Below are positions 1 through 64,000 of a stretch of 64,000 nt of DNA, one piece after another. The stretch's first letter is position 1. Each line of letters opens with the position of its first letter. A model generated the notes under the pieces. That model was not told the DNA's origin. It searched no databases and saw only the letters and a program-made list of their open reading frames with translations. The DNA is from Bacteroidia bacterium. GTDB taxonomy: Bacteria; Bacteroidota; Bacteroidia; Flavobacteriales_D; Cryomorphaceae. The stretch lies in contig JAUICL010000009.1 of NCBI GenBank assembly GCA_030427905.1, positions 1 through 64,000 on the forward strand, read 5' to 3'. The position numbers and the translations under genes are program-made.

Positions 1-118
1 CTTTGGAAGGAGTAGGGACCTATAAATTCGCCCGCTGATCGCGTATTAAAATGTCCGATCCACTTCAACACCAAAAATTCTTTCCATCTTTGGTAGATGC
101 CAATCAACATTTGAAGAA

Positions 119-949
119 ATGACGACCAAATATATTCTGGTACCAACTGATTTTACCAAAACAGCCGACCACGCCTTGGCCCACGCAGCCAACATCGCCA
201 AAAAGTCTGGAGATCGAGTTTGCCTACTTCACATCAAAAACAGTCACTCCGATAAATTGCTGAAAGACGCTGGTCAAAGTAGCTCAAGCCTTGATGATTA
301 TATGAAGGCTACCGCTAGCCGCGTAGAAAGTGATTGGGGGGTAGCATGCGAAGCTAAGATTCAAGATGGAAATGTGCTTAATGACATAAACCGCGTGGCA
401 CTCGACCCTGAGATGCGTATGATGGTGATCGCTACGCACGGAACCAAAGGGTTGTGGCAAAATCTCTTTGGGTCAGATATGCTAAAAATTGCCAGCAAGG
501 CACCTATCCCTGTGCTTATCGTGCCAGATGGATTTGAACCGCGACCTACCTACGCGCGCATCGTTTTTCCATTTGGAAGCCACAAGAAGTATCAGAATAA
601 AGTAGATGCCGTCGGGTTTCTGGCTGGCTTGTTTGGCTGTGAAGTCGAAATATTCTCTGCCGATAAAGCCGGTACGCAGCTCTCGAAACAGACCATCGAG
701 AATGTGGAGCAGGCCGAAGCTAAGTTTGATAATCTCGGAGTCAATTACAAAGTCGTTCACGAAGAGAGCGAAGGCTTCTCAATAGGCTATGCCAAACAAA
801 CGCTCAAGCACGCCGAGTCGGTAGACGCCGATATTGTGGCTGTGATGTCGGTGGCTTCCAATGAGCACGAGTATATCTCAGATTCCGACAAAGAGCGCTT
901 GATCAATAACCAACGTGGGATTGGAATTTTGATGACCAGCGATTATTGA
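119..949 (+). CDS. Universal stress protein, tandem UspA domains
   Basis: A 276-residue cytoplasmic protein with two UspA-type halves. The first half opens with the family strand ILVPTDF at residues 6-12 and carries the ATP-loop motif as THGTKGLWQNLFGSD, giving G-2x-G-6x-GS, followed by the typical PVLIVP strand. The second half (from about residue 145, ARIVFPFG) keeps the fold pattern but lacks the glycine-rich nucleotide motif, so it is probably a non-binding domain. Two-domain Usp proteins of this length are common in Bacteroidota and are tied to starvation or energy stress, but the ligand and role cannot be read from sequence. The ATG start is the first available. The next gene begins 33 bases downstream in the same frame, so co-transcription is plausible. 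Confidence 0.88.
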   Translation: MTTKYILVPTDFTKTADHALAHAANIAKKSGDRVCLLHIKNSHSDKLLKDAGQSSSSLDDYMKATASRVESDWGVACEAKIQDGNVLNDINRVALDPEMRMMVIATHGTKGLWQNLFGSDMLKIASKAPIPVLIVPDGFEPRPTYARIVFPFGSHKKYQNKVDAVGFLAGLFGCEVEIFSADKAGTQLSKQTIENVEQAEAKFDNLGVNYKVVHEESEGFSIGYAKQTLKHAESVDADIVAVMSVASNEHEYISDSDKERLINNQRGIGILMTSDY

Positions 950-982
950 GATATCTCACAAAATCACGAAAAGACCACCATC

Positions 983-1756
983 TTGAAAAGACCCAAAACA
1001 GAATTGAAGTGGATCAAACATTCCATTTTATTGATTGCCGCTAGCCTTTCAGTACTGTCAGCACAGTCGCAGGCCGCTATCGTGGCATTTCTTATCGGCG
1101 ATAAGGTAGCAACCGAAAAGTTCAATATTTCCATGGAAATTGGTTCTGGGCTTACGGCATTCTCCAATGTAGATGGCAAAAACCGCCCGGCCATCGGAAT
1201 GAATTTTGGAATGGCTTGCAACATGGCCCTGAATGAGAATTGGTACTTGAATCCAGCCATTTACTTCTTTTCGCAGCGTTCGCTCGTTTTATCTGATGCG
1301 GCAATATATACAGGTGACGAGACCGAAATAATGGAGGCTACTGCAGATGCCCGTTTGAACGTTCAATACATCGACATTCCGATCTTGGCAAACTACCAGT
1401 TTTCTGATTCTCCTTGGAGAGTAGGGCTTGGACCACAAATTTCCTTCCCGACAAACTCGAGCATTCTTTACGAGCTAAACGACAGCGAAGCCTACAAAGT
1501 AAATTCGGAAGATGCTACCGAAAATGTGGAGTTTGGCGTCATAGCGGCACTTTCGTACGTCGTATCGTACGGTAGACATGGCAAAGGCCTTACGGTTGGA
1601 CTGCGCTACTACCAAGGTTTGACTGACACATTCGACGATAGCTTTTACATTTCAAATGAAAATAACAACCTGGCTAGTTACTTTGCTCTCAATTTGAGCT
1701 TTCCCTTTATAACAGATGAATTGGCAGAAAAGAATGTACGTCCTAAAGAACAGTAG
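983..1756 (+). CDS. Outer-membrane beta-barrel protein (porin family, PorT-like)
   Basis: A 257-residue exported protein. Residues about 8-31 form a signal peptide (IKHSILLIAASLSVLSAQSQA). The remainder alternates hydrophobic and polar residues in the beta-strand style of small Bacteroidota outer-membrane barrels, for example the stretches NWYLNPAIYFFSQRS and IDIPILANYQF, the latter being a hallmark of the PorT-like OMP family. The start is TTG: there is no in-frame ATG between the stop of the preceding stress-protein gene and this codon, and starting here gives a complete signal peptide. The 3' end overlaps the next barrel gene, so both are likely translated from one message. Substrate and function are unknown. 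Confidence 0.72.
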   Translation: MKRPKTELKWIKHSILLIAASLSVLSAQSQAAIVAFLIGDKVATEKFNISMEIGSGLTAFSNVDGKNRPAIGMNFGMACNMALNENWYLNPAIYFFSQRSLVLSDAAIYTGDETEIMEATADARLNVQYIDIPILANYQFSDSPWRVGLGPQISFPTNSSILYELNDSEAYKVNSEDATENVEFGVIAALSYVVSYGRHGKGLTVGLRYYQGLTDTFDDSFYISNENNNLASYFALNLSFPFITDELAEKNVRPKEQ

Positions 1757-2765
1757 AAGTTGGAATGCGCTCGCATTATTTATAGTGGCGTTTTTCCTAT
1801 TCGGGGTAGGCAAGTCTTTCGGGCAGATTGGACCGGCATTTCCAGCTACGGGTGAAAGCGATTACCAAGAAGCCCTTCCATTGTTTGGAAAGGGGATGGC
1901 CCAGAATTTCGATCTTCCATTCCCGATCGGGGTAAATTTGAATATCATTTACGGTGTTCAAAATACATCCATCAACAATACATTGATGCGCATTGGCGAT
2001 GGTCCCGAGTTTCAAATAGACGATCTGGTCGAATTTGGAAAGCTTCGTTCGGATGTACAAACGGTCAATTTTCAGCTCGATGCTTGGGTATTGCCCTTTG
2101 TCAACGTTTACGGAATGGTTGGTTTTTCGAATTCGGGCAATGACCTCGAAATCAATTCCCCATTCACCCTGGAAAAATCGTACAGCAACTCGGGATCGTT
2201 TTACGGGTTTGGAGCCGAAGTAGCAGGTACCTTCGGGCCGCTATACGCCGGTGTTGAATCAAATTGGACTTATACCCAAACCAAATTCGTGGATGCGCAC
2301 TCTCAGCGATATTCTACCACATTTAGGGTAGGACCATCGCTTGGTTTCAAAGAAAAGCCCAATCGCAATCTCACGGTCTGGCTTGGTGGCGACCACATCA
2401 TTGTAGAGGGTAACACCAGCGGCTCTTTGTCTTCTTCGGATGTTTTGCCCAGCACAACCGATGAGATTGACGCCCTTCAGACCCAGCTCGATAATTGGTA
2501 TGCTGGTTTGAGCGATGCCGATCAAAAGGCCTACCAAGTACAGTATGATGAGTTTTCTGACCTGCTCAATGGGGCAGAAGCTGGGACTTCAGAAGAGATA
2601 GCGTACAGCACTGATCGTTCCTTTGATTCTCCATGGGGGCTAGTCATTGGCGGGCGATACCAATTTTCGCAGCGCTTCCAAGTAGAAGGCGAAGCCAAGA
2701 TTCTGGGCGACATGTCTAGTGGACAGTTTTCGCTGATTTACCGAATGGGTACCGGGTCAAAATAG
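1734..2765 (+). CDS. Outer-membrane protein, predicted beta-barrel
   Basis: An exported protein of about 343 residues with signal peptide (ALALFIVAFFLFGVGKSFGQ) and many short amphipathic strands ending in an aromatic-rich segment (FSLIYRMG), consistent with an outer-membrane barrel. A polar insert near residues 235-295 (TDEIDALQTQLDNWYAG) looks helical and may be an extracellular loop or plug. An earlier in-frame ATG at 1716 would add six residues; either start overlaps the upstream barrel gene by 23-41 bases, suggesting translational coupling. The 3' end runs 9 bases into the convergent formate-THF ligase gene. I do not recognise a named family, and function is unknown. Confidence 0.65.
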   Translation: MYVLKNSRSWNALALFIVAFFLFGVGKSFGQIGPAFPATGESDYQEALPLFGKGMAQNFDLPFPIGVNLNIIYGVQNTSINNTLMRIGDGPEFQIDDLVEFGKLRSDVQTVNFQLDAWVLPFVNVYGMVGFSNSGNDLEINSPFTLEKSYSNSGSFYGFGAEVAGTFGPLYAGVESNWTYTQTKFVDAHSQRYSTTFRVGPSLGFKEKPNRNLTVWLGGDHIIVEGNTSGSLSSSDVLPSTTDEIDALQTQLDNWYAGLSDADQKAYQVQYDEFSDLLNGAEAGTSEEIAYSTDRSFDSPWGLVIGGRYQFSQRFQVEGEAKILGDMSSGQFSLIYRMGTGSK

Positions 2766-4424
2766 ACCCGATATTTGTCCATTCTCGTCGATGTCAACAG
2801 CTTCAGCTGCCGGAGTTGCAGGTAAGCCTGGCATCCGCATCATAGCACCGGCTATGGGGATGATGAACTCTGCGCCAGCTGCGATCTCAATTTCTCTGAT
2901 CCGAATCTTAAAGCCCGTTGGACGACCGAGCACCTTAGGGTCATCGGTAAATGAACTCTGGGTTTTTGCCATGCAAATGGGGAAGTGCGAGAATCCGAGA
3001 TCTTCGATGGTTTTAAGGGTTCTCATGGCTTCGGCTGAATAGTCTACACCATCAGCTCCGTAGATCTCCTGTGCTATCCGAGCAATCTTATCTTTAACCG
3101 GTTCACTTCGCTCGTAAATGGGTTTGAAGTCCGCTTGTCCACTCTCCACTGCCATCACAACGGCCTTTGCCAAGTCTGTGCCGCCATCGCCACCTTTCGC
3201 CCAGATGTCGGCTGGTGCCACAGCTACGCCGAGCTTTTCGCAATGCGCTTTGATAAACTCAATTTCAGCTGGTGGATCATTCGAAAATTGATTGATGGCA
3301 ACCACGGCTGGCAGATTGAATTTCTGAACGTTCTCAATATGCTTCTCCAGATTCACGATTCCTTTCTGCAAGCCTTCCATATTGGGCTGGTTTACCATAT
3401 CGAGCGAAACGCCACCGTGGTACTTGATGGCCTTGAGTGTAGCAACGATCACGACGGCTTTAGGAGCGATTCCTGCTTCCGGACATTTAATATCCAGGAA
3501 TTTCTCAGCTCCCAGGTCAGCGCCAAATCCAGCTTCAGTCACCACGTAAGGCGAGAGCGACATGCCCATTTTGGTAGCTACAATCGTGTTGGTACCTTGG
3601 GCAATGTTGGCGAATGGGCCACCGTGTATGATGGCTGGCGTACCTTCCAGTGTTTGAACTAAATTGGGTTTGATCGCATCTTTGAGTAGGACAGTCATTG
3701 CTCCGTGAGCGTTCAAGTCTCGTGCAAAGACGGGTTTATTCTCGAATGTGTAGCCTACAAAGATGTTTCCAATTCGGCGCTTCAAGTCTGTAAGATTCTT
3801 GGAAAGACAAAGTATAGCCATGATTTCGGAAGCCGCAGTGATATCAAAGCCCGCTTCACGCGGAATGCCCTGACCACGCCCACCAAGACCGACGATCATT
3901 TTTCGGAGGGAGCGATCGTTCATATCCATTACACGCTTCCACACTACCGTTCTGGGGTCAATGCCAAGCGATCTTTTCCTACTCTGGATGTTGTTGTCGA
4001 TCAGAGCCGCGAGTAGATTATTGGCTTTTTCAATGGCCGAAAAATCGCCCGTAAAATGAAGATTGATGTCTTCCATGGGCAAAACCTGGCTATATCCGCC
4101 GCCCGCAGCTCCACCTTTCACTCCGAAAACTGGACCCAGAGATGGTTCGCGAAGCACTACAGTGCACTTTTCACCAATCTTATTCATGCCTTGAGTCAAA
4201 CCAATCGAAACAGTTGTTTTCCCTTCGCCAGCAGGAGTAGGTGAGATGGCCGTAACGAGGATCAAATTGCTCTTCGCAACCTGATTTTCATCAATCAAAT
4301 CCAAGGGAAGTTTCGCCTTGAATTTTCCGTAGTGTTCAAGCTGATCCCTTGATACGCCTAGCTGTTCGGCAATAGTGTCTATGTGTTTGAGTTCGGCTTT
4401 TTGGGCTATATCGATGTCGTTCAT
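2757..4424 (-). CDS. fhs: Formate--tetrahydrofolate ligase
   Basis: Catalyses ATP-dependent condensation of formate with tetrahydrofolate to 10-formyl-THF in cytoplasmic one-carbon metabolism. The 555-residue length matches the family. The ATP loop TPAGEGKT is at residues 63-70, and the family signature VKGGAAGGGYSQV, followed by MEDINLHFTGDFSAI, is intact. The start chosen is the ATG at 4424, preceded by purine-rich AAGAAAAGAGAAG. An upstream extension to 4535 would add 37 residues with no family similarity, so it was rejected. Divergent from the barrel gene at 4616, and convergent with the preceding barrel gene, whose stop lies inside this one. No folD or purine genes are adjacent. Confidence 0.97.
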   Translation of the reverse strand: MNDIDIAQKAELKHIDTIAEQLGVSRDQLEHYGKFKAKLPLDLIDENQVAKSNLILVTAISPTPAGEGKTTVSIGLTQGMNKIGEKCTVVLREPSLGPVFGVKGGAAGGGYSQVLPMEDINLHFTGDFSAIEKANNLLAALIDNNIQSRKRSLGIDPRTVVWKRVMDMNDRSLRKMIVGLGGRGQGIPREAGFDITAASEIMAILCLSKNLTDLKRRIGNIFVGYTFENKPVFARDLNAHGAMTVLLKDAIKPNLVQTLEGTPAIIHGGPFANIAQGTNTIVATKMGMSLSPYVVTEAGFGADLGAEKFLDIKCPEAGIAPKAVVIVATLKAIKYHGGVSLDMVNQPNMEGLQKGIVNLEKHIENVQKFNLPAVVAINQFSNDPPAEIEFIKAHCEKLGVAVAPADIWAKGGDGGTDLAKAVVMAVESGQADFKPIYERSEPVKDKIARIAQEIYGADGVDYSAEAMRTLKTIEDLGFSHFPICMAKTQSSFTDDPKVLGRPTGFKIRIREIEIAAGAEFIIPIAGAMMRMPGLPATPAAEAVDIDENGQISGLF

Positions 4425-4615
4425 TTCTTCTCTTTTCTTAGGGAAGTAAAGATAGATGTAATCTGATGGGAACGAAGAAAATGGACCAGAATTGGATATG
4501 AGAAAGGCCGCGATTCGTGCGATATACACAGTCATTTGTTATTATCTCAACAATTTGAAATGATGTTATCATTGACTTTATCCTTTATTTCACGCTACAA
4601 TCAAACAATTATCAC

Positions 4616-5263
4616 ATGAAAAAAATTAAACTATTAGCTGTAGCATTGCTTATCGGTGCTGGAGTTTCTGCTCAGCAGGGTCAATGGTACGTTGGGGGTG
4701 TTTTAGGTTTTAGCTCTCAAGGAAACGACCAAAATGATGACAAGTACAGTACGTGGAACGCAGCTCCTGAAGTTGGGTACTGGCTTAAGAACGACATCCA
4801 GGTGGGTATCGCTTTGGGTGCAATGGGTAACACGACTACGACATATTCAGAAGACCCATTTTTAGGAGAGATTGAAACAGAAGTTAAAGTCAACGATTTC
4901 TCACCAAGACTTTACGGACGTAAGTACTGGTCAGTAGGTGATCGTTTGATGACTTATGCTGGTTTGAACTTTGACATCATCACTGGAAAATCAACTACGA
5001 CAGTTGATCCTGAGAACGGTGAAAGCGCTGAGCAGGAAATGAAGCGCAGTGGTTTCGGAGCTGAGGTTGATTTCGGTGTTTCTTTTGCCTTGAGCGAAAG
5101 CTTTAGCATCATGGGGCGTATCGCTGCATTGAGCTACACGCTTGAAACTACTGAAATGACAGATGTTGACGATTCAGCTGTTTCTACAAATACATTTGGT
5201 TTGCTAGGAGATACTTACTCAGCACCATTTAACATTGGTCTTTACTACACGTTTGTGAAGTAA
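4616..5263 (+). CDS. Outer-membrane beta-barrel protein (OmpW/OmpA-like fold)
   Basis: A 215-residue exported protein with a clean signal peptide (MKKIKLLAVALLIGAGVSAQ) and mature N-terminus QQGQWYVGGVLGFSS, typical of the outer-membrane beta-barrel family (PF13505-like). Strands such as WNAAPEVGYWLKNDIQVGIAL and the terminal APFNIGLYYTFVK, ending close to an aromatic residue, fit an eight-strand barrel. It stands alone with its own terminator immediately downstream. The codon choice is markedly regular (many GGT, GCT and AAC-type codons), suggesting high expression, but this is an impression and not a calculation. Ligand unknown. Confidence 0.82.
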   Translation: MKKIKLLAVALLIGAGVSAQQGQWYVGGVLGFSSQGNDQNDDKYSTWNAAPEVGYWLKNDIQVGIALGAMGNTTTTYSEDPFLGEIETEVKVNDFSPRLYGRKYWSVGDRLMTYAGLNFDIITGKSTTTVDPENGESAEQEMKRSGFGAEVDFGVSFALSESFSIMGRIAALSYTLETTEMTDVDDSAVSTNTFGLLGDTYSAPFNIGLYYTFVK

Positions 5264-5282
5264 TCATACCACTCGAATACTG

Positions 5283-5316
5283 AAAGCCGCCTCGTTTTTC
5301 GGGGCGGCTTTTTTTG
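5283..5316 (+). terminator. Intrinsic terminator after the barrel gene
   Basis: Inverted repeat AAAGCCGCC / GGCGGCTTT (9 bp, 11-base loop) followed by a T run, 20 bases past the stop codon. Confidence 0.9.
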
Positions 5317-5843
5317 TGGTTGCTTATTTTTTCCAATTTGATTGTACTTAGTGCTATTGCGGTTGTATTAAGTAGAGTATTCAGTTCAAATAAGTTCTTG
5401 GAATTGAGTTTGATCTGTGAATAACGGTCCATCTTCTCCTGCGCAGACTGACTCGGTTAGTGAGAAAGTAGGAAGCGAAAAGTCGAATCTTGAAATACTT
5501 TAAGTCTGTGTGGCTCCGCTGCGGCATACGCCCTGCGGAAAAACTTAAATCGGAGTAGAAATTTCAAAAGTATTTGGTGCCTTCATGTTTCTCTGTTGAT
5601 ATTGTACTTCGATGAATAACGTTGACGAGAGCTCAGCATTTCCGCTGTAAATGATCACTTATTCATTGCTCATTCGTTTTGTCTCGTCCTTTCAGGACTT
5701 GTGTCCATCCCTGATTCATATTGATCACAGCTCCGTATTGCCACCTGATCCTTAGCCAGTACTTCGGCAGCACCCAAGTAGGTGGGCTGCAGAATGTAAT
5801 CCTAAACTAATGGAAGCGTCGAAGCTGTTGTTTCGAGTAAAAG
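5317..5843. other. Long intergenic region with an imperfect inverted repeat
   Basis: About 530 bases without a convincing gene on either strand. At 5489-5580 there is an imperfect inverted repeat: GAAATACTTTAAGT on the left is matched on the right by ACTTAAA and, after about 18 bases, AAGTATTT. Between the arms lies a GC-rich core with the palindrome CCGCTGCGG (5516-5524). The rest contains only short, non-conserved open frames. It could be a repetitive extragenic element or an RNA structure; no function is claimed. Confidence 0.35.
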
Positions 5844-5870
5844 AAAAGGCGACCAAAAGGCCGCCTTTGG
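5844..5870 (-). terminator. Intrinsic terminator of aqpZ
   Basis: On the minus strand, AAAGGCGGCC / GGTCGCCTTT with a four-base loop and a T-rich tail, 22 bases past the aqpZ stop. One G-T wobble in the stem. Confidence 0.75.
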
Positions 5871-5891
5871 GTTTAACCAAAAAGGTGTGCG

Positions 5892-6572
5892 TTATTTCCA
5901 AACAGCCTTGTAAACGATTCCTGCCAATGCTGCACCAATGATTGGCGCCACGATAAACAACCACAATTGGCTGATTGCCCAATCGCCTACAAAAACAGCT
6001 TGGCTGATGCTTCGAGCTGGGTTTACCGAGGTATTGGTAACGGGAATACTGATCAAGTGAATCAACGCAAGCATTAATCCGATAGCGAGTCCACCAAATC
6101 CTTTTGGGGCTCTTTCGTCAGTGGCTCCGATAATCACGAGCAAGAACATAAAGGTCATAACCACTTCGCACACCAGGGCTGCGGTCATGCTATACCCGCC
6201 TGGAGAGTGCTCTCCGTAGCCGTTTGCGGCAAACCCACCAGCTATGACGTCGGTGCCGTTTCCGGTGGCAATAAAGTAGAGCACTGCCGCTGCGGCAATC
6301 CCACCTAACACCTGCGAAACGATGTAGGGAAGTAGGCTCTTGCCTTCAAATCGCCCGGCTACCAAAAGCCCAATGCTCACAGCAGGGTTGAGGTGTGCTC
6401 CCGAAATATGGCCTATACCATAAGCCATGGTTACTACTGTTAATCCGAAGGCTAGTGACACCCCCAGCAATCCAATCCCCACGTCGGGAAAGGCCGCAGC
6501 CAATACCGCACTTCCACATCCACCTAGAACCAACCAAAAGGTTCCAAAAAATTCAGCTAAGTTCGCTTTCAT
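5892..6572 (-). CDS. aqpZ: Aquaporin Z
   Basis: A 226-residue inner-membrane water channel. The two NPA boxes are at residues 62-64 (HLNPAVSIG) and 184-186 (SVNPARS). The water-selective filter residues expected from E. coli AqpZ line up as F42, H172, T181 and R187, and stretches such as [13 protein letters not shown] are almost identical to AqpZ, which argues for a water channel and against a glycerol facilitator. The start at 6572 gives the family N-terminus [12 protein letters not shown]; an in-frame extension to 6620 is not AqpZ-like. Single gene with its own terminator. Likely role: osmotic water flux, in keeping with the MscS channels elsewhere in the window. Confidence 0.96.
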
Positions 6573-6759
6573 AGTGATGAGTTTTAAAGTTACATTCCGC
6601 CCAAAATGGACGTGTTTCAATGTAGCGAAATCAATAAGCGTTTCATTTATAGCTCGCTGTCAGTTTCTAACACGCTCTGTTGATAACCAAAGTATGCCGT
6701 TGAAAATCGGAGCGGCCGAACGACTTGGTGTCTCCGATTAATCCCGTTATTTGCCACTT

Positions 6760-7761
6760 ATGACGCGAATTTCAGACGTAGCAGAAATTAAAAGGGTGAT
6801 TGATCAAGGCCATACCTTCTCAATCATCGTCCACAAAGGGCCAGACGGCGATGCGATGGGCTCCTCGCTCGGATGGGCCCGTATTCTATCCGGCGTGGGA
6901 AAGCAGGTGCAGGTAATAACTCCTGATGCCTTTCCCCATTTTTTAAACTGGTTGCCCGGCTGCGAGAATGTTCAAGTATACGATCGAGATACCCGCGAAG
7001 CCGAAAAGTCTTTTGCCGACTCGGATGGGGTATTTTGCTTAGATTTTAACGCCCCTGGGCGGATGGGAGATGCATGGGAATTTTTGAAGGGGGCGGGAAA
7101 GCCCTTGATCGTGGTGGATCACCATCAAGCGCCCGACTCTTTTGCAAACCATTACTATACAGACGATACGGCTTCTTCTACCGCAGAAATGATCTTCCGA
7201 TTAGCTAGCGAACTGGGCTTCGAAAATTTGGTAGATCAAGACGTAGCTTACTGCTTGTACACTGGCCTAGTGACTGATACAGGAAGTTTTCGCTTCGACT
7301 CGGTGAGTCCAGATGTCCTGCGTATCGCGGCTTCCTTGATCGAAACGGGGATGGATCACACCAGGGTTTACGCCGAAGTATACGATAGCAATACACTTTC
7401 GCGTTTAAGGCTACAGGGATTCGCCCTTTCTGAAAAGCTTCAAGTTATTGAAGATGGAAGAGTAGCATATATCACCCTGTCGGCCGATGAGTTGGCGCAA
7501 TTTTCCTTTCAAAAAGGAGATACGGAAGGCCTGGTAAACTATGGCTTGAGCATAAGCGGCGTTCGGTTAGCTGCCTTCTTCTCTGAAAAAGATGGGGTGA
7601 TCAAGATCTCATTCAGAAGTAAGGGGCAGGTGAATGTAAATGAATTAGCCCGGGCGCATTTTAACGGCGGTGGGCACGTGAATGCCGCTGGTGGCCGGGG
7701 AGATGGAGCGATGGAAGAAACGATCGAAAAATTCAAATCAGTTGTATCCAATTGGATTTAG
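6760..7761 (+). CDS. nrnA: Bifunctional oligoribonuclease / PAP phosphatase, DHH family
   Basis: A 333-residue DHH/DHHA1 phosphoesterase, of the usual NrnA length. Metal ligands are visible: H25 and D29/D31 (HKGPDGD), D95 (CLDFN) and the DHH triad at residues 120-122. The C-terminal DHHA1 domain ends with the substrate-binding glycines HFNGGGHVNAAGG. The family degrades short RNA oligomers and dephosphorylates 3'-phosphoadenosine 5'-phosphate in the cytoplasm. The ATG at 6760 is preferred over an in-frame TTG nine bases earlier. The stop is separated by a single base from the ATG of a GldI-like lipoprotein, so the genes form an operon. Confidence 0.93.
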   Translation: MTRISDVAEIKRVIDQGHTFSIIVHKGPDGDAMGSSLGWARILSGVGKQVQVITPDAFPHFLNWLPGCENVQVYDRDTREAEKSFADSDGVFCLDFNAPGRMGDAWEFLKGAGKPLIVVDHHQAPDSFANHYYTDDTASSTAEMIFRLASELGFENLVDQDVAYCLYTGLVTDTGSFRFDSVSPDVLRIAASLIETGMDHTRVYAEVYDSNTLSRLRLQGFALSEKLQVIEDGRVAYITLSADELAQFSFQKGDTEGLVNYGLSISGVRLAAFFSEKDGVIKISFRSKGQVNVNELARAHFNGGGHVNAAGGRGDGAMEETIEKFKSVVSNWI

Positions 7762-7762
7762 A

Positions 7763-8290
7763 ATGAAAATATTGAAGCCATTTTTATATATAACCATTTG
7801 CTTGATGCTCTCGAGTGCTGGATGTAAAAACAAGACTCAGCAAGACGGGCAAACGCGATCATATACCAAAGAAGAGCTCATGGATATGAACCGAAATCGA
7901 GTAGGGGTTGAGATGGATCTCATCGATGATTTTGTCGGTAAGACGGGTTGGAAAATGAAGAAGACAGAGACCGGTCTCCTTTACGATGTGTACCACAGCA
8001 CGGGTGGCGATTTGGCTATCCCAGGCCAGTATGCCGAGATTTCGTTCAACTGCTACTTGCTCGATGGAACGGTGATCGAAAGTACCGCTGTTAATGGGAA
8101 TAGAAAGTTTTTGATAGGTGAAGATCAAATGGTTAATGGGATTCATGAAGGTGTTACTTTAATGGCGGTTGGCGATTCCGCGCGCTTTATTGTCCCATCC
8201 TTTTTGGCCTATGGCTTGACTGGAGATCAAAATAAAATCCCTTCAAATGCAGCGCTCGTTTTCGATTTGTCGCTTGAGTCTTTGGATTAG
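7763..8290 (+). CDS. FKBP-type peptidyl-prolyl isomerase lipoprotein, GldI-like
   Basis: A 175-residue lipoprotein. The lipobox LSSAGC puts the lipidated cysteine at residue 21. The C-terminal half is an FKBP fold (YAEISFNCYLLDGTVIES; IHEGVTLMAVGDSARFIVPS; LAYGLTGDQNKIPSNAAL). The overall plan (short charged linker, then FKBP with a DxNKI insertion) resembles GldI, a lipoprotein required for gliding and T9SS function in Flavobacterium, and GldI-like genes are, to my recollection, often beside nrnA. The start was set at the ATG one base after the nrnA stop; an earlier start would lie inside nrnA and lack a signal peptide. The next FKBP gene overlaps its 3' end by 44 bases. Confidence 0.8.
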   Translation: MKILKPFLYITICLMLSSAGCKNKTQQDGQTRSYTKEELMDMNRNRVGVEMDLIDDFVGKTGWKMKKTETGLLYDVYHSTGGDLAIPGQYAEISFNCYLLDGTVIESTAVNGNRKFLIGEDQMVNGIHEGVTLMAVGDSARFIVPSFLAYGLTGDQNKIPSNAALVFDLSLESLD

Positions 8291-9062
8291 TTTGTTGGCT
8301 CTCGTGGCCGCATGCTCCAATCCCGATGGGTTTGAAGAGCTCGATTCGGGAAGTATGTGGAAGTTACACCAGTTTGGCGACCAACGTGAATTGGTCGATT
8401 CTGCGGAGCTTGTATTTCTTAATGCCCTTAGCATCGACTTTGCCAGTGGCGATACCATCGAGTCGTTTGAGCATCGCGTTTTTCGAAAGGGGAAAGATGA
8501 ACTGTGGAAGGTTTTGCGTTCGCATTACGTGGGCGATAGTCTTGAGTACATTTCCGTAGAGCGCGATTTTTTGCATCCTGGAACCCTGCGGTACGACACC
8601 CTTCGATATTTCATCAAAGTGGCTAAAATGCGCACGGAAAGTCAATTGAAAGATGCCCGGCTCGTGGAGTTGACTACCCTGGACACCATTGCTCGTTCTG
8701 ATTCGGTGAAGAATTACTACGAAGAGTTGGATGGAATCTATGTCAATCGTTTGAATCTTTCGCTTGGCCAAATGGCTGAAGAAGGCAAGGAATTGGTCAT
8801 CCACTACCGTGGGTACGATCTCAGCGGGAAAGTGGTGGATGATACTTGGGTTCGCCGTGCTCCATTTGCCTTTGTTCTTGGTAATGAGCACCAGGTAATA
8901 CCAGCGCTAGAGAAGGCACTCTACACCATGCGAAAGGGGGAGCGCGTTCGAATCATTGCTCCTTCGTGGGAGGCTTTTGGCGGAGATGGAGTTGGCGAGA
9001 ATCTGATTAGACCATTTTCTACAATGGTCTTTGAGTTGGAGCTCGTTGATGTGGCTCAGTAA
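8247..9062 (+). CDS. FKBP-type peptidyl-prolyl isomerase lipoprotein
   Basis: A 271-residue lipoprotein with lipobox LVAAC (cysteine 23). Residues about 170-270 form an FKBP domain (EEGKELVIHYRGYDLSGKVV; VIPALEKALYTMRKGERVRI; MVFELELVDV). The upstream 130 residues are a family-specific region that I do not recognise and that may resemble a second, decayed isomerase-like domain. It starts inside the end of the preceding GldI-like gene (44-base overlap), so the two are probably made together as periplasmic or outer-membrane folding factors. Unknown client proteins. Confidence 0.8.
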   Translation: MQRSFSICRLSLWISLLALVAACSNPDGFEELDSGSMWKLHQFGDQRELVDSAELVFLNALSIDFASGDTIESFEHRVFRKGKDELWKVLRSHYVGDSLEYISVERDFLHPGTLRYDTLRYFIKVAKMRTESQLKDARLVELTTLDTIARSDSVKNYYEELDGIYVNRLNLSLGQMAEEGKELVIHYRGYDLSGKVVDDTWVRRAPFAFVLGNEHQVIPALEKALYTMRKGERVRIIAPSWEAFGGDGVGENLIRPFSTMVFELELVDVAQ

Positions 9063-9099
9063 TCAGGTGTTCAGTGTTTTATGTTGATTATGTGAAGCT

Positions 9100-9822
9100 T
9101 TACTGTGGGGTTCCAATAGCGAATATACAGGGCTGTTTGTGAAGAGAAGGCCGTTGTTTTTTCCACATTTTCAGCGGCTTGGTCTCTATTCGCTCCGACT
9201 CAAGTGTGATGTTCTTAGCTATGCAAACCAAGGTTTCAGGTTGGAGTGATTGGATTAGCTGATCCAACAGTTTCTCATTCCGAAAAGGCGTTTCCATGAA
9301 GATCTGGGTTTGACCTGATCGAGCGGACAATTCGATGCGTTTTAGCGCTTTCTGTCGCTCCGATTTGTCTATGGGAAGATAGCCGTGAAAGGTAAATGCC
9401 TGCCCGTTAAATCCGGAAGCAATCAATGCTAGAATGATGGATGATGGTCCGGTCAAGGGTGTTACTCGTATGCCTTTTCTGTGACAGCGGCTTACAATCT
9501 GGGCACCGGGATCGGCAATGGCTGGCAGTCCAGCTTCTGAAATTAGGCCCATATCCACCCCTGAAAGCAGCGGCTGGAGAAATGAGTCGAGCTCTACGCT
9601 CTCAGTGTGTTTGTTGAGCGTAAAAAATTTCAAATCGTTGAGCGGATGCACGGTCTCGATCGATTTCAGATACCTTCTGGCCGTTTTTTCATTTTCAGCG
9701 ATAAAATGCTTGAGACGGCGGGAAACGTCCAGAACGCCTTCGGGAATGACTTTTGGCGCATTGTACTCCCCCAAGGTGTTTGGGATAAGAAATAGCGTCC
9801 CTGATTTAGCTCCTGAACTCAT
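9100..9822 (-). CDS. SAM-dependent methyltransferase, RsmI-like (tetrapyrrole methylase fold)
   Basis: A 240-residue protein of the tetrapyrrole-methylase fold. The core GLISEAGLPAIADPGAQIV and the following GIRVTPLTGPSSIILALIASG match the SAM-binding region of RsmI, the 16S rRNA C1402 2'-O-methyltransferase. The N-terminus is different (LFLIPNTLGEYNAPKVIP instead of the RsmI LYLVATPIGNL), so this is the second RsmI-like paralogue common in Bacteroidota and its target is not certain. The ATG at 9822 is chosen over a TTG one codon earlier. It overlaps the upstream phosphatase gene by 17 bases, indicating translational coupling. Confidence 0.83.
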   Translation of the reverse strand: MSSGAKSGTLFLIPNTLGEYNAPKVIPEGVLDVSRRLKHFIAENEKTARRYLKSIETVHPLNDLKFFTLNKHTESVELDSFLQPLLSGVDMGLISEAGLPAIADPGAQIVSRCHRKGIRVTPLTGPSSIILALIASGFNGQAFTFHGYLPIDKSERQKALKRIELSARSGQTQIFMETPFRNEKLLDQLIQSLQPETLVCIAKNITLESERIETKPLKMWKKQRPSLHKQPCIFAIGTPQ

Positions 9823-10264
9823 CAACTAGCGAATTAGTAGCGGCTTCTAAGAGCTCATAAACATGTTGAAATCCACCATCGCCACCGTAGTACGGGTCGG
9901 GCACTTCGCTGTTGGAGTTCGGCGCCGATAGGTTTAAGAAGAGCTCTACTTTGTTTTCATCATTCCCATCTCTTGCCAATCTGAGTATGTTGTGGTAGTT
10001 GGATCGATCCATTGCATAAATGCGGTCAAACCGATCGAAATCTTCTACTTTAAACTGCCTTCCACGCAAGTTTGAAATGTCGTGGCCATTTTGCTTCATG
10101 TTCTCAATGGCTCTTGGGTCTGGTGTCTCACCAATGTGATAATTGCTAGTTCCGGCCGAGTCTACTTCAATGTCGAGTCCAGCGTTTTCAAAATGATCAC
10201 GAAGCAACCCCTCAGCCATCGGGCTCCGGCAAATATTCCCTAAACAAACAACTAGAATTTTCAT
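9806..10264 (-). CDS. Low-molecular-weight protein tyrosine phosphatase
   Basis: A 152-residue cytoplasmic phosphatase. The catalytic P-loop C-x5-R is VCLGNICRS with C7 and R13, and the general acid is in the conserved VPDPYYGG near the C-terminus. Length and order fit the family well. The start is the ATG at 10264; an in-frame extension lacks similarity. No exopolysaccharide kinase or export genes are adjacent, so the classical Wzb role is not supported here; a general phosphotyrosine or arsenate-reductase-like role cannot be excluded, although no ars genes are seen nearby. Its 3' end overlaps the RsmI-like gene and the hydrolase gene ends 35 bases upstream. Confidence 0.94.
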   Translation of the reverse strand: MKILVVCLGNICRSPMAEGLLRDHFENAGLDIEVDSAGTSNYHIGETPDPRAIENMKQNGHDISNLRGRQFKVEDFDRFDRIYAMDRSNYHNILRLARDGNDENKVELFLNLSAPNSNSEVPDPYYGGDGGFQHVYELLEAATNSLVDEFRS

Positions 10265-10299
10265 AATGTAAAGAAGATTAGGTATTTGTGGTGGTTTAG

Positions 10300-11451
10300 T
10301 TAAAGTGGTTTTCCATTTCTTAGCCACCAGTTGTCGAGGTGTGGATTGACGTCATTTACTAAGAAAGAAGCTCCAATGCGCGGTGTTCTCAAGGGTAGAT
10401 CGAGTTCTAGTGCTTTCTTTTGAACTCGCACAATGGGGTCGGTCCATTCGTGCGGGGCCAAACTGAAAGCTCCCCAGTGAATCGGTACGATAGCATTCGC
10501 TTGCACTTCGCGACCCGCGATAGCTGTTTCTTCGGGCATCATGTGGATAGTGGCCCACTTTTCATTGTATTGCCCACATTCCATTAAAGCCAGATCAAAT
10601 GGGCCAAACTTTTCTCCGATGCGTTTAAAGTGTGGTCCATACCCGCTGTCTCCGCTGAAGTAGAGTTTTTCTTTCCCGCCTATCATGACCCAAGACCCCC
10701 AAAGGGTGGTAGATCTATCGGTCAGTCCGCGTCCAGAGAAGTGACGCGATGGACAGAATACAAATCGAATGGGCCCGACTTGGGTTTCATCCCACCAGTT
10801 GAACTCTTGGTAAGCATTTTCAGAAATGCCCCATTCCTTGAGATGGGCGCCAACACCTAGCGGAACCAAGAATTTTTTGGTTTTCTCTTTGAGTTTTTTG
10901 ATCGATCCATAATCGAGGTGGTCGTAGTGATCGTGAGATATAATGACCGCATCTATCTGGGGGAGTTTTTCCAAAATGATAGGTAGATCTTCGTTAAATC
11001 GCTTTCCACCGAGCCATGGGTGCGGTGCTGGCACTTTTCCAAGCATGGGATCTATCAAGATGGTTTGTCCATCCATTTGGAGCAAAAATGCAGAGTGACC
11101 GAACCAGATCAGTCTGGATGGGCCTTGGTAGTTGGCAATGGAAGTAGAGTCTACGAATTCTTGTGGGAGAACGTGTTCTGGTCTGCGCTGAACACCGCTG
11201 CTCATGAATTCCCGCAGGGTTTTCCACATACTTCCTGCGCTCATATCCAAGCTTGTTTCAATCTCATTGACGAAAATTCCTTCGCTGTAGTGGCCCGAAG
11301 TTTCGAAGCGAGCTTTGTCTGCTTTTGATGGCTTTCCGCCAAACTCAGGGCTAAAGTTGATAAACAGAACAACGAGAAGGATAAAAGCCGCCAGGATTGA
11401 TAGGACGATGAGCATAATTCTTTTCCAGAGGGGTCTCTTGGATTTTGACAT
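10300..11451 (-). CDS. Metallo-beta-lactamase-fold hydrolase, NAPE-PLD/RomA-like, membrane-anchored
   Basis: A 383-residue protein with one N-terminal transmembrane helix (IMLIVLSILAAFILLVVLFI) and a metallo-beta-lactamase domain. The zinc motif HxHxDH is H173, H175, D177, H178 (SHDHYDHLDYG), with later ligands in FCPSRHFSG, FSGDSGYGPHF and VPIHWGAF. This pattern resembles the NAPE-hydrolysing phospholipase D and RomA group that acts on lipids or N-acyl compounds. No SGNH or acyltransferase partner is adjacent, so the substrate is inferred only at family level. The start is set at the ATG giving the basic leader MSKSKRPLWKR. A perfect TAGATTTG -7 box lies 25 bases upstream. Confidence 0.86.
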   Translation of the reverse strand: MSKSKRPLWKRIMLIVLSILAAFILLVVLFINFSPEFGGKPSKADKARFETSGHYSEGIFVNEIETSLDMSAGSMWKTLREFMSSGVQRRPEHVLPQEFVDSTSIANYQGPSRLIWFGHSAFLLQMDGQTILIDPMLGKVPAPHPWLGGKRFNEDLPIILEKLPQIDAVIISHDHYDHLDYGSIKKLKEKTKKFLVPLGVGAHLKEWGISENAYQEFNWWDETQVGPIRFVFCPSRHFSGRGLTDRSTTLWGSWVMIGGKEKLYFSGDSGYGPHFKRIGEKFGPFDLALMECGQYNEKWATIHMMPEETAIAGREVQANAIVPIHWGAFSLAPHEWTDPIVRVQKKALELDLPLRTPRIGASFLVNDVNPHLDNWWLRNGKPL

Positions 11452-11475
11452 GATACGTGACTTCACTAAAGTCCA

Positions 11476-11483
11476 CAAATCTA
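11476..11483 (-). promoter_or_regulatory. Bacteroidota -7 box of the NAPE-PLD-like gene
   Basis: TAGATTTG on the minus strand matches TAnnTTTG exactly, about 25 bases before the start codon. No clear TTG -33 element at the expected distance. Confidence 0.45.
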
Positions 11484-11542
11484 ATATAAGTTGTGCTAAA
11501 TGGTTGGCTTGGTTATCTTGTCATGACCTAAAATTTTTGATA

Positions 11543-12103
11543 ATGAGTTCATACTTAAGTTCGGCCTTAAAGCAGTTTAGATACTACCAAGCCTTAGGGC
11601 AAAAGACCATGGATCAGCTTACTGAGCAGGAATTGTTGAATGAGCCAGTGGAAGGGGTGAATTCTATCGCCGTTATCGTAAAGCACTTGCATGGCAATAT
11701 GCGATCTCGTTGGGTGAATTTTCTGACAGAAGACGGGGAGAAGCCCGATAGAGCGCGAGATGGCGAGTTTGAACCTACGCTTAAGTCAAAAGGTGAAATT
11801 CAAGAAGTGTACACCAAGGGTTGGAACTACGTATTTGATGCGCTAGAACCGCTATCAGATGCTGATGTGGAACGCATCGTATATATTCGGAACGAAGGGC
11901 ATACAGTGACCGATGCGGTCAATCGGCAGCTCTGCCACTACGCTTATCACGTAGGGCAAATGGTTTTTATCGGGAAAATGATGAAGGGCAAAGAATGGAA
12001 GTCGCTCTCCATCCCGAAAGGTGAGTCGAAAGCATACAACCAAGCAAAGTTTGCGGAAGAAAGGACACGCAAGCACTTCACAGATGGAGAGCTGAAAAAG
12101 TGA
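11543..12103 (+). CDS. DinB-superfamily protein, DUF1572 type
   Basis: A 186-residue cytoplasmic four-helix-bundle protein. Histidines expected to bind the metal of the DinB/YfiT fold are present: one in VKHLHGNMRSRW near residue 50 and the pair in LCHYAYHVGQM near residues 133-137. DUF1572 proteins are linked to thiol-dependent (bacillithiol or mycothiol-type) chemistry by fold, but no activity is established. The start ATG at 11543 gives the family N-terminus SSYLSSALKQFRYYQAL. Divergent from the membrane hydrolase. Confidence 0.85.
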   Translation: MSSYLSSALKQFRYYQALGQKTMDQLTEQELLNEPVEGVNSIAVIVKHLHGNMRSRWVNFLTEDGEKPDRARDGEFEPTLKSKGEIQEVYTKGWNYVFDALEPLSDADVERIVYIRNEGHTVTDAVNRQLCHYAYHVGQMVFIGKMMKGKEWKSLSIPKGESKAYNQAKFAEERTRKHFTDGELKK

Positions 12104-12322
12104 TAGGCAAGAAACTTGAATAGCCAGGTGGTTCTTAAGCAAGATCAACTCCTATTGTTGATTGTACACGAACTTGTGGTGTTTTTTCTACAGATTAGGT
12201 TTTGTCATTATCCCGGTACATGTGGCTTAAGTGATTGAGCAGCTTACCGAAGCAATGAACTCTTGCAGAAGCGTAGGCGCTGGAACAATTCTTTCAATTG
12301 GTAGATCAAAAAAAAGACTACC

Positions 12323-12967
12323 ATGAAAAAAGCAATTACATTATTAGCCTTTCTTAGCCTTGTAATCTCATTTCCTGCAGGAGCGCAACACTTGGGGTTT
12401 AAGGGAGGATTGAATTTTACTACGCTCAATTTGTCCGATGTAGAGAATGCCGAAAGCGACCTTAGATTGGGATATCACGCAGGTATTTTCTTCAACATCC
12501 CCGTGTCTGAGACTATTTCCTTCCAACCCGAATTGCTCTACTCTACAAAAGGGTCACGCACTACGTATGAAGACGATTTACTCAATTTGGATGGGGAGTC
12601 AACGCTGAATCTCAACTACATTGAAGTGCCTTTGCTTGGGGTATTGAATCTGGGTGAAGTCGCTCAGCTCAATTTTGGGCCGTACATCGCCTTTCTTTCT
12701 ACCGCGAGTTACGATGTGGAAGGCACCCTGCTGGGCAGTGAATACAACGAAAGCGAAGAGCTCGATCAGGAATATTTCAGAAACGTAGATTATGGTTTAG
12801 CGGCAGGCCTGGCCTTAAACTTCAATGCCTTGCAAGTGGGGGCTCGATACGCGCATGGTTTAGTGAACGTGGAAGATTCAGATGAAGCAGAATTCTTTAT
12901 TGGCGATGGCCAGAACAGATCTATTCAGGCATACATCGCATTGAGGCTGGGAGATTACGACAAATGA
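12323..12967 (+). CDS. Outer-membrane beta-barrel protein, PorT-like family
   Basis: A 214-residue exported protein with signal peptide MKKAITLLAFLSLVISFPAGAQ followed by HLGFKGGLNFTTL, the standard opening of the PF13568-type barrels. Other family marks are GYHAGIFFNIPVS, FQPELLYSTKGS, LNYIEVPLLGVL and a C-terminal strand AYIALRLGDYDK. These proteins sit in the outer membrane; the best known relative, PorT, belongs to T9SS, but the family is large and no specific role is shown here. Own terminator downstream. Neighbours are stress-type membrane genes. Confidence 0.85.
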   Translation: MKKAITLLAFLSLVISFPAGAQHLGFKGGLNFTTLNLSDVENAESDLRLGYHAGIFFNIPVSETISFQPELLYSTKGSRTTYEDDLLNLDGESTLNLNYIEVPLLGVLNLGEVAQLNFGPYIAFLSTASYDVEGTLLGSEYNESEELDQEYFRNVDYGLAAGLALNFNALQVGARYAHGLVNVEDSDEAEFFIGDGQNRSIQAYIALRLGDYDK

Positions 12968-12991
12968 TAACCGGTTTGTTTTGGTTTCGAA

Positions 12992-13024
12992 GCCCTCTGA
13001 CACTAGTTGTCAGGGGGGTTTTTT
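12992..13024 (+). terminator. Intrinsic terminator after the PorT-like gene
   Basis: CCCTCTGACA / TGTCAGGGGGG hairpin with a short loop and six following T residues. Confidence 0.88.
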
Positions 13025-13111
13025 GTGTTCATTCATTTGATAACTAGTGGTTTTGTATTGAGTGGTACAGTAATTGGCACTCTTAGCTTGAACCCATAAA
13101 AACTAAGAAAA

Positions 13112-13270
13112 ATGATCGGATGGATTATCGCAGCAGCACTTTTGTCAATATTGTTTGGAGTACTTGGATTTGGAAACGTATCTCAAGGCTTCGCTAAAAT
13201 TGCTAAGCTCTTATTCTACATTTTCATAATTGTACTAATCGTTTCGTTGATAATGAATTTGGTTGGCTAG
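13112..13270 (+). CDS. DUF1328 (UPF0391, YtjA-like) small membrane protein
   Basis: A 52-residue, almost wholly hydrophobic protein: MIGWIIAAALLSILFGVLGF, then FAKIAKLLFYIFIIVLIVSL. The pattern of two membrane helices separated by GFGNVSQGFAKIAK matches DUF1328/YtjA, small inner-membrane proteins seen with osmotic and other stress genes. It has its own downstream terminator. TGGCAC occurs 31 bases upstream but lacks a properly spaced -12 element. Function unknown. Confidence 0.85.
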   Translation: MIGWIIAAALLSILFGVLGFGNVSQGFAKIAKLLFYIFIIVLIVSLIMNLVG

Positions 13271-13294
13271 ACTCCAAAATTCATTGGAAATGCG

Positions 13295-13330
13295 AAAGGC
13301 TACTCAATCAAGAGTAGCCTTTTATTTTTT
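13295..13330 (+). terminator. Intrinsic terminator after the DUF1328 gene
   Basis: AAAGGCTACTC / GAGTAGCCTTT hairpin followed by T-rich sequence; may serve both directions since the MscS gene ends 35 bases away on the other strand. Confidence 0.9.
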
Positions 13331-13364
13331 GATGAAAAAGAATGCGCTCAATTGTCTCAGGGAC

Positions 13365-14276
13365 CTAGCTTCCGTTTAATTCCAACACTTTTAACTCTTT
13401 GTGGAGTCTTTGCCCACCTTCAATTCCAAAATCGAGTGTGCGGATTGGAAATGGTATGGTGATTCCATTTGAGTCGAACGCCTTTTTCAGCGCCTTGATC
13501 GCTTCATTTCTCGTAAGAATATAGTCACTGTGCTTCCGACTGTACTCCATCCACACGTGAGCTGAAAAATTGATGGAACTACTACCAAACTCTTTCCAGT
13601 GAATGGTCACGGGATCTGATTCTGACCTGTGTTCTATGCCTTCAAGAGCTTCGATTGCAATGCGTTCTACTTCTTCTAAGTTGGCATTGTAAGTAACGCC
13701 ACAATCCAGATCTAACCTTCTTTTACCATTCTCGGTATAGTTCACGAAATAGTCTTGAAATAGGTGTTTGTTGGGCACAAATACAATGGGGCCATCAAAG
13801 AGCCTAAGTTTGGTTACGCGCAAGTTTATGTCGAGTACTTCACCCATATGCCCGTCTTTAGTTTCAATAATGTCGCCGAGCGCTAGTGGCTGTTTGAAGG
13901 ATATGTAAACACCTGACATGAGATTGGCTGCTGTGTCTTGAAAGGCAAACCCCAAAGCCAGCCCAGCTATCCCCAATCCGGCGAGTATAGACGAGATGGT
14001 TTTATCCAAATTCATGACGGACAAGGCCATGACTCCAGCCAGCACGAAAACACCAATAAATAGAAGCTTTCCGATAAAGTTGCCGATGGTTCTATTTCGA
14101 ACAATTTTTGAGATGTATCGATTTCCGAATTTGGAAATATATTTCGCGGCAAAATACCCGGCAATCAGGATGATGACTGCCAAGGCGAGATTTGGCAAGT
14201 GATCGATAGCCGTCATGAGCCAGCCGCGTAACTTCTCGAAAATGATCTCGGTAATTTCCTTCAGGTTAAATTCCAT
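13365..14276 (-). CDS. Small-conductance mechanosensitive channel, MscS family
   Basis: A 303-residue inner-membrane channel that opens on membrane tension to release solutes in osmotic downshock. Transmembrane helices occur at residues about 22-42, 60-80 and 85-110. The pore helix and following loop are typical (ISSILAGLGIAGLALGFAFQ, then DTAANLMSGVYISFKQPLALGD). The C-terminal vestibule domain contains the VPNKHLFQDYFVNYT segment. The start ATG at 14276 gives the short N-terminus MEFNLKEITEII; an upstream extension was rejected. It is one of three MscS-like genes in the window and sits divergent from a two-component operon. Confidence 0.93.
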   Translation of the reverse strand: MEFNLKEITEIIFEKLRGWLMTAIDHLPNLALAVIILIAGYFAAKYISKFGNRYISKIVRNRTIGNFIGKLLFIGVFVLAGVMALSVMNLDKTISSILAGLGIAGLALGFAFQDTAANLMSGVYISFKQPLALGDIIETKDGHMGEVLDINLRVTKLRLFDGPIVFVPNKHLFQDYFVNYTENGKRRLDLDCGVTYNANLEEVERIAIEALEGIEHRSESDPVTIHWKEFGSSSINFSAHVWMEYSRKHSDYILTRNEAIKALKKAFDSNGITIPFPIRTLDFGIEGGQRLHKELKVLELNGS

Positions 14277-14417
14277 AATATTTCTATTTGAGTAATTTCT
14301 TTGGAAAAACCGCGCCAACACTGTTCTGTAGGCTTTTAGAGCTTTGATGTGGCTCAAGTGTGTGGATTCTCCACAGTTATTGGGGTGTGACTTTCACAGT
14401 TTCATTGCGAGCAGAAT

Positions 14418-14449
14418 TTGACCAGAACAAATCAGAGTCCTTATCTTGC
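14418..14449 (+). promoter_or_regulatory. Candidate sigma-A promoter of the two-component operon
   Basis: TTG at 14418-14420, 21 bases, then TATCTTGC, a near match to TAnnTTTG. A TGGCAC further down (14496-14501) is followed by TTTCA and only weakly resembles a sigma-54 site. Confidence 0.35.
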
Positions 14450-14548
14450 GAGTGGAGCTAGAGCCAAGTCAATTTGTGCAAGATGCAGGTGCCCTTGGCA
14501 CAATAGTTTCACAAGAGCGTAGCGAATTATGGAATTAAGAATATAAAC

Positions 14549-14929
14549 ATGCGGAACGTGAAGTCAGAATATGAGGAAGAGAAGAATGTATTGGTAGTAG
14601 ATGATGAGCGGGACATTGGTTTTTTGATGAAAATGCTGCTCGTGTCGGAAGGGTACGCCGTCACTGCCGTACAGAATCTCTCTCAAGCCAAAGCCGCATT
14701 GCAAGAGAACCAATATTTTGTAGTCTTTTTAGACTTGAATTTAACGAATGAGTTTGGGCTTGATCTTTTGCCTTTTATCAACAAGTTAGAATACGACCCC
14801 TGCATTGCTGTTATCACGGCACAAAAGGATAAGAGCCTGATCGATAAGGTGGAAGAAAGCGAGGTGGATTATTTAATTGCCAAGCCCTTCAACAAAGCAG
14901 AGATATTGAATGTTGTAACTGAAGCCTAA
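14549..14929 (+). CDS. Single-domain response regulator (CheY-like receiver)
   Basis: A 126-residue stand-alone receiver. The acidic pair is in VLVVDDE (D18, D19), the phosphoacceptor is D62 (VVFLDLNL), the switch threonine is in AVITAQKD and the lysine in LIAKPFN. There is no output domain, so it probably acts by protein contact or as a phosphate sink. It is the first gene of an operon with an NtrC-type activator and a histidine kinase, which are its likely partners; spacing to the activator is 17 bases. Confidence 0.92.
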   Translation: MRNVKSEYEEEKNVLVVDDERDIGFLMKMLLVSEGYAVTAVQNLSQAKAALQENQYFVVFLDLNLTNEFGLDLLPFINKLEYDPCIAVITAQKDKSLIDKVEESEVDYLIAKPFNKAEILNVVTEA

Positions 14930-14946
14930 CTGCAAGATATAGGGAA

Positions 14947-16323
14947 ATGGAAACGAAAGGAAGAATTCTCGTTGTCGACGACGAAATTGATATCTGTACG
15001 CTGCTCAAGGGTTTTCTTGAGCGCAAAGGATATGTAGTAGAAACGGCTCACACGGGGAGCGATGGCTTAAAAGCTCTCTCCAAATCTGAGTTTGATTTGG
15101 TTCTTACTGACTTCCGTTTGCCCGACCAAACCGGGCTGGAACTGCTAAAGCAAATGAAAGCGGCCAATCCGAATGTGGCCGTCGTAGTTATTACGGGATA
15201 TTCTGATATTCGAATGGCCGTGGAAGTAATCAAGTACGGTGCTTTCGATTATGTTACAAAACCACTTTACCCTGAAGAAATTCTCAACACCATCAACGAA
15301 GCTTTGAGCCAAAACGGTGTTGTTTCAAGTGCGCCGTCAAAAGCACCGGCCAAACCAAAAACTAGCTCGAAATCCCCGGATACACCTTATTTTAAAGGAG
15401 AGAGCATCGAATCTCAAAACATCTACAAGAACATGGAGATCGTAGCGCCGACTCCCATGTCGGTTTTGATTCAGGGTGAGACAGGAACGGGGAAGGAGTT
15501 TGTGGCCAAAGAGATTCACCGACTCAGTAAAAGAGCGAAGAAACCGTTTGTTGCCATCGATTGTGGGGCGCTACCTAAGGATATAGCAGGCAGTGAGTTT
15601 TTTGGTCACGAGAAAGGTGCCTTTACTGGAGCTGTATCGGCAAGAGACGGAAAATTCAAGTTGGCTGATGGTGGGACCTTGTTTCTCGATGAAATTGGGA
15701 ATTTGAGTTACGATATTCAACTCAAACTTTTGCGCGTACTTCAAGAGCGAAAGTTTTCCAAATTGGGTGGATCGAAAGACATAGAGGTGGATGTACGCAT
15801 ATTGGCAGCAACCAACGAAAACTTAAAACAGGCTGTAGCTGAAGGAACGTTTCGCGAAGACCTATATTACAGGCTTAACGAGTTCAGTATCCGTTTGAGT
15901 CCCTTGCGAAATAGAAAGAGTGACTTGATGTTTTTCGCAAACCTTTTTATTGACCAAGCCAATCAACAACTCGAAAAAAGCGTGAGCGGAATAAGTGAAG
16001 AAGTGATCAACAAGTTTCAGTCATATACCTGGCCTGGAAATCTTCGGGAGCTCAAAAATGTGATAAAAAGGGGCGTTTTGCTCACCCAAGGCGAAGAAAT
16101 GCAAGTGGACGTCTTGCCCGAGGAAATCAAGTATGGGTTTAATAATGAAGTAGATTTTGGCGATGACACATTGAAAAGTGTTGCCCACAGTGCTGAGCGT
16201 GATCGCATATTGAGTGTACTGGAGCAAACGGGGAACAACAAGTCTAAAGCAGCTAAAATCTTGAACATAGACAGGAAAACACTCTACAACAAGCTAAAGC
16301 AGTTTGATATCCAAAATTCATGA
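14947..16323 (+). CDS. Sigma-54-dependent NtrC-family response regulator
   Basis: A 458-residue three-domain activator. Receiver: D55 in LVLTDFRLP. AAA+ domain: Walker A GETGTGKE at about 178-185, the sigma-54 contact loop GAFTGA at 224-229, Walker B in GGTLFLDEIGNL and the arginine-containing sensor LYYRLNEFSIRL. Fis-type helix-turn-helix at the C-terminus (NNKSKAAKILNIDRKTLYNK). Intact GAFTGA means it should open sigma-54 promoters. Overlaps the kinase gene by four bases (ATGA), so the pair is translated together. Likely targets nearby are the sigma-54-like promoters before the YtxH operon and csbD. Confidence 0.95.
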   Translation: METKGRILVVDDEIDICTLLKGFLERKGYVVETAHTGSDGLKALSKSEFDLVLTDFRLPDQTGLELLKQMKAANPNVAVVVITGYSDIRMAVEVIKYGAFDYVTKPLYPEEILNTINEALSQNGVVSSAPSKAPAKPKTSSKSPDTPYFKGESIESQNIYKNMEIVAPTPMSVLIQGETGTGKEFVAKEIHRLSKRAKKPFVAIDCGALPKDIAGSEFFGHEKGAFTGAVSARDGKFKLADGGTLFLDEIGNLSYDIQLKLLRVLQERKFSKLGGSKDIEVDVRILAATNENLKQAVAEGTFREDLYYRLNEFSIRLSPLRNRKSDLMFFANLFIDQANQQLEKSVSGISEEVINKFQSYTWPGNLRELKNVIKRGVLLTQGEEMQVDVLPEEIKYGFNNEVDFGDDTLKSVAHSAERDRILSVLEQTGNNKSKAAKILNIDRKTLYNKLKQFDIQNS

Positions 16324-17777
16324 ATAAGCTCAATGTTCTCATTCTGAGCCCATCACTCGATTTTGCAAAGGATCTGAAGCATCTTTTGATGAGTAACTGG
16401 GAAGAAAAGTACACGGTAATTCACTACGATAAGGTGGATGAGTCGGTGGCCGATAGCTCAATTGCAATAATCGATGAAAGCTTCCTGTCTGACAATAGGT
16501 GGACACACCTGGAAGAAGTGAATGAACTCTTGGATCCGCGACCAACCATTCTCGTGATGAATGATGATCCTAGTGATGAACGAGAGTATCTTCATGTGAA
16601 ATCGAACGTGTCTGACTTTCTTGTCAAAGGCCGATTCAAGGCCGCGGGACTCCACAACACTCTTACATATGCCCTCGAAACATCAAAGCTCAGGTTGCAG
16701 CTGAAGCAACAGCGCAAAAGGTATGCTTCACTTTTCTATAACTCAGGTGTACCGGCGTTCTTCTTGAATTCGAGCTTGGGGATAACGGGAGTGAATGATG
16801 CTTTCTTGGATACGGTCAATCGAGAGAGAGACGCGGTTGTAGGTCAGAGTATTCTCTCTTTTGTAGCAGATCAGAAGCAGCGTGAAGATCTCATGAACCG
16901 CATTGAGAATGGAGGGGCTGTCTCTATGAAAGTAAAGGTGCGTTCGGAAAATTCAGATACGAAATCGACATTTCTCGGACATCTAAGCATCTCACCTATT
17001 TCTGAGTCGTTTATGAAAAACGGGGTTTTGCAAACCGCTATTTCAGATTTCCATGGTACGCTTACCAATATTTCTCACGAAGAGCGGATCAAGGCCATAA
17101 AGAAAAAGTCAGATAAAATTGCGACCACCTACAAGTTGGCTCGAACGATGGCTCACGAGATTCGGAATCCATTAACTAATGTAAACCTGGCTATCGATCA
17201 ATTGCGAGCCGAAACGGAAGGAAATGAAAGCTTGGAGCTTTACTTTGATATCGTTCAGCGATGTACCGACCGTATTGAGAACATCTTGAGTCAGCTATTG
17301 AGATCTTCTGAGCAACAAGTCTTTGAAAAGCGCGAATTTGATGTGATGGAACTTGCGAATGTTGTGGTTGATGAGATTATGGATAGGGCTAGATTAGAAG
17401 GAGTAGAAATCCAAAAGGAGTTTATCACATCACAGACCGTGGTAGTTGGCGATAAAGAGAAGCTCAAAATTGCCTTTACAAATTTGCTAACGAATGCACT
17501 TGAATGCATGGACAAGGAATTTAAACTTGTCAGTTGCAGAACGTATATCGACGGAGCATTCTTCTGTTTTGAAGTGGAAGACAATGGCTCGGGAATGGAA
17601 GAGACCCAGGCTGAATCATTGTTCGATCCATTCTACACAAGCAAGCCAGAAGGAGTGGGGCTTGGGCTAACTTCTACCCAAACCATTATCTCCGAACACG
17701 GTGGAGAAATAAATGTCGAAAGCGAATTGGGCAAAGGTTCGGTTTTCTCCATTTACATCCCCCTTCATTTATCCTAA
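16320..17777 (+). CDS. PAS-containing sensor histidine kinase with a degenerate receiver
   Basis: A 485-residue soluble kinase with no transmembrane segment. Residues 1-115 look like a receiver fold: D52 (IAIIDESF) and a lysine in SDFLVKGRF are present, but the usual acidic pair after the first strand is missing (LILSPSLD), so it is probably a degenerate receiver. A PAS domain follows (about 130-250, with YNSGVPAFFLNSSLGITGVN). The kinase core has H279 (MAHEIRNPLT), N box in FTNLLTNALECM, and ATP-lid motifs VEDNGSGMEE and GVGLGLT. It should phosphorylate the NtrC-type activator encoded just upstream. Confidence 0.92.
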   Translation: MNKLNVLILSPSLDFAKDLKHLLMSNWEEKYTVIHYDKVDESVADSSIAIIDESFLSDNRWTHLEEVNELLDPRPTILVMNDDPSDEREYLHVKSNVSDFLVKGRFKAAGLHNTLTYALETSKLRLQLKQQRKRYASLFYNSGVPAFFLNSSLGITGVNDAFLDTVNRERDAVVGQSILSFVADQKQREDLMNRIENGGAVSMKVKVRSENSDTKSTFLGHLSISPISESFMKNGVLQTAISDFHGTLTNISHEERIKAIKKKSDKIATTYKLARTMAHEIRNPLTNVNLAIDQLRAETEGNESLELYFDIVQRCTDRIENILSQLLRSSEQQVFEKREFDVMELANVVVDEIMDRARLEGVEIQKEFITSQTVVVGDKEKLKIAFTNLLTNALECMDKEFKLVSCRTYIDGAFFCFEVEDNGSGMEETQAESLFDPFYTSKPEGVGLGLTSTQTIISEHGGEINVESELGKGSVFSIYIPLHLS

Positions 17778-17869
17778 CCACTTCCCCCTGGGATTCCGCT
17801 ACACAGATACTGTGGAACTTCATCCACACATTTGAAGATGAAAGGTGTTAAGTGTCTGTAAATCAAGAC

Positions 17870-17903
17870 TTGAAAACTTGGCTTAATACTGGTCTTATCT
17901 TAG
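17870..17903 (+). promoter_or_regulatory. Candidate sigma-A promoter of the coiled-coil lipoprotein gene
   Basis: TTG at 17870-17872, 23 bases, then TATCTTAG (one mismatch to TAnnTTTG), 24 bases before the ATG. This suggests the lipoprotein is transcribed separately from the kinase operon. Confidence 0.5.
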
Positions 17904-17927
17904 GCAAGAACACTAAAACAAAGAATA

Positions 17928-18455
17928 ATGAAAAAGCACATGATCACTATCGCAGCAGCTACCATCGTATTGTTTACGGCATGTAGCGACAGCTCAAAGG
18001 ATAAGGAAATTGAAAAGTCGATGAATGAACTGGAAGCATACGTTGACAGTGTAGAGCAAAATGTAGAATACACTGTAGACCGCAATTGGGATCTCGTTCA
18101 AGACCGATACGATGAGCTCGAAGAAAAACTTGAGTCGAAAGCTGATAAGCTAGACGACAATATGGAGTCAAAACTTGACAAGTTAGACGACCGAATGGAT
18201 AAGGCCATGAAAAAGAACTCTTCGGAAGTGAAAGAATTCAACAAGATGGCCGAACAGAAAATGGAAGATCTCAAAGATTGGATGGAAAAGAAAGGAGATC
18301 AAACTTCTGACAAAGCCGATGAAATTGGCGATGACATAGAAGATGGATGGGAAGATTCAATGGACTGGATTGAAGATAATTATGACAAACTGGAAGACAA
18401 AACCAAAGAAGAATACAAAAAGCTTAAGGAAAAATTAGAGTCCTTAGAAGCCTAA
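17928..18455 (+). CDS. Coiled-coil lipoprotein with 11-residue repeats
   Basis: A 175-residue, highly charged lipoprotein (lipobox LFTAC, cysteine 19). After the anchor the sequence is helical and rich in D, E and K. Residues 64-96 hold three consecutive 11-residue units, LEEKLESKADK, LDDNMESKLDK and LDDRMDKAMKK, the periodicity seen in apolipoprotein, LEA and synuclein-like amphipathic helices. The C-terminal part has further acidic helix (GDDIEDGWEDSMDWIEDN). No named family recognised. It lies between a two-component operon and the YtxH operon and is probably a periplasm-facing envelope stress protein, which is inference. An alternative start at residue 5 is possible. Confidence 0.75.
   Translation: MKKHMITIAAATIVLFTACSDSSKDKEIEKSMNELEAYVDSVEQNVEYTVDRNWDLVQDRYDELEEKLESKADKLDDNMESKLDKLDDRMDKAMKKNSSEVKEFNKMAEQKMEDLKDWMEKKGDQTSDKADEIGDDIEDGWEDSMDWIEDNYDKLEDKTKEEYKKLKEKLESLEA
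18117..18215 (+). repeat. Three tandem 33-base coding repeats
   Basis: Encodes three 11-residue units beginning LEE, LDD and LDD inside the coiled-coil lipoprotein. Nucleotide identity is partial, so the expansion is not recent. Confidence 0.7.
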
Positions 18456-18477
18456 TCGAATAATTCCCAGCCCAGAC

Positions 18478-18513
18478 AAGCCCCCTGACATACTTGGTTA
18501 GGGGGCTTTTTCT
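18478..18513 (+). terminator. Intrinsic terminator after the lipoprotein gene
   Basis: AGCCCCCT / AGGGGGCT hairpin with a 13-base loop, followed by TTTTTCTTT. Confidence 0.85.
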
Positions 18514-18784
18514 TTGAAGCTGTGTTTCGAGGAGCCAGACTGTAGAACCAGGATTTATGAATTGGGTAAAAAATTCCACAACCCTAGTTTGTTGGAAATT
18601 TTGAGCTATATTAAAGGGTTGATAAATAGGGGTTTGTGGGACGGTGGACTATGGTGAGTTTAGGCACTAAGCTTGCCATATATTACGTAAATTGATTATT
18701 GAGAACATCTCGCTCTTTTGTTTGATTAGAGTTGAAGTTTAGGAAAGGTGTTTCTCGGATTTATAACTTTTAAAATTTTATATC
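18514..18784 (+). promoter_or_regulatory. Leader region of the YtxH operon with a sigma-54-like promoter
   Basis: About 270 bases without a gene. At 18662-18677 the sequence AGGCACTAAGCTTGCC has the GG-N10-GC core of a -24/-12 promoter and matches TGGCAC-N5-TTGC at nine of ten fixed positions. The inferred start point is near 18688, leaving a leader of about 95 bases. No typical TAnnTTTG box is seen closer to the gene. The NtrC-type activator encoded at 14947 is a natural partner. Confidence 0.5.
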
Positions 18785-19015
18785 ATGAGTAGAGGAAACA
18801 ATGACATCGTAACATTTCTATTGGGAACAGCACTGGGAATCGGAGCAGGGCTCTACCTCAATAGCAAGCAAGGAAAGAAAATGCGCAAAAAGGCTAAGAA
18901 AAAAGCCATTCAGATGGAGCAGAATATCGAAGATAAAGTGAGCCAGGCGTATCAGAAAATGAAAAGTCAAATGCACGACGCAGCTGAGAAAGTTGCCAAT
19001 GCCACCGAAGTCTAA
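18785..19015 (+). CDS. YtxH-domain small membrane protein
   Basis: A 76-residue protein with one glycine-rich membrane segment (FLLGTALGIGAGLYLN) followed by SKQGKKMRKKAKKK and a charged coiled coil. This layout is the YtxH (gas-vesicle/general-stress) family. It leads an operon with a holin-like protein and a third small protein, an arrangement parallel to the E. coli yqjD-yqjE-yqjK cluster (a one-pass protein, a DUF1469 protein and a small partner). Likely a stress-induced inner-membrane protein; function unknown. Confidence 0.85.
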   Translation: MSRGNNDIVTFLLGTALGIGAGLYLNSKQGKKMRKKAKKKAIQMEQNIEDKVSQAYQKMKSQMHDAAEKVANATEV

Positions 19016-19020
19016 TAGCT

Positions 19021-19365
19021 ATGCTGAAGGATGACTTCATAGAGGGAAAGGCAGCCATCAAGCTCTACACAGAGAATGAGAAGGAGCTGCTGAAATTGCG
19101 GATTGCGCGACGATCAACTCGAGTGTTGACGCGCATTACCGCCATTTGTATCTCATTTCTTTTCGGGCTGATCAGCATGCTCCTTTTATTGATGGCGGTT
19201 GGTTTTGCCTTTGGCACATATTTCAATAATCTCGCTTTGGGGTTTTTGTGCGCAGGTGGAGTTGGGATTGTTTTAACGATAATTTCTGTTGGTTTAGCCA
19301 AACGTGTCTTGGAGAAGCCAATCATACACCAAGTATTAAAAGATCTCTCAGATGCCGGAATATAA
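19021..19365 (+). CDS. Phage-holin-superfamily III / DUF1469 (YqjE-like) membrane protein
   Basis: A 114-residue protein with two membrane helices (about residues 38-63 and 68-92: ITAICISFLFGLISMLLLLM and LALGFLCAGGVGIVLTIISV), a charged N-terminal amphipathic region and a short cytoplasmic tail. This is the DUF1469/YqjE plan, misleadingly named holin; no phage genes are nearby. It begins five bases after the YtxH stop and overlaps the following gene by 14 bases, so it is in the same operon. Confidence 0.8.
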   Translation: MLKDDFIEGKAAIKLYTENEKELLKLRIARRSTRVLTRITAICISFLFGLISMLLLLMAVGFAFGTYFNNLALGFLCAGGVGIVLTIISVGLAKRVLEKPIIHQVLKDLSDAGI

Positions 19366-19633
19366 ACACATAAAATCCTTGAATGATCTCGACCGGGAAA
19401 TCGATCTGCTTAAGATAAAGCGAGAGTTGATCAAAACGGAGATGTCAGGAAGGGCGGAGCGAATGAAAAGACAGTATTTGTCTCCAGTAAAGCTTGGAGC
19501 AAGTCTATTTTCGATCCTTTTCGATAAGGATATCTCTTCGCCTTCAAAATTGGTTAGATCTTTCACAACAATCTTGAATGATCTGGAAGCTTCCAAAATG
19601 TGGATGAAATTTTTAGTCCGACTTTTCAAGTGA
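19352..19633 (+). CDS. Small protein of the YtxH operon, YqjK-like position
   Basis: A 93-residue basic protein with no signal peptide. The first half is a charged helix (LDREIDLLKIKRELIKTEMS), and the second contains a weakly hydrophobic stretch (LGASLFSILF) and a C-terminal amphipathic helix (MWMKFLVRLF). I do not recognise a family. Its start overlaps the DUF1469 gene by 14 bases. By position it is the analogue of YqjK in enterobacteria, but no clear sequence match is visible. Confidence 0.72.
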   Translation: MPEYKHIKSLNDLDREIDLLKIKRELIKTEMSGRAERMKRQYLSPVKLGASLFSILFDKDISSPSKLVRSFTTILNDLEASKMWMKFLVRLFK

Positions 19634-19686
19634 TCATTTAGCACTCCGACTCAAGGCTGAGACGAGTAATTCAAAATCTTAATTCA

Positions 19687-20736
19687 ATGAATAATCTTTT
19701 AGACTACAAGAGGTTGAAATACTTGTTTTACCTCGCAGCCACACTTGGCCTGGTCCTTTTGCTTGGAAGCTTGCTGAGACCTGTTTTCGCGCCTTTGGTG
19801 CTTTCCACCATTTTGGCTTTAGTGATACTCCCCATGGTAAAGTGGCTCGAAGGGCTTGGCCTAAACAGGCTCTTGAGTTGCTTGATACCCGTAGTCACCA
19901 CTGCTATCGTAGTTTTGGCATTGGGTACTATGGCAGCCTTTCAGCTTAGGGAACTCAACACCTCGGCTGGTAGCTTCGAGAAATCCTTTTTTGAGAAGGT
20001 AAACCGCTTGTCTCAATATTTGCCAGAGGGCATCAAGCCCCCTGTGATGCGCAATACTGAAGATCTGGACAAAATCATGCCGGAGGATATGGGTATGGTC
20101 GGATCTTTTCTTTCTGATTTTATTAGCGCAACGGGCGGTGTGCTTACAACCATGTCCTTGCTGCCTATTTTCATCTTTTTTATTCTCTTTTACCGCAATC
20201 GAGTCAATCTTTTTCTGGGTTCCCTGGATTCCAAAATTTCAAGCGAATTCCGAAAGACAATTTCTCAATCAAAGTCAATGATTCAACGGTATCTTTCAGG
20301 CCTAGGACTCGTGGTGTTGATCAACGCAACGCTGGCTACCATTGGCTTGTGGGCATTTGGCATATCCTACGCTTTGCTGTTGGGTGTCCTTTCGGCTGTG
20401 CTTACAGTCATCCCTTATATCGGAACTTTTATCGGAGCACTTATCCCGGTTCTTTTCGCTTTCGTTACTAAGGATTCACTGTCTTATGGTTTGGGTGTCA
20501 TGGCACTTTATATGGTCATCCAATTTGTTGAAAACAACTTTATTTCACCCATTATTCTTGGAAATAGTGTGAATGTGAACCCATTTGTGGCGATCCTAGC
20601 TCTGCTGGTTATGAATCAATACTGGGGTGTGATCGGAATGTTGATTGCTGTTCCGTTGACTGCAACGATGGTGATATTATTAGAACACTCCGACAATTTT
20701 ACAGCGGTAAACGTCTTTTTAAAAAACGATACGTAG
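19687..20736 (+). CDS. AI-2E family transporter (PF01594)
   Basis: A 349-residue inner-membrane protein with about eight helices. Diagnostic segments are PVFAPLVLSTILALVILPMV near the N-terminus, the long polar loop at 95-150, and the C-terminal GVLSAVLTVIPYIGTFIGA plus QFVENNFISPIILGNSVNVN and WGVIGMLIAVPL. The family includes TqsA-like exporters and Na+/H+ antiporter-like members, so autoinducer-2 transport is not established. It follows the YtxH trio by 53 bases with no terminator between and ends at a strong terminator. Confidence 0.93.
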   Translation: MNNLLDYKRLKYLFYLAATLGLVLLLGSLLRPVFAPLVLSTILALVILPMVKWLEGLGLNRLLSCLIPVVTTAIVVLALGTMAAFQLRELNTSAGSFEKSFFEKVNRLSQYLPEGIKPPVMRNTEDLDKIMPEDMGMVGSFLSDFISATGGVLTTMSLLPIFIFFILFYRNRVNLFLGSLDSKISSEFRKTISQSKSMIQRYLSGLGLVVLINATLATIGLWAFGISYALLLGVLSAVLTVIPYIGTFIGALIPVLFAFVTKDSLSYGLGVMALYMVIQFVENNFISPIILGNSVNVNPFVAILALLVMNQYWGVIGMLIAVPLTATMVILLEHSDNFTAVNVFLKNDT

Positions 20737-20757
20737 TATTCAATCGAATTTTAGTCG

Positions 20758-20796
20758 AAAAAAAAGGTCGAGCAGTATTTTGCTCGACCTTTTTTG
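20758..20796. terminator. Bidirectional intrinsic terminator
   Basis: AAAAAAGGTCGAGCA / TGCTCGACCTTTTTT, with A and T runs on both sides, between the convergent transporter and DJ-1/PfpI genes. Confidence 0.93.
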
Positions 20797-20809
20797 TGCC
20801 GTCTTTTAA

Positions 20810-21370
20810 TTAAGCCGTTTGCTCAGCATGTTTTCCTTCGGCGATTTCTTCAACCAATTTTGAGTTGAAAGCATCAAGGTCTTTTGGTGAACGTGATGTT
20901 ACCAATCCGGCATCCGTGACTACTTCTTCGTCCATCCAATTTGCACCAGCATTTTTTAAGTCCGTTGAAATAGAATGGTAGGACGTTAGGTTTCGCCCGT
21001 TTACAACATCCGCTTCGATCAGCATTTGTGGTCCGTGGCAGATTGCGCCTACCGGCTTATGATCGTCAAAGAAGGCACGAACGAATTTAACGGCAGGTTC
21101 TTCTTTTCGAAGTAGATCGGGGTTGATGACCCCACCAGGTATCATTAGTGCATTGTAATCTTTTGAATCTGCCTGATCGAGCGTCTTATCCACATCGATC
21201 GACATGTTCCAATTTCCATCCTTCCAGCTTTTGATCTGACCCGATTTTGGGGAAATGATCTCCACTTCAGCACCAGCGTGCTTGAGCGCATTTAAGGGTG
21301 ATACTAATTCTGACTCTTCAAAACCATCAGTGGCGAGGATGGCTACTCGTTTGTTTTTAATCTTATCCAT
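20810..21370 (-). CDS. DJ-1/PfpI family protein (general stress type)
   Basis: A 186-residue cytoplasmic protein. The nucleophile elbow is GAICHGPQ with C111 and H112, and the conserved glutamate is E18 (TDGFEESEL). The C-terminal VVTDAGLVTSRSPKDLDAF is typical of the PfpI/YhbO/GSP18 subgroup, which in other bacteria protects against oxidative, thermal and carbonyl stress; protease or deglycase activity is debated. The ATG at 21370 is chosen since upstream sequence shows no family match. Confidence 0.92.
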   Translation of the reverse strand: MDKIKNKRVAILATDGFEESELVSPLNALKHAGAEVEIISPKSGQIKSWKDGNWNMSIDVDKTLDQADSKDYNALMIPGGVINPDLLRKEEPAVKFVRAFFDDHKPVGAICHGPQMLIEADVVNGRNLTSYHSISTDLKNAGANWMDEEVVTDAGLVTSRSPKDLDAFNSKLVEEIAEGKHAEQTA

Positions 21371-21557
21371 TGATCTATTAAATTTTATGATTTCGATCCA
21401 ATAGATGCCATGATCATTCCAAAATGTTACATGAAAGGCAGCATCCGCTGAATGCAACGTACACGGGTGTTTGAAGCGAAGAGTGCAATACAAAATGTGA
21501 AATCACCGTGACCTTACTCCACTCATTGTTGATCAAAATCCACGGTTGGTTGGTATC

Positions 21558-22457
21558 TTATTTTGATGCTGTCAACTCGGCTCCACTCTCCACCATTCTC
21601 AGCGGTATTGGCTTTCCTTCCTGATAAATTTTAAGCTCGACAATATCAGCAGGAAGGGTAAATCCTGCGTTGCTTAGGGAAGCGAGACTCCGCTCCATGA
21701 CTTCATTCTTCACTTCGACTACATTTCGCCCTTGCCGATGTGAATTAATCCAAAAGTAGATGCCCAAATCTACAGTGCTCACATTGAAGTTTTCGATAGC
21801 AATAAAAGGCTTTAAACTCTTCGACTGCTCCAACTCGGGCATTTTGGCCAAGTCATCTAGAACGGTTTTCATAGCTAGGGCAATATCATCGCCGTAGTCG
21901 AGCCCCAAAACAAACTTGTGCCGAAGCAAGCCATCGCGGGTGTAATTCGAAAGCGGATTTTTGACCAACATGGCGTTTGGCAAGAATATGTCGCGGCCAT
22001 CGTAAGTGCGAATATGTGTGGTGCGAAAGCTCATTTCTTTCACCACGCCTTTAATGCCTTCGAGTTCGATCAAATCGCCATTTCCAAAAGGTCGCGAAAA
22101 CGCTAGGAAGAACCCAGCTATGAAGTTTTCGCCAATATCCTTGAAGGCAAATCCCAAAATAATGGCCGACACACCAGCTCCGGCTAGTATGCTCCCGGCC
22201 GCTGACCCCAAACCGATAGCTTTGAGCAAGAACATGGTACCTAACAGCACAAACGATACGAGTATCAGTCTTCCTACAAAATTGACAAGTAGAATGTCAT
22301 CTGTCCTTTTCTTAAGCCTTCTTACAGCGAGTCGCTTTATTCCGATTCCAAGCAATAGGCATATGGAAAATGTCACCGCGCCCCAGAAAAAGGTTGGAAA
22401 GTTTTCTGCGATGTGATCTTTGAGTTCGTGAATAGGGCTGAGTAGTTCTTGCGTCAT
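21558..22457 (-). CDS. Mechanosensitive ion channel, MscS family
   Basis: A 299-residue inner-membrane channel with three predicted helices near residues 20-40, 56-82 and 88-112. The pore region SAAGSILAGAGVSAIILGFAF followed by KDIGENFIAGFFLAFSRPFGNGDLIE is characteristic. The cytoplasmic vestibule has TYDGRDIFLPNAMLVKNPL. The start codon is the first ATG of the frame with a good family N-terminus. Located between DJ-1/PfpI and csbD in the stress cluster; whether its expression is stress-dependent is not visible from its upstream sequence. Confidence 0.92.
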   Translation of the reverse strand: MTQELLSPIHELKDHIAENFPTFFWGAVTFSICLLLGIGIKRLAVRRLKKRTDDILLVNFVGRLILVSFVLLGTMFLLKAIGLGSAAGSILAGAGVSAIILGFAFKDIGENFIAGFFLAFSRPFGNGDLIELEGIKGVVKEMSFRTTHIRTYDGRDIFLPNAMLVKNPLSNYTRDGLLRHKFVLGLDYGDDIALAMKTVLDDLAKMPELEQSKSLKPFIAIENFNVSTVDLGIYFWINSHRQGRNVVEVKNEVMERSLASLSNAGFTLPADIVELKIYQEGKPIPLRMVESGAELTASK

Positions 22458-22634
22458 TTTGTGTAGCGTTGCTCCAATTAAGGTATGAAGTAAATCTCAG
22501 CTATAAAAGCCATTTGAAATAGGTATTATGGGTGTGGGCTTAAAGCCACAACTGTGAACTCAGCTCTACAGCAAAAACCATGTTAATCCTGATAAATGAC
22601 CAGAGATAGGCTGTTTCTAGGAGATGTCTCGGCA

Positions 22635-22650
22635 TGGCATAGTCTTCGCA
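22635..22650 (+). promoter_or_regulatory. Sigma-54-like promoter of csbD
   Basis: TGGCATAGTCTTCGCA keeps the GG-N10-GC core and matches TGGCAC-N5-TTGCA at nine of eleven fixed positions; inferred start point near 22661, about 23 bases before the ATG. Confidence 0.42.
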
Positions 22651-22683
22651 CTAAGAAGGTCAAACAATTAAAATAAAATCAAA

Positions 22684-22875
22684 ATGGGATCTACTACTGA
22701 TAAAATTAAAGGAAACTGGAATCAACTAAAAGGAAAGCTAAAGCAGGAGTACGGATCGTTGACAGAAAACGATTTGACTTATGTGGAAGGAAAAGAAGAT
22801 GAGCTTCTCGGGAGAATTCAAGAGAAGACCGGGAAAACAAAAGAAGAAATTAAGGAATACATCGATAGCTTCTAG
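22684..22875 (+). CDS. CsbD family stress protein
   Basis: A 63-residue soluble protein beginning [20 protein letters not shown], with [20 protein letters not shown] and [13 protein letters not shown], the exact plan of CsbD/YjbJ small general-stress proteins. In other bacteria these are strongly induced by osmotic or general stress, but their activity is unknown. Monocistronic: sigma-54-like promoter before it and hairpin terminator after it. Confidence 0.93.
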
Positions 22876-22896
22876 GTAGAATTGGAAGTGATTGGA

Positions 22897-22934
22897 AAAG
22901 CGGCCTCGAATTTATTCGGGGCCGCTTTGCTTTG
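22897..22934 (+). terminator. Intrinsic terminator after csbD
   Basis: AAAGCGGCC / GGCCGCTTT hairpin with a 14-base loop that itself can pair (TCGAA / TTCGG), followed by a weak T-rich tail. Confidence 0.7.
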
Positions 22935-23003
22935 GTATGAACGGTATGGAAGTATCACGGCCAAGGCTTATCTTCATGTTAATCAATTAAAAACTTCACA
23001 ATT

Positions 23004-23732
23004 ATGCTCTATTTCGTTTTTGGGTTGGGCGCTTTGTTCATACTTCTCGCTTTTGTCTTGACTAAGAACAATGCCAAATACTTATTGGCTGGGTACAATA
23101 CGGCTAGCCAAGAAGAAAGGGATGCATTTGATCTTGATGGGTTCATCCCATTTTTCAAACGATTCCATATTTTCTTGGGACTGAGTTTTATCACCCTTGG
23201 ATGCTTTGCGTATTTTCTACTGGGAGGTGATGCCGCTGGTGGTTTCTTGGGCGTTTACCCCATTCTAGCTTACATTTATTTTATTTGGAAAGCGCAGAAG
23301 TTCGGAAACCCAAATAAATCGATCAATAGCAAGATTGGCATTTTCGTTTTACTCATTACCCTTGTCTTTGTGGTTGGTTTGCTCATGATGGGAATGAAGG
23401 AAAACCGAATGGTGATTGGGTCAATGGATATCGAGATTACCGGCATGTATGGCGATGAATGGACCCGCGACGAAATCGAGTCAATACGCTTGATAGAAGA
23501 TCTTCCATCGATTTCATCCAGACTCAATGGTTTTGCTCTTGAACGCACAAGCAAGGGATGGTTTAAAACGGCCGAAGGAGAGAAGGTGAAGTTGATTTTA
23601 AATACCAAGACCCCACCATACATAGAATTAACATTTAGTGATGGGAGTCGGGTTTTTTACGCCAGCTCCGATGTTCCTTCAGAAGATACATACGCTGAAT
23701 TGAGTCAAGCTTTTCCAGACCTTACCGAATAA
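23004..23732 (+). CDS. DUF3784 membrane protein with a PH-like tail
   Basis: A 242-residue membrane protein. The first 115 residues match DUF3784: an N-terminal helix (LYFVFGLGALFILLAFVL), the diagnostic AKYLLAGYNTASQEERDAFD, and two further helices. A fourth helix (IGIFVLLITLVFVVGLLMMG) is followed by a soluble domain from about residue 145 (MDIEITGMYGDEWTRDEIES; GFALERTSKGWFKTAEGEKV; PPYIELTFSDG) that resembles a bacterial PH-like (YcxB/PH) domain. The combination is unusual in my knowledge. No function is known for either part. Confidence 0.75.
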   Translation: MLYFVFGLGALFILLAFVLTKNNAKYLLAGYNTASQEERDAFDLDGFIPFFKRFHIFLGLSFITLGCFAYFLLGGDAAGGFLGVYPILAYIYFIWKAQKFGNPNKSINSKIGIFVLLITLVFVVGLLMMGMKENRMVIGSMDIEITGMYGDEWTRDEIESIRLIEDLPSISSRLNGFALERTSKGWFKTAEGEKVKLILNTKTPPYIELTFSDGSRVFYASSDVPSEDTYAELSQAFPDLTE

Positions 23733-23767
23733 AAAAAGCCATCAGTATGGAACTGATGGCTTTTTTA
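23731..23767. terminator. Bidirectional intrinsic terminator
   Basis: AAAAAAGCCATCAGT / ACTGATGGCTTTTTT, between convergent genes, with A and T runs on both sides. Confidence 0.93.
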
Positions 23768-23784
23768 AGTTTTCTAGCTATCTA

Positions 23785-24252
23785 TTAATTGAAATCTCCG
23801 ATAAATGGGAACTCGTCCATCACGTTTAGGCGCATGATCATGTATACAGCGTCATCAACTTGAATAAAGCGGGCAGCCGTTTTTTGATCTACAGCTTTTC
23901 CAATTTTCTTGTGGTACTTTTTCTGAAGAGCTATGCGTTGTGTTTCATGTGTAAAGTGATTGTTGATGTAGTCACTAGCGTCATCTCCAGTCATATGGTC
24001 ATACTTTTTAGCGTACTCCGCAAGGTCTTCGATGTATTTTTTTCTCATCTCATCGAGCTCTTTTTCATATTCGTTGAAAAGCACCCAAAATGTAGAGTCC
24101 GCTGCTCCTTTCAAGTCCATAGCTTCGAGAAATACTGTACGTCTTTCGCTCTCAACCATATAGCGGAGCCATTTGGAGTCGAGATCGTCTGCCTGGGCAA
24201 AAGTTGAAGCCGAAAGCATAATTGCAAATAATGCGAGAATAAGGTTTTTCAT
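23785..24252 (-). CDS. Small exported helical protein
   Basis: A 155-residue protein with signal peptide MKNLILALFAIMLSASTFAQ and a mature part that is almost entirely charged helix (WLRYMVESERRTVFLEAMDL; NEYEKELDEMRKKYIEDLAE; QKKYHKKIGKAV). This resembles Spy/CpxP-type periplasmic helical proteins in general character but has no LTxxQ motif, so no family is assigned. A start at 24288 was rejected because it would precede the signal peptide by 12 residues and lie at the end of the cyclase gene. It follows the cyclase gene by 32 bases but has its own -7 box. Confidence 0.72.
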   Translation of the reverse strand: MKNLILALFAIMLSASTFAQADDLDSKWLRYMVESERRTVFLEAMDLKGAADSTFWVLFNEYEKELDEMRKKYIEDLAEYAKKYDHMTGDDASDYINNHFTHETQRIALQKKYHKKIGKAVDQKTAARFIQVDDAVYMIMRLNVMDEFPFIGDFN

Positions 24253-24269
24253 GGTGTTCAGGTTTTTTG

Positions 24270-24277
24270 CAAATATA
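24270..24277 (-). promoter_or_regulatory. -7 box before the small exported protein
   Basis: TATATTTG on the minus strand matches TAnnTTTG exactly, 17 bases upstream of the ATG. The TTG upstream is only 15 bases away, shorter than usual. Confidence 0.45.
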
Positions 24278-24284
24278 GTATTCA

Positions 24285-25364
24285 TCACCGTCCAAGGCTG
24301 CGGCGATTAGAAGTCTTGTGGTCTATTTCTTTGGTATGTGCTTTCACATTGACGCCTACTAGGTTTATCACTTCTTCTTTTCCCTTGAGCTGTGCATCAG
24401 GAAGGCGGTCAAAAACAATCTTATCGTAATGCAATTGGTAGAATAGAGATTCGGAAACAATGAGTTCATAGCCTTTTGCCTTGGCCAAATCCATAATCCG
24501 CGATGTGGTGTTCATCAAATCACCACTAAAGTCGAGCTGTTTTTTAATTTGACCCAAATAAGCGGTTACCACTTTTCCGGAGTGCATACCGGCTCTGAAT
24601 TCGGGAGCGGCTCCGTATTTTTTGATAAAGTTCGCCTTGTTTTGATCAAGCACGGCCATGTATTCTGTGAAAAAATTGAGACAATTGTTGAGTGCAACGC
24701 CTTCTTGGTGTTTCCATGTGATAATCACTTCGTCACCTACATATTTCAAAATCTCACCTTTCGAAAAAATGAGCGGCTTATTGAGTAAGCCATATGTCTC
24801 GTTTAAGAAGTGATAAAACTTTTGATCACCCATCTTCTCAGCCAGTTGGGTTGAACTTTTCAAGTCCATAAACAGCAATATCCTTTTCTCGGTTGTCGGG
24901 CTGTGATACCTTCCCAATACATAGTCAATGAGAAAGGATGGGCCGAGAATGTTCTCCAGGGAAATAAAGAAATAGAGCAGGAAAGAGAAAAGTTGGGCTT
25001 TGTAGTAAAGCGCTACATAGTTTCTAGAAACCAAGAGTTCGCGCACTGGGGTAGATGGGTCTCTCAGATCGAGGTAACCCAAGGCAAACTGAATCAAATT
25101 TGCCGAGATTAAAATAAGAACCTGAATTATAGCGATTTGAGCAATAATACGCAGTATAATAGGCCAAGGCCTGAGAAACTCAAACCCAATAAACATCCGA
25201 TAGAGCCCTAGAAATAGACCAATTGTTGCAGCGAAAAGTAAGGTGATGAACCAGGGAGCATCAAAGTTTCCGATTTGATCAAGCGCGATCATCATAACGC
25301 ATGAAATCAGAACATATCTGATCAGCGAACTAAATCGGTAGCGTAAGAGTCGAAATACATCCAT
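24285..25364 (-). CDS. Membrane adenylate/guanylate cyclase, class III
   Basis: A 359-residue protein with about five N-terminal membrane helices (residues 15-150) and a C-terminal class III cyclase domain. Metal aspartates are in LLFMDLKSST and KYVGDEVIITW, with a lysine before the GD typical of adenine recognition; the transition-state pair is in GDLMNTTSRIMD and the second base-recognition aspartate in KQLDFSGD. All catalytic positions appear intact, so it should make cAMP. No Crp/Fnr-type regulator is encoded in the window. It is followed by a small exported protein. Confidence 0.9.
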   Translation of the reverse strand: MDVFRLLRYRFSSLIRYVLISCVMMIALDQIGNFDAPWFITLLFAATIGLFLGLYRMFIGFEFLRPWPIILRIIAQIAIIQVLILISANLIQFALGYLDLRDPSTPVRELLVSRNYVALYYKAQLFSFLLYFFISLENILGPSFLIDYVLGRYHSPTTEKRILLFMDLKSSTQLAEKMGDQKFYHFLNETYGLLNKPLIFSKGEILKYVGDEVIITWKHQEGVALNNCLNFFTEYMAVLDQNKANFIKKYGAAPEFRAGMHSGKVVTAYLGQIKKQLDFSGDLMNTTSRIMDLAKAKGYELIVSESLFYQLHYDKIVFDRLPDAQLKGKEEVINLVGVNVKAHTKEIDHKTSNRRSLGR

Positions 25365-25480
25365 GGAAAGCGCTCAACTTAAAAATTGAAGGTAATCGAA
25401 AAAATAGTATTCTATGACCGAAAGAGCGATTAATCGATTGTGTGGTGTAGTGGGTTTTGCAAGCGCAATTTGAATATCGA

Positions 25481-26719
25481 TCAAACTCTTGCCTTGACCA
25501 TTGGATTTCCAGTCATCGACTTTTTGAACTGGGAAGGAGTCATACCTGATTTCGCTTTAAAAACCCGGTTAAAGCTGGTTTTTGATTTAAATCCAGCTTC
25601 CAGGCCTATTGAAATTAACGTGTAATGATTGAATTCAGCTCTGCTCATCATTTCCTTGACGGCTTCCACCCGATACGTGTTCACAAGCTCATAGAAGTTT
25701 GTGTTCATGTGATGGTTCAGCAGGATTGAGAGCTTTTTATCAGATGAATCAATTGCATTGGCAAGATCAGTTAGTGTCAGATCTTCATTCGTATATAGTT
25801 TATCTTTTACCAAGGCATCTTCAACACGTTGTTTCATTTCTTGGGCCAGTTGGGTAGGTAGTCCTGTATATCCAACGCCTTGTTCTTGAGTGGGTTTAGG
25901 TAGTAGGATTTTTTCTTCCATGAGAAATGCATGGACAAATATTTGCGCTTGAAACAATCCCATGTACCCAATATAGAGTAGCAAAACTATTAGTGTGAAC
26001 GCTACGAACAAGCCTACGTTCCAAACGACTTCGGTAGGAGGAAAGGCCAGTTCGTAAAACGACAGAAAAATATCGAACACGAGAATTGTGATTAGACCAA
26101 TTATCAGTCTTCGGCACCAGCTCAAGTTCTTGCTGGTAAGGTCGGCATATTGACATTTCACCCAGTGGTCGAGCCTGCTCAATAGCCTCAGTGAAGCAAA
26201 AGCGAAAAAGATGAAGTAGAGGTTTTCTACTATATTGAAATAGTCGGATGTATCGGAAACCCATTGGCCATATACCGTAAAGTTTTCTCTATCGAAAATA
26301 TTAAGAGCTAAGGGCAAGCTGAAAAGGCTCCAGTATACGAAGTAGGGGATCAATAATTTTGCGAGCTGTGGTTTGAGTTTTGAAGCTGAAAAGGCAAGTG
26401 ACTTAACGTAGATGTACAGCACTGGTCCGATCAAGAACCCCATTCCATAAGCAAAAAGCACGGAGATACTGGCTAGGATGCTGGCTTTGTGAAGAAAGGC
26501 GTAATAATAGAGTAGAAAGAAAAAACTAACGCCTAAAAACACAGCCAATAAGTGCTTTGAGAAGGTTTTCTTCGACTTAAGAGTTATGAAAATCAAGATT
26601 CCCGTCAGGGTCATTCCGCCTACTAGAAGGAAGTCAGCCAATATGTCGAGATTTTGCATAGCGTAAAAATGGGCTTGCGGATCTCGATTTCCAAATATTG
26701 ATTGGATGTTTTCGTTCAT
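25481..26719 (-). CDS. Membrane-bound AraC-family regulator
   Basis: A 412-residue protein with about seven membrane helices in residues 25-245 and a cytoplasmic C-terminal AraC-type double helix-turn-helix (LTLTDLANAIDSSDKKLSIL, NTYRVEAVKEMMS, ISIGLEAGFKSKTSFNRVFK). The GFKSKTSFNRVFKAKSG motif is the second AraC helix and is complete. This 7TM-HTH plan is frequent in Bacteroidota and probably links a membrane signal to transcription; ligand unknown. The ATG at 26719 is chosen over a TTG 57 bases earlier. Targets may include the upstream T9SS cargo gene, 70 bases away, but this is only positional. Confidence 0.87.
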   Translation of the reverse strand: MNENIQSIFGNRDPQAHFYAMQNLDILADFLLVGGMTLTGILIFITLKSKKTFSKHLLAVFLGVSFFFLLYYYAFLHKASILASISVLFAYGMGFLIGPVLYIYVKSLAFSASKLKPQLAKLLIPYFVYWSLFSLPLALNIFDRENFTVYGQWVSDTSDYFNIVENLYFIFFAFASLRLLSRLDHWVKCQYADLTSKNLSWCRRLIIGLITILVFDIFLSFYELAFPPTEVVWNVGLFVAFTLIVLLLYIGYMGLFQAQIFVHAFLMEEKILLPKPTQEQGVGYTGLPTQLAQEMKQRVEDALVKDKLYTNEDLTLTDLANAIDSSDKKLSILLNHHMNTNFYELVNTYRVEAVKEMMSRAEFNHYTLISIGLEAGFKSKTSFNRVFKAKSGMTPSQFKKSMTGNPMVKARV

Positions 26720-26789
26720 CAGATCATGGCAATATGGAAAAGGCACCGCCAGGAGAAACGATGCCTTTTCTATCAATCACTGAGTTACA

Positions 26790-28469
26790 TCAGATCTTGA
26801 TGAAAGATTTTGGTGCATATCCTTTAAGCAAGATCACGTATTGTCCTTCTTCCAAACCTGAAATTTCAACACGCGCTCCACGTTGGTGAAAACCACTCAT
26901 AACAACTTTCCCCTGTAAGTCTACAATGCGATAAGGGAGCATGTATGCTTCCAATTCACCTAGCTGAATAAAGTCGGAAGTTGGGTTGGGGTATAGACTA
27001 AATTCTGGAAGAGCTTTTAAGTCACCAATACTGAGTACACTGTTTGGGCTGATTTTGACAATGTAGTTATCTCTAAATCCTTGTGTAGTGGCCGCTTCGA
27101 CTTCACTAGGGTTGGGATTGATGTCTACGCTATTTTGAAATGGTGAAGCGAGATAAATGTTTCCAGCCGCATCCGTATCTACACCGTGATGCTCTATGAA
27201 ATTCGATCCGCCGAACTGAGCAGCGAAGACAAAGCCACCATCGCCATTGAGTTTTGCCACAAATGCATCGTAAGGTTCTGAGCTTTCTTTTACAAGCTCA
27301 TAGGTTTCTTCTGATGGATCGAAGTCGACAGTTCCGTCAAAATACCCTGCAAATACGACATTGCCACTTAGGTCGGTATTGATGTCATACCCCACTTGAT
27401 AGCCAACTCCACCAAATCCTTTGCCCCATTCAGGGTTTCCGTCGCCATCGAGCTTTACAATAAATGCTTCATTATCTTCATTTGGCCCTGCAGGTAGAGA
27501 GATGTCACCTGCTTCGAGTGTTCCGCGATATCCACCGCCAACAAAGACATTTTCACTTTGATCGATTGCTAAGTCCCAAGCTACTTCGTTGTTTATCCCA
27601 CCTATGGCTGTAGCGTACACGTACTCTCCTGAAGGGCTCAGCTTCAATACGTAAGCATCATTCTCATCGGAAGCGGTCAATTCATTAACTCCAATTCCCG
27701 GATCAAAATCAACTATAGATGAAAAGTATCCTGTCAGATATACATTTCCAGAAGTACTCACATCCATCCCCAGGCAAAGATCCTGTTCTTGACCGCCAAC
27801 ACTTCTAGCCCATTGAAAGTTTCCGAAGCCATCGAGCTTAAAAACAAAGGCATCTTGGCCTCCTTCAGGTGAGATAGTAACCGTCTCAAGCCCTGCCGAA
27901 AAAGAAATGGGATTAGCGTAGTATCCCGACACATATACGTTCGAATTTTCGTCGGCGTGAATTGAAACGGGCTCTTCATAGAACTCGCTACCTGCAGTAA
28001 ATACCCAAAGAAAGTTGCCGTTAGCATCTAGTTTGAGTGCAAAAATGTCTTCGGCACCATTCGAGGTGACAAGTGCTTCACCTTCGCCGGGATCAAAGTC
28101 TACAGTTTCTGTGAAAACACCGGTTACCAGCACCGCCCCATCAGGGTCGATTTCAATTCCGGTTCCATATTCAAAGAATGATCCACCTATGCTTCGGGCC
28201 CATTCGAGGTCACCATCTGAGTTTACTTTGTGAATATATATGTCAAAGAATCCTTCTGCTACGAATTCGGCGGTATTTTCGCTCGGATCAAAATCTGATG
28301 TATCGGTGTAGTATCCAGTGGTGAATACATTTCCATCATCGTCCACGGCCATAGCTCTAACCACATCTTCTCCATTACCGCCAAAATTGATTCCCCAAAT
28401 GTATTCCTGGCCTATTGATAAGCTTGAAATGAATAGTGCTAAAATTGAAAAGTAGATCTTTAAGTTCAT
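26790..28469 (-). CDS. SBBP-repeat beta-propeller protein with T9SS type A sorting domain
   Basis: A 559-residue secreted protein. It has a signal peptide (MNLKIYFSILALFISSLSIG) and about eight SBBP-type repeats of near 50 residues, each with a variant of DGNVFTTGYYTDTSDFDPS and AFVFKLDGFGNFQWARSVGG, expected to form a beta-propeller. The last 80 residues are a T9SS type A domain (FSLYPNPTSDFIQLGE; LQGKVVMSG; LEEGQYVILLKG). It should be exported by Sec and then moved across the outer membrane by T9SS. Function unknown; such proteins are often adhesins or surface enzymes. Confidence 0.92.
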   Translation of the reverse strand: MNLKIYFSILALFISSLSIGQEYIWGINFGGNGEDVVRAMAVDDDGNVFTTGYYTDTSDFDPSENTAEFVAEGFFDIYIHKVNSDGDLEWARSIGGSFFEYGTGIEIDPDGAVLVTGVFTETVDFDPGEGEALVTSNGAEDIFALKLDANGNFLWVFTAGSEFYEEPVSIHADENSNVYVSGYYANPISFSAGLETVTISPEGGQDAFVFKLDGFGNFQWARSVGGQEQDLCLGMDVSTSGNVYLTGYFSSIVDFDPGIGVNELTASDENDAYVLKLSPSGEYVYATAIGGINNEVAWDLAIDQSENVFVGGGYRGTLEAGDISLPAGPNEDNEAFIVKLDGDGNPEWGKGFGGVGYQVGYDINTDLSGNVVFAGYFDGTVDFDPSEETYELVKESSEPYDAFVAKLNGDGGFVFAAQFGGSNFIEHHGVDTDAAGNIYLASPFQNSVDINPNPSEVEAATTQGFRDNYIVKISPNSVLSIGDLKALPEFSLYPNPTSDFIQLGELEAYMLPYRIVDLQGKVVMSGFHQRGARVEISGLEEGQYVILLKGYAPKSFIKI

Positions 28470-28583
28470 AGTGATTTGTTATTTGTTTATGTCAAGAACA
28501 AACATCATCAAATACTTAATATTAAGAGTGCCAATAGAAGCAGTGGAACAAATTTGTAGGTCAATGCATTGATAATGAATTTA

Positions 28584-28627
28584 AACCCAATCGGCCGCTC
28601 TGACTGTTCAGAGCGGCCGATTGGGTT
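28584..28627. repeat. Perfect 20-bp inverted repeat (hairpin)
   Basis: AACCCAATCGGCCGCTCTGA / TCAGAGCGGCCGATTGGGTT with a four-base CTGT loop. It lies 20 bases past the stop of the T9SS gene on the minus strand and probably acts as its terminator or an RNA-stability element, although there is no clear T run on either side. Confidence 0.75.
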
Positions 28628-28646
28628 GTTTAGTGTTTAGCTTTTT

Positions 28647-30143
28647 TTAGTTGACTATGATTTTCTCTGCCAGGCTTAAGTTATTTTGACTGATGCGGAG
28701 AATATAGGTTCCACTTTCGAGGTTGTTGAGATTGATGTTTTGATCGTATCGACCTTCAAAGTTTCCTAGGTTTTCTTGATACACTCCTTTACCAGCCAAG
28801 TCGTAGATGCCAATATTGGTTTGGCCCATTTGCGGAAGGAAGAAGCTCATTCTGAAATCGCCATCTGTTGGGTTGGGGTAGAAGGTGAGTTCCTCGATTG
28901 GCAGTTTGGCTTCATCGTTCGAAAACTGCCAATCTGATTCGCTCTCGTCAGCATTTTCTCCTTGAATGCGCTTTACCATGGCGATATCTCTCATCTTAAA
29001 AGTGTCATTTAAAAACAGGGGTTCGCCATCAAGCACAGTATTAAACTTGTAGGTGTACATCACCACTTCTTGGTCTCCATCGTCGTTGATAATGTATTCT
29101 ACCTTGTCTGATTCCAACGGGAAGACTTTCACTTCCACCTGGCGATTTGATGTGATGACCTTTGATTCCGAATGCGATTCGGTTTCTTCACTTGTTTCTA
29201 TTTCTTCAATCCAGATTTGAACATCATCTGAACTTTCTGAAGCCGGCTGAGTTTCAAAATGGAACTGATCAGCTTCCATTTCTTCGGCTGTAGGCTCTAC
29301 TTTTTCACCGTTCACCGTTTTTTCTATCGTGACATTTCCATCCTGATCTACATGTTTTTCCATGATTACAGTTTGAACTTCGCCCTTGCCATTGCTTTTC
29401 ACTTCTTTGATGAACTCTTCTAGTGTTTTGCCATCTATCTGAATGTCTTCTTTCGATTCTCCTGACACGATCTGTATATCAGTTTCTGCTTCCTTATCTA
29501 TATTGTAGAAGTACATCTCTGAGTGTCCTTCGCTTCCGGAATGCTTCACTTCTTTGCGAATCACTTTAGGTGATTTTCCATCTTTAGTATCGTACTCTTC
29601 ATCCACTTCTACGAGTACTTCTACCACTTTCTTCTGTGGATTACTTGCAGAGTTTGTTGACGGGTCGCCTTCCATTTTGAACATCATCACTTTTTCACCA
29701 TTTCCATGGGCCGAGATTAGGCTGTCGATGTTTATCGACATGGCATCACCGTCTACTTCAATTTCGAATGCATTACCATCATCCGACTTCATGATGACCA
29801 CATTTCCGGCCTTGTCTCTAAATTCACTTACTTCTATCGGTCCGTCTTGGCGCACATCAAAAGACATTTCTACATCCATATCTTTTCCGGCAAATTTGTG
29901 TTTGTCTAAATCTAGAATATCCACTTCGGCAGCATTCAGCCCTTTTAATGCGATGAAATCTTGAATGGTAAAGCTCGATGAAGAATTCACAATGGTATCG
30001 AAGGTTTCCATCCCATTTTCAGTGTGATGATAAATAGTGAATTGAAGTCTGTCTTCATTTCCGTTTCCATAGTCAAAAGGCATAAAGGCAAGTGTAGAAA
30101 GTGCAGTGACCAACCCTGCAGCTATGTAAAGTTTTGTTTTCAT
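28647..30143 (-). CDS. Acidic secreted protein with T9SS type A sorting domain
   Basis: A 498-residue protein with a signal peptide (TKLYIAAGLVTALSTLAF) and a long region dominated by E, D, K and S (for example HVDQDGNVTIEKTVNGEKVE and SESKVITSNRQVEVKVFPL). The C-terminal 80 residues form a T9SS sorting domain (LTFYPNPTDGDFRMSFFLPQ; IYDLAGKGVYQENL; LESGTYILRISQ). I recognise no enzyme fold in the middle. It is divergent from a two-component system, with only 135 bases between the start codons, and is a natural target of that regulator. High acidity could mean cation binding, but this is conjecture. Confidence 0.82.
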   Translation of the reverse strand: MKTKLYIAAGLVTALSTLAFMPFDYGNGNEDRLQFTIYHHTENGMETFDTIVNSSSSFTIQDFIALKGLNAAEVDILDLDKHKFAGKDMDVEMSFDVRQDGPIEVSEFRDKAGNVVIMKSDDGNAFEIEVDGDAMSINIDSLISAHGNGEKVMMFKMEGDPSTNSASNPQKKVVEVLVEVDEEYDTKDGKSPKVIRKEVKHSGSEGHSEMYFYNIDKEAETDIQIVSGESKEDIQIDGKTLEEFIKEVKSNGKGEVQTVIMEKHVDQDGNVTIEKTVNGEKVEPTAEEMEADQFHFETQPASESSDDVQIWIEEIETSEETESHSESKVITSNRQVEVKVFPLESDKVEYIINDDGDQEVVMYTYKFNTVLDGEPLFLNDTFKMRDIAMVKRIQGENADESESDWQFSNDEAKLPIEELTFYPNPTDGDFRMSFFLPQMGQTNIGIYDLAGKGVYQENLGNFEGRYDQNINLNNLESGTYILRISQNNLSLAEKIIVN

Positions 30144-30199
30144 GTCATTCTGGGTTTATTTGTTTGATACAAATGTCCTGGATTGATGATTTGGAATGA

Positions 30200-30236
30200 G
30201 TTAAGGGGATTCTAAAATGGGTTAATGAAAGGTTAA
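30200..30236. promoter_or_regulatory. Three helically phased GTTAA direct repeats
   Basis: GTTAA at 30200-30204, 30221-30225 and 30232-30236, with spacings of 21 and 11 bases, i.e. two and one helical turns. They lie between the divergent acidic T9SS gene and the histidine kinase, immediately above the kinase promoter. OmpR-type regulators often bind direct repeats with 11-base spacing. Confidence 0.42.
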
Positions 30237-30241
30237 AGTTT

Positions 30242-30271
30242 TTGAGAATGACCCTCGTCCACCTAGCTTTG
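30242..30271 (+). promoter_or_regulatory. Perfect sigma-A promoter of the two-component operon
   Basis: TTG at 30242-30244, 19 bases, then TAGCTTTG at 30264-30271, both exact matches to the Bacteroidota consensus. Only seven bases separate it from the ATG, so the message may be leaderless. Confidence 0.62.
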
Positions 30272-30278
30272 CATCAGA

Positions 30279-31865
30279 ATGAAGAAGAATTCCATCATAC
30301 TTATTGGTGTACTCATGACTGTATCCGTTTTTGGGGTGGTGGGTTTGGAATGGCATTGGCTAAACAAGGCTGTCGCTGAGAAGGAAGCTGAGTTTGATGC
30401 CAAAGTCAAAACTGCTCTTCACGCTTCAGTCAGTGAGTTAGAAGCCGAGGATGTTTCCTATCAAATTGTGAATCTGCTGGGTGAAGATTTTGAGTTTGAT
30501 GTTCTTCATTTCAACGATTCTACTCCTGGGTTTCAGCAGTCTTATGAATACAGAATAGCGCGAGAGCCCAATCAAAAAAAGGTAAAGCGAGTAGAAACGG
30601 CCATCGTACGCACCGACACTGTTTTGACCACTACCAGGGTAATCAACAATAAGGCTGGAACCATGGTTTTTGTGGAAGAGAATGGTATTCAGGAAATTAT
30701 TGTTGATGGAGCTTTTGACAGTGAAGAAGATGAACTGATGATTGAAGTTCAGGCAGACGAGTTTAAGCGTAAGGTCAAGTTAATTCAAGATGTAGCTCAG
30801 AATGTGCTGGTGGAAGAGATTAGGCATGTGCCAGATGTGGAGCAGCGATTGAGTCTGCTCGACATGGATAGTTTGCTCGCTGCTAATTTTGAAAAAAGTG
30901 GCTTGTCTCAGCCCTTCGATTTCAGAGTGGTGATGGACTCAGATAGCCTTCTAAATTTTCCAAATCTCGAAAACGACGAACAGCTTGCGTTCTACTCGCT
31001 CCCCCTTTATCCTGACAACCCGGATTTGGCTCAATTATCGGTGCGATTTCCTTCCAGAAACATGTTTATATTAAGGGAGCTCGGATGGGTACTCGGTATG
31101 GCGTTGTTTTTTTCCTTGCTTATGATCACCACATTCGTGTATACCATGGTGACCATGGTTAGGCAGAAGAAGCTCTCCGAAGTAAAGTCTGATTTCATAA
31201 GCAACATGACCCATGAATTCAAGACGCCGTTGGCGACCATCGGACTGGCTGTAGATTCAATAAAGCATCCAGCGATCAAGTCCGATCCAAACCAAATTGA
31301 TCGATTTACAGGAATCATTTCGGATGAAAATAAGCGACTGAATGGCCATGTAGAAAAGATCTTGCAACTCGCCAAAATGGAGCGGGGCCAGCTCGTTTTG
31401 AAACCGGAGTTTACAGATTTGGCGACGATAGTTGAAGGAGCTGTAGAGAGTATGGAGTTGCGTGTAGCCTCGCGACAAGGACGTATTGATGTAAACAAGC
31501 CCGAAGCGCTATCCAAGGTGCTCATCGATGAAAACCATATATTCAATGTGATGATTAATCTCTTGGATAATGCGATTAAGTACAGTCCCGAAAAGCCCGA
31601 CATTCAGGTTGAGATCAAGTCTGAGCCCAAGCGGGTTTCCGTTTCGGTCACCGACCGCGGTATCGGTATGTCAACCGAAGTTCAAAAGAAGGCATTCAAC
31701 ACCTTTTATCGCGCGCAATCTGGAAATGTTCACAATGTGAAAGGCTTTGGTGTAGGCCTGAGCTACGTCAAAGAGATCATTGAACTTCACGGTGGTGAGC
31801 TATCCTTGACATCTCAGGTAGGAAAGGGGACTACCATCGGATTTAAACTTCCAGTTGATGCATAG
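30279..31865 (+). CDS. Membrane sensor histidine kinase, RprX-like
   Basis: A 528-residue kinase with two membrane helices (about 5-23 and 268-292) flanking a periplasmic domain of about 240 residues (EWHWLNKAVAEKEAEF to SRNMFILRELGW) with no recognised fold. Cytoplasmic part: phosphoacceptor H312 in SNMTHEFKTPLATIG, N box VMINLLDNAIKYSP, ATP-lid motifs VTDRGIGMS and GFGVGLSYVKEI. HAMP domain is not evident. The layout (HK then overlapping OmpR-type regulator) matches RprXY-type pairs of Bacteroidota. A second in-frame ATG 36 bases in would cut the first helix, so the first is used. Confidence 0.93.
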   Translation: MKKNSIILIGVLMTVSVFGVVGLEWHWLNKAVAEKEAEFDAKVKTALHASVSELEAEDVSYQIVNLLGEDFEFDVLHFNDSTPGFQQSYEYRIAREPNQKKVKRVETAIVRTDTVLTTTRVINNKAGTMVFVEENGIQEIIVDGAFDSEEDELMIEVQADEFKRKVKLIQDVAQNVLVEEIRHVPDVEQRLSLLDMDSLLAANFEKSGLSQPFDFRVVMDSDSLLNFPNLENDEQLAFYSLPLYPDNPDLAQLSVRFPSRNMFILRELGWVLGMALFFSLLMITTFVYTMVTMVRQKKLSEVKSDFISNMTHEFKTPLATIGLAVDSIKHPAIKSDPNQIDRFTGIISDENKRLNGHVEKILQLAKMERGQLVLKPEFTDLATIVEGAVESMELRVASRQGRIDVNKPEALSKVLIDENHIFNVMINLLDNAIKYSPEKPDIQVEIKSEPKRVSVSVTDRGIGMSTEVQKKAFNTFYRAQSGNVHNVKGFGVGLSYVKEIIELHGGELSLTSQVGKGTTIGFKLPVDA

Positions 31866-32559
31866 ATCGAAAGGTGCCATACTGCTCGTAGAAGATGAGA
31901 CCAATTTTGGGTCTGTGCTCAAGAACTACCTGGAATTGTCGGGTTATGAAGTAGATTGGGCGCAGGATGGAAATGTGGGCTATGCTCGATTCAAGCAAAA
32001 TCCAAATTACCAGATCTGTTTGCTGGATGTTATGATGCCTTACAAAGATGGTTTGAGTTTAGCTCGAGATATTCGCAAGCACAACGAAGAGATTCCGATT
32101 ATATTCCTGACTGCGAAGGGGGAGAAGGAAGATCAAATCGAAGGCTATAAAGCGGGAGCTGACGATTATCTAACGAAGCCATTCGATACGGAGATACTAC
32201 TCTACAAGGTCCAAAACCTGCTAAAGCGGGTAGGACTTGGGAGCAACGAAATGCCTGAAGAGCTGCCTATCGGTGTTTATACATTTAAGCCCGAGTTGCG
32301 CAGTTTGATTTTCGCTGACCACCAAGAGCGGTTGAGTCCGAAGGAGTCTCAGTTATTGCTTCTGCTATGTCAACACATGAATCGAGTCACCCCTCGATCG
32401 GTTGCGTTGCGACAGATTTGGGGCCAAGACGATTATTTCTCGAAGCGCAGTATGGACGTGTATATCGCCAAGCTTCGCAAGCGCCTCGCCAAAGATTTGG
32501 ATATCGATATCGAAAACCTTCACAGTGAAGGGTACATCTTGAAAGTTAATCAATCGTAA
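31858..32559 (+). CDS. OmpR/PhoB-family response regulator, RprY-like
   Basis: A 233-residue regulator. Receiver domain: acidic pair in LLVEDETN, phosphoacceptor in ICLLDVMMP (residue 57), switch threonine in IIFLTAKGE, lysine in YLTKPFD. Winged-helix DNA-binding domain in residues about 135-233, with the recognition region RSVALRQIWGQDDYFSKRSM and the wing VYIAKLRKRL. The ATG at 31858 is preferred over a TTG one codon earlier; either way it overlaps the kinase by 8-11 bases. The likely partner is the upstream kinase, and the GTTAA repeats before the operon may be its own binding sites. Confidence 0.94.
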   Translation: MHRSKGAILLVEDETNFGSVLKNYLELSGYEVDWAQDGNVGYARFKQNPNYQICLLDVMMPYKDGLSLARDIRKHNEEIPIIFLTAKGEKEDQIEGYKAGADDYLTKPFDTEILLYKVQNLLKRVGLGSNEMPEELPIGVYTFKPELRSLIFADHQERLSPKESQLLLLLCQHMNRVTPRSVALRQIWGQDDYFSKRSMDVYIAKLRKRLAKDLDIDIENLHSEGYILKVNQS

Positions 32560-33033
32560 GTTTACTTTTTTTATTTTCAGAATTACTTGCAAAGGTATTT
32601 CGAGCATGCTCTTATGTTTTTGAGAACTTCAAATCCCGATTTTTAGCCGATATTTCTGCTAAAACGGCTGTTAATAAATTTTAACTAAATATTTTTTCTT
32701 GGTGTGACATACCCCTTTTGGAGGGGTATTTTTCAAATATTTCTCAAAATCAAATTGTATTTTTATTTTCATAGTAGGCAAAAATAAATGGACACATTTC
32801 AATAAATAGGATATTACTACGTTCAGTATATCAGAATACTGGATCGAAAGACACTAAACTTAAAACAGTAAAATAAATAGAATAAAGCATAGGTTTCCTA
32901 TCGGTTTTTAACGGTGGAATTTAAGGGGGTGAAAAATCTTGTGCTGCCTTAATAATTGGAAAAGACGCACTTGACCTGAATTAGAATTGAAAAAAAACTG
33001 TCGTCGTTAACTATTTTGTTTTACATTCGCATC
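32560..33033. other. AT-rich intergenic region
   Basis: About 470 bases without a credible gene. It contains a hairpin terminator at 32709-32733 and a short inverted repeat CAGTAT/ATACTG near 32825. The rest is low-complexity and rich in A and T. Confidence 0.4.
32709..32733 (+). terminator. Intrinsic terminator, 150 bases past the regulator gene
   Basis: ATACCCCT / AGGGGTAT with a five-base loop followed by TTTTT. Confidence 0.82.
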
Positions 33034-33137
33034 AGCAAAGAGAAAGCAAAAAGACTCAGGAGTCCCATTTCTTTCATCGTCTCACTCTATCGGGGCTCTT
33101 GATAGCACCCTGGCCCGGGCCAGGGTGCGCTTTTTTT
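33034..33137 (+). ncRNA. Candidate small RNA ending in a strong orphan terminator
   Basis: No ORF precedes the terminator at 33105-33137, whose stem GCACCCTGGC / GCCAGGGTGC with loop CCGG is strikingly GC-rich in an AT-rich gap and is followed by seven T residues. A possible promoter, CTG at 32998-33000, 21 bases, then TACATTCG (33022-33029, one mismatch to TAnnTTTG), would give a transcript of about 104 bases. It could also be an attenuator-like leader of the rhodanese gene. Prediction only. Confidence 0.4.
33105..33137 (+). terminator. Strong GC-rich orphan terminator
   Basis: 24-base perfect palindrome (33105-33128) plus T7 at 33131-33137; nearest upstream stop codon is about 545 bases away. 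Confidence 0.88.
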
Positions 33138-33248
33138 AGGCCAAATCTATTTTCACTGGCTTTCTTTTTCACAACCGGCATTTAAAATATTAGCTGTTCC
33201 GCCGCCCAGAACTACTTGTAGATTGATAACTTCGACATCAGTAGCGCA

Positions 33249-33758
33249 ATGAAATCGTTGTTGATCAGCATATTGATAGTATTCATGGGGATATTTACTG
33301 CGAAAGGACAAAACGTAACTGGGTTTGATACCATGCTAGGCGTCATGCTCAATAAGGCGTTCCCAACCATTTCGAGTGATAGTCTGAGCCAGGTTGTCGG
33401 ATCTGAAGAGTGGATCGTTTTGGATGCCCGTGAACCCGCAGAGTATCGCGTTAGTCATATCGCAGGGGCCCTAAATGTCGGTTACGAGCACTTTGATCTC
33501 GCTTCATTAGCCGATTTGGATCTTTCGAAAAACGTTGTGGTATACTGTAGTATCGGGAAGCGAAGTGAAGAGATTGGTGAGAAGATCGTCGAAGCTGGCT
33601 TTCGGCACGTTTTCAATTTATATGGTGGTATTTTCGACTGGACTAATAAAGGCTACGCGGTAGTAGATACTGCCGGAAATGAAGTGGAACAAGTACATCC
33701 TTACAATGCCGTTTGGGGCATTTGGGTCAATAATTACGAGAAGAAGTATGAACCATGA
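33249..33758 (+). CDS. Exported single-domain rhodanese
   Basis: A 169-residue protein with signal peptide MKSLLISILIVFMGIFTAKGQ and one rhodanese domain: DAREPAEYRVSHIAGALNVG, then the active loop YCSIGKRSE with nucleophile C100, and GGIFDWTNKGYAV. Export implies sulfur transfer or sulfane-sulfur handling in the periplasm. The C-terminal extension VHPYNAVWGIWVNNYEKKYE is typical of many Bacteroidota relatives. The next gene starts inside its last codons, so it is linked to the two transferases downstream. Confidence 0.9.
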   Translation: MKSLLISILIVFMGIFTAKGQNVTGFDTMLGVMLNKAFPTISSDSLSQVVGSEEWIVLDAREPAEYRVSHIAGALNVGYEHFDLASLADLDLSKNVVVYCSIGKRSEEIGEKIVEAGFRHVFNLYGGIFDWTNKGYAVVDTAGNEVEQVHPYNAVWGIWVNNYEKKYEP

Positions 33759-34350
33759 TAGTTTATTGATCATTTTCGCCAAGAACCCAGAGCTCGGGCG
33801 TGTGAAAACAAGGCTGGCCAAGACCATTGGCGATAAGCAAGCCTTGATGATTTATTTGAAGTTGCTAGAGCACACGCATGCCATTTCAGACAAAGTGTTT
33901 GCAGATAAGGCCGTTTTTTATTCCGAAAAGGTTCAAGATTTTGATATTCTCGATTACTATAAGTTTCCAAAATTTCTTCAAAAGGGAGATGATTTGGGTG
34001 AGCGAATGGATAGAGCAGTTGGGCAGGCCTTCGGCCAGTTTTACGAGAAAGTGATAGTAATCGGCTCTGATTGTTACGAACTGACTTCCGAAATAATCGA
34101 AGATGCCATTGCCGCACTTGATAATCACAATGTGGTTCTGGGACCAGCGCATGATGGTGGGTACTATTTAATAGGTATGGATCGCCACTACGCTCATCTT
34201 TTTAAAAACAAATCTTGGTCTACTTCCGATGTGCTCTTAGATACGATCTTAGATTTGAAGCAACTCAAGCTCAGTTATCACCTCTTGCCCACGCTTACCG
34301 ATGTAGACGAAGAAAAGGACCTTGGTGAGTTGAGACAGCACCTCGTGTGA
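33748..34350 (+). CDS. TIGR04282-type transferase (rSAM/selenodomain-associated transferase 1)
   Basis: A 200-residue protein with a GT-A-like fold. The N-terminus SLLIIFAKNPELGRVKTRLA and the later VIGSDCYELTSEIIEDAI and LGPAHDGGYYLIGM match the DUF2064/TIGR04282 family of nucleotidyl- or glycosyl-transferase-like proteins. The ATG at 33748 overlaps the rhodanese stop by 11 bases. It pairs with the TIGR04283-type gene directly downstream, as in many genomes; the radical-SAM partner that gives the family its name is not in this window. Confidence 0.86.
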   Translation: MNHDSLLIIFAKNPELGRVKTRLAKTIGDKQALMIYLKLLEHTHAISDKVFADKAVFYSEKVQDFDILDYYKFPKFLQKGDDLGERMDRAVGQAFGQFYEKVIVIGSDCYELTSEIIEDAIAALDNHNVVLGPAHDGGYYLIGMDRHYAHLFKNKSWSTSDVLLDTILDLKQLKLSYHLLPTLTDVDEEKDLGELRQHLV

Positions 34351-35051
34351 AGTCCCTTTCGGTAGTCATACCTTCGATTGAGCCCATCGATACGGTCAAA
34401 GAGTTTCTGCCTGAAATACGGCTCCGATCAAATCAATTTCTTGTTGAGTTTCTCTTGGTGGATGCCACCTTTCAAGCCGATGTCAACAATTTTTGCGATG
34501 AGCTTGGTGTCAAATATGTCGTGTCAAGTCGTAAAGGCCGGGCGTTTCAAATGAATTTCGGGGCCAGCCAAGCTGCTCATGATATTCTTTTCTTTCTTCA
34601 CATCGACAGTATTCCACCACCAGATTTTGCTCGGATGGTGTTGGATGCTGTTCAAAATCAACAAGACTGTGGCTGTTTTCGGTTGAGGTTTGCCCCAAGT
34701 ACGATTTTTCTCAGTTTCTGGGCTTTCTTTTCGCGTTTTCATTGGCGAGTGGCTCGCGGCGGGGATCAGGGGCTATTTCTTTCAAAACAGCTTTTTAAAG
34801 CACTCGGTGGGTTTGACGAAAGTTTACCCATTATGGAAGATGTGGAGTTTTGTCATCGACTTGAGAAGCAAGCAAACTTTCAAATTCTAAAGCCGAAAAT
34901 TCAGACATCTTCTAGGAAGTATATGGCCTATGGCCAGTACCGGTTGCAGTGGTTTTTTATTGTGACTACGATACAGTTTTGGAGAGGGGTATCTCCAGAA
35001 TTGTTGTACAAACGTTATCAGAAATTTCTACAAAAATCGAATTCTAAATAG
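34347..35051 (+). CDS. TIGR04283-type glycosyltransferase (rSAM/selenodomain-associated transferase 2)
   Basis: A 234-residue GT2-type protein. It opens with SLSVVIPSIEPIDTVKEFLP and has LLVDATFQADVNNF, the glycine/lysine region SSRKGRAFQMNFGA, LFFLHIDS at the metal-site position and RGGDQGLFLSKQLFKALGGF near the acceptor site, ending in MEDVEFCHRLEKQ. The family is linked to arsenosugar or other unusual sugar pathways by association. The start is GTG, sharing GTGA with the stop of the preceding gene, which shows tight coupling. Confidence 0.87.
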   Translation: MKSLSVVIPSIEPIDTVKEFLPEIRLRSNQFLVEFLLVDATFQADVNNFCDELGVKYVVSSRKGRAFQMNFGASQAAHDILFFLHIDSIPPPDFARMVLDAVQNQQDCGCFRLRFAPSTIFLSFWAFFSRFHWRVARGGDQGLFLSKQLFKALGGFDESLPIMEDVEFCHRLEKQANFQILKPKIQTSSRKYMAYGQYRLQWFFIVTTIQFWRGVSPELLYKRYQKFLQKSNSK

Positions 35052-35107
35052 GTAGAACGAATGAACTTTCATTTGGGTTTTATCTACCTTTAAGCCAACT
35101 GAATCTA

Positions 35108-36400
35108 ATGAACATACCCTTGTCTAATTTGCCTCGCGTTGTCATTGTTGGCGGTGGTTTTGGGGGGCTCCAACTGGCTCGAAAGATAGACTCGAGCAAA
35201 TATCAAGTCGTACTTCTCGACAAGCATAATTATCACACCTTTCAACCTCTTTTGTACCAGGTGGCTACAGCTGGTCTCGAACCCGATAGCATTGCTTATC
35301 CGCTTCGCAAAATCTTCAAGCAAAAGGCCAATTTCTATTTTAGAATGTCGGAAGTGGAAGAGATCCACCCTGAGAAAAAAGAAATCGATACGTCTATAGG
35401 AACCTTTACCTACGACATTTTGGTTCTGGCTACTGGAACGGTCACCAACTTCTTTGGCAATAAGGATATAGAGCGGCTGGCAATGGGGATGAAGACCGTT
35501 CCCGAGGCCTTGAATATTCGTTCGCTCTTGCTTCAGAATTTCGAAGCTGCATTGCTTACCGATGACCTTTCTGAGCGTGAAAGCTTGATGAATGTGGTGA
35601 TTGTTGGGGCTGGTCCTACAGGAGTGGAGCTAGCTGGGGCCATCGCCGAGCTCAAAGCGCACGTACTGCCAATGGACTATCCCGATTTGGATTTCAGACG
35701 AATGAACATCCACTTGGTGGAAGGAAGCTCCCGGGTTTTGCCGCCTATGGCTGTGGAAAGTTCAGAGAAGGCGGCCCGCTATCTCGAAAAGCTCGGTGTG
35801 CAAGTTTGGTTGAATACGAGAGTGATGGACTATGATGGAAAGACCATAACCACTGACAAACAGCCTATGCATACTCAAACCTTGATTTGGGCAGCAGGCG
35901 TGACTTGCAATCCACCTGGTGGCATTCCGGCTGATGTCATTGAGCGAGGAAACCGCATTCGCGTGGATAGATACAGCCGTGTAGAAGGTTTCGAAGGACT
36001 ATATGCTATCGGCGATCTCGCGTATATGGAGACCCCAAAATACCCAAAAGGTCAGCCTCAGGTGGCTCAGCCAGCGATTCAACAAGGCGTACATCTGGCC
36101 AAAAACTTGAAGAACCAAGCTCTTGGGAAAGCCTTGGTGCCCTTTGAATACAAGGATCCCGGCTCAATGGCTACCGTAGGGCGATCACGAGCCGTGTGCG
36201 AATTACCTGGGTTTAAAACCCAGGGCGCCTTCGCTTGGTTTATCTGGCTTGTCGTTCACCTTATGGCCTTGGTTGGATGGCGAAATAGAGCCGTGGTATT
36301 CTTCAATTGGGCGTATAATTTCTTTAACTACAATCGCGATATCCGTTTAATCATTAGACCGTACAACCGGGTTCAGCGCCAGCTGGATGAAACGGATTAA
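35108..36400 (+). CDS. ndh: Type II NADH dehydrogenase (NDH-2)
   Basis: A 430-residue FAD enzyme that transfers electrons from NADH to quinone without pumping protons. FAD-binding GxGxxG is VVIVGGGFGGLQ near residues 11-22, followed by LLDKHNYHTFQPLLYQVATA, a hallmark of NDH-2. The NADH-binding motif is VIVGAGPTGVELAGA. The C-terminal WLVVHLMALVGWRNRAVVFF and FFNYNRDIRLII form the membrane-attached end. The gene is single; its stop codon overlaps the convergent Asp-box protein gene by four bases. Confidence 0.95.
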   Translation: MNIPLSNLPRVVIVGGGFGGLQLARKIDSSKYQVVLLDKHNYHTFQPLLYQVATAGLEPDSIAYPLRKIFKQKANFYFRMSEVEEIHPEKKEIDTSIGTFTYDILVLATGTVTNFFGNKDIERLAMGMKTVPEALNIRSLLLQNFEAALLTDDLSERESLMNVVIVGAGPTGVELAGAIAELKAHVLPMDYPDLDFRRMNIHLVEGSSRVLPPMAVESSEKAARYLEKLGVQVWLNTRVMDYDGKTITTDKQPMHTQTLIWAAGVTCNPPGGIPADVIERGNRIRVDRYSRVEGFEGLYAIGDLAYMETPKYPKGQPQVAQPAIQQGVHLAKNLKNQALGKALVPFEYKDPGSMATVGRSRAVCELPGFKTQGAFAWFIWLVVHLMALVGWRNRAVVFFNWAYNFFNYNRDIRLIIRPYNRVQRQLDETD

Positions 36401-38904
36401 TCAATCACTTTGATCTTTTTGCTGCCTAGTTTAACACCATCTTTTAAGACTGTGATTAAATATACACCTGATGGTAGTTCAGGAAGGCTAATTTGGTCTT
36501 GATCACTTCCCAATTTTCCAGCTCCTACCATTTTCCCAGAAAGGTCATGGATCGCATATTGATTTGAATCATCAAGGCCTTCGAGCTTTATGTGATCTCG
36601 GGCAGGGTTGGGGTAAACCAAGAAATCTAGCTCTGCGCCTTCATTTGTGTTGTCTGGATTTGTCAAGACTTCGCTCAGCGGTACCGACCAGATTGATTGA
36701 GCAAATGTACCCGCAACTAATCGGTTATCAATATGGTCAATAGCCAAGTCACTCACTACAATGTATGGCATATTGGCACCTACGCGTGACCAATTATCCC
36801 CACCATTTTCAGTTAGATAAACGCCGTTGTCTGTGGCAATGAACCAAATGCCTGGAGCGTATTCTTCAAAGTGATTAATTGGCATGGCAGGTAAATCACC
36901 TGTCACAGGTTCCCAGGTACTTCCGAAATCGGTACTTCTGTATAAATGCGAAGTGTTGTCATTGAGGCGATAGCCCGACAGGCAAACGAAGACAGTTCCT
37001 GCCGCTGTACTGGAACCTTTGATGTCGGTAACGTAGTAATTGGGCAGTCCGTCAGAAATATTCTCCCATTCTTCGGTATCGGGTTGGTGCACCCATACCA
37101 GTCCATCTGAAGTTCCTGCGTACAAAACATTTTCTTCGATTGGTGATTGCGTCAATGTGGAAATCGTTCTGTTTGAGTTATTGTCTACATCATCTACCAG
37201 TGATGGTGAAATAGGCAAGAAGGTGCCGTAAGGAGCAAAATCCATTCGGTACACGCGTTCCGTAGCAGCATAGAGCACGGTATTGTCAAAATGACTCATA
37301 ATGAACGGGCTATCCCAATTGCTCCGATCATCTGGATCTATTCCTTGGTCGGTGAGATTGATGAAGTCGAAGAATTCGTAGTCAATCGCGTAAAAATTGC
37401 CCCTTTGAGTTGTGCAATAGAAGATGTTTGGATTTACCGGATCGGGAATCGGCGTGAATCCATCCCCACCAAAAATCCGGATCCATGGATCGTCGGGGTT
37501 CTCGTCGGGACCTGATGTGCCGTTATCTTGCGCTCCACCATAATAAACGCTTCCTGTGAACGGGTCGGTTGCAATGCGGTAGAACTGTGTGTTTGGAATC
37601 TCATCCACATCTTGCCATCCTAAGCTAAATGGTTCAAGTCCGGTAGTAGTGCGGTACAACCCACCATCAGTAGCGAGCAGTATATCGCCATCTCCAATGT
37701 ACTCCATGTCGTGTTTATCGGCGTGTACTTCGTAGGTCCACCAATCTGGAACGCTTTGAAACCAGGTCGCACCGCCATCTGTGGTGCTATACATGTCTAC
37801 GCCCAATACAGATATTTCATCTTCATCGAAAGGGCTTAATCCCAATTTTGCAAAGTACCAGCCAAACCCACCGAGAGCGTTTTCGCCAATTCCATCCGTT
37901 GGTATTTCAGAAAATGAAGCCCCACTATCATTCGACTTGAAAATTCCCTGAAGCTGGGAATCCACCCCGACGTAAAGCGCATAAACTTTGCTCGGATCAA
38001 CATCCCAGAGCTTTAGCCCAATTCGCCCAACAGGGCCAGTCGGCAGGCCGTTCGTCAGCTCTGTCCAGTTTTCGCCTCCATCAGAAGTTTTGAAGATTCC
38101 ACCTTCATCGCCAGATACCACACTTTCGAATACGGTGCGAATTCTGTTCCAGTTGGCAACATAGATTTCTTCGGGATTAGAAGGATTCATCACCATATCG
38201 GTGATTCCCGAAGCTTCTGATACAGAGAAGATCTTAGTCCAAGATTGACCACCGTCATTACTGCGATATAGTCCACGATCTTCAGATTCAACAAAAGGAA
38301 CACCCATGGCACCGGCAAAAATCTGATCCGGATTATTGGGGTTTACCACTATTTTAGAGATGATTCGGCATTCTTCCAGACCGATGTACTCGAAGTTTTC
38401 ACCTCCATCTGTGCTTTTAAAAACACCACCACCGATCCAAACGGTACCAGGAACATTCGGGTCGCCTGTCCCGACATAGATTGTTTGTGAATTGGTAGGA
38501 TCAAAAACGATATCACTAATTGGAAGGTGGCTAATCTCATTTGTAATTGGCTCCCAGGATTCGCCTGCATCTGTGGTGCGATAAACGCCACCGCCTGCCG
38601 TTCCGCTCAGCCAAACATCATCGTTTTCCGGGTGAATGGCCACGCAATTAATTCGTCCTCCGATGTTGTAAGGACCATTTATCATCCATTCTGCGTCATC
38701 AGATTTTGCCGCGTCTTGGTTGGCAAACCGCTTGGCCCGTTTTAAGCTCTGATCCATGGCTGCGTAGTCCAAAATGCTATCTGGAAATGCGCGTTGGAAG
38801 AAGAAATGATCGAAAGGTTCGTGCTTAGATTCAAATTTATTTTCGGCACAAGATGCAATCAGGATAGCTGTGGTGAGCAGCCAAATTAGGTTTCTAAATT
38901 TCAT
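36397..38904 (-). CDS. Asp-box (VPS10/sortilin-like) lipoprotein with T9SS type A domain
   Basis: An 835-residue protein. N-terminus MKFRNLIWLLTTAILIASC ends in a lipobox (cysteine 19). The body holds many Asp-box repeats, e.g. YRTTDAGESW, FKSTDGGENF, YRSNDGGQSW and FKTSDGGENW, which build sortilin/VPS10-like propellers. The C-terminus is a T9SS type A domain (FLVYPNPARDHIKLEG; IHDLSGKMVGAGKL; LPSGVYLITVLKDG). Lipidation and T9SS export on one protein is unusual. An in-frame extension to 38988 lacks a signal peptide and was dropped. Confidence 0.9.
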   Translation of the reverse strand: MKFRNLIWLLTTAILIASCAENKFESKHEPFDHFFFQRAFPDSILDYAAMDQSLKRAKRFANQDAAKSDDAEWMINGPYNIGGRINCVAIHPENDDVWLSGTAGGGVYRTTDAGESWEPITNEISHLPISDIVFDPTNSQTIYVGTGDPNVPGTVWIGGGVFKSTDGGENFEYIGLEECRIISKIVVNPNNPDQIFAGAMGVPFVESEDRGLYRSNDGGQSWTKIFSVSEASGITDMVMNPSNPEEIYVANWNRIRTVFESVVSGDEGGIFKTSDGGENWTELTNGLPTGPVGRIGLKLWDVDPSKVYALYVGVDSQLQGIFKSNDSGASFSEIPTDGIGENALGGFGWYFAKLGLSPFDEDEISVLGVDMYSTTDGGATWFQSVPDWWTYEVHADKHDMEYIGDGDILLATDGGLYRTTTGLEPFSLGWQDVDEIPNTQFYRIATDPFTGSVYYGGAQDNGTSGPDENPDDPWIRIFGGDGFTPIPDPVNPNIFYCTTQRGNFYAIDYEFFDFINLTDQGIDPDDRSNWDSPFIMSHFDNTVLYAATERVYRMDFAPYGTFLPISPSLVDDVDNNSNRTISTLTQSPIEENVLYAGTSDGLVWVHQPDTEEWENISDGLPNYYVTDIKGSSTAAGTVFVCLSGYRLNDNTSHLYRSTDFGSTWEPVTGDLPAMPINHFEEYAPGIWFIATDNGVYLTENGGDNWSRVGANMPYIVVSDLAIDHIDNRLVAGTFAQSIWSVPLSEVLTNPDNTNEGAELDFLVYPNPARDHIKLEGLDDSNQYAIHDLSGKMVGAGKLGSDQDQISLPELPSGVYLITVLKDGVKLGSKKIKVID

Positions 38905-39054
38905 GTGATTCAGGCTTTTACATCGAACAATATCTGCATGATTCGACAAAAGAACAAAATCTGGATTCATCGTTTCTTTGATTTTCACCGTAGCCCTATC
39001 ATCGTTATTCGAATAGATTCAACTTTCTTTGAATAAACTGTGCAACTATTTGAA

Positions 39055-39657
39055 ATGAAAAGAGTCAATACTGACAAAGCAACAAATAGCGATTTGGAAG
39101 ACTTACAGTTGGCGAAGGCTTGTATTGACGGAAACGACCGTGCCCAGTCTCAGCTGTTTGAAAAGTATTCCGGTCAGATGATGGCTTTGTGCTTGAGATA
39201 TGGCTCTGATTATGAAGAAGCTCAGGACATGTTTCAAGACGGCTTTGTGAAGGTGTTTCAAAAGTTGCATCTGTACAATGGGAAGGGCCCCTTAGGCGCT
39301 TGGATCAGACGTACGATTGCAAACAACGCACTCGATCACATCAGACGGAATAAGCGTATGAAGGACAATGTCTCGCTTTTTGGCGTAGAGTATAAGCTTG
39401 AAGCAGAAGATACCATCGATCCATTCGAGGACGAAGGCCCGCTTCTAAGCAATGAACGGCTCACCGAGTTGATTCATACTATGCCGGTGGGATATCGTAC
39501 TGTTTTCAACCTCTATTGCGTGGAAGAATACAGTCATAAGGAGATAGCTGAACAACTTGGAATTACGGAAAGTACATCCAAAACTCAATACAGAAAAGCT
39601 AAAGCGTATATGCGCAAGCTTATTACAGAAGAATTAAAAGGTACTTATAGTGAATAA
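39055..39657 (+). CDS. ECF-type RNA polymerase sigma-70 factor
   Basis: A 200-residue sigma factor. Region 2: AQSQLFEKYSGQMMALCLRY and YEEAQDMFQDGFVKVFQKL, with region 2.4-like GAWIRRTIANNALDHIRRNK. Region 4: MPVGYRTVFNLYCVEEYSHK and IAEQLGITESTSKTQYRKAK. Both halves are complete. The ATG at 39055 is preferred over an in-frame GTG 15 bases earlier. The downstream gene begins within its last codons (GTGAATAA), so its product is the obvious partner. The target promoter is not evident. Confidence 0.94.
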   Translation: MKRVNTDKATNSDLEDLQLAKACIDGNDRAQSQLFEKYSGQMMALCLRYGSDYEEAQDMFQDGFVKVFQKLHLYNGKGPLGAWIRRTIANNALDHIRRNKRMKDNVSLFGVEYKLEAEDTIDPFEDEGPLLSNERLTELIHTMPVGYRTVFNLYCVEEYSHKEIAEQLGITESTSKTQYRKAKAYMRKLITEELKGTYSE

Positions 39658-40729
39658 GGACATTTTTGAAATAAAAATAGGAGAACAACTCCGAGATGCG
39701 AATGCTTCGGTTCCAAAAGGGGCCTGGGAAGCTATTCAATCGCAGGTTCAAGGCGGAAGCTCTGCTGTTTCGGCTTTCAAACCGAAACTTGGACTTTTGA
39801 TCGGTGGGGCCATGATGCTGTCATTGGCTTATTACAGTGCCAATCGATCAACTGTTGAGAGCCATGAAGGGGCATCAGTGCATCATGCGCAAATGGCTCA
39901 TGACGCGGATCTTCAGCCACAGAAAGCCCAAAAGGCAAATTCTCTCAAAGCGGTCGAGTCAGAAGGGCAAAAGCTACCTGAGTCGCATGCTCAGATTGCC
40001 GTTGTAGAGAAGTCACCTTCGTCTATAGTTGTGAACGACGCGGTAGAAGTGCGTGAAGTAGAAGCCTTTGAGCTTGATGAAATGCCGATAAACTCAGTAA
40101 ACCAAGTCCAAACTCAGGATCGAGTTGAATCGCCAAAGATTCAAACTGTTGTAAAAGCCCCTGAGGAAATGATTCAGGAAGAAGTTGCTGCTGCTGTTGA
40201 AACCGCCCAAATAGACGCAATAATCGGAGCAAGTGAAATTTTCGGTTACGCCCCGCTTAAGGTGAAGTTTGATAATCTAGGCGATGGGGATTCTTACGCA
40301 TGGGACTTCGGTAAATGGGGTGGATCGCGTGAGAAGTCACCAGAAGTCACTTTTGAAGAACCGGGTACGTACGTGGTTTATCTTACCGTAACCAGCGATG
40401 ACGGTCAGGAGTCGGTAGATCAAATACAAGTGAAGGTGCAAGAAGGTTCAAGCCTGACTGTACACAACGCCTTCTCACCGAATGGAGATGGGATAAACGA
40501 CACCTACAAAATAGAAGGTGCCTACAATATCGAATCATTCTTGATGATCATCACCAACCAACGTGGGGAGATCGTATTCCAAACCCGTGACATCAATGAA
40601 GGGTGGTCTTATGATGCAACCGTTCATGGTGGAGATGGCGACTCATACTTCGTGACCTACAAAGCTGTTGGTGTGGATGGACGAGTTCACGCAGCCGAAA
40701 GAATGGCATTGAACATAGTCGGATATTAA
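39650..40729 (+). CDS. One-pass membrane protein: anti-sigma-like N-terminus, PKD domain, gliding/T9SS C-terminal domain
   Basis: A 359-residue protein coupled to the ECF sigma gene by an 8-base overlap and a GTG start. Residues 1-45 are a short cytoplasmic region (FEIKIGEQLRDANASVPKGA) of the kind found in Bacteroidota anti-sigma factors, followed by one uncleaved membrane helix at about 47-62 (LGLLIGGAMMLSLAYY). Residues 65-188 are a polar linker rich in E, Q and A. A PKD domain spans about 189-265 (YAPLKVKFDNLGDGDSYAWD; EEPGTYVVYLTVTSDDGQ). Residues 270-359 match the gliding-motility-associated/T9SS type B C-terminal domain (NAFSPNGDGINDTYKIEG; IITNQRGEIVFQ; GWSYDATVHGGDGDSYFV). The mixture implies signalling across the envelope rather than ordinary cargo. 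Role inferred. Confidence 0.8.
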   Translation: MNKDIFEIKIGEQLRDANASVPKGAWEAIQSQVQGGSSAVSAFKPKLGLLIGGAMMLSLAYYSANRSTVESHEGASVHHAQMAHDADLQPQKAQKANSLKAVESEGQKLPESHAQIAVVEKSPSSIVVNDAVEVREVEAFELDEMPINSVNQVQTQDRVESPKIQTVVKAPEEMIQEEVAAAVETAQIDAIIGASEIFGYAPLKVKFDNLGDGDSYAWDFGKWGGSREKSPEVTFEEPGTYVVYLTVTSDDGQESVDQIQVKVQEGSSLTVHNAFSPNGDGINDTYKIEGAYNIESFLMIITNQRGEIVFQTRDINEGWSYDATVHGGDGDSYFVTYKAVGVDGRVHAAERMALNIVGY

Positions 40730-41784
40730 TCATTCGAATTTCTCCAGCTCAGATAGAGTTGGAGAAATTCATTATAATTCTCGACACCACTCGAGATTCC
40801 CTGCATTTTCAAATACGTGTCGTTGAAAGCGTCTGTTAGCTCAGGAAAATAGGCTTCGTGCTTGTAGTACTGGCGAATGATAGCCTCTCGATCTTGCCGC
40901 AATTCTTCAGGAATTTGGGCGGCCAATGCTTCAACCTGTTCTGGAGCCAGTTCCCGATTTACTTCTCGAGCCACTTGACGCCACAGCATGTAGTGGGCGG
41001 CGTACTCGCCTATCGGATCCTGACTTTTTAAGCAGGCCAGAAACGAAACAAAATTAGCTTCTGCTTCGCTTGTAATACCCATGCTATGGGCCAGCTCGTG
41101 CGCAAGCACATAAACCTGTTGTAGATTGGTCAACCCGGCATCGATGTTTGCTTCGCCAGTGAATGGGTTGTATATACCCGATATTCCCAAACGACGCAAG
41201 GTGCCTTCAGGGCGCACGCGCTGTGCTTTTGTTGGGATGGTCGAAGCCGGAAAATCTGAGAGCACGCCGCTAACCCACGAGCTTATTTCTTCATCGCTCG
41301 GAATGTGGGAAACTGAAAGAATTGATGAATCTGCTGGAAGCTCAAGTCGCAATCGCGCTTGGTGAGCATCTTCCATCACTTCGAGGTAAATGGCAGCAAT
41401 ATTGACTTCATAGTCATCTATTGTCAAATGATTGCGCTCAGCATATCCCTGGCTAGTATACTGGAATCCGAAGTATACCATATAGACCGAAACGATCCAC
41501 CCAAGGCCGTTGAGACCATTCATAAGTACATTCTTCCAAGGCTTCCTTCGGCGAAGGCCAAAGACTATAATGAGCAGGAGCAAAGCTGCAATGATGTAGT
41601 AACCCGGAACAATCCACAAAAAGTAGAGCCATGACTGTATGCGCCGTATAAACGGAAAGAGTCCGTCGAAATAGACGGACTCTTGTACCATAGGAAAGCT
41701 GACGAAAATAAAGCGGACAATCAAAACTAAAAGGAGGGAAGTAATACCCAAATTGGTTTTTAAAAATCGCCCAACTCGCTTCAT
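40726..41784 (-). CDS. DUF3810 membrane protein with HExxH motif
   Basis: A 352-residue protein with two to three N-terminal membrane helices (LGITSLLLVLIVRFIFVSF; YIIAALLLLIIVFGL; GLGWIVSVYMVYFGF) and a soluble domain carrying VLAHELAHSMG (H229, E230, H233), a zinc-protease-like HExxH, and a later TSEAEANFVSFL that supplies a glutamate. This is DUF3810, a Bacteroidota family presumed to be membrane metallopeptidases. Starts one base after the stop of the upstream S9 peptidase gene, so the two are probably an operon. Stop shared with the convergent T9SS-tail gene. Confidence 0.88.
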   Translation of the reverse strand: MKRVGRFLKTNLGITSLLLVLIVRFIFVSFPMVQESVYFDGLFPFIRRIQSWLYFLWIVPGYYIIAALLLLIIVFGLRRRKPWKNVLMNGLNGLGWIVSVYMVYFGFQYTSQGYAERNHLTIDDYEVNIAAIYLEVMEDAHQARLRLELPADSSILSVSHIPSDEEISSWVSGVLSDFPASTIPTKAQRVRPEGTLRRLGISGIYNPFTGEANIDAGLTNLQQVYVLAHELAHSMGITSEAEANFVSFLACLKSQDPIGEYAAHYMLWRQVAREVNRELAPEQVEALAAQIPEELRQDREAIIRQYYKHEAYFPELTDAFNDTYLKMQGISSGVENYNEFLQLYLSWRNSND

Positions 41785-43932
41785 TTACTGCTTCACTTGT
41801 GCGGGCATATCAAGTGATTCAACCCCCATTTCGTGAAGTACGAATGACCAAACGTCAGCTCGCTCTTCCAATACTTTGCTCATCGGTTTTCCCGCTCCAT
41901 GGCCTGCATCGGTCTCGATTCTGATTAAAACGGGATTTGATCCGGCGTGGCTCGCCTGTAGCTTTGCTGCAAACTTGAATGAGTGTGCAGGAACTACGCG
42001 GTCATCGTGATCTCCAGTGGTAACCATAGTACTTGGGTATTCTACACCGGGCTTCAAGTTGTGTAGTGGAGAATAGGCGTGCAAATATTCGAATTCAGCT
42101 TTTGAACTATCGGCGCATCCATATTCGGGAATCCACCCTTTTCCGACAGTAAACTTGTGGAATCGCAACATATCGAGCACACCTACAGCAGGTAGAGCAA
42201 CTTTAAACAGCTCTGGTCGCTGGGTCATCGTCGCACCTACGAGAAGTCCTCCGTTTGACCCACCACTGATGGCTAGATAATCGGGGCTTGTGTATTTTTC
42301 ATCTATTAAGTACTCTGCAGCTGCAATAAAATCGTCGAATACATTTTGCTTTTTCTCTTTCATTCCGGCTTTGTGCCATTCTTCACCAAATTCGCCACCA
42401 CCGCGCAGACTTGGCACGGCATATACACCACCATTCTCTAAGAAGAAAATATTCGTTGGGCTGAAATAAGGTGAGAGACTTACATTGAATCCGCCGTACC
42501 CATATAGGAATGTTGGATTCTTTCCATTTAGCTCGATGCCCTTTTTATGAACGATGAACATGGGTACATCAGTGCCGTCTTTACTCTTGTACCAAACTTG
42601 TTTTGAAACGAAGTTTTCTGGGTCGAATTCGAGATCTGGTTTGTTGAAGAGCTTTGACTCTCCATTTTCGATGTCGTATTCAAAAATGGTAGATGGGTAT
42701 GTGAAAGACGAATAGGTGTAAAACAGTGTTTTATCTTCAAGCTTTCCGCTGAATCCACCAGCACTTCCCGGTCCAGGAAGTTCGATTTCTCTGATAGATG
42801 AACCGTCGTAATTCATTTGGAATACTTGTGATGTGGCGCTGTTCAGATATTCGGCGAAAAGGTAGCCACCACCTGTAGAAACATTGGTGAGCGTTTCATC
42901 CCGTTCTGGAATGAGCTCCACCCAATTTTCCTGTTGGTAGTTGTTAGGGTCTATGGCCACTACACGGTAGTTTGGCGCCCCTATGTCAGTAAGGGCAATG
43001 AGCTTACCGTTCTTGTGATCTACAATCGAAGTTTTATTGGCATAACCAGAGCAAATTTTGGTCAATGGGCCATCATTCTCCATGTCTTTCACAAATAGCT
43101 CGTAGCCATCAGTTCCCGAAGCGGCATACATTACCAAGTACTTATCGTCTTCGGTTATTCCACACCAGTGGTAAAGGTTTGGATCCTTCTCGTTTCGGTA
43201 GAACAGAACATCTTCTGATTGCGGTGTTCCCAATTTGTGGAAGTAAATGCTGTGGTCTTTGTTGTCGGCAGATAGCTCTGTGCCTGGTGCTGGCGCTGGG
43301 TACTTGCTGTAGTAGAACCCATCTTTCGTCCACGCAGCTCCGGTAAACTTCACCCATTTCAACTCGTCATCGAGTTTCGTGTTTGTGGCAATTTCGCGAA
43401 TGTAGACTTTAGACCAGTCGCTTCCCGCTTCTGACTCTGTGTACGCTAAGTATTTATCATCGAGCGAAGAGCCAAGAATATTGACAGAAACTGTTCCATC
43501 TTCTGATAGATTGTTGGGATCAATAAACACTTTTGGTTCGCCATCTTTTCCTTCTTGGAAATAGATGACCGATTGGTTTTGTAATCCATCATTCTTGGAG
43601 AAAAAGTAGTAGTCCCCAATTTTGCTTGGTGCAGAAATACGTGGATAGTTTACGAGTTCTTCCAGGCGTTTCAAGATTTGATTGCGGTAGGGGATCGCAC
43701 TCAGGTAGCCTTCGGTTACTTTGTTTTCTGCTTTGACCCACGCTTCGGTGTCTGATGCTGTGTCGTTTTCCAGCCAGCGATACTCATCGCTTACCAAGGT
43801 TCCAAAATAGTCTTTCTCGACTTGCTCTGTTCTTGTATCTGGGTATTGAATTGATGTAGATACTTTCATATCCTTATTGCCTCCGCATCCTGCCAAGAGG
43901 ATTCCGGCTGCTATTGCAACTTTAATGTTCAT
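41785..43932 (-). CDS. Prolyl oligopeptidase family serine peptidase (S9A) lipoprotein
   Basis: A 715-residue lipoprotein (lipobox LLAGC, cysteine 16). It has an N-terminal seven-blade propeller region and a C-terminal alpha/beta-hydrolase domain. The nucleophile S559 lies in ISGGSNGGLLVG, the aspartate in VTTGDHDDRVVPAHSF and the histidine in ETDAGHGAGKP. Family members cut short proline-containing peptides; an anchored form would act in the periplasm or on the cell surface. It is followed immediately by the DUF3810 gene. Confidence 0.95.
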   Translation of the reverse strand: MNIKVAIAAGILLAGCGGNKDMKVSTSIQYPDTRTEQVEKDYFGTLVSDEYRWLENDTASDTEAWVKAENKVTEGYLSAIPYRNQILKRLEELVNYPRISAPSKIGDYYFFSKNDGLQNQSVIYFQEGKDGEPKVFIDPNNLSEDGTVSVNILGSSLDDKYLAYTESEAGSDWSKVYIREIATNTKLDDELKWVKFTGAAWTKDGFYYSKYPAPAPGTELSADNKDHSIYFHKLGTPQSEDVLFYRNEKDPNLYHWCGITEDDKYLVMYAASGTDGYELFVKDMENDGPLTKICSGYANKTSIVDHKNGKLIALTDIGAPNYRVVAIDPNNYQQENWVELIPERDETLTNVSTGGGYLFAEYLNSATSQVFQMNYDGSSIREIELPGPGSAGGFSGKLEDKTLFYTYSSFTYPSTIFEYDIENGESKLFNKPDLEFDPENFVSKQVWYKSKDGTDVPMFIVHKKGIELNGKNPTFLYGYGGFNVSLSPYFSPTNIFFLENGGVYAVPSLRGGGEFGEEWHKAGMKEKKQNVFDDFIAAAEYLIDEKYTSPDYLAISGGSNGGLLVGATMTQRPELFKVALPAVGVLDMLRFHKFTVGKGWIPEYGCADSSKAEFEYLHAYSPLHNLKPGVEYPSTMVTTGDHDDRVVPAHSFKFAAKLQASHAGSNPVLIRIETDAGHGAGKPMSKVLEERADVWSFVLHEMGVESLDMPAQVKQ

Positions 43933-44000
43933 GTTTGTTACTGGTATTGAAAACTACCAGGAAGTTGATTTCCTGTAGTGATGGTTTTAATAGACAATCT

Positions 44001-44333
44001 CTACCAAACTTCTCCATCGCTGGCATCCAGAATCAAAAGCGCTTCAGAGAGTTCTCCCATCGCTTTCAAATCGTTCTTTTGACGTGCCAGCACAGCACCT
44101 TTCTTGTACACTTCTATAGCGTGCTCAGTTTTACCCTGATCTTCAAGAAGTTTCCCGAGCTGATAGTAGGTAGGTAAGTACTCCGGATCCTGATCGACAA
44201 TTTTCTTGAAAATTTTAATCGCCTTCTTCGGCTCATCGTTGCTTTTGTGTTCGAGCGCAGCGGCATAATTCAAAAAGGTATCATCCGGATTCTTCTCCAA
44301 CATCTCAGCGATCAATTCCAACCTATTGCTCAT
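44001..44333 (-). CDS. Small tetratricopeptide-repeat protein
   Basis: A 110-residue soluble protein made of about two and a half TPR units (FLNYAAALEHKSNDEPKKAI, YLPTYYQLGKLLEDQGKTEH, DLKAMGELSEALLILDAS). No signal peptide. Such proteins mediate protein contacts; partner unknown. It has its own strong promoter and lies between the S9 peptidase and miaA genes. Confidence 0.85.
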   Translation of the reverse strand: MSNRLELIAEMLEKNPDDTFLNYAAALEHKSNDEPKKAIKIFKKIVDQDPEYLPTYYQLGKLLEDQGKTEHAIEVYKKGAVLARQKNDLKAMGELSEALLILDASDGEVW

Positions 44334-44380
44334 ATTCTACCTGTTTAGTAATCCTTTCTGGGGAATCCCTAGATTTCGAC

Positions 44381-44414
44381 CAAATTTACGGTATTCTATG
44401 AGCATTCATAGCAA
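44381..44414 (-). promoter_or_regulatory. Sigma-A promoter of the TPR gene
   Basis: On the minus strand, TTG (44414-44412), 23 bases, then TAAATTTG (44388-44381), both exact to the Bacteroidota consensus; 47 bases upstream of the ATG. Confidence 0.6.
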
Positions 44415-44465
44415 TTTCGCACCCTGAAAATTACAAGTTTTCAAAACTTGTTGAAAAGTCCCAAA

Positions 44466-45404
44466 TTATTCTGCCCGCCGCATTTTTTCCGCGACCCAAC
44501 GGCATACTTTTTCAGAGTCACCTGCTTCAAACCAATGCACACCATCGGTTTTTCGCAGCCATGTAAGTTGCCTTTTTGCGTATCGACGAGAGTTTCTTTT
44601 GATCAGCTCAATAGACTCTTCAAGCGTTTGCTCATTTCTGAAGAAGGGGAATAGCTCTTGATACCCCACAGTTTGAAGGGCCTGACTGCCTTCGAATTTT
44701 AAAACCGAACGGGCTTCTTCAACTAATCCCGCTTCGATCATTTGATGTACTCGCTGGTCAATAGTCTTGTACAGTTGGGATCGGTCTCTATTCAAACCGA
44801 TGATTATCGGATAGAATGATCGCTTTTTGGAAGAACGCGATTGTTGCTTTGATACGGGAAGGCCTGTCAGTTCGATAATTTCAAGCGCTCTGATGACGCG
44901 CACAGGATTCTGTATATCGGCTTTCTCAGCGTATTCTGGATCAAGTTGCCTAAGCTCATTGAGCAGTGGTTCGAGTCCATCTGTTTCAAAACGCCGATTG
45001 AGTTGGGTTCTGATTTTCTCGTCTGATGGCAGATTGTCCAAGCCTTCAATAAGTGCTTTTATGTAGAGCCCCGAACCGCCTACTACCACGGGCAGTTTTC
45101 CCCGAGCATGTATGGACTCGATGCACGCAATACCATCTGCTTCAAATTTGCCGGCCGTGTATGATTCTGAGATGGAAAGACTATCGATAAAGTGATGTGG
45201 AATACCATCCATTTCAGTTTTGGTCACTTTGGCGGTACCAATCGAAAGCTCCTTGTAAAACTGCCGTGAATCAGCTGATATTATTTCGCCATTGAATTGC
45301 TTAGCTAACAGGATTGAAAGGGCTGTCTTGCCCACTGCGGTGGGACCACAGACGAATACAACTGGAAATTTATCTCCGTATGGATCAGTACTCGATTGAG
45401 TCAT
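44466..45404 (-). CDS. miaA: tRNA dimethylallyltransferase
   Basis: A 312-residue enzyme that adds a dimethylallyl group to A37 of tRNAs reading U-starting codons. The ATP loop is GPTAVGKT at residues 20-27, and further family motifs are ISADSRQFYKELSIGTAK, DGIPHHFID, VVVGGSGLYIKAL and the C-terminal RNSRRYAKRQLTWLRK. Start chosen at 45404 because upstream residues do not match. It overlaps the end of the pRiA4b-like gene by 20 bases and is therefore likely coupled to it. No hfq or mutL partner is seen. Confidence 0.96.
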   Translation of the reverse strand: MTQSSTDPYGDKFPVVFVCGPTAVGKTALSILLAKQFNGEIISADSRQFYKELSIGTAKVTKTEMDGIPHHFIDSLSISESYTAGKFEADGIACIESIHARGKLPVVVGGSGLYIKALIEGLDNLPSDEKIRTQLNRRFETDGLEPLLNELRQLDPEYAEKADIQNPVRVIRALEIIELTGLPVSKQQSRSSKKRSFYPIIIGLNRDRSQLYKTIDQRVHQMIEAGLVEEARSVLKFEGSQALQTVGYQELFPFFRNEQTLEESIELIKRNSRRYAKRQLTWLRKTDGVHWFEAGDSEKVCRWVAEKMRRAE

Positions 45405-45918
45405 CAAAGGATTCAAATCGATTATCGTCATCAATATCGAACTCCGAATCAAAAAGGGGATCTGATTCGTCCAATTCGATTTTCATGGCTCCTGCTTCAT
45501 CTATTGAGTCTTCGGCTGGAGCATCGCCTACAAGAAGGGTAACTTTCGGTAGGCCTGAGTCATCGGTTGCATCCATGATCGAGGTGAGCTCAACGTAGAA
45601 AATCCAAAGCTTCATAAAGTCATAAACGTAGAGAAGACGATCTCCACTGTCTCCAACTATGTCGTTGAGAGCCATTTCGTCCATGAGCTTTACCGGATCT
45701 TGATCTGGGTCGGCCATGATGTCCATCAAAGTGATTTCTTCTCCCTTTTCCCATTCTTCGTCGCTCACATAAAATGAAGCCATCTCCATTCCCGAAAAAG
45801 AAAAAGCTTCGATAATGGTGTTGTGAAGTTCTAAGAAAGTAGACTTTTCTGAAATCTGGATGTCGCGAAAAACCCCATCTACATTATCTATCAGCACGCG
45901 AAATTGAAAAACCTTCAT
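45385..45918 (-). CDS. Plasmid pRiA4b ORF-3-like (PF07929) protein
   Basis: A 177-residue acidic cytoplasmic protein. N-terminal pattern FQFRVLIDNVDGVFRDIQIS then LELHNTIIEAFSFSGMEMASFYVSDEEW and a central LLYVYDFMKLWIFYVELTSI match the pRiA4b ORF-3 family, originally named from a plasmid. Function unknown. The C-terminal 45 residues are strongly acidic (DSEFDIDDDNRFESFDDS). The stop lies inside miaA. A perfect -7 box lies 18 bases upstream. Confidence 0.85.
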   Translation of the reverse strand: MKVFQFRVLIDNVDGVFRDIQISEKSTFLELHNTIIEAFSFSGMEMASFYVSDEEWEKGEEITLMDIMADPDQDPVKLMDEMALNDIVGDSGDRLLYVYDFMKLWIFYVELTSIMDATDDSGLPKVTLLVGDAPAEDSIDEAGAMKIELDESDPLFDSEFDIDDDNRFESFDDSIEY

Positions 45919-45935
45919 AACCTAATTTGAAACGG

Positions 45936-45943
45936 CAAAAATA
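45936..45943 (-). promoter_or_regulatory. -7 box of the pRiA4b-like/miaA operon
   Basis: TATTTTTG on the minus strand matches TAnnTTTG exactly; no TTG at the usual distance. Confidence 0.4.
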
Positions 45944-45954
45944 GTGATTATCCA

Positions 45955-45991
45955 GCTGAAAAAAAGAAAGGGAAGCGCGCGGCTTCCCTTT
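45955..45991 (-). terminator. Intrinsic terminator of the metalloprotease gene
   Basis: AAAGGGAAGC / GCTTCCCTTT hairpin with a T-rich stretch on the minus-strand side, 22 bases past the stop. Confidence 0.85.
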
Positions 45992-46012
45992 TCACAATTT
46001 TAAGGGTCTAGA

Positions 46013-48586
46013 CTAAGCGTCCTTGGCTTCTTTCACAATCTGTCTCAAATGTGCTTTGTGCGCTTTAGATAGGGTGTTTCCAGCGCCATTCTTGGCCATT
46101 TGGTCAATTCTATTCAGTTCGTACAAGGCCATTGACCGGGCTACGTGATCGTACTTTTTATCGTTGATAATTTTGCCCATGCGCGTTGTGTATTCCACCT
46201 GTAGATTCTGTCGCATATTGTTGACATTTCCAGCTATGTCTGCCTTGAATACGGCATTGGTCAGTGATGTCCAGTAGGTGTCTAATCCATACTCGTTTCC
46301 ATAATATGTTGAGTTGGATATTCGGCGTACCACATTGGGGTTGAGCAGGTGATTTAAACATCCCGCCTGCATTCTAAGGATGCGGTCGCCAATTTTGGGG
46401 TCTTCTCCATTTCTAGGTTGGCTAAATCCACGACGCTGTACTTGAAGATGCGCGTAGAGCTCTTCGGAGGTGGTGAATGCATCGGGTGCAAAGGCGTATT
46501 TCGCCAACGCATCCATGGCCGCTTTTTGTTTGGTCGCTTCTACAGGGGTGAAGGCTGGGCCTTGATTACCTGATTGCCCTACCATAGCTCGATTGATGTG
46601 AACTCCACCAATCTGACGAGTCATGATTGCTATTTGGCGGCCATACTCTCCGCTGAGCGAGAGGTAAGCATCGAGCAAGGTTTGATACGACTCACCTTCT
46701 TTGCTGTACTTGGCCAGAATACCCGGCAATATTTCATTCACCAATTCAATACGCTCTGTAGCATAGGCTACTGGATCATCAGTCAGGTCGTATATGTTGA
46801 TATCCGGATCAATTCCCTTTCCGGGCGAACGCATATCATCTCCATCGTTTCCATAGGCGAGCTGGTGCTCGGTAGATCGGGATAAGATGGTTTCGAGTCT
46901 TTTTGACTCCGCTTCAGGATCAGAAAGGGCAGGGCTGTAGCCATACTCAATGACCCATAAATCATATGGTCCTGGACTGTCGTCGTAGTATTTTGTGGCA
47001 AGTTCGGGATTGGCGGCATAGTTTACTGCCGGGTACTCCATCACCGAATTGCAAAGCCCTTTCTCTTCGACAATCGCCGGATTGTGAATTTCTTCCATGG
47101 TGAGTAGGGTAGATGCGCGCATGTTGTGGGTAAGTCCGAGGGTATGTCCTATCTCATGTAGGATAAGGCGGTACAAGGTTTCTTGAACGAATTTTTCTTT
47201 GGCCGCATCTCCTGCATTTTGAGCGTCCATCGCAGTCAGTCCGAAAACCATATTTTGATTCATCACATCGCCCATCATGCAGTAGGCGTGATCGTCATCA
47301 GAGTGGTCGTGCTCTTCAAAGCTTGCGTATCCCGCTTTTTCAAATGTTTCCTTTCTGAACAATCGCTTAGCCACTACCTGATATTCTAGCATGATGTCGG
47401 CACCGAGAATTTCACCAGTTCGAGGGTTTACAAAACTAGGTCCATAGCCACCGAAAGGCGGTTGCGGAGAAGATGTCCATCGCAGCACATTGTACCGTAT
47501 ATCACCAGCGTCCCAATCTGCTGTGTCGGGCTGAATTTTTACTTGAAAGGCGTTTTTGAACCCGGCCTTTTCAAAGGCTTCATTCCAGCGCTCTCCAGCT
47601 TCTTTAATAATGGGGCGAAACTCTTCCGGAGTTGTGTTTTCAATCCAATAGACAATTGGCTCTACGGGTTCTGAAATGGCTTGACTCGGGTCTTTTTTGA
47701 CCAGATTCCACCTGTGAATCATGTCGCGATACGGTGTCGATTCAAAGGAAGTCATGTCGTTGACGGTTGTCATGAAGTAGCCAATTCTCGGATCATCTCT
47801 GCGAGGTTGGAAGTCGTTGTCTGGAACTTCGATCAAACTATGTTGGTACTTCACTGTGATAAAACGCGGATCGGTGACAGCCGCAGAACCGAACTTTTGT
47901 GGATTCGGATTTTCATAGACGTAGTCTACAATGATGTCAGTGTTTTCCGGATAGTTTCGTATTTGGTCAACCTTCGACTTTGATTTGCTAAGTTTTCCGA
48001 GCATTCCGGGAGGGGACCCTTTGCGCGTAGGACGCTTCACCATTTGAAAATTCTCGGATTTAAAAATATCATCTCCGCTCACAAGAATCACTCCAGTCGA
48101 ATCTTGAGTTGCCTTGATTTTTAGTTTCGCCAAGACCGGATTGTTGATGTTGGCGTGCGCGGCTTTGCTTATGGCGTTCGCTTCATCAAAATAGTACTTC
48201 GTATTTTGCCCAACAATCTCCACGTGATCATAGGACTTTTGGAAAGTCACAATTTTCGACCCTCTGTATCCTCCACGGAAATAGCCAGCGTCCAACACCC
48301 CGTTTTCCACATACGAGAAGTAAATGAACTCTTTGTTCAGCTGATCAGGACTTATGGCCAGATATGTTTCTCCCGTTGTAGTGTCTCGCATCATATCAAA
48401 AAGTCCTTCAAACTGGATGCAGTTTTTAGCAACTTTGTCGAAGTCTGATTTTTCTTTCGGAGCGGGCGCTTCTTCCTGTCCTTTTTTCTTCTTTTTTTTC
48501 TTTTGAGCCATGGCTTGGTCGGGAAGTGCTACTACAAGTGCAGCACAAAAACCGATGGCCAAAACTTTTCTCAAGGGTTTATTCAT
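46013..48586 (-). CDS. Zinc-dependent metalloprotease (DUF5117/DUF4953 type)
   Basis: An 857-residue exported protein. Signal peptide ends near LPDQAMA, followed immediately by a run of seven lysines. The metzincin-like zinc motif HEIGHTLGLTH (H477, E478, H481, H487) sits in the middle, preceded by FVNPRTGEILGADIMLEYQV and followed by the conserved NSVMEYPAVNYA methionine-turn region. This is the Bacteroidota DUF5117/DUF4953 family, presumed secreted zinc peptidases. The start at 48586 gives a proper signal; an extension to 48628 would not. Confidence 0.9.
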   Translation of the reverse strand: MNKPLRKVLAIGFCAALVVALPDQAMAQKKKKKKKGQEEAPAPKEKSDFDKVAKNCIQFEGLFDMMRDTTTGETYLAISPDQLNKEFIYFSYVENGVLDAGYFRGGYRGSKIVTFQKSYDHVEIVGQNTKYYFDEANAISKAAHANINNPVLAKLKIKATQDSTGVILVSGDDIFKSENFQMVKRPTRKGSPPGMLGKLSKSKSKVDQIRNYPENTDIIVDYVYENPNPQKFGSAAVTDPRFITVKYQHSLIEVPDNDFQPRRDDPRIGYFMTTVNDMTSFESTPYRDMIHRWNLVKKDPSQAISEPVEPIVYWIENTTPEEFRPIIKEAGERWNEAFEKAGFKNAFQVKIQPDTADWDAGDIRYNVLRWTSSPQPPFGGYGPSFVNPRTGEILGADIMLEYQVVAKRLFRKETFEKAGYASFEEHDHSDDDHAYCMMGDVMNQNMVFGLTAMDAQNAGDAAKEKFVQETLYRLILHEIGHTLGLTHNMRASTLLTMEEIHNPAIVEEKGLCNSVMEYPAVNYAANPELATKYYDDSPGPYDLWVIEYGYSPALSDPEAESKRLETILSRSTEHQLAYGNDGDDMRSPGKGIDPDINIYDLTDDPVAYATERIELVNEILPGILAKYSKEGESYQTLLDAYLSLSGEYGRQIAIMTRQIGGVHINRAMVGQSGNQGPAFTPVEATKQKAAMDALAKYAFAPDAFTTSEELYAHLQVQRRGFSQPRNGEDPKIGDRILRMQAGCLNHLLNPNVVRRISNSTYYGNEYGLDTYWTSLTNAVFKADIAGNVNNMRQNLQVEYTTRMGKIINDKKYDHVARSMALYELNRIDQMAKNGAGNTLSKAHKAHLRQIVKEAKDA

Positions 48587-48617
48587 AGTCTTAAACGGTA
48601 TAATTGTTTTGGTATGC

Positions 48618-49535
48618 TTATAAAGCATGAACCAAAATGGAATTTTCTAATTCGATGGGAATGGTCATTCCCTCGGGAATTTGAAAGCTTGGAGCTATCT
48701 CCATTCGGCCTTCAATCTCGTCATTTAGCTCGGCTTCTATTACCCACCCCGTGCTAACTTCAAAGGCCATTCGGCCTTTTCGATGACCTTTCAAGGTGTA
48801 GGTGGCATTCATTCCGTCTAGGTTCATCGTATTGTTCTCATAATCGGTTTTAACACTTGAGTTAACATCCAAAATGCCAATGCCGTCTTTAATCTCTGTT
48901 AGTGTGTATTGATTCTCGAGAATGATCGGTAGGCCCGTTGGAGTGTATTGTGTGTTGGTCCAGGAGTCACCGATATTCACCACGGTATCGGGCCAAATTT
49001 GGGTCACCATTTCTAGGTTTTTTGCTAGCCCATTGTCCCCAAAGCTCTCAGAGTATTGCTTGGCATAAACTTCGGCTATCCCTGATGCCGACACCGTGGC
49101 CGCTTTCACTATTCCCTCCAGTTTATATACTTCGCGAATAAAACCTGCCGAGTCAATAGATGCTTGAAAGGGTTTTTTGACGATTTGGCTTAGAATGACA
49201 GATGTGGGATCCACTTTTCTCAATCGATTGGTGTCTGAGTGCACAATCAATATATGCTCTCCCTGCCTGGTCTCCATTGTTATCTCATCGTAGGTCAGAT
49301 CATAAAGTGGCACCCCTTTCCCATCTCTCTTACCGCTTGGTATAAGGGTGGTGGTGACCGATGCCAATTGAGCGTTTTCTGATTTAACTCCTTCTACAGT
49401 TTGCTTCGTGATTGTCGTAATCACAGTGCGTTGCTTGTATGGCTTTCTTGGAAGCAATTCAAATTTCAAGACGTACCCTTCAATGAGTAGAAGGGAAAAT
49501 ACAGCAATGACCGAAAGTTTGATGTAGTTTATCAT
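48618..49535 (-). CDS. DUF6263-type exported protein
   Basis: A 305-residue protein with one N-terminal hydrophobic segment (LSVIAVFSLLLIEGYVL), either a signal or an anchor. The body is beta-rich (QTVEGVKSENAQLASVTTTL; VVNIGDSWTNTQYTPTGLPI; GRMAFEVSTGWVIEAELND; EIEGRMEI). This pattern resembles DUF6263, a Bacteroidota lipoprotein-like family of unknown function. It lies directly upstream of the metalloprotease gene (31 bases) and is co-directional, so they may be one operon. Confidence 0.75.
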   Translation of the reverse strand: MINYIKLSVIAVFSLLLIEGYVLKFELLPRKPYKQRTVITTITKQTVEGVKSENAQLASVTTTLIPSGKRDGKGVPLYDLTYDEITMETRQGEHILIVHSDTNRLRKVDPTSVILSQIVKKPFQASIDSAGFIREVYKLEGIVKAATVSASGIAEVYAKQYSESFGDNGLAKNLEMVTQIWPDTVVNIGDSWTNTQYTPTGLPIILENQYTLTEIKDGIGILDVNSSVKTDYENNTMNLDGMNATYTLKGHRKGRMAFEVSTGWVIEAELNDEIEGRMEIAPSFQIPEGMTIPIELENSILVHAL

Positions 49536-49714
49536 GGGCGTTGAACTCGGTGAAAATAAGAAAAGCCATTCAGAATCTTGAATTGATCGGAATGCATGCC
49601 TAAAATTGATTTTATGCAGATGGAAAATAGCCAACCTGCTATAGTTTTAGGGCACAAGGCTCAATGGCCCTTTATTCCTGTCAAATTTTCTTTAGTTTTA
49701 ATGAAAATTATCAC

Positions 49715-50170
49715 ATGCGTATAGAAGCTAATACCGTTGAAGAGTACTTAAAAGCTGTTCCTGAAGAACGAAAGGAAGCTTTCAATAAATTGCGACAAAC
49801 TATTGTCGATCATATTCCAGATGGTTTTGAAGAATGCATTAATTACGGAATGATTGGTTATGTGGTGCCACATTCCACCTACCCACAAGGGTACCATGTG
49901 ACGCCAGAATTGCCTTTGCCATTCTGCAATATTGCAGTCCAGAAGAATTTTATTGGCTTCTATCATTCGGGAATCTATGGGTCTCCCGAGCTTTCAGCAT
50001 GGTTTGCCTCAGAATACGCTAAAGCTGCTAAGTACAAGTTGGATATGGGAAAAAGCTGTGTTCGCTTAAAACGCAACGACGATATTCCTTACGAGCTTAT
50101 AGGTAGGCTAATGGAGAAAATCACAGTAGATGATTGGATTCAAATCTATGAGAAGAACGTGAAGCGTTAA
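49715..50170 (+). CDS. DUF1801 domain protein
   Basis: A 151-residue cytoplasmic protein of the YdhG/DUF1801 fold: TVEEYLKAVPEERKEAFNKL, then IPDGFEECINYGMIGYVVPH and the central NIAVQKNFIGFYHSGIYG, ending in SCVRLKRNDDIPYELIGRL. The family is related to frataxin-like folds and has no established activity. The start is the ATG at 49715. Confidence 0.9.
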   Translation: MRIEANTVEEYLKAVPEERKEAFNKLRQTIVDHIPDGFEECINYGMIGYVVPHSTYPQGYHVTPELPLPFCNIAVQKNFIGFYHSGIYGSPELSAWFASEYAKAAKYKLDMGKSCVRLKRNDDIPYELIGRLMEKITVDDWIQIYEKNVKR

Positions 50171-50317
50171 ATAGAAGACTAAAGTCGATTGGCATAGGCC
50201 CCAACTTATTTGTCTTGTTGATATTCTTGACAAGGAAATAATATTTTATTATTTTAGCTGCCTGAGCTAGCACGAGTGAAGTTAAATTCAGGAATAGTTA
50301 AATGTGAGACACATTTC

Positions 50318-50578
50318 ATGCAAGAAGAATTAATTGAAATTCGAGACGGGATTATTGTCAAGAGTGGGGACATCCAAGAAGTTCAAGCAGCCTATTTTAG
50401 AATCAACATTGGTTATATAGAACTCTGCGAGTCAAACCAAAAAATCACCTACTTGTCTTCATCGAGGTATGACCAGATGATGGAGCGATACGGAAAAAGC
50501 GGTGATGTTCGAAGGGCAAGAAAACTCCTTGAAAAGCGGGTCACTGATATTCTGAATTGCATCAAACATTCAAATTAA
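50318..50578 (+). CDS. Hypothetical small protein
   Basis: An 86-residue protein from the ATG at 50318 (100 residues if a GTG at 50276 is used). No signal peptide or motif recognised. Composition is ordinary, with a beta-rich first half (ELIEIRDGIIVKSGDIQEVQ; IELCESNQKITYL) and a helical end (RARKLLEKRVTDILN). The upstream 100 bases are AT-rich. Coding potential appears real but not strong. Confidence 0.5.
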   Translation: MQEELIEIRDGIIVKSGDIQEVQAAYFRINIGYIELCESNQKITYLSSSRYDQMMERYGKSGDVRRARKLLEKRVTDILNCIKHSN

Positions 50579-50666
50579 TAAAGCTGTATCGCTCTCAATT
50601 TTTGTTAAGTAAAACGATTTCAGGTTTCATCCTAATCTAGGCGAGTTTCCGGTTCTCCAATTCTCC

Positions 50667-50674
50667 TATCTTTG
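50667..50674 (+). promoter_or_regulatory. -7 box of the DPP III gene
   Basis: TATCTTTG, exact match to TAnnTTTG, 23 bases before the ATG. Confidence 0.45.
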
Positions 50675-50697
50675 GGCTTTTCAAATCAATTATACCC

Positions 50698-52764
50698 ATG
50701 AAACATTCTATAATGAGACTCTCAGTCTTTGCTGTTGTGCTGGCTGTTTTGTCTTCTTGCGGTGGTGGAACCGAGAAATCGACTGATACAACTAATCAAA
50801 CAAGTGAAGTGACTTCGGAAAAAGCGTCTACTGACGATTTTCAGTATATGACTGAGCAATTCGCCGACCTTAAGATACTGCGCTATCAGATCCCTGCTTG
50901 GGATGAACTATCAGTTCAAAACAAAAAGCTGGCTTATTACCTTACGCAAGCCGGATTGGCAGGTCGAGATATGATGTACGATCAGAACTACCGTCACAAT
51001 TTGGCCATTCGCCGAGCGCTTGAAAAAGTATACAGTGAGTACGAAGGAGATCGAGAAACGGCTGATTGGAAAGCGATGGAAATCTACTTAAAACGCGTGT
51101 GGTTCTCGAACGGAATTCACCACCATTATTCTTACGAGAAGTTTAAGCCTGAATTTAGCCGTGAATTCTTGGAAACAGCAATGGCTGCCGTTGGGGCAGC
51201 GCTTTCTGATGAAGCCATGCGTGCTGTTTTCGACCCGGAGTTCGACAATAAAAAGGTTAGTAAGGATAGCTCGAAAGATCTCGTATTGAGTAGCGCAGTT
51301 AATTTTTACGATCCAGACATCACCCAGAGTGAAGTGGAAGCTTTTTACGCTAAGCTCGCTGCTAAAAATGATCCAAATCGTCCAGTCTCACTAGGTCTAA
51401 ACTCAAAGCTTGTTCGGGGCGAGAATGGTCTAGAAGAGAAAGTTTGGAAAGCAGGTGGAATGTATTCTGAAGCCATCGAAAAGATAATCTACTGGCTAGA
51501 TTTAGCTGCTACTGTAGCAGAGAACCCGCAGCAAAAGAAAGCGCTCGAATTGCTTTCGAAGTATTACCAAACCGGTAGTCTTAAAGTGTGGGATGACTAC
51601 AATGTAGCTTGGGTTAAAGACACGACGAGTACCGTAGATTATATCAATGGCTTTGTTGAAGTGTACAACGACCCACTCGGCTATCGAGGTTCATTTGAAA
51701 ACATTGTAGAAGTGCGCGACTTAGATGCGTCGGCCAAGATGAAGGTGATCGCCGCGAACGCACAGTACTTCGAAGACAATTCATCGATCATGGATGAGCA
51801 CAAGAAGAAAAACGTGGTTGGAATTTCTTACAATTTCATCAATGTAGTAGGTGAAGCGGGTGATGCTTCTCCGAGCACACCTATTGGTGTAAACCTTCCA
51901 AATGCCAACTGGATTCGCTCAGAGCACGGCTCAAAGTCGGTGAGCCTAGGAAATATTGTAGGAGCTTACGATAAGGCTGGCGCATCTGGAATGTTGGAGG
52001 AGTTTGCCCACGATGAAAAAGAAATCGAGTTGGCCAAGAAGTACGGGAAGCAGGCTGACAAGCTTCATACGGCGCTACACGAAGTGATTGGGCATGCTAG
52101 TGGCCAACTAAATCCTGGCGTAGGGACACCTAAGGAAACGATGAAAAACTATGCTTCGACGCTAGAAGAGGGAAGGGCTGACCTGGTAGCCTTGTACTTT
52201 ATGCTCGATCCCAAGCTGATCGAACTCGGTGTGATGGAAGACTTGGACTGTGGACGACATGCCTATGATGATTATATCAAAAACGGAATGATGACCCAGC
52301 TTCGTCGTCTGGAGCCGGGCCAGGTTATAGAAGAAGATCACATGCGAAACCGTCAGTTGGTGGCTTCGTGGGCTTTTGAAAAAGGAGAGCCGGAAAACGT
52401 AATTTCAAAAGTCTCGCGCGATGGGAAGACATATTTCGAGATCAATGATTACGAGAAGCTTCGCGAAATATTTGGTGATCTTTTGAGAGAAATTCAGCGC
52501 ATCAAGTCCGAAGGAGACTACGAAGCTGGAAAAGCGCTAGTAGAAGGTTATGGTGTTCAAGTTGATCCAGAGATCCACGCTGAAATGTTGGAGCGTTCAG
52601 CCCAATTCAATTCAGCTCCTTACGGTGGCTTCATTAATCCGAACCTCGTTCCAAAGATGGAGAATGGTGAGATTGTGGATGTCGAAGTGAAATACCCAGA
52701 CAACTTCGCCAATCAAATGTTACACTACGCAGCGATGTACACCACATTGCCTGATGTAAACTAA
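50698..52764 (+). CDS. Dipeptidyl-peptidase III-like lipoprotein (peptidase family M49)
   Basis: A 688-residue lipoprotein (lipobox VLSSC). The M49 zinc motif HExxxH is H461-E462-V-I-G-H466 (LHEVIGHASGQ), and the third ligand lies in EEGRAD at about 490-495. Family enzymes remove dipeptides from the N-terminus of short peptides. The lipid anchor suggests a role outside the inner membrane, unlike cytosolic DPP III of eukaryotes. Monocistronic, with a terminator 24 bases past the stop. Confidence 0.95.
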   Translation: MKHSIMRLSVFAVVLAVLSSCGGGTEKSTDTTNQTSEVTSEKASTDDFQYMTEQFADLKILRYQIPAWDELSVQNKKLAYYLTQAGLAGRDMMYDQNYRHNLAIRRALEKVYSEYEGDRETADWKAMEIYLKRVWFSNGIHHHYSYEKFKPEFSREFLETAMAAVGAALSDEAMRAVFDPEFDNKKVSKDSSKDLVLSSAVNFYDPDITQSEVEAFYAKLAAKNDPNRPVSLGLNSKLVRGENGLEEKVWKAGGMYSEAIEKIIYWLDLAATVAENPQQKKALELLSKYYQTGSLKVWDDYNVAWVKDTTSTVDYINGFVEVYNDPLGYRGSFENIVEVRDLDASAKMKVIAANAQYFEDNSSIMDEHKKKNVVGISYNFINVVGEAGDASPSTPIGVNLPNANWIRSEHGSKSVSLGNIVGAYDKAGASGMLEEFAHDEKEIELAKKYGKQADKLHTALHEVIGHASGQLNPGVGTPKETMKNYASTLEEGRADLVALYFMLDPKLIELGVMEDLDCGRHAYDDYIKNGMMTQLRRLEPGQVIEEDHMRNRQLVASWAFEKGEPENVISKVSRDGKTYFEINDYEKLREIFGDLLREIQRIKSEGDYEAGKALVEGYGVQVDPEIHAEMLERSAQFNSAPYGGFINPNLVPKMENGEIVDVEVKYPDNFANQMLHYAAMYTTLPDVN

Positions 52765-52788
52765 TTGAATAAGACACATAGAATCAAG

Positions 52789-52815
52789 AAGGAGCAGGTG
52801 ACTGCTCCTTTTTTT
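52789..52815 (+). terminator. Intrinsic terminator after the DPP III gene
   Basis: AAGGAGCAG / CTGCTCCTT with GTGA loop, then T7. Confidence 0.93.
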
Positions 52816-52934
52816 ATGCAGTAGATATTTTTTCATGATAAAGCCTGATTCTCTTATAGCCGTGATCAGACAGGCCTATTGATGACTTACAGGTAAAGCG
52901 CTAGAAAACTTCATGTACCCGCGGAATTAGCCTT

Positions 52935-53753
52935 CTACTCCGTCTTATACAAATGCACATCCCGTTGCGGGAATGGAATGGTGACTCCGTTTTTATCGAA
53001 CGATTTTTTCACTGCTTCAGTAATCGTCATTTTCGCGTTCCAGTAATTCGCAGTTTTCGTCCAAATCCAAGCATTAAAGTTCACCGAGCTGTCGCCCAGT
53101 TCATTGACGAAAACGGCCGGTTCAGGTGTTTTGAGTACCCATTCGCTTTGATCTAGTACTTCTTGAATACACTTTCTGGCCAGATCGATATCATCTTTAT
53201 ACCCGATTCCAAATTTGAGATCGAGCCTACGGGTATTGTTGAAACTATAGTTGGTGATGGAGTTATTGCTCAAAGTTCCATTTGGAATCATGATTTCTTG
53301 GTTCTGGAAGGTGGTGATGTAGGTATAGAAAATCCGGATTTCTCGCACAATACCGTCATGAGACCCCGTATGAATATAGTCACCAACTTTGAATGGCTTG
53401 AGCAAGAGAATCAGGACCCCACCGGCAAAATTTGCCAAACTACCTTGTAGGGCTAGGCCTGCCGCAAATCCACCAGCACCCAGAAGGGCAAATAGGGAAG
53501 TCATTTTAATACCGATATAGCTCGCGGCCGTGACAATTACCAATCCGTATAGCGCAACTCGCGTAACAGAAATGATAAATGGCCGCACCGTTGGGTCAAC
53601 ATCTCGCTTGACCATCCGGGTCTGAAGCAATCTTACTAGAATTTTGCTCAATGCAAACCCAATAATGAGAATGGCAAGGAAGGCTGTGATCTTCCAAGCA
53701 TTGTCAAGTACAAGTTCCCAAGCGCTTATGAGTAGGTCCTTGGCGTGATTCAT
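52935..53753 (-). CDS. Mechanosensitive ion channel, MscS family
   Basis: A 272-residue inner-membrane channel, the closest in length to E. coli MscS. Helices at about 15-38, 55-76 and 82-110. The pore region FALLGAGGFAAGLALQGSL followed by ANFAGGVLILLLKPFKVGDYI is canonical. The vestibule has YITTFQNQEIMIPNGTLSNN. Single gene upstream of fabH, divergent from it. Confidence 0.95.
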   Translation of the reverse strand: MNHAKDLLISAWELVLDNAWKITAFLAILIIGFALSKILVRLLQTRMVKRDVDPTVRPFIISVTRVALYGLVIVTAASYIGIKMTSLFALLGAGGFAAGLALQGSLANFAGGVLILLLKPFKVGDYIHTGSHDGIVREIRIFYTYITTFQNQEIMIPNGTLSNNSITNYSFNNTRRLDLKFGIGYKDDIDLARKCIQEVLDQSEWVLKTPEPAVFVNELGDSSVNFNAWIWTKTANYWNAKMTITEAVKKSFDKNGVTIPFPQRDVHLYKTE

Positions 53754-53916
53754 TGTTCAAAATTTTCGTCGAAGATAGCAATGTTCAATGCCTTATCGTA
53801 TGCTTTGCATACTATCTCAAGAACTACTAAATTGGGTGCCGAAATTATTTAGATTGGGGGTTGGGGAAGGAGCGATCCTGATTCAATCTCTTCATCTTGG
53901 TTAACTGAAAAAAGCC

Positions 53917-54921
53917 ATGTATCAAACCGTAATAAAAGGAGTAGGACACTTTCTGCCAGATAGGGTTGTTACCAATAGAGATCTGGAATCGATGATGGAT
54001 ACCACGAATGAGTGGATTGTAGAACGAACTGGTATTCAAGAACGACGATGGGTGGAAGAAGGCGATGGAAATACCACATCAGCCATGGGCGTGAAAGCTG
54101 CTAAAATGGCCATTGAGCAAGCTGGACTTTCAAAGGACGATATTGATTACATTATTTTTGCGACACTTTCACCTGATTATTATTTCCCTGGTTCAGGGGT
54201 GCTTGTTCAGCGCGATTTGGAAATTGGTACAGCCGGTGCCCTTGATATTCGAAACCAGTGTTCGGGATTTGTTTACGGGCTATCCATCGCAGATCAATTC
54301 ATCAAAACGGGGATGTATAAAAACATTCTACTCATTGGGAGTGAATTGCACAGTGGTGCCTTAGATAAAACGACACGAGGACGCTCTGTGTCTGTTATTT
54401 TTGGAGATGGCGCAGGGGCCATGGTTTTGTCGCGGTCGGAAGGAAAAGGTGGAGTCTTAGCCACATCGATGCACTCAGAAGGTGCGTACGCCGAAGAGTT
54501 AGCTATTATTGGGCCTGCTACCAATAGATGGGTCGATCAAATTATTGAAGAGAACAATCCTGAGGATCCAACATATCGCCCGTACATGAATGGAAATTTT
54601 GTGTTTAAGAACGCCATTGTGCGAATGACCGAAGCCATTTATGAAGTTTTGACCAAAACAGGGAAATCACCAGAAAATATCGATTTGCTTATTCCGCATC
54701 AGGCCAATTTGCGAATCAGTCAAATGGTGCAGCGACAACTCAAGTTAGCTGACGACCAAGTGTACAACAACATAATGCGCTACGGAAATACGACAGCTGG
54801 ATCTATTCCGATTGCCTTAAGTGAAGCTGTTCAGGAAGGAAAACTCAAAGAAGGAGACCTACTCTGTTTGGCTGCATTTGGTTCAGGATTTACTTGGGGT
54901 AGTGCCTTGATCGAGTGGTAG
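53917..54921 (+). CDS. fabH: 3-oxoacyl-ACP synthase III family protein
   Basis: A 334-residue condensing enzyme. The catalytic triad is C115 (IRNQCSGFVYGL), H261 (LIPHQANLRIS) and N291 (RYGNTTAGSIP). Active-site geometry fits ketoacyl-ACP synthase III, which starts fatty acid synthesis by joining acetyl-CoA with malonyl-ACP. It is not beside plsX or rpmF as the housekeeping fabH usually is, so it may be a second copy with other substrate specificity; the symbol is therefore a family-level assignment. The stop is one base from the convergent uvrB stop. Confidence 0.88.
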   Translation: MYQTVIKGVGHFLPDRVVTNRDLESMMDTTNEWIVERTGIQERRWVEEGDGNTTSAMGVKAAKMAIEQAGLSKDDIDYIIFATLSPDYYFPGSGVLVQRDLEIGTAGALDIRNQCSGFVYGLSIADQFIKTGMYKNILLIGSELHSGALDKTTRGRSVSVIFGDGAGAMVLSRSEGKGGVLATSMHSEGAYAEELAIIGPATNRWVDQIIEENNPEDPTYRPYMNGNFVFKNAIVRMTEAIYEVLTKTGKSPENIDLLIPHQANLRISQMVQRQLKLADDQVYNNIMRYGNTTAGSIPIALSEAVQEGKLKEGDLLCLAAFGSGFTWGSALIEW

Positions 54922-54922
54922 C

Positions 54923-56932
54923 CTAGCGTTCTTCAACCAATTTCTGAAGAGAAAACAGTTCATCGCGCAGGCGAGCCGCTTCCATAAAATCTTGGTCTTT
55001 AGCTGCTTTCTTCATTTTCTTTCGCGTCGCGTCAATCGACTTCTCCAGATCTTCCTGCTTCATGTACTTCATCACAGGGTCAGCGGCTATCGAATTGGGT
55101 TCCGGCTCGACGTATGGTTTTGGTTCATTTTCTGACCCCGAAGTAATGATGGCGCTACCCTTGGCTTTGACGATTTGCGTTGGTGTGATTCCGTTTTCTT
55201 CATTGTAGTTTGTCTGTTTGATCCGTCTTCGCTCAGTTTCGTCAATGGTTTTCTGCATACTGTTTGTCATCCGATCGGCGTACATGATTACCATTCCATT
55301 CACATTTCGCGCAGCTCTCCCTACCGTCTGCACCAGACTTCGCTCAGAGCGGAGAAATCCTTCCTTGTCGGCATCGAGTATGGCCACAAGGGAAACCTCG
55401 GGCAAGTCCAATCCCTCGCGAAGTAAGTTCACACCAATCAGTACATCGTATACCCCTTCGCGCAAGGCGTTGATAATGTTCACACGATCTAGCGTATCTA
55501 CATCGCTGTGGATATAACTGCATTTGATCCCGACTTTTTCTAGAAACAGCTGAAGCTCTTCGGCCATCCGCTTCGTCAATGTTGTGACCAGAGTGCGTTC
55601 ATTCCGCTTAGTGCGAATATTGATCTCTTCAAGCAGATCATCAATCTGATTAAGGCTTGGCCTTACCTCGATGATTGGATCGAGCAGTCCAGTGGGCCTG
55701 ATGACTTGCTCTACAATGATTCCCTCAGAGCGTTCTAGTTCAAAGTCGGCTGGCGTGGCACTCACGTATAAAGTCTGACCTGTAAGTGATTCAAACTCGT
55801 CAAATTTTAAGGGTCTATTGTCGAGGGCGGCAGGAAGCCTGAAGCCATAGTCTACTAGGTTCACTTTTCGTGAGCGGTCACCGCCATACATGGCACGTAC
55901 TTGCGATACCGTAACGTGGCTCTCATCAATCACCATAAGGTAATCTTCTGGGAAATAATCGAGAAGGCAGAAGGGGCGTTGTCCGGGTTGACGCCGGTCG
56001 AAATAGCGTGAGTAGTTTTCTATACCCGAGCAATACCCGAGCTCTCGCATCATCTCCAAATCGTGGGTGGTGCGTTCTTCTATACGCTGAGCTTCTAAGA
56101 GCTGGCCTTGATCTTTGAAATATTCAACTTGCTCTACCATGTCTTGTTGTATTTCCCAAATGGCCTGATTCAAGGTCTCCTTGGTTGTCACAAACAAGTT
56201 GGCTGGATAGATGTTGATCCGCTCAAATTCGGCAATTGTCTTTCCCGATTGTGGATCAAAACTGCTGATGGCATCTATCTCATCTCCAAAAAATTCGATT
56301 CGTATGCAGTGGTCGGCATAAGCGAGGTAAATATCAACGATATCGCCTTTTACCCTAAATTTCCCACGATCCAGATCAAAATCATTTCGCGAGTACAAAC
56401 TTGCTACCAACAAGTGCAGCAGCGTATTCCGTGCTACAAGTTGGCCTACTTCCAATGGGATTACGCTTTTGTGAAACTCACTCGGGTTCCCAATACCGTA
56501 GATGCAGGAAACCGATGCGACTACTATCACATCTCTTCGACCCGAAAGCAGGGCCGATGTGGCACTCAAACGCAATTTTTCAATCTCGTCGTTTATGCCC
56601 AAATCCTTCTCGATGTAGGTGTTGGATGCTGGAAGGTAGGCTTCTGGCTGGTAGTAGTCGTAATACGATACAAAGTACTCGACCAAATTATCGGGAAAGA
56701 AGGTTTTAAACTCACTGTATAGCTGTGCAGCCAACGTTTTATTGTGCGAAAGAATCAAGGTTGGTCTACCAAGTTCTTGCACTACATTGGCTACTGTAAA
56801 CGTTTTACCAGACCCCGTTACTCCCAGCAGAGTTTGGGCTTTTTGTCCAGAAAGGACGCCTTCTACCAGCTGTCGAATGGCTTCGGGCTGGTCTCCGGTA
56901 GGCTTAAATGACGATGTGAGTTTAAATTCCAT
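54923..56932 (-). CDS. uvrB: Excinuclease ABC subunit B
   Basis: A 669-residue helicase-like subunit of nucleotide excision repair that loads on damaged DNA with UvrA and recruits UvrC. Walker A is [14 protein letters not shown], near residues 39-52, the beta-hairpin region is [12 protein letters not shown], and helicase motifs include [19 protein letters not shown] and [10 protein letters not shown]. The UVR domain that binds UvrC is at the C-terminus ([20 protein letters not shown]). The ATG is just seven bases from a perfect TAGATTTG box, so the mRNA may be nearly leaderless. Confidence 0.98.
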
Positions 56933-56939
56933 TGAGTAA

Positions 56940-56947
56940 CAAATCTA
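56940..56947 (-). promoter_or_regulatory. -7 box of uvrB
   Basis: TAGATTTG on the minus strand, exact match to TAnnTTTG, seven bases before the start codon. No SOS-type box is obvious. Confidence 0.5.
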
Positions 56948-57020
56948 GGATTTATCTGCACGTGAATTCTTATTGAATTTCATTTCGTATCTAGCGAAAT
57001 TCAATTGCTACTTTCGCACT

Positions 57021-57317
57021 ATGATTACGAGAATTGTGGAACTGCAAATACAAGCCGAGCAAATAGGCGCTGCCAAGAAATTGCTCGAAGACGTGGCGCC
57101 AAAAGTGAGAAATATGCCCGGCTGCCGACGGTTAGAGATCATGTTTGATATTCATCGAAAGGGAAGGGTTACCACGTATAGTTACTGGGAAAGTGAGACA
57201 AACTTGAATGAGTACCGCGATTCAGACGTGTTCTTGGTCTTTTGGAAAGCCATTAAACCCATGTTTTCAGAAAAGGCAAGGGCGTGGTCTTCAGAACATT
57301 TCATCGTTTTGGAATAG
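57021..57317 (+). CDS. ABM-superfamily (antibiotic biosynthesis monooxygenase-like) protein
   Basis: A 98-residue dimeric alpha/beta-barrel-type protein: MITRIVELQIQAEQIGAAKK, then KVRNMPGCRRLEIMFDI and TTYSYWESETNLNEYRDSDV, the standard ABM strand-helix layout. Members range from monooxygenases to heme-degrading enzymes; no specific role can be read here. Start set at the ATG at 57021, as upstream residues have no similarity. It precedes gldF by 113 bases. Confidence 0.8.
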   Translation: MITRIVELQIQAEQIGAAKKLLEDVAPKVRNMPGCRRLEIMFDIHRKGRVTTYSYWESETNLNEYRDSDVFLVFWKAIKPMFSEKARAWSSEHFIVLE

Positions 57318-57430
57318 GTGGTTGTTCGCGTCGATGATTTCCACATTCAACCGCTCGTAAAACAAGGGTGTTGAACCCGATTTCACCCTTTCAAAAAGTG
57401 TATCTTTATCGGCTTTAATTTTATCGTTCT

Positions 57431-58162
57431 ATGTGGGCTCTCTTTTTGAAAGAGATAAATGGATTTTTGAGTTCTGTCATTGGCTATATCGTCATAGCGG
57501 TGTTTCTATTACTGACAGGCTTGTTTATGTGGGGTTTCCATGGAAATCTTCATGTGCTTGATCAGGGCTATGCCACAATGGATACGCTTTTTTACGTTGC
57601 GCCTTGGGTGTTTATGTTCCTGATCCCAGCAATTACGATGCGTAGCTTTTCGGAAGAAAGAAGAACGGGAACCTTGGAATTGCTGTTCACCAGACCACTA
57701 ACCGATTTTCACATCGTATTCGCAAAATACCTGGCTGGAGTTGGACTTTTAGTGTTGGCGCTACTTCCCACGCTCATCTACTATTATAGTTTGATTGAAT
57801 TGGGCAATCCCGTAGGCAATATCGATCATGGTGGTACCTGGGGCTCATATTTAGGGCTTTTGTTTTTGGGAGCCGGGTTTACGGCTATTGGAGTATTCGC
57901 TTCGTCGATTAGCGATAACCAAGTAGTTGCTTTTATTCTAGCTGCATTCCTATGCTTTATTTGCTACAATGGTTTAGAGCAACTCGCATCCTTCGACCTA
58001 TTTGGGTCCTTCGATCGTGTGATCCAGCAGATCGGTATCGCGGAGCACTACGACTCAATGAGCCGTGGAGTGATCGATACACGCGATGTCATTTACTTTA
58101 TCGCTGTTTCGGGAATCTTTTTGACGCTCACTAGAGCCACGCTTCAAAAATTAAGAGGGTAA
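57431..58162 (+). CDS. gldF: Gliding motility ABC transporter permease GldF
   Basis: A 243-residue membrane protein with six helices. The N-terminus MWALFLKEINGFLSSVIGYI and the stretches AITMRSFSEERRTGTLELLF and TRPLTDFHIVFAKYLAG are typical of GldF/ABC-2 permeases. It works with GldG and the ATPase GldA in Flavobacterium gliding; GldA is not in this window. One-base overlap with gldG. Confidence 0.96.
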   Translation: MWALFLKEINGFLSSVIGYIVIAVFLLLTGLFMWGFHGNLHVLDQGYATMDTLFYVAPWVFMFLIPAITMRSFSEERRTGTLELLFTRPLTDFHIVFAKYLAGVGLLVLALLPTLIYYYSLIELGNPVGNIDHGGTWGSYLGLLFLGAGFTAIGVFASSISDNQVVAFILAAFLCFICYNGLEQLASFDLFGSFDRVIQQIGIAEHYDSMSRGVIDTRDVIYFIAVSGIFLTLTRATLQKLRG

Positions 58163-59898
58163 TGGGGAAGGTGAGAACATACAAATCCAAAGCAGGTCTG
58201 GAAGCCATTTTGGGAGTACTATTTTTTATCCTTCTTGGTTATATCAGCCAGTTTGTTTTTGCCCGCTTTGATTTAACAGAAGAGAAGCGCCATACGCTGA
58301 CGCCGACTACTATCAGAATGGTGGAAGAGCTCGATGATGTGGTTTACGTCAAGGTTTTCCTTGCTGGTGATTTTCCAGCTGACTATCAACGGTTGAGCCA
58401 GGCGATAAGGGAGAAATTGGATGAAATGCGTGCCTATGCAGGTGAAAATATTCAGTACGAGTTTATCAATCCAAGCGAAGCTCCCGATCAGAAATCCCGA
58501 GAAGATATGTACGGGGAGCTCGTCCAAAAGGGATTGCAGTACACGGCTCTACAGATTCGCGAACAGGATGGCGTAAGTGAGAAAATTGTATTTCCTGGGG
58601 CTTTGATTTCCTACGGGGGCAAAGAAGTGCCCCTTCAAATCTTGCAGAACCAACAACGGGTCACCGATGCTGAAATGATCAATCGGACGATCAATAATTT
58701 GGAGTATGCTTTCGTCAATGCCATTCATCAAGTACAGCAGAGTGAAAGACCGAAAGTAGCTTTTATAGAAGGGCATGGAGAGTTGGAATCGATGCAGGTT
58801 CGCGATTTCGAAAATGAACTTTTGAAATACTACGATGTAGAGCGAATCGAAATTGCTGGTATGGTGGATGCCCTCAGCCGGAATGTGGCTGGAAAGGGTA
58901 AACGTGAGAATAGATATGACGCCATCATTGTAGCGAAGCCCACGGAGCCTTTCGACGAGCAAGACAAGTACATCATCGATCAGTTTGTGATGAATGGGGG
59001 GAAGGTGATGTGGCTGATTGATCCTATGATCATGGAGATGGATAGCTTGAAATCGACTGATTTGGCTATGTCTGTTCCACTCAAGGTGAATTTAGACGAT
59101 ATCTTGTTTAATTACGGCGTTCGATTGAACAGAGACTTGCTGATCGATAGAACTTGTGCCATGATTCCGCTCATGACTGGTCCTCCGGGCAATGAACGAC
59201 AAGAGCTATTTCCGTGGTATTTTCAACCCATCCTTGTTTCCAATAATAGCCACCCAATTACGGCGAATATTGATCCTGTACTAACCGATTTTATAAGCAG
59301 TATAGACACGGTGGCGTCTCCAGGAGTGCGGAAACAGGTGGTAATGACCACATCCCCGTATACACGCATTATGAAATCGCCTGTTCGGGTAAGTCTAAAC
59401 ATAGTTTCGATCAACCCCGATTTCGGAAATTCAAACCGTCCCAACCAGCCCGTGGCTATGTTGCTTGAAGGGGAGTTTAAGTCCAATTTCAAAGACCGAT
59501 TACCTCCAGAGTTTTATGAAGACAACCTCTTGGAGTTTAGAGAGAAAAGTGACTTTACGCGTATGCTTGTCGTATCGGATGGAGACGTGATCAAAAACGA
59601 AGTAAGCCCGGATGGCACGCTGTTCAGACCGCTTGGTTTCGACCCCATTCTAGGGCGCAAGATCTATGGGAACTCAGAGTTTTTGCTCAATGCCGTCAAT
59701 TACCTGCTCGGTGATGCCAGCTTGATAAATGTGCGCTCAAGAAGCGTAATTTTGCGAAAACTAGATGATGAAAAAGTACTCAATCAAGGCGGTTTTTGGC
59801 AGGCGCTGAACATTGCCTTACCCATAGCACTCACCCTGGTTTTTGGAGTTCTTCAATGGGTGATCCGACGCAAGAAGTTTGCTCGTCAAATCAAATAA
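58162..59898 (+). CDS. gldG: Gliding motility ABC transporter substrate-binding protein GldG
   Basis: A 578-residue protein with an N-terminal anchor (ILGVLFFILLGYISQFVF), a large periplasmic domain with FDLTEEKRHTLTPTTIRMVE and KPKVAFIEGHGELESMQVRD, and a C-terminal membrane helix (IALPIALTLVFGVLQWVI). This matches GldG, partner of GldF. The start ATG shares its first base with the gldF stop. The region ends five bases before the DUF4340 gene start, so all three are one operon. Confidence 0.96.
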   Translation: MGKVRTYKSKAGLEAILGVLFFILLGYISQFVFARFDLTEEKRHTLTPTTIRMVEELDDVVYVKVFLAGDFPADYQRLSQAIREKLDEMRAYAGENIQYEFINPSEAPDQKSREDMYGELVQKGLQYTALQIREQDGVSEKIVFPGALISYGGKEVPLQILQNQQRVTDAEMINRTINNLEYAFVNAIHQVQQSERPKVAFIEGHGELESMQVRDFENELLKYYDVERIEIAGMVDALSRNVAGKGKRENRYDAIIVAKPTEPFDEQDKYIIDQFVMNGGKVMWLIDPMIMEMDSLKSTDLAMSVPLKVNLDDILFNYGVRLNRDLLIDRTCAMIPLMTGPPGNERQELFPWYFQPILVSNNSHPITANIDPVLTDFISSIDTVASPGVRKQVVMTTSPYTRIMKSPVRVSLNIVSINPDFGNSNRPNQPVAMLLEGEFKSNFKDRLPPEFYEDNLLEFREKSDFTRMLVVSDGDVIKNEVSPDGTLFRPLGFDPILGRKIYGNSEFLLNAVNYLLGDASLINVRSRSVILRKLDDEKVLNQGGFWQALNIALPIALTLVFGVLQWVIRRKKFARQIK

Positions 59899-59902
59899 CA
59901 AC

Positions 59903-60928
59903 ATGAAAAAACTACTTCCATTACTTTTACTTGTGCTCGTGGCGGGTGCCTTGGCATTTTACTTTTTCGACTCCAATAAGCGGGTAGGTACATCGCATGC
60001 CGCTCAGACTTCTTTCGAAATTGCTGACACAAGCCGTGTCGGGAAGATTTTCATTGCCGATACAAAAGGAAAAACGGTAACCATAGCGAGAGAAGAAGGC
60101 GAGCAATGGACCGTGAATGGGAAGTATCCAGCCCGACCTGATGCCGTCGAAACTTTACTCAAAACTTTCAAGAATGTTTACGTTCAAAGGCCAGTTTCCA
60201 AAGAGTCACAAGAGCAGGTGAATCGCGTGATGGCCGGAGCCAGTAAAAAAGTTGAAATCTATGACCGGAAAGGAAAATGGATTAAAACCTGGTATGTAGG
60301 CCACGCCACCATGGACAAGAAAGGAACGTACATGCTTTTGGAAACACCAAAGTACGGGCGATCGACTGAGCCTTTCATTATGGATATGAAAGGATTCATT
60401 GGGATGTTGAATACGCGGTTTTTTATGGATGAGAACGAATGGCGAAGCGTTGTTATTCTGAAATATGATGAATTGACCATTAAAGAACTCGAAGTGGAGT
60501 ATCCAGGATCTGAAAGCGAATCCTTTAAGATTACCTACGCTGGCGGAAACAATATTCAGCTCTTCCCACATGGAAGCAGCGAATCAATAAACAGATTTGA
60601 CACTACCCTCGTGAAGGATTATTTGCTCAACTTCAAGCTTGCATCATTTGAAAATTACAAGACAGGCCTTTCTGAAGCGCAAGAAGATTCGATTATGCAG
60701 CAATCGCCATTTCAAATTATTCACATTCGGGATAGTGGGGGAGAGCACCACATCAAACTATGGCCCAAAAAAGCTCCTGAAGGCCAAATGAGCGAAGATG
60801 GCCAAACTCCTGCCGTGATTGATATAGAGCGCATTTATGCTGCTACAGAAGAAGGAGAACTTGCGCTAGCCCAACGTTTCGTTTGGGATAAGTTTAGGGC
60901 ACCTATCCAAGCTTTCATTCGTGAGTAA
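59903..60928 (+). CDS. DUF4340 protein of the gldFG operon
   Basis: A 341-residue protein with an N-terminal signal-anchor (LLPLLLLVLVAGALAFYFF) and a beta-rich exported domain (TVTIAREEGEQWTVNGKYPA; ETLLKTFKNVYVQRPVSKES; YDELTIKELEVEYPGSESES; FKLASFENYKTGLSEAQED). DUF4340 genes commonly follow GldG-like ABC components. Probably a periplasmic partner of the GldFG transporter; its job is unknown. Located between gldG and dnaN. Confidence 0.86.
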   Translation: MKKLLPLLLLVLVAGALAFYFFDSNKRVGTSHAAQTSFEIADTSRVGKIFIADTKGKTVTIAREEGEQWTVNGKYPARPDAVETLLKTFKNVYVQRPVSKESQEQVNRVMAGASKKVEIYDRKGKWIKTWYVGHATMDKKGTYMLLETPKYGRSTEPFIMDMKGFIGMLNTRFFMDENEWRSVVILKYDELTIKELEVEYPGSESESFKITYAGGNNIQLFPHGSSESINRFDTTLVKDYLLNFKLASFENYKTGLSEAQEDSIMQQSPFQIIHIRDSGGEHHIKLWPKKAPEGQMSEDGQTPAVIDIERIYAATEEGELALAQRFVWDKFRAPIQAFIRE

Positions 60929-60979
60929 ATAGGTGGTTTCTGTTAGTAAAAACCGAACAGGCTTTATACCTTAATCATT

Positions 60980-60987
60980 TATATTTG
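60980..60987 (+). promoter_or_regulatory. -7 box of dnaN
   Basis: TATATTTG matches TAnnTTTG exactly, 38 bases before the dnaN start. Confidence 0.5.
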
Positions 60988-61025
60988 TCGCACATCTATT
61001 CAAATAGAACTACCGTAAGATCATT

Positions 61026-62147
61026 ATGAAATTTATCGTTACGAGCACCGATCTTTTGAAGCACTTGCAAACTGTAAGTGGCGTTTTGGCAAGCAATAAT
61101 ACATTGCCAATTCTCGACAATTTCTTGTTTGAACTAAACAAGGACTCTCTAAAGATATCGGCGAGTGATTTGGAAACTACCATGATCACCAATGTCAGTG
61201 TGAAAGCAGAAGAGCAAGGTGCTATAGCCGTTCCGGCAAAGCTCCTTTTGGATTACTTGAAAACCTTACCCGAGCAGCCGCTTACTTTCACGATTGACGA
61301 AAAAACCTTAGGTGTAGAAATTTCGAGTTCATACGGAAAGAGCAAGCTCGCAGGTTTTTCGGCTGATGAATTCCCGAAGAACCCAGAGATGGAAGACGCT
61401 TCTCAAGTAACCGTTTCTGCCGATATTCTTTCTGAAGCTATTCAGAAGACCATTTTCGCCACTGGAAATGATGATTTAAGACCTGTTATGTCTGGTATCT
61501 TCTGTGAGTTTTCGAGTGATGGATTGCGCTTTGTAGCGACAGATGCGCACAAGCTGGTACGCTATACGCGCAAGGACGCGAAAGCAGACAGTACAGCATC
61601 TTTCATCGTTCCAAAAAAGCCACTAAACCTGTTGAAAGGGGTGCTCGGAAGTACCACTTCTGATATCGAAATGGAGTTTAATGGTACAAACGTCAAGCTT
61701 TCTTTCGATGAGCACGTGCTTATCGCTCGTTTGATCGATGGAAAATACCCGAACTACGAAGCAGTAATTCCGAAGGACAACCCAAACAGAATGCTCGTTA
61801 ACCGAACATCTCTTCTAGGTTCGATACGACGTGTATCTATATTCTCAAACAAGACTACGCACCAGGTCAGATTGAAAATTAGCGGTAGCGAGCTTTCAAT
61901 CTCTGCTGAAGATTTGGATTATTCAAATGAAGCCAACGAGCGCCTTTCGTGCAGCTACGATGGTGAGGATATTGAAATTGGATTCAACTCTCGTTTCTTG
62001 ATCGATATGCTAAACAATCTTGATCAGGATGATGTGGAACTTCACTTGAGCGCTCCAAACAGAGCTGGAATCTTAGTTCCGGCAGGTGATACAGACGAAG
62101 GAGTTGATATCCTGATGCTCGTGATGCCAGTTATGCTCAACGGCTAA
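61026..62147 (+). CDS. dnaN: DNA polymerase III sliding clamp, beta subunit
   Basis: A 373-residue clamp protein of usual length. It opens with MKFIVTSTDLLKHLQTVSGV and contains LPILDNFLFEL, GKSKLAGFSADEFPKNPE, RPVMSGIFCEFSSDGLRFVA and the C-terminal VMPVML. It forms the ring that tethers DNA polymerase to DNA. The gldFG/DUF4340 genes lie upstream rather than dnaA. Its terminator lies inside the convergent csaA-like gene. Confidence 0.98.
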   Translation: MKFIVTSTDLLKHLQTVSGVLASNNTLPILDNFLFELNKDSLKISASDLETTMITNVSVKAEEQGAIAVPAKLLLDYLKTLPEQPLTFTIDEKTLGVEISSSYGKSKLAGFSADEFPKNPEMEDASQVTVSADILSEAIQKTIFATGNDDLRPVMSGIFCEFSSDGLRFVATDAHKLVRYTRKDAKADSTASFIVPKKPLNLLKGVLGSTTSDIEMEFNGTNVKLSFDEHVLIARLIDGKYPNYEAVIPKDNPNRMLVNRTSLLGSIRRVSIFSNKTTHQVRLKISGSELSISAEDLDYSNEANERLSCSYDGEDIEIGFNSRFLIDMLNNLDQDDVELHLSAPNRAGILVPAGDTDEGVDILMLVMPVMLNG

Positions 62148-62148
62148 T

Positions 62149-62490
62149 TCAACCGACTTGCAGCCCATTTGGGCACCCTATAGAAGGAGTCAGTACACTG
62201 ACTCCTTTTTTTGTATACACGCCCATCACTAGGCATTGGCTTTTGATGTTGGCGATCTGCTTTGGTTCAAAATTTACCACAGCAATAACTTGCATTCCCT
62301 TCAGGTCTTCGAGCTCGTACAAATCAGTGATTTGGGCGCTCGATTTGAGTACCCCTAATTCTCCGAAGTCAACACTTAAAATATAAGACGGGTTTCGCGC
62401 CTTTGGGAAAGGTTGGCAGTCTATGATGGTTCCTGTGCGGATGTCGATTTTTTCGAAATCGGCCCAGGAAATGGTGGGCTTGATGTTCAT
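62149..62490 (-). CDS. csaA: CsaA/tRNA-binding-domain protein
   Basis: A 113-residue homodimeric OB-fold protein. Family motifs FEKIDIRTGTIIDCQPFPKA and IANIKSQCLVMGVY, with PSIGCPNGLQVG at the C-terminus, match CsaA-like (tRNA-binding domain) proteins. CsaA has been described as a chaperone-like factor; tRNA binding comes from homology. It ends one base from the dnaN stop, with the dnaN terminator inside its coding sequence. Confidence 0.92.
   Translation of the reverse strand: MNIKPTISWADFEKIDIRTGTIIDCQPFPKARNPSYILSVDFGELGVLKSSAQITDLYELEDLKGMQVIAVVNFEPKQIANIKSQCLVMGVYTKKGVSVLTPSIGCPNGLQVG
62184..62212 (+). terminator. dnaN terminator inside the csaA-like gene
   Basis: AAGGAGTCAGT / ACTGACTCCTT followed by T7, starting 36 bases past the dnaN stop. 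The same bases encode part of the CsaA-like C-terminus (KKGVSVLTPS) on the other strand. Confidence 0.88.
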
Positions 62491-62546
62491 GGCCGTGAAG
62501 ATAAAAAGCCAGATTTTGAATCGAGCTTTATTGAGATGGTTTCTGC

Positions 62547-62771
62547 CTACTTCTTAACTTCCTTTTTCTTACCACCTCTGATGGTGAGAAAATCGGTAAG
62601 GTCAATGCCAAAGTGCTTTAATGATGCAATGAGTAGCAGCGATGCAGCGAGTTCATCAATGTTTCCGATGATGGGTAAGTTGTCTGGAAGTTCAACCACA
62701 CCAAAGGTGAAATTGAGTAGGTAAATACTTGAAATAATGATTCCGATTATGGCAACAACTCGCTTCTTCAT
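62547..62771 (-). CDS. DUF1232-like small membrane protein
   Basis: A 74-residue protein with two hydrophobic segments (VVAIIGIIISSIYLLNF and LAASLLLIASL) around a VELPDNLPIIGNIDEL motif that resembles DUF1232 (YkvA) core PDxIPxIGxLDDL. The C-terminus is lysine-rich. Function unknown. Confidence 0.75.
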   Translation of the reverse strand: MKKRVVAIIGIIISSIYLLNFTFGVVELPDNLPIIGNIDELAASLLLIASLKHFGIDLTDFLTIRGGKKKEVKK

Positions 62772-62816
62772 ATTGAAATTGAAGAACGCAATAATTCTCG
62801 AATTCTTGTACGTCGA

Positions 62817-63938
62817 TTAGTTGGGAATTTCAATAGCTACTTGAACGTTTCCTGCCACCGGTACTTCCTGACCAGTTTCGGAAACCGCCTTCGTCGAAAA
62901 CTGAAACTCGGCTTTGAGGTAGTTTTTATCCGGGTTGTTTGGTTCTGAATAAGGTTCGAGTGCATGCAAAAAGATGAAGTCATCTTCGTCATATTCACTA
63001 TGTGTTGTATAAATCGTCCCATCGTCAGAAATGAAAATAAACCCGACCAGAGCAATTGGTTCTACTGTTTGGGTTGAATCCAGCGTAATCTGATCTATTT
63101 GAATGTTGGTCTGACACGTGACTGGGTTGTCAGGAAGGGCATAGCACGTGGTGAATGAGCAGTTTCCATCGCTCATGGTTACGCACAGTTCGGGGTAGGT
63201 GAATTGCTGCGTATTGAGTTGAAATTCAGGCCCGATTGCATTCTGAAACACCGTGTCTTCTGCAAACCATTGGTACGAAATAGCCCCTAAATCAAAGCTT
63301 TCTGAAGGAATGGCAGTGTACAGGAAGGGACTGAAAATACTATGTTCTATGTGACCAAAGCAGGGAACCTGCCCTTCATCAATGCTCAAGTCGATGACCG
63401 ATGGAGAATCACAGCCTTGCAATGGAACATGGCTTAGCTCGTAATTTCCAGGATCTTCCACAGTGAAAACGATACTATCAGAAGGATCTGCGCTAATCAA
63501 GATACCATCGAGGTACCAAAACCCACCTACATTGCCTGTATTGGAAAACGCGCTGGCCGACACAGTTGTGGTGTATTGATTTACAACCGCATCTGCGAAT
63601 CCGTAGTCCCAATTCTCCAATTCAGACTGAAGGTTGAGCGTTTGTAGTGAGTCGAATGGAATAGGGGAGCGGAGGGACATTTCAAATCCCGGACCACAGT
63701 TTTCACAATCTTTCTGAAGGAGTTTGTTTATGAAATAGGCTGTATCGTTTTCGATGGATAAGGACGGGTTGAGTGCTAAGTTGGCTTCTCCTGCCACTAA
63801 ATTGTATCCTTGGCCATCAAGCTCATATGAAGAGATAAAGACAGGTGTACCTATGGTAGATTCTGGCAAATCTTCTTTTTGGCAGCTCGTCAGAATCAGA
63901 AGTGCAATAATGGCTATATATGACAAACGGTAAGTCAT
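62817..63938 (-). CDS. Lipoprotein with PKD-like beta domains
   Basis: A 373-residue lipoprotein (lipobox ILTSC, cysteine 19). The body is beta-rich with PKD/Ig-like features (YQWFAEDTVFQNAIGPEFQL; VEDPGNYELSHVPLQGC). It contains several paired cysteines (DCENCGPG; NCSFTTCYAL) that may form disulfides. Function unknown. Its start overlaps the stop of the upstream truncated gene in an ATGA arrangement, so the two are co-translated. Confidence 0.78.
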   Translation of the reverse strand: MTYRLSYIAIIALLILTSCQKEDLPESTIGTPVFISSYELDGQGYNLVAGEANLALNPSLSIENDTAYFINKLLQKDCENCGPGFEMSLRSPIPFDSLQTLNLQSELENWDYGFADAVVNQYTTTVSASAFSNTGNVGGFWYLDGILISADPSDSIVFTVEDPGNYELSHVPLQGCDSPSVIDLSIDEGQVPCFGHIEHSIFSPFLYTAIPSESFDLGAISYQWFAEDTVFQNAIGPEFQLNTQQFTYPELCVTMSDGNCSFTTCYALPDNPVTCQTNIQIDQITLDSTQTVEPIALVGFIFISDDGTIYTTHSEYDEDDFIFLHALEPYSEPNNPDKNYLKAEFQFSTKAVSETGQEVPVAGNVQVAIEIPN

Positions 63939-64000
63939 TTCTTCAGCAGATAAGTTAATCTAAAATATCCTCCAAAAGGATTGGATTCTACTTCTGACCA
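63935..64000 (-). CDS. Partial outer-membrane beta-barrel protein (C-terminus)
   Basis: The last 21 codons of a gene entering from the right edge, ending NPFGGYFRLTYLLKK. The alternating hydrophobic and polar pattern resembles the last strand of an outer-membrane barrel, possibly TonB-dependent-receptor-like. The stop overlaps the start of the lipoprotein gene (ATGA). The identity cannot be settled from this fragment. Confidence 0.55.
   Translation of the reverse strand, partial: WSEVESNPFGGYFRLTYLLKK

Follow-up and report, generated by a model that had tools for sequence, protein, structure and literature searches.

An ECF sigma factor gene coupled to the gene of an anti-sigma-like membrane protein with PKD and type B T9SS domains in the Cryomorphaceae

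Introduction

How do Bacteroidota keep the synthesis of T9SS cargo in step with what their export machine can handle? A locus that touches this question lies in a 64,000-nucleotide stretch of contig JAUICL010000009.1 (assembly GCA_030427905.1), which we refer to as the window. In it, an ECF sigma factor gene is followed by a gene for an anti-sigma-like membrane protein whose exported side resembles T9SS cargo. A preliminary description, made from the sequence alone, suggested that such a protein might sense T9SS activity. Here we ask how far the proposed anti-sigma role, the membrane retention and the link to the T9SS are borne out by computational analysis of the pair and its relatives.

Results

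The sigma gene occupies 39055..39657 on the forward strand, with ATG as the annotated start, and its identity as an ECF sigma factor was confirmed by profile searches (TIGR02937 at 99.5 bits against a cut-off of 42.9, with Sigma70_r2 and Sigma70_r4_2 both above their cut-offs). The second gene, at 39650..40729 on the same strand, encodes the anti-sigma-like protein of 359 amino acids, with its PKD and type B T9SS domains, from a GTG start. It begins 8 bases before the sigma gene ends, as first described, and both the start codon and the length of the overlap are the same in 7/7 pairs of the window's family, a count that omits an eighth genome (G041) in which the gene is interrupted by a stop.

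The coupling recurs well beyond this family. Of 63 full-length ORFs with this architecture (our own included, and chiefly from the same order), 62 have an ECF gene directly upstream and the remaining one lies at a contig edge; within pairs the two genes overlap or are separated by at most 29 bases. This recurrence led us to reject a chance gene neighbourhood or a chance fusion in a single genome. Of 245 genomes from the order, at least 52 contain a full-length relative at E<=1e-40, a lower bound given that eight candidates were scored per genome, and descent of both genes has been largely vertical. When named genomes were searched with the single protein there was no match; a search with the alignment matched mostly cargo, and among the 80 loci kept the pair was present only in L092 (Flavobacteriales MAG NORP67) and L167 (MAG RUG11592, Bacteroidetes). 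In a phylum sample of 395 genomes, with four candidates scored in each, G000 and G009 alone showed the full architecture among the matches listed, and a wide spread beyond the order is therefore unsupported.

The N-terminal module (residues 1-40; 39650..39769, forward strand), presumed to be cytoplasmic and to bind the sigma factor, is the most conserved part of the protein (2.25 bits, against 2.20 for the C-terminal domain (CTD) and 1.10 for the linker, over 60 aligned proteins). AlphaFold2 predicts two short helices in it with moderate confidence, at residues 5-15 and 25-33, the second of which includes the conserved W26. The top match outside the family for an HMM of this module (E 7e-5; 5,864 ORFs searched) was L070, a membrane protein that is likewise sigma-adjacent, has an outer-membrane barrel domain and is encoded in the same genome; this is the layout of the known Dma anti-sigma factors. 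The window protein matched no known anti-sigma profile, and NCBIfam NF052375 'anti-sigma factor' matched one of the 60 relatives (2e-4). We consider the anti-sigma role put forward earlier to be strongly supported, because the operon is conserved, descent is largely vertical and the N-terminal module is common to a second sigma-adjacent protein; the module would bind the adjacent ECF sigma factor.

The preliminary description also proposed an uncleaved helix holding the protein in the inner membrane. Hydropathy and family alignments place a membrane segment at residues 47-63 (39788..39838, forward strand). In the window protein it is the least hydrophobic of 62 scored (1.50 on the Kyte-Doolittle scale over 17 residues; median 2.19) and AlphaFold2 did not model it as a helix; a membrane helix here is predicted from the family. 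Its position is unlike that in cargo: the hydrophobic core starts at residues 44-62 in 62/62 pair proteins and at residues 4-21 in 39 CHU_C proteins encoded by the same genome, the latter measured after choosing a fitting ATG, and in 60/60 aligned proteins the segment follows a conserved N-terminal stretch that is 37-49 residues long. Signal-peptidase sites gave no such distinction. A loose site after the core, found in 32/60 pair proteins and 33/39 cargo, does not discriminate, and a strict site (AxA[QDE]), found in 0/60 and 6/39, is one that few cargo meet. Retention in the inner membrane is therefore supported by the position of the segment and not by the cleavage-site test; given that position, we consider a signal peptide unlikely.

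Beyond the membrane, residues 66-185 (39845..40204, forward strand) form a predicted disordered tether of low pLDDT, the length of which is kept (median 124.5 residues, range 98-153, in the 60 aligned proteins) while its sequence is not (1.1 bits). A PKD domain at residues 189-265 (40214..40444, forward strand) had been claimed and is clearly there: PKD_4 (37.4 bits, cut-off 27) and PKD (30.4 bits, cut-off 23.5) both exceed their Pfam cut-offs, and the fold matches solved PKD domains such as 2y72 (Foldseek, TM-score 0.81 by target length). The type B domain (CHU_C) at residues 268-359 (40451..40726, forward strand) had been called complete, which the sequence bears out only in part. CHU_C scores 42.6 bits against a cut-off of 27, and residues ~190-357 fold confidently (AlphaFold2, pLDDT mostly >90). 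Against this, the CHU_C match covers only profile positions 2-53 of 86, TIGR04131 falls below its cut-off (29.5 against 35), and the protein ends in NIVGY, without the terminal basic residue typical of most cargo. With the whole model as query, the best 50 Foldseek matches comprised PKD and generic Ig-like proteins and nothing that we recognised as T9SS-specific. Across the 60 aligned proteins, CHU_C and TIGR04131 match in 60/60 and PKD_4 in 58/60 at E<=0.01. A lysine or arginine in the last two residues is present in 45/62 pair proteins overall and in 26/30 cargo CTDs inspected, but in only 2/7 of the window's family; because the basic end is mostly lost there, the T9SS may have ceased to read the CTD of this family. 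The genome does have a T9SS (SprA, 2546 bits). A PorP/SprF gene was found at 1/62 pair loci, at the edge of that locus and outside the operon.

A predicted ECF-type promoter, CAACTATT-N13-GTCA (CAAC-N17-GTC), lies at 39043..39067 on the forward strand and was recognised by its recurrence before the sigma genes of pairs. CAAC-N16..18-GTC/ATC is present at 59/62 pair sigma genes, whereas 200 shuffles gave 2.8 of the 62 on average and never more than 8, and the spacing between the boxes peaks at 17 (10 loci) and 18 (39 loci), with 0-2 loci at each other spacing from 8 to 29. Among the 20 sigma genes of the genome, only the window's and that of a paralogous pair score highly (22.0 and 19.5; next 11.4). 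We propose that the sigma operon is autoregulated. As the boxes flank the annotated ATG at 39055, the sigma protein may in fact begin downstream, for example at the in-frame TTG at 39094.

The same element is found before some type B cargo genes. A pattern derived from sigma promoters alone has only two exact matches in the genome, at the window's operon and at one type B cargo gene. The exact core, CAAC-N17-GTCA, precedes 6/41 CHU_C genes and 0/156 control genes; it is absent before the other 35 of the 41, one of the six (L303) bears little resemblance to the promoter beyond the core, and the same core with a spacing of N13 or N21 precedes 0/41. Matches in promoter position were found for 6/42 type B and 3/150 type A genes, and motif-led CTD operons occur in other families in 6/16 regions fetched. 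Total pattern counts were little or no higher than those of the reversed-pattern control (21 vs 16, 17 vs 9 and 78 vs 81), and it is thus only the placement that is special. A second promoter pattern was picked after cargo matches had been seen. A matrix scan separated 39 cargo promoters moderately from 157 controls, a set that still included the window's sigma gene (Mann-Whitney p 0.003). The -10 variants differ, being mostly CGTCA in cargo, AGTCA at the window's sigma gene and mostly CGTCT in paralogous CTD-bearing pairs, and so the paralogue may own some of the cargo promoters. Such an element before type B cargo genes is predicted by the T9SS-sensing hypothesis and not by a generic envelope sensor, and we take the shared element as independent evidence for a T9SS link.

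Discussion

The reading that we favor is a feedback loop acting on type B T9SS cargo, in which the window protein serves as an anti-sigma factor that is tethered and mimics cargo; to this reading as a whole, autoregulation of the sigma operon included, we assign a probability of roughly one half. The N-terminal module would hold the sigma factor while the protein stays anchored in the inner membrane, and the ~120-residue tether, long enough to span the periplasm, would display the PKD and type B sorting domains as a mimic of cargo. Once free, the sigma factor would drive the operon that encodes it along with genes for type B T9SS cargo. Free type B export sites would engage the mimic, and pull, displacement or subsequent proteolysis would release the sigma factor to make more cargo; when cargo saturates the sites it would outcompete the mimic and the sigma factor would remain bound. 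We put forward more tentatively a stronger version, in which idle motor-driven T9SS or PorP-like receptors grip and pull the decoy domain and the force or displacement frees the cargo-making sigma factor.

If the CTD were only an outer-membrane anchor (to a PorP-like barrel or a surface glycan) that replaces the beta-barrel of the Dma proteins, the signal would be the state of the envelope or outer membrane and not secretion traffic. The plan is indeed that of Dma (N-terminal module, membrane helix, disordered tether, distal outer-membrane module), as far as that family is set out in the available text (PMC13088901), a barrel-carrying pair with a related N-terminus (L070) exists in the same genome, and in the available account type B CTDs bind PorP-like barrels, with PG1035 of Porphyromonas gingivalis keeping its CTD (PMC9143113). 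Such a sensor does not predict the recurrence of the promoter element before type B cargo genes, however, and we regard it as rather unlikely. We think it less plausible still that PKD and CTD are an ex-cargo module, now an ordinary periplasmic ligand-binding sensor that the T9SS never touches. The missing basic end in 5/7 pairs of the window's family, the partial HMM match and the lack of a PorP/SprF partner gene in the operon would all fit, but both CTD profiles match every aligned relative, the CTD equals the N-terminal module in conservation, and most pairs outside the window's family keep the basic end. That the protein is ordinary cargo, secreted behind a signal peptide with a misread or unusually long N-terminus, is very improbable: the CHU_C domain, the weak hydrophobicity of the segment and the loose signal-peptidase sites of about half the relatives are what one would expect of it, yet the conserved residues ahead of the segment, the core position and the conserved coupling to a sigma gene are not.

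A different kind of alternative is that another ECF factor, most likely that of the paralogous type 2 pair (G000:C3:535.8-537.6 kb), serves the cargo promoters and that the regulon of the window's sigma factor is unrelated. We regard this as less likely than not; it overlaps our favored reading as well as the other alternatives, and the odds given here do not sum to one. The CGTC -10 box of most cargo promoters is closer to type 2 promoters (GGCAACC...CGTCT/A) than to AGTCA, and a motif-bearing cargo gene, L318 (start near C3:537984), adjoins the type 2 operon, the end of which is at C3:537623. On the other hand, the cargo promoters have CAACT and GTCA in common with the promoter of the window's sigma gene, and apart from that promoter the sigma-derived pattern matches exactly at one place in the genome, a cargo promoter. 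Moreover, motif-led CTD operons are present in genomes G170 and G180 of family f8, while the type 2 protein had no match at E<=1e-20 in 12 other f8 genomes, a sample that left out G170 and G180. In the favored reading it is the window's sigma factor, rather than the paralogue, that would serve the cargo promoters.

The logic of the favored reading is analogous to that of FlgM and FliA in the flagellar type III system, where an anti-sigma factor that is read by secretion controls the sigma factor for the late cargo of that same system. FlgM, however, is soluble and exported whole, whereas the window protein would be membrane-anchored and would belong to a different secretion system, with engagement as our proposal. 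If the stronger version of the reading is correct, no secretion system outside the type III family has, to our knowledge, been shown before to follow FlgM-like logic, and the anti-sigma factor would be read as cargo while staying in the cell. In the open-licence literature searched we found no report of an anti-sigma factor that bears a T9SS sorting domain.

There is partial precedent among T9SS proteins and regulators. Type B CTD cargo (SprB and PG1035, bound by PorP-like proteins) shares the CHU_C/TIGR04131 domain, but as described in the available text it has an N-terminal signal peptide (PMC9143113), unlike the window protein with its predicted membrane segment behind a long N-terminal module and its operon without a PorP/SprF gene. 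In P. gingivalis, a CTD-bearing protein, PorA, acts upstream of an ECF sigma factor, SigP, that controls T9SS genes; PorA, which has a signal peptide and is found at the surface, works via the two-component system PorXY and not as an anti-sigma factor, and it is T9SS component genes that are reported as regulated and that the described inputs (PorXY, SigP and PorA) concern (PMC7712824). The SM6 promoters of Flavobacterium psychrophilum likewise carry an ECF-type motif, with CGT in the -10 region, and lie before the T9SS genes gldN and porU and before an ECF/anti-sigma pair whose anti-sigma factor is THC0290_1773, with T9SS components as the targets listed in the available text (PMC9723704).

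A further likeness is to the Dma (dual membrane-spanning anti-sigma) family, described in Bacteroides thetaiotaomicron together with ECF21-type Das sigma factors. Dma proteins have an adjacent sigma gene, an N-terminal anti-sigma domain, one membrane helix, a long disordered tether, a distal module able to reach the outer membrane and an origin in the Bacteroidota (PMC13088901); the window protein follows this plan with a putative anti-sigma module and a helix predicted by hydropathy. The distal module of Dma is an outer-membrane beta-barrel, however, whereas that of the window protein is a PKD and a type B T9SS domain, and the predicted targets of the window's pair include T9SS cargo genes. 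The class of envelope-spanning anti-sigma factors would thereby be extended to one with an interchangeable distal module, and the order-wide pair, in which the anti-sigma-like factor bears a cargo tag and one promoter element precedes both the sigma operon and cargo genes, makes the proposed feedback loop testable.

Architecture and conservation of the pair

The ECF sigma ORF (39055-39657, +; TIGR02937 99.5 bits, cut-off 42.9) is followed by an anti-sigma-like gene (39650-40729, +) whose GTG start lies inside the sigma ORF, confirming the 8-base overlap seen in the preliminary description. The PKD and type B domains reported for its product also hold, as PKD_4 (37.4 bits) and CHU_C (42.6 bits) both exceed the cut-off of 27. 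The observation as a whole stands with corrections, among them that TIGR04131 is below its own cut-off and that, of 62 membrane segments scored, the one in this protein (residues 47-63) is weakest. Both type B profile matches end near residue 320, and in an AlphaFold2 model built on a 60-protein alignment the PKD and C-terminal sorting domain (CTD) are folded to residue ~357 with pLDDT mostly above 90. The model gives two short N-terminal helices (5-15 and 25-33) at moderate confidence, low confidence for residues ~36-185 and no helix at residues 47-63.

When the window protein was searched against 199 genomes of the order, an ECF gene was at hand in 27 of the best 30 loci; of the other three, one (L054) lies at a contig edge and two (L055, L056) are matches in long cargo-size ORFs. 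An alignment profile search found a full-length match (query start ≤6, E≤1e-40) in at least 52 of 245 genomes that were at least 90% complete, with eight candidates scored per genome. After further loci were added there were 63 distinct full-length ORFs, the window's own counted, and in 62 an ECF gene lies directly upstream, at start-to-stop offsets of -25 to +29; the remaining ORF (L248) starts at a contig edge. These 62 pairs take in a paralogue from the same genome (L273), one pair from a Flavobacteriales MAG (L092) and one from a Bacteroidetes MAG (L167). The GTG start and 8-base overlap are kept in all seven pairs of the window's family, and in an eighth genome of that family (G041) the anti-sigma-like ORF is broken by a stop. 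All 60 aligned pair proteins are matched by both CHU_C and TIGR04131, and 58 of them by PKD_4 (E≤0.01). In quick trees with many long branches, pair sigmas grouped as lineages (59 rows, 2 label changes against a shuffled mean of 24), and the 60 pair CTDs separated from 105 cargo CTDs with 4 label changes against a mean of 49; this clustering fits mainly vertical descent.

Neighbouring genes were named by eye, DUF3810 excepted. In all six window-family loci that were read, the pair is preceded by an NADH-dehydrogenase-like gene. Five of them have DUF3810 and a prolyl-oligopeptidase-like gene after the pair; the sixth contig ends there. The latter two also occur in the locus of family f2, and none of the three was seen in that of f3. 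Divergent from the sigma gene is a type A T9SS cargo gene (36400-38907, -) that encodes BNR/sortilin repeats; a 50% identical relative is likewise divergent from the pair in G030, and the remaining four window-family loci read showed none there.

A second pair of this kind lies on another contig of the genome (C3, about 535832-537623; L273, L323). Its anti-sigma-like protein (431 aa) has a PKD domain above cut-off by two models and a degenerate CTD-like end, with CHU_C below cut-off (19.1 vs 27). An AlphaFold2 model from 12 sequences gave a helix at 42-68, at low confidence, and a C-terminal strand order similar to that of the window protein when strand lists were compared by eye. Of 60 genomes of the order searched, 23 gave a relative (E≤1e-20), and an ECF gene lies upstream in all 12 fetched loci.

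The N-terminal module and predicted membrane retention

Averaged over alignment columns, the N-terminal 40 residues carry 2.25 bits of information, the CTD 2.20, the PKD 1.74 and the linker 1.10. Linker length is nevertheless preserved, with a median of 124.5 residues and a range of 98-153 in 60 proteins. Because an extended polypeptide spans ~0.36 nm per residue, a linker of this length can cross a periplasm. A 41-position N-terminal profile was run against 5,864 ORFs of the collected loci. The best match outside the family was L070 (E 7e-5) and the next, not significant, was L066 (E 0.3), both sigma-adjacent and both in the window's genome. An outer-membrane barrel is present in L070 (Autotransporter beta-domain at 29.5 bits against a cut-off of 26), a plan shared with the Dma anti-sigma factors of Bacteroides thetaiotaomicron. 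The N-terminus is a candidate anti-sigma module. By eye, a sigma-adjacent, Dma-like plan is seen in L070 (G000:C8:73385) and in L077 (G000:C10:65239, just outside the window); of these two only L070 has the barrel domain above cut-off.

Would such a protein stay in the inner membrane? Cargo 5' ends were fetched for 40 of the 42 CHU_C genes besides the window gene, and in 38 a first hydrophobic core falls within ~21 N-terminal residues for some ATG, the exceptions being an ORF fragment (L302) and L310. When each gene was given a single start, the core began at residues 4-21 in 39 CHU_C proteins, as against 44-62 or 47-65, depending on window size, in 62 pair proteins scanned in the same way over residues 1-100. 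A strict cleavage site (AxA[QDE]) was found in none of 60 pair proteins and in only 6 of 39 cargo proteins, and a loose one, present in 32 pair and 33 cargo proteins of the same two sets, does not discriminate retention. The cleavage-site test is thus indecisive, and the case for retention, which is partly supported, comes from the N-terminus, long and conserved as it is, and from the coupling to sigma.

A predicted promoter element shared with some type B cargo genes

Most families of pair sigmas have a conserved upstream element, GCAACCTTT-N-AGTCTA (CAAC-N18-GTC), which in families f1 and f2 reads CAACTATT-N13-AGTCA-like (CAAC-N17-GTC). Its AAC ... GTC arrangement is that of an ECF promoter. 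A script scan found an instance before 59 of 62 pair sigma genes, where 200 rounds of shuffled sequence averaged 2.8 and never exceeded 8, and of spacings 8 to 29 only 17 (10 loci) and 18 (39) stand out. With a matrix built without the window's promoter but with that of L273, the window sigma reached 22.0 and the paralogue 19.5, and none of the genome's 18 remaining sigma genes exceeded 11.4. The paralogous pair has its own promoter type, GGCAACC-N-CGTCT.

A pattern derived from pair sigma promoters alone gave, at up to one mismatch, 21 matches in the genome against 16 for the reversed control. Just two were exact, one at the window operon and the other 20 bases ahead of the start of a CHU_C gene (1287-aa frame). 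Of the 21, three sit directly in front of CHU_C genes as a promoter would, where simple arithmetic expects ~0.03 such placements, and two more precede a small secreted gene and then a CHU_C gene. One further one-mismatch match (L343, G000:C2:144501-144525) lies ~235 bases before an ECF gene (L067) and may connect one sigma factor to another. The exact core CAAC-N17-GTCA, sought in 280 bases around the start, occurs in 6 of 41 CHU_C genes (one without a usable start) and in none of 156 other genes, which a simple ORF finder had picked out of the window and seven stretches of 20 kb. The corresponding counts were 0 and 0 for spacing N13, 0 and 1 for N21, 0 and 7 for a wider set of wrong spacings, and 1 and 1 for the reversed core. 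Adding a second pattern, CAACTTTT-N12-CGTCA, gave promoter-placed matches in 6 of 42 type B against 3 of 150 type A genes (150 scored of 203 first-look candidates), a comparison that is not independent, as this pattern was picked after the cargo matches were seen.

Five other genomes from three genera showed no excess (78 matches against 81 reversed). Of their 11 exact matches, five are the sigma operon itself; two precede CTD genes (L451, and L452 by way of a small secreted gene), one a small secreted gene and a long unfinished ORF (L454), one a small secreted gene (L450), and two (L464, L465) have nothing recognisable behind them. Among ten one-mismatch sites hand-picked for promoter-like context, four likewise lead to CTD genes (L453, L455, L461 and, as third ORF, L460); the other six have no visible CTD gene, two of them running off the stretch.

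Small secreted proteins of 120-142 aa, with no Pfam match, are encoded directly behind the element at L346:1549-1974 (+), L348:1543-1923 (+), L455:6485-6847 (-), L452:196-573 (+) and L450:342-701 (+); a type B CTD gene comes next in four of these five loci, and the L348 and L455 proteins are related across families (25% identity over 114 residues, E 9e-9). Also behind an element is a 133-aa protein (L396:111-509, -; G000:C1 near 762.3-762.8 kb) that is little beyond a signal peptide and a type B CTD (37 bits), and is a candidate competitor of the anti-sigma CTD.

Proposed mechanism

The preliminary description had suggested that the anti-sigma-like protein senses the T9SS. We favor a scenario in which one autoregulated operon would yield both sigma and its anti-sigma factor, the latter holding out a cargo tag toward the outer membrane; unoccupied type B receptors would bind the tag, sigma would be set free and cargo made, and the new cargo would then outcompete the mimic at the receptors. 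It is the cargo-promoter finding that ranks such feedback above a generic sensor, and the element before type B cargo genes is independent evidence by which the suggestion is partly supported. Three points weigh against it: in the window's family the terminal basic residue is mostly lost (K/R in the last two positions in 2 of 7 proteins), the cargo -10 box is mostly CGTCA, not AGTCA, and some cargo promoters could be owned by the paralogous pair.

Comparison with known systems

Searches of the open literature listed no anti-sigma factor that bears a T9SS sorting domain. FlgM of the flagellar type III system offers an analogy for the proposed loop. In PMC9143113 PorP-like barrels bind type B CTDs and the CTD of PG1035 appears uncleaved, and in PMC9723704 the SM6 promoters of F. 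psychrophilum link an ECF-type motif with T9SS machinery genes and an ECF/anti-sigma pair. PorA (PMC7712824) is a CTD protein upstream of SigP, yet it is a surface protein working via PorXY. The overall plan is common to the window protein and the Dma proteins (PMC13088901), but the latter end in a barrel whereas the window protein ends in a PKD domain and a CTD.
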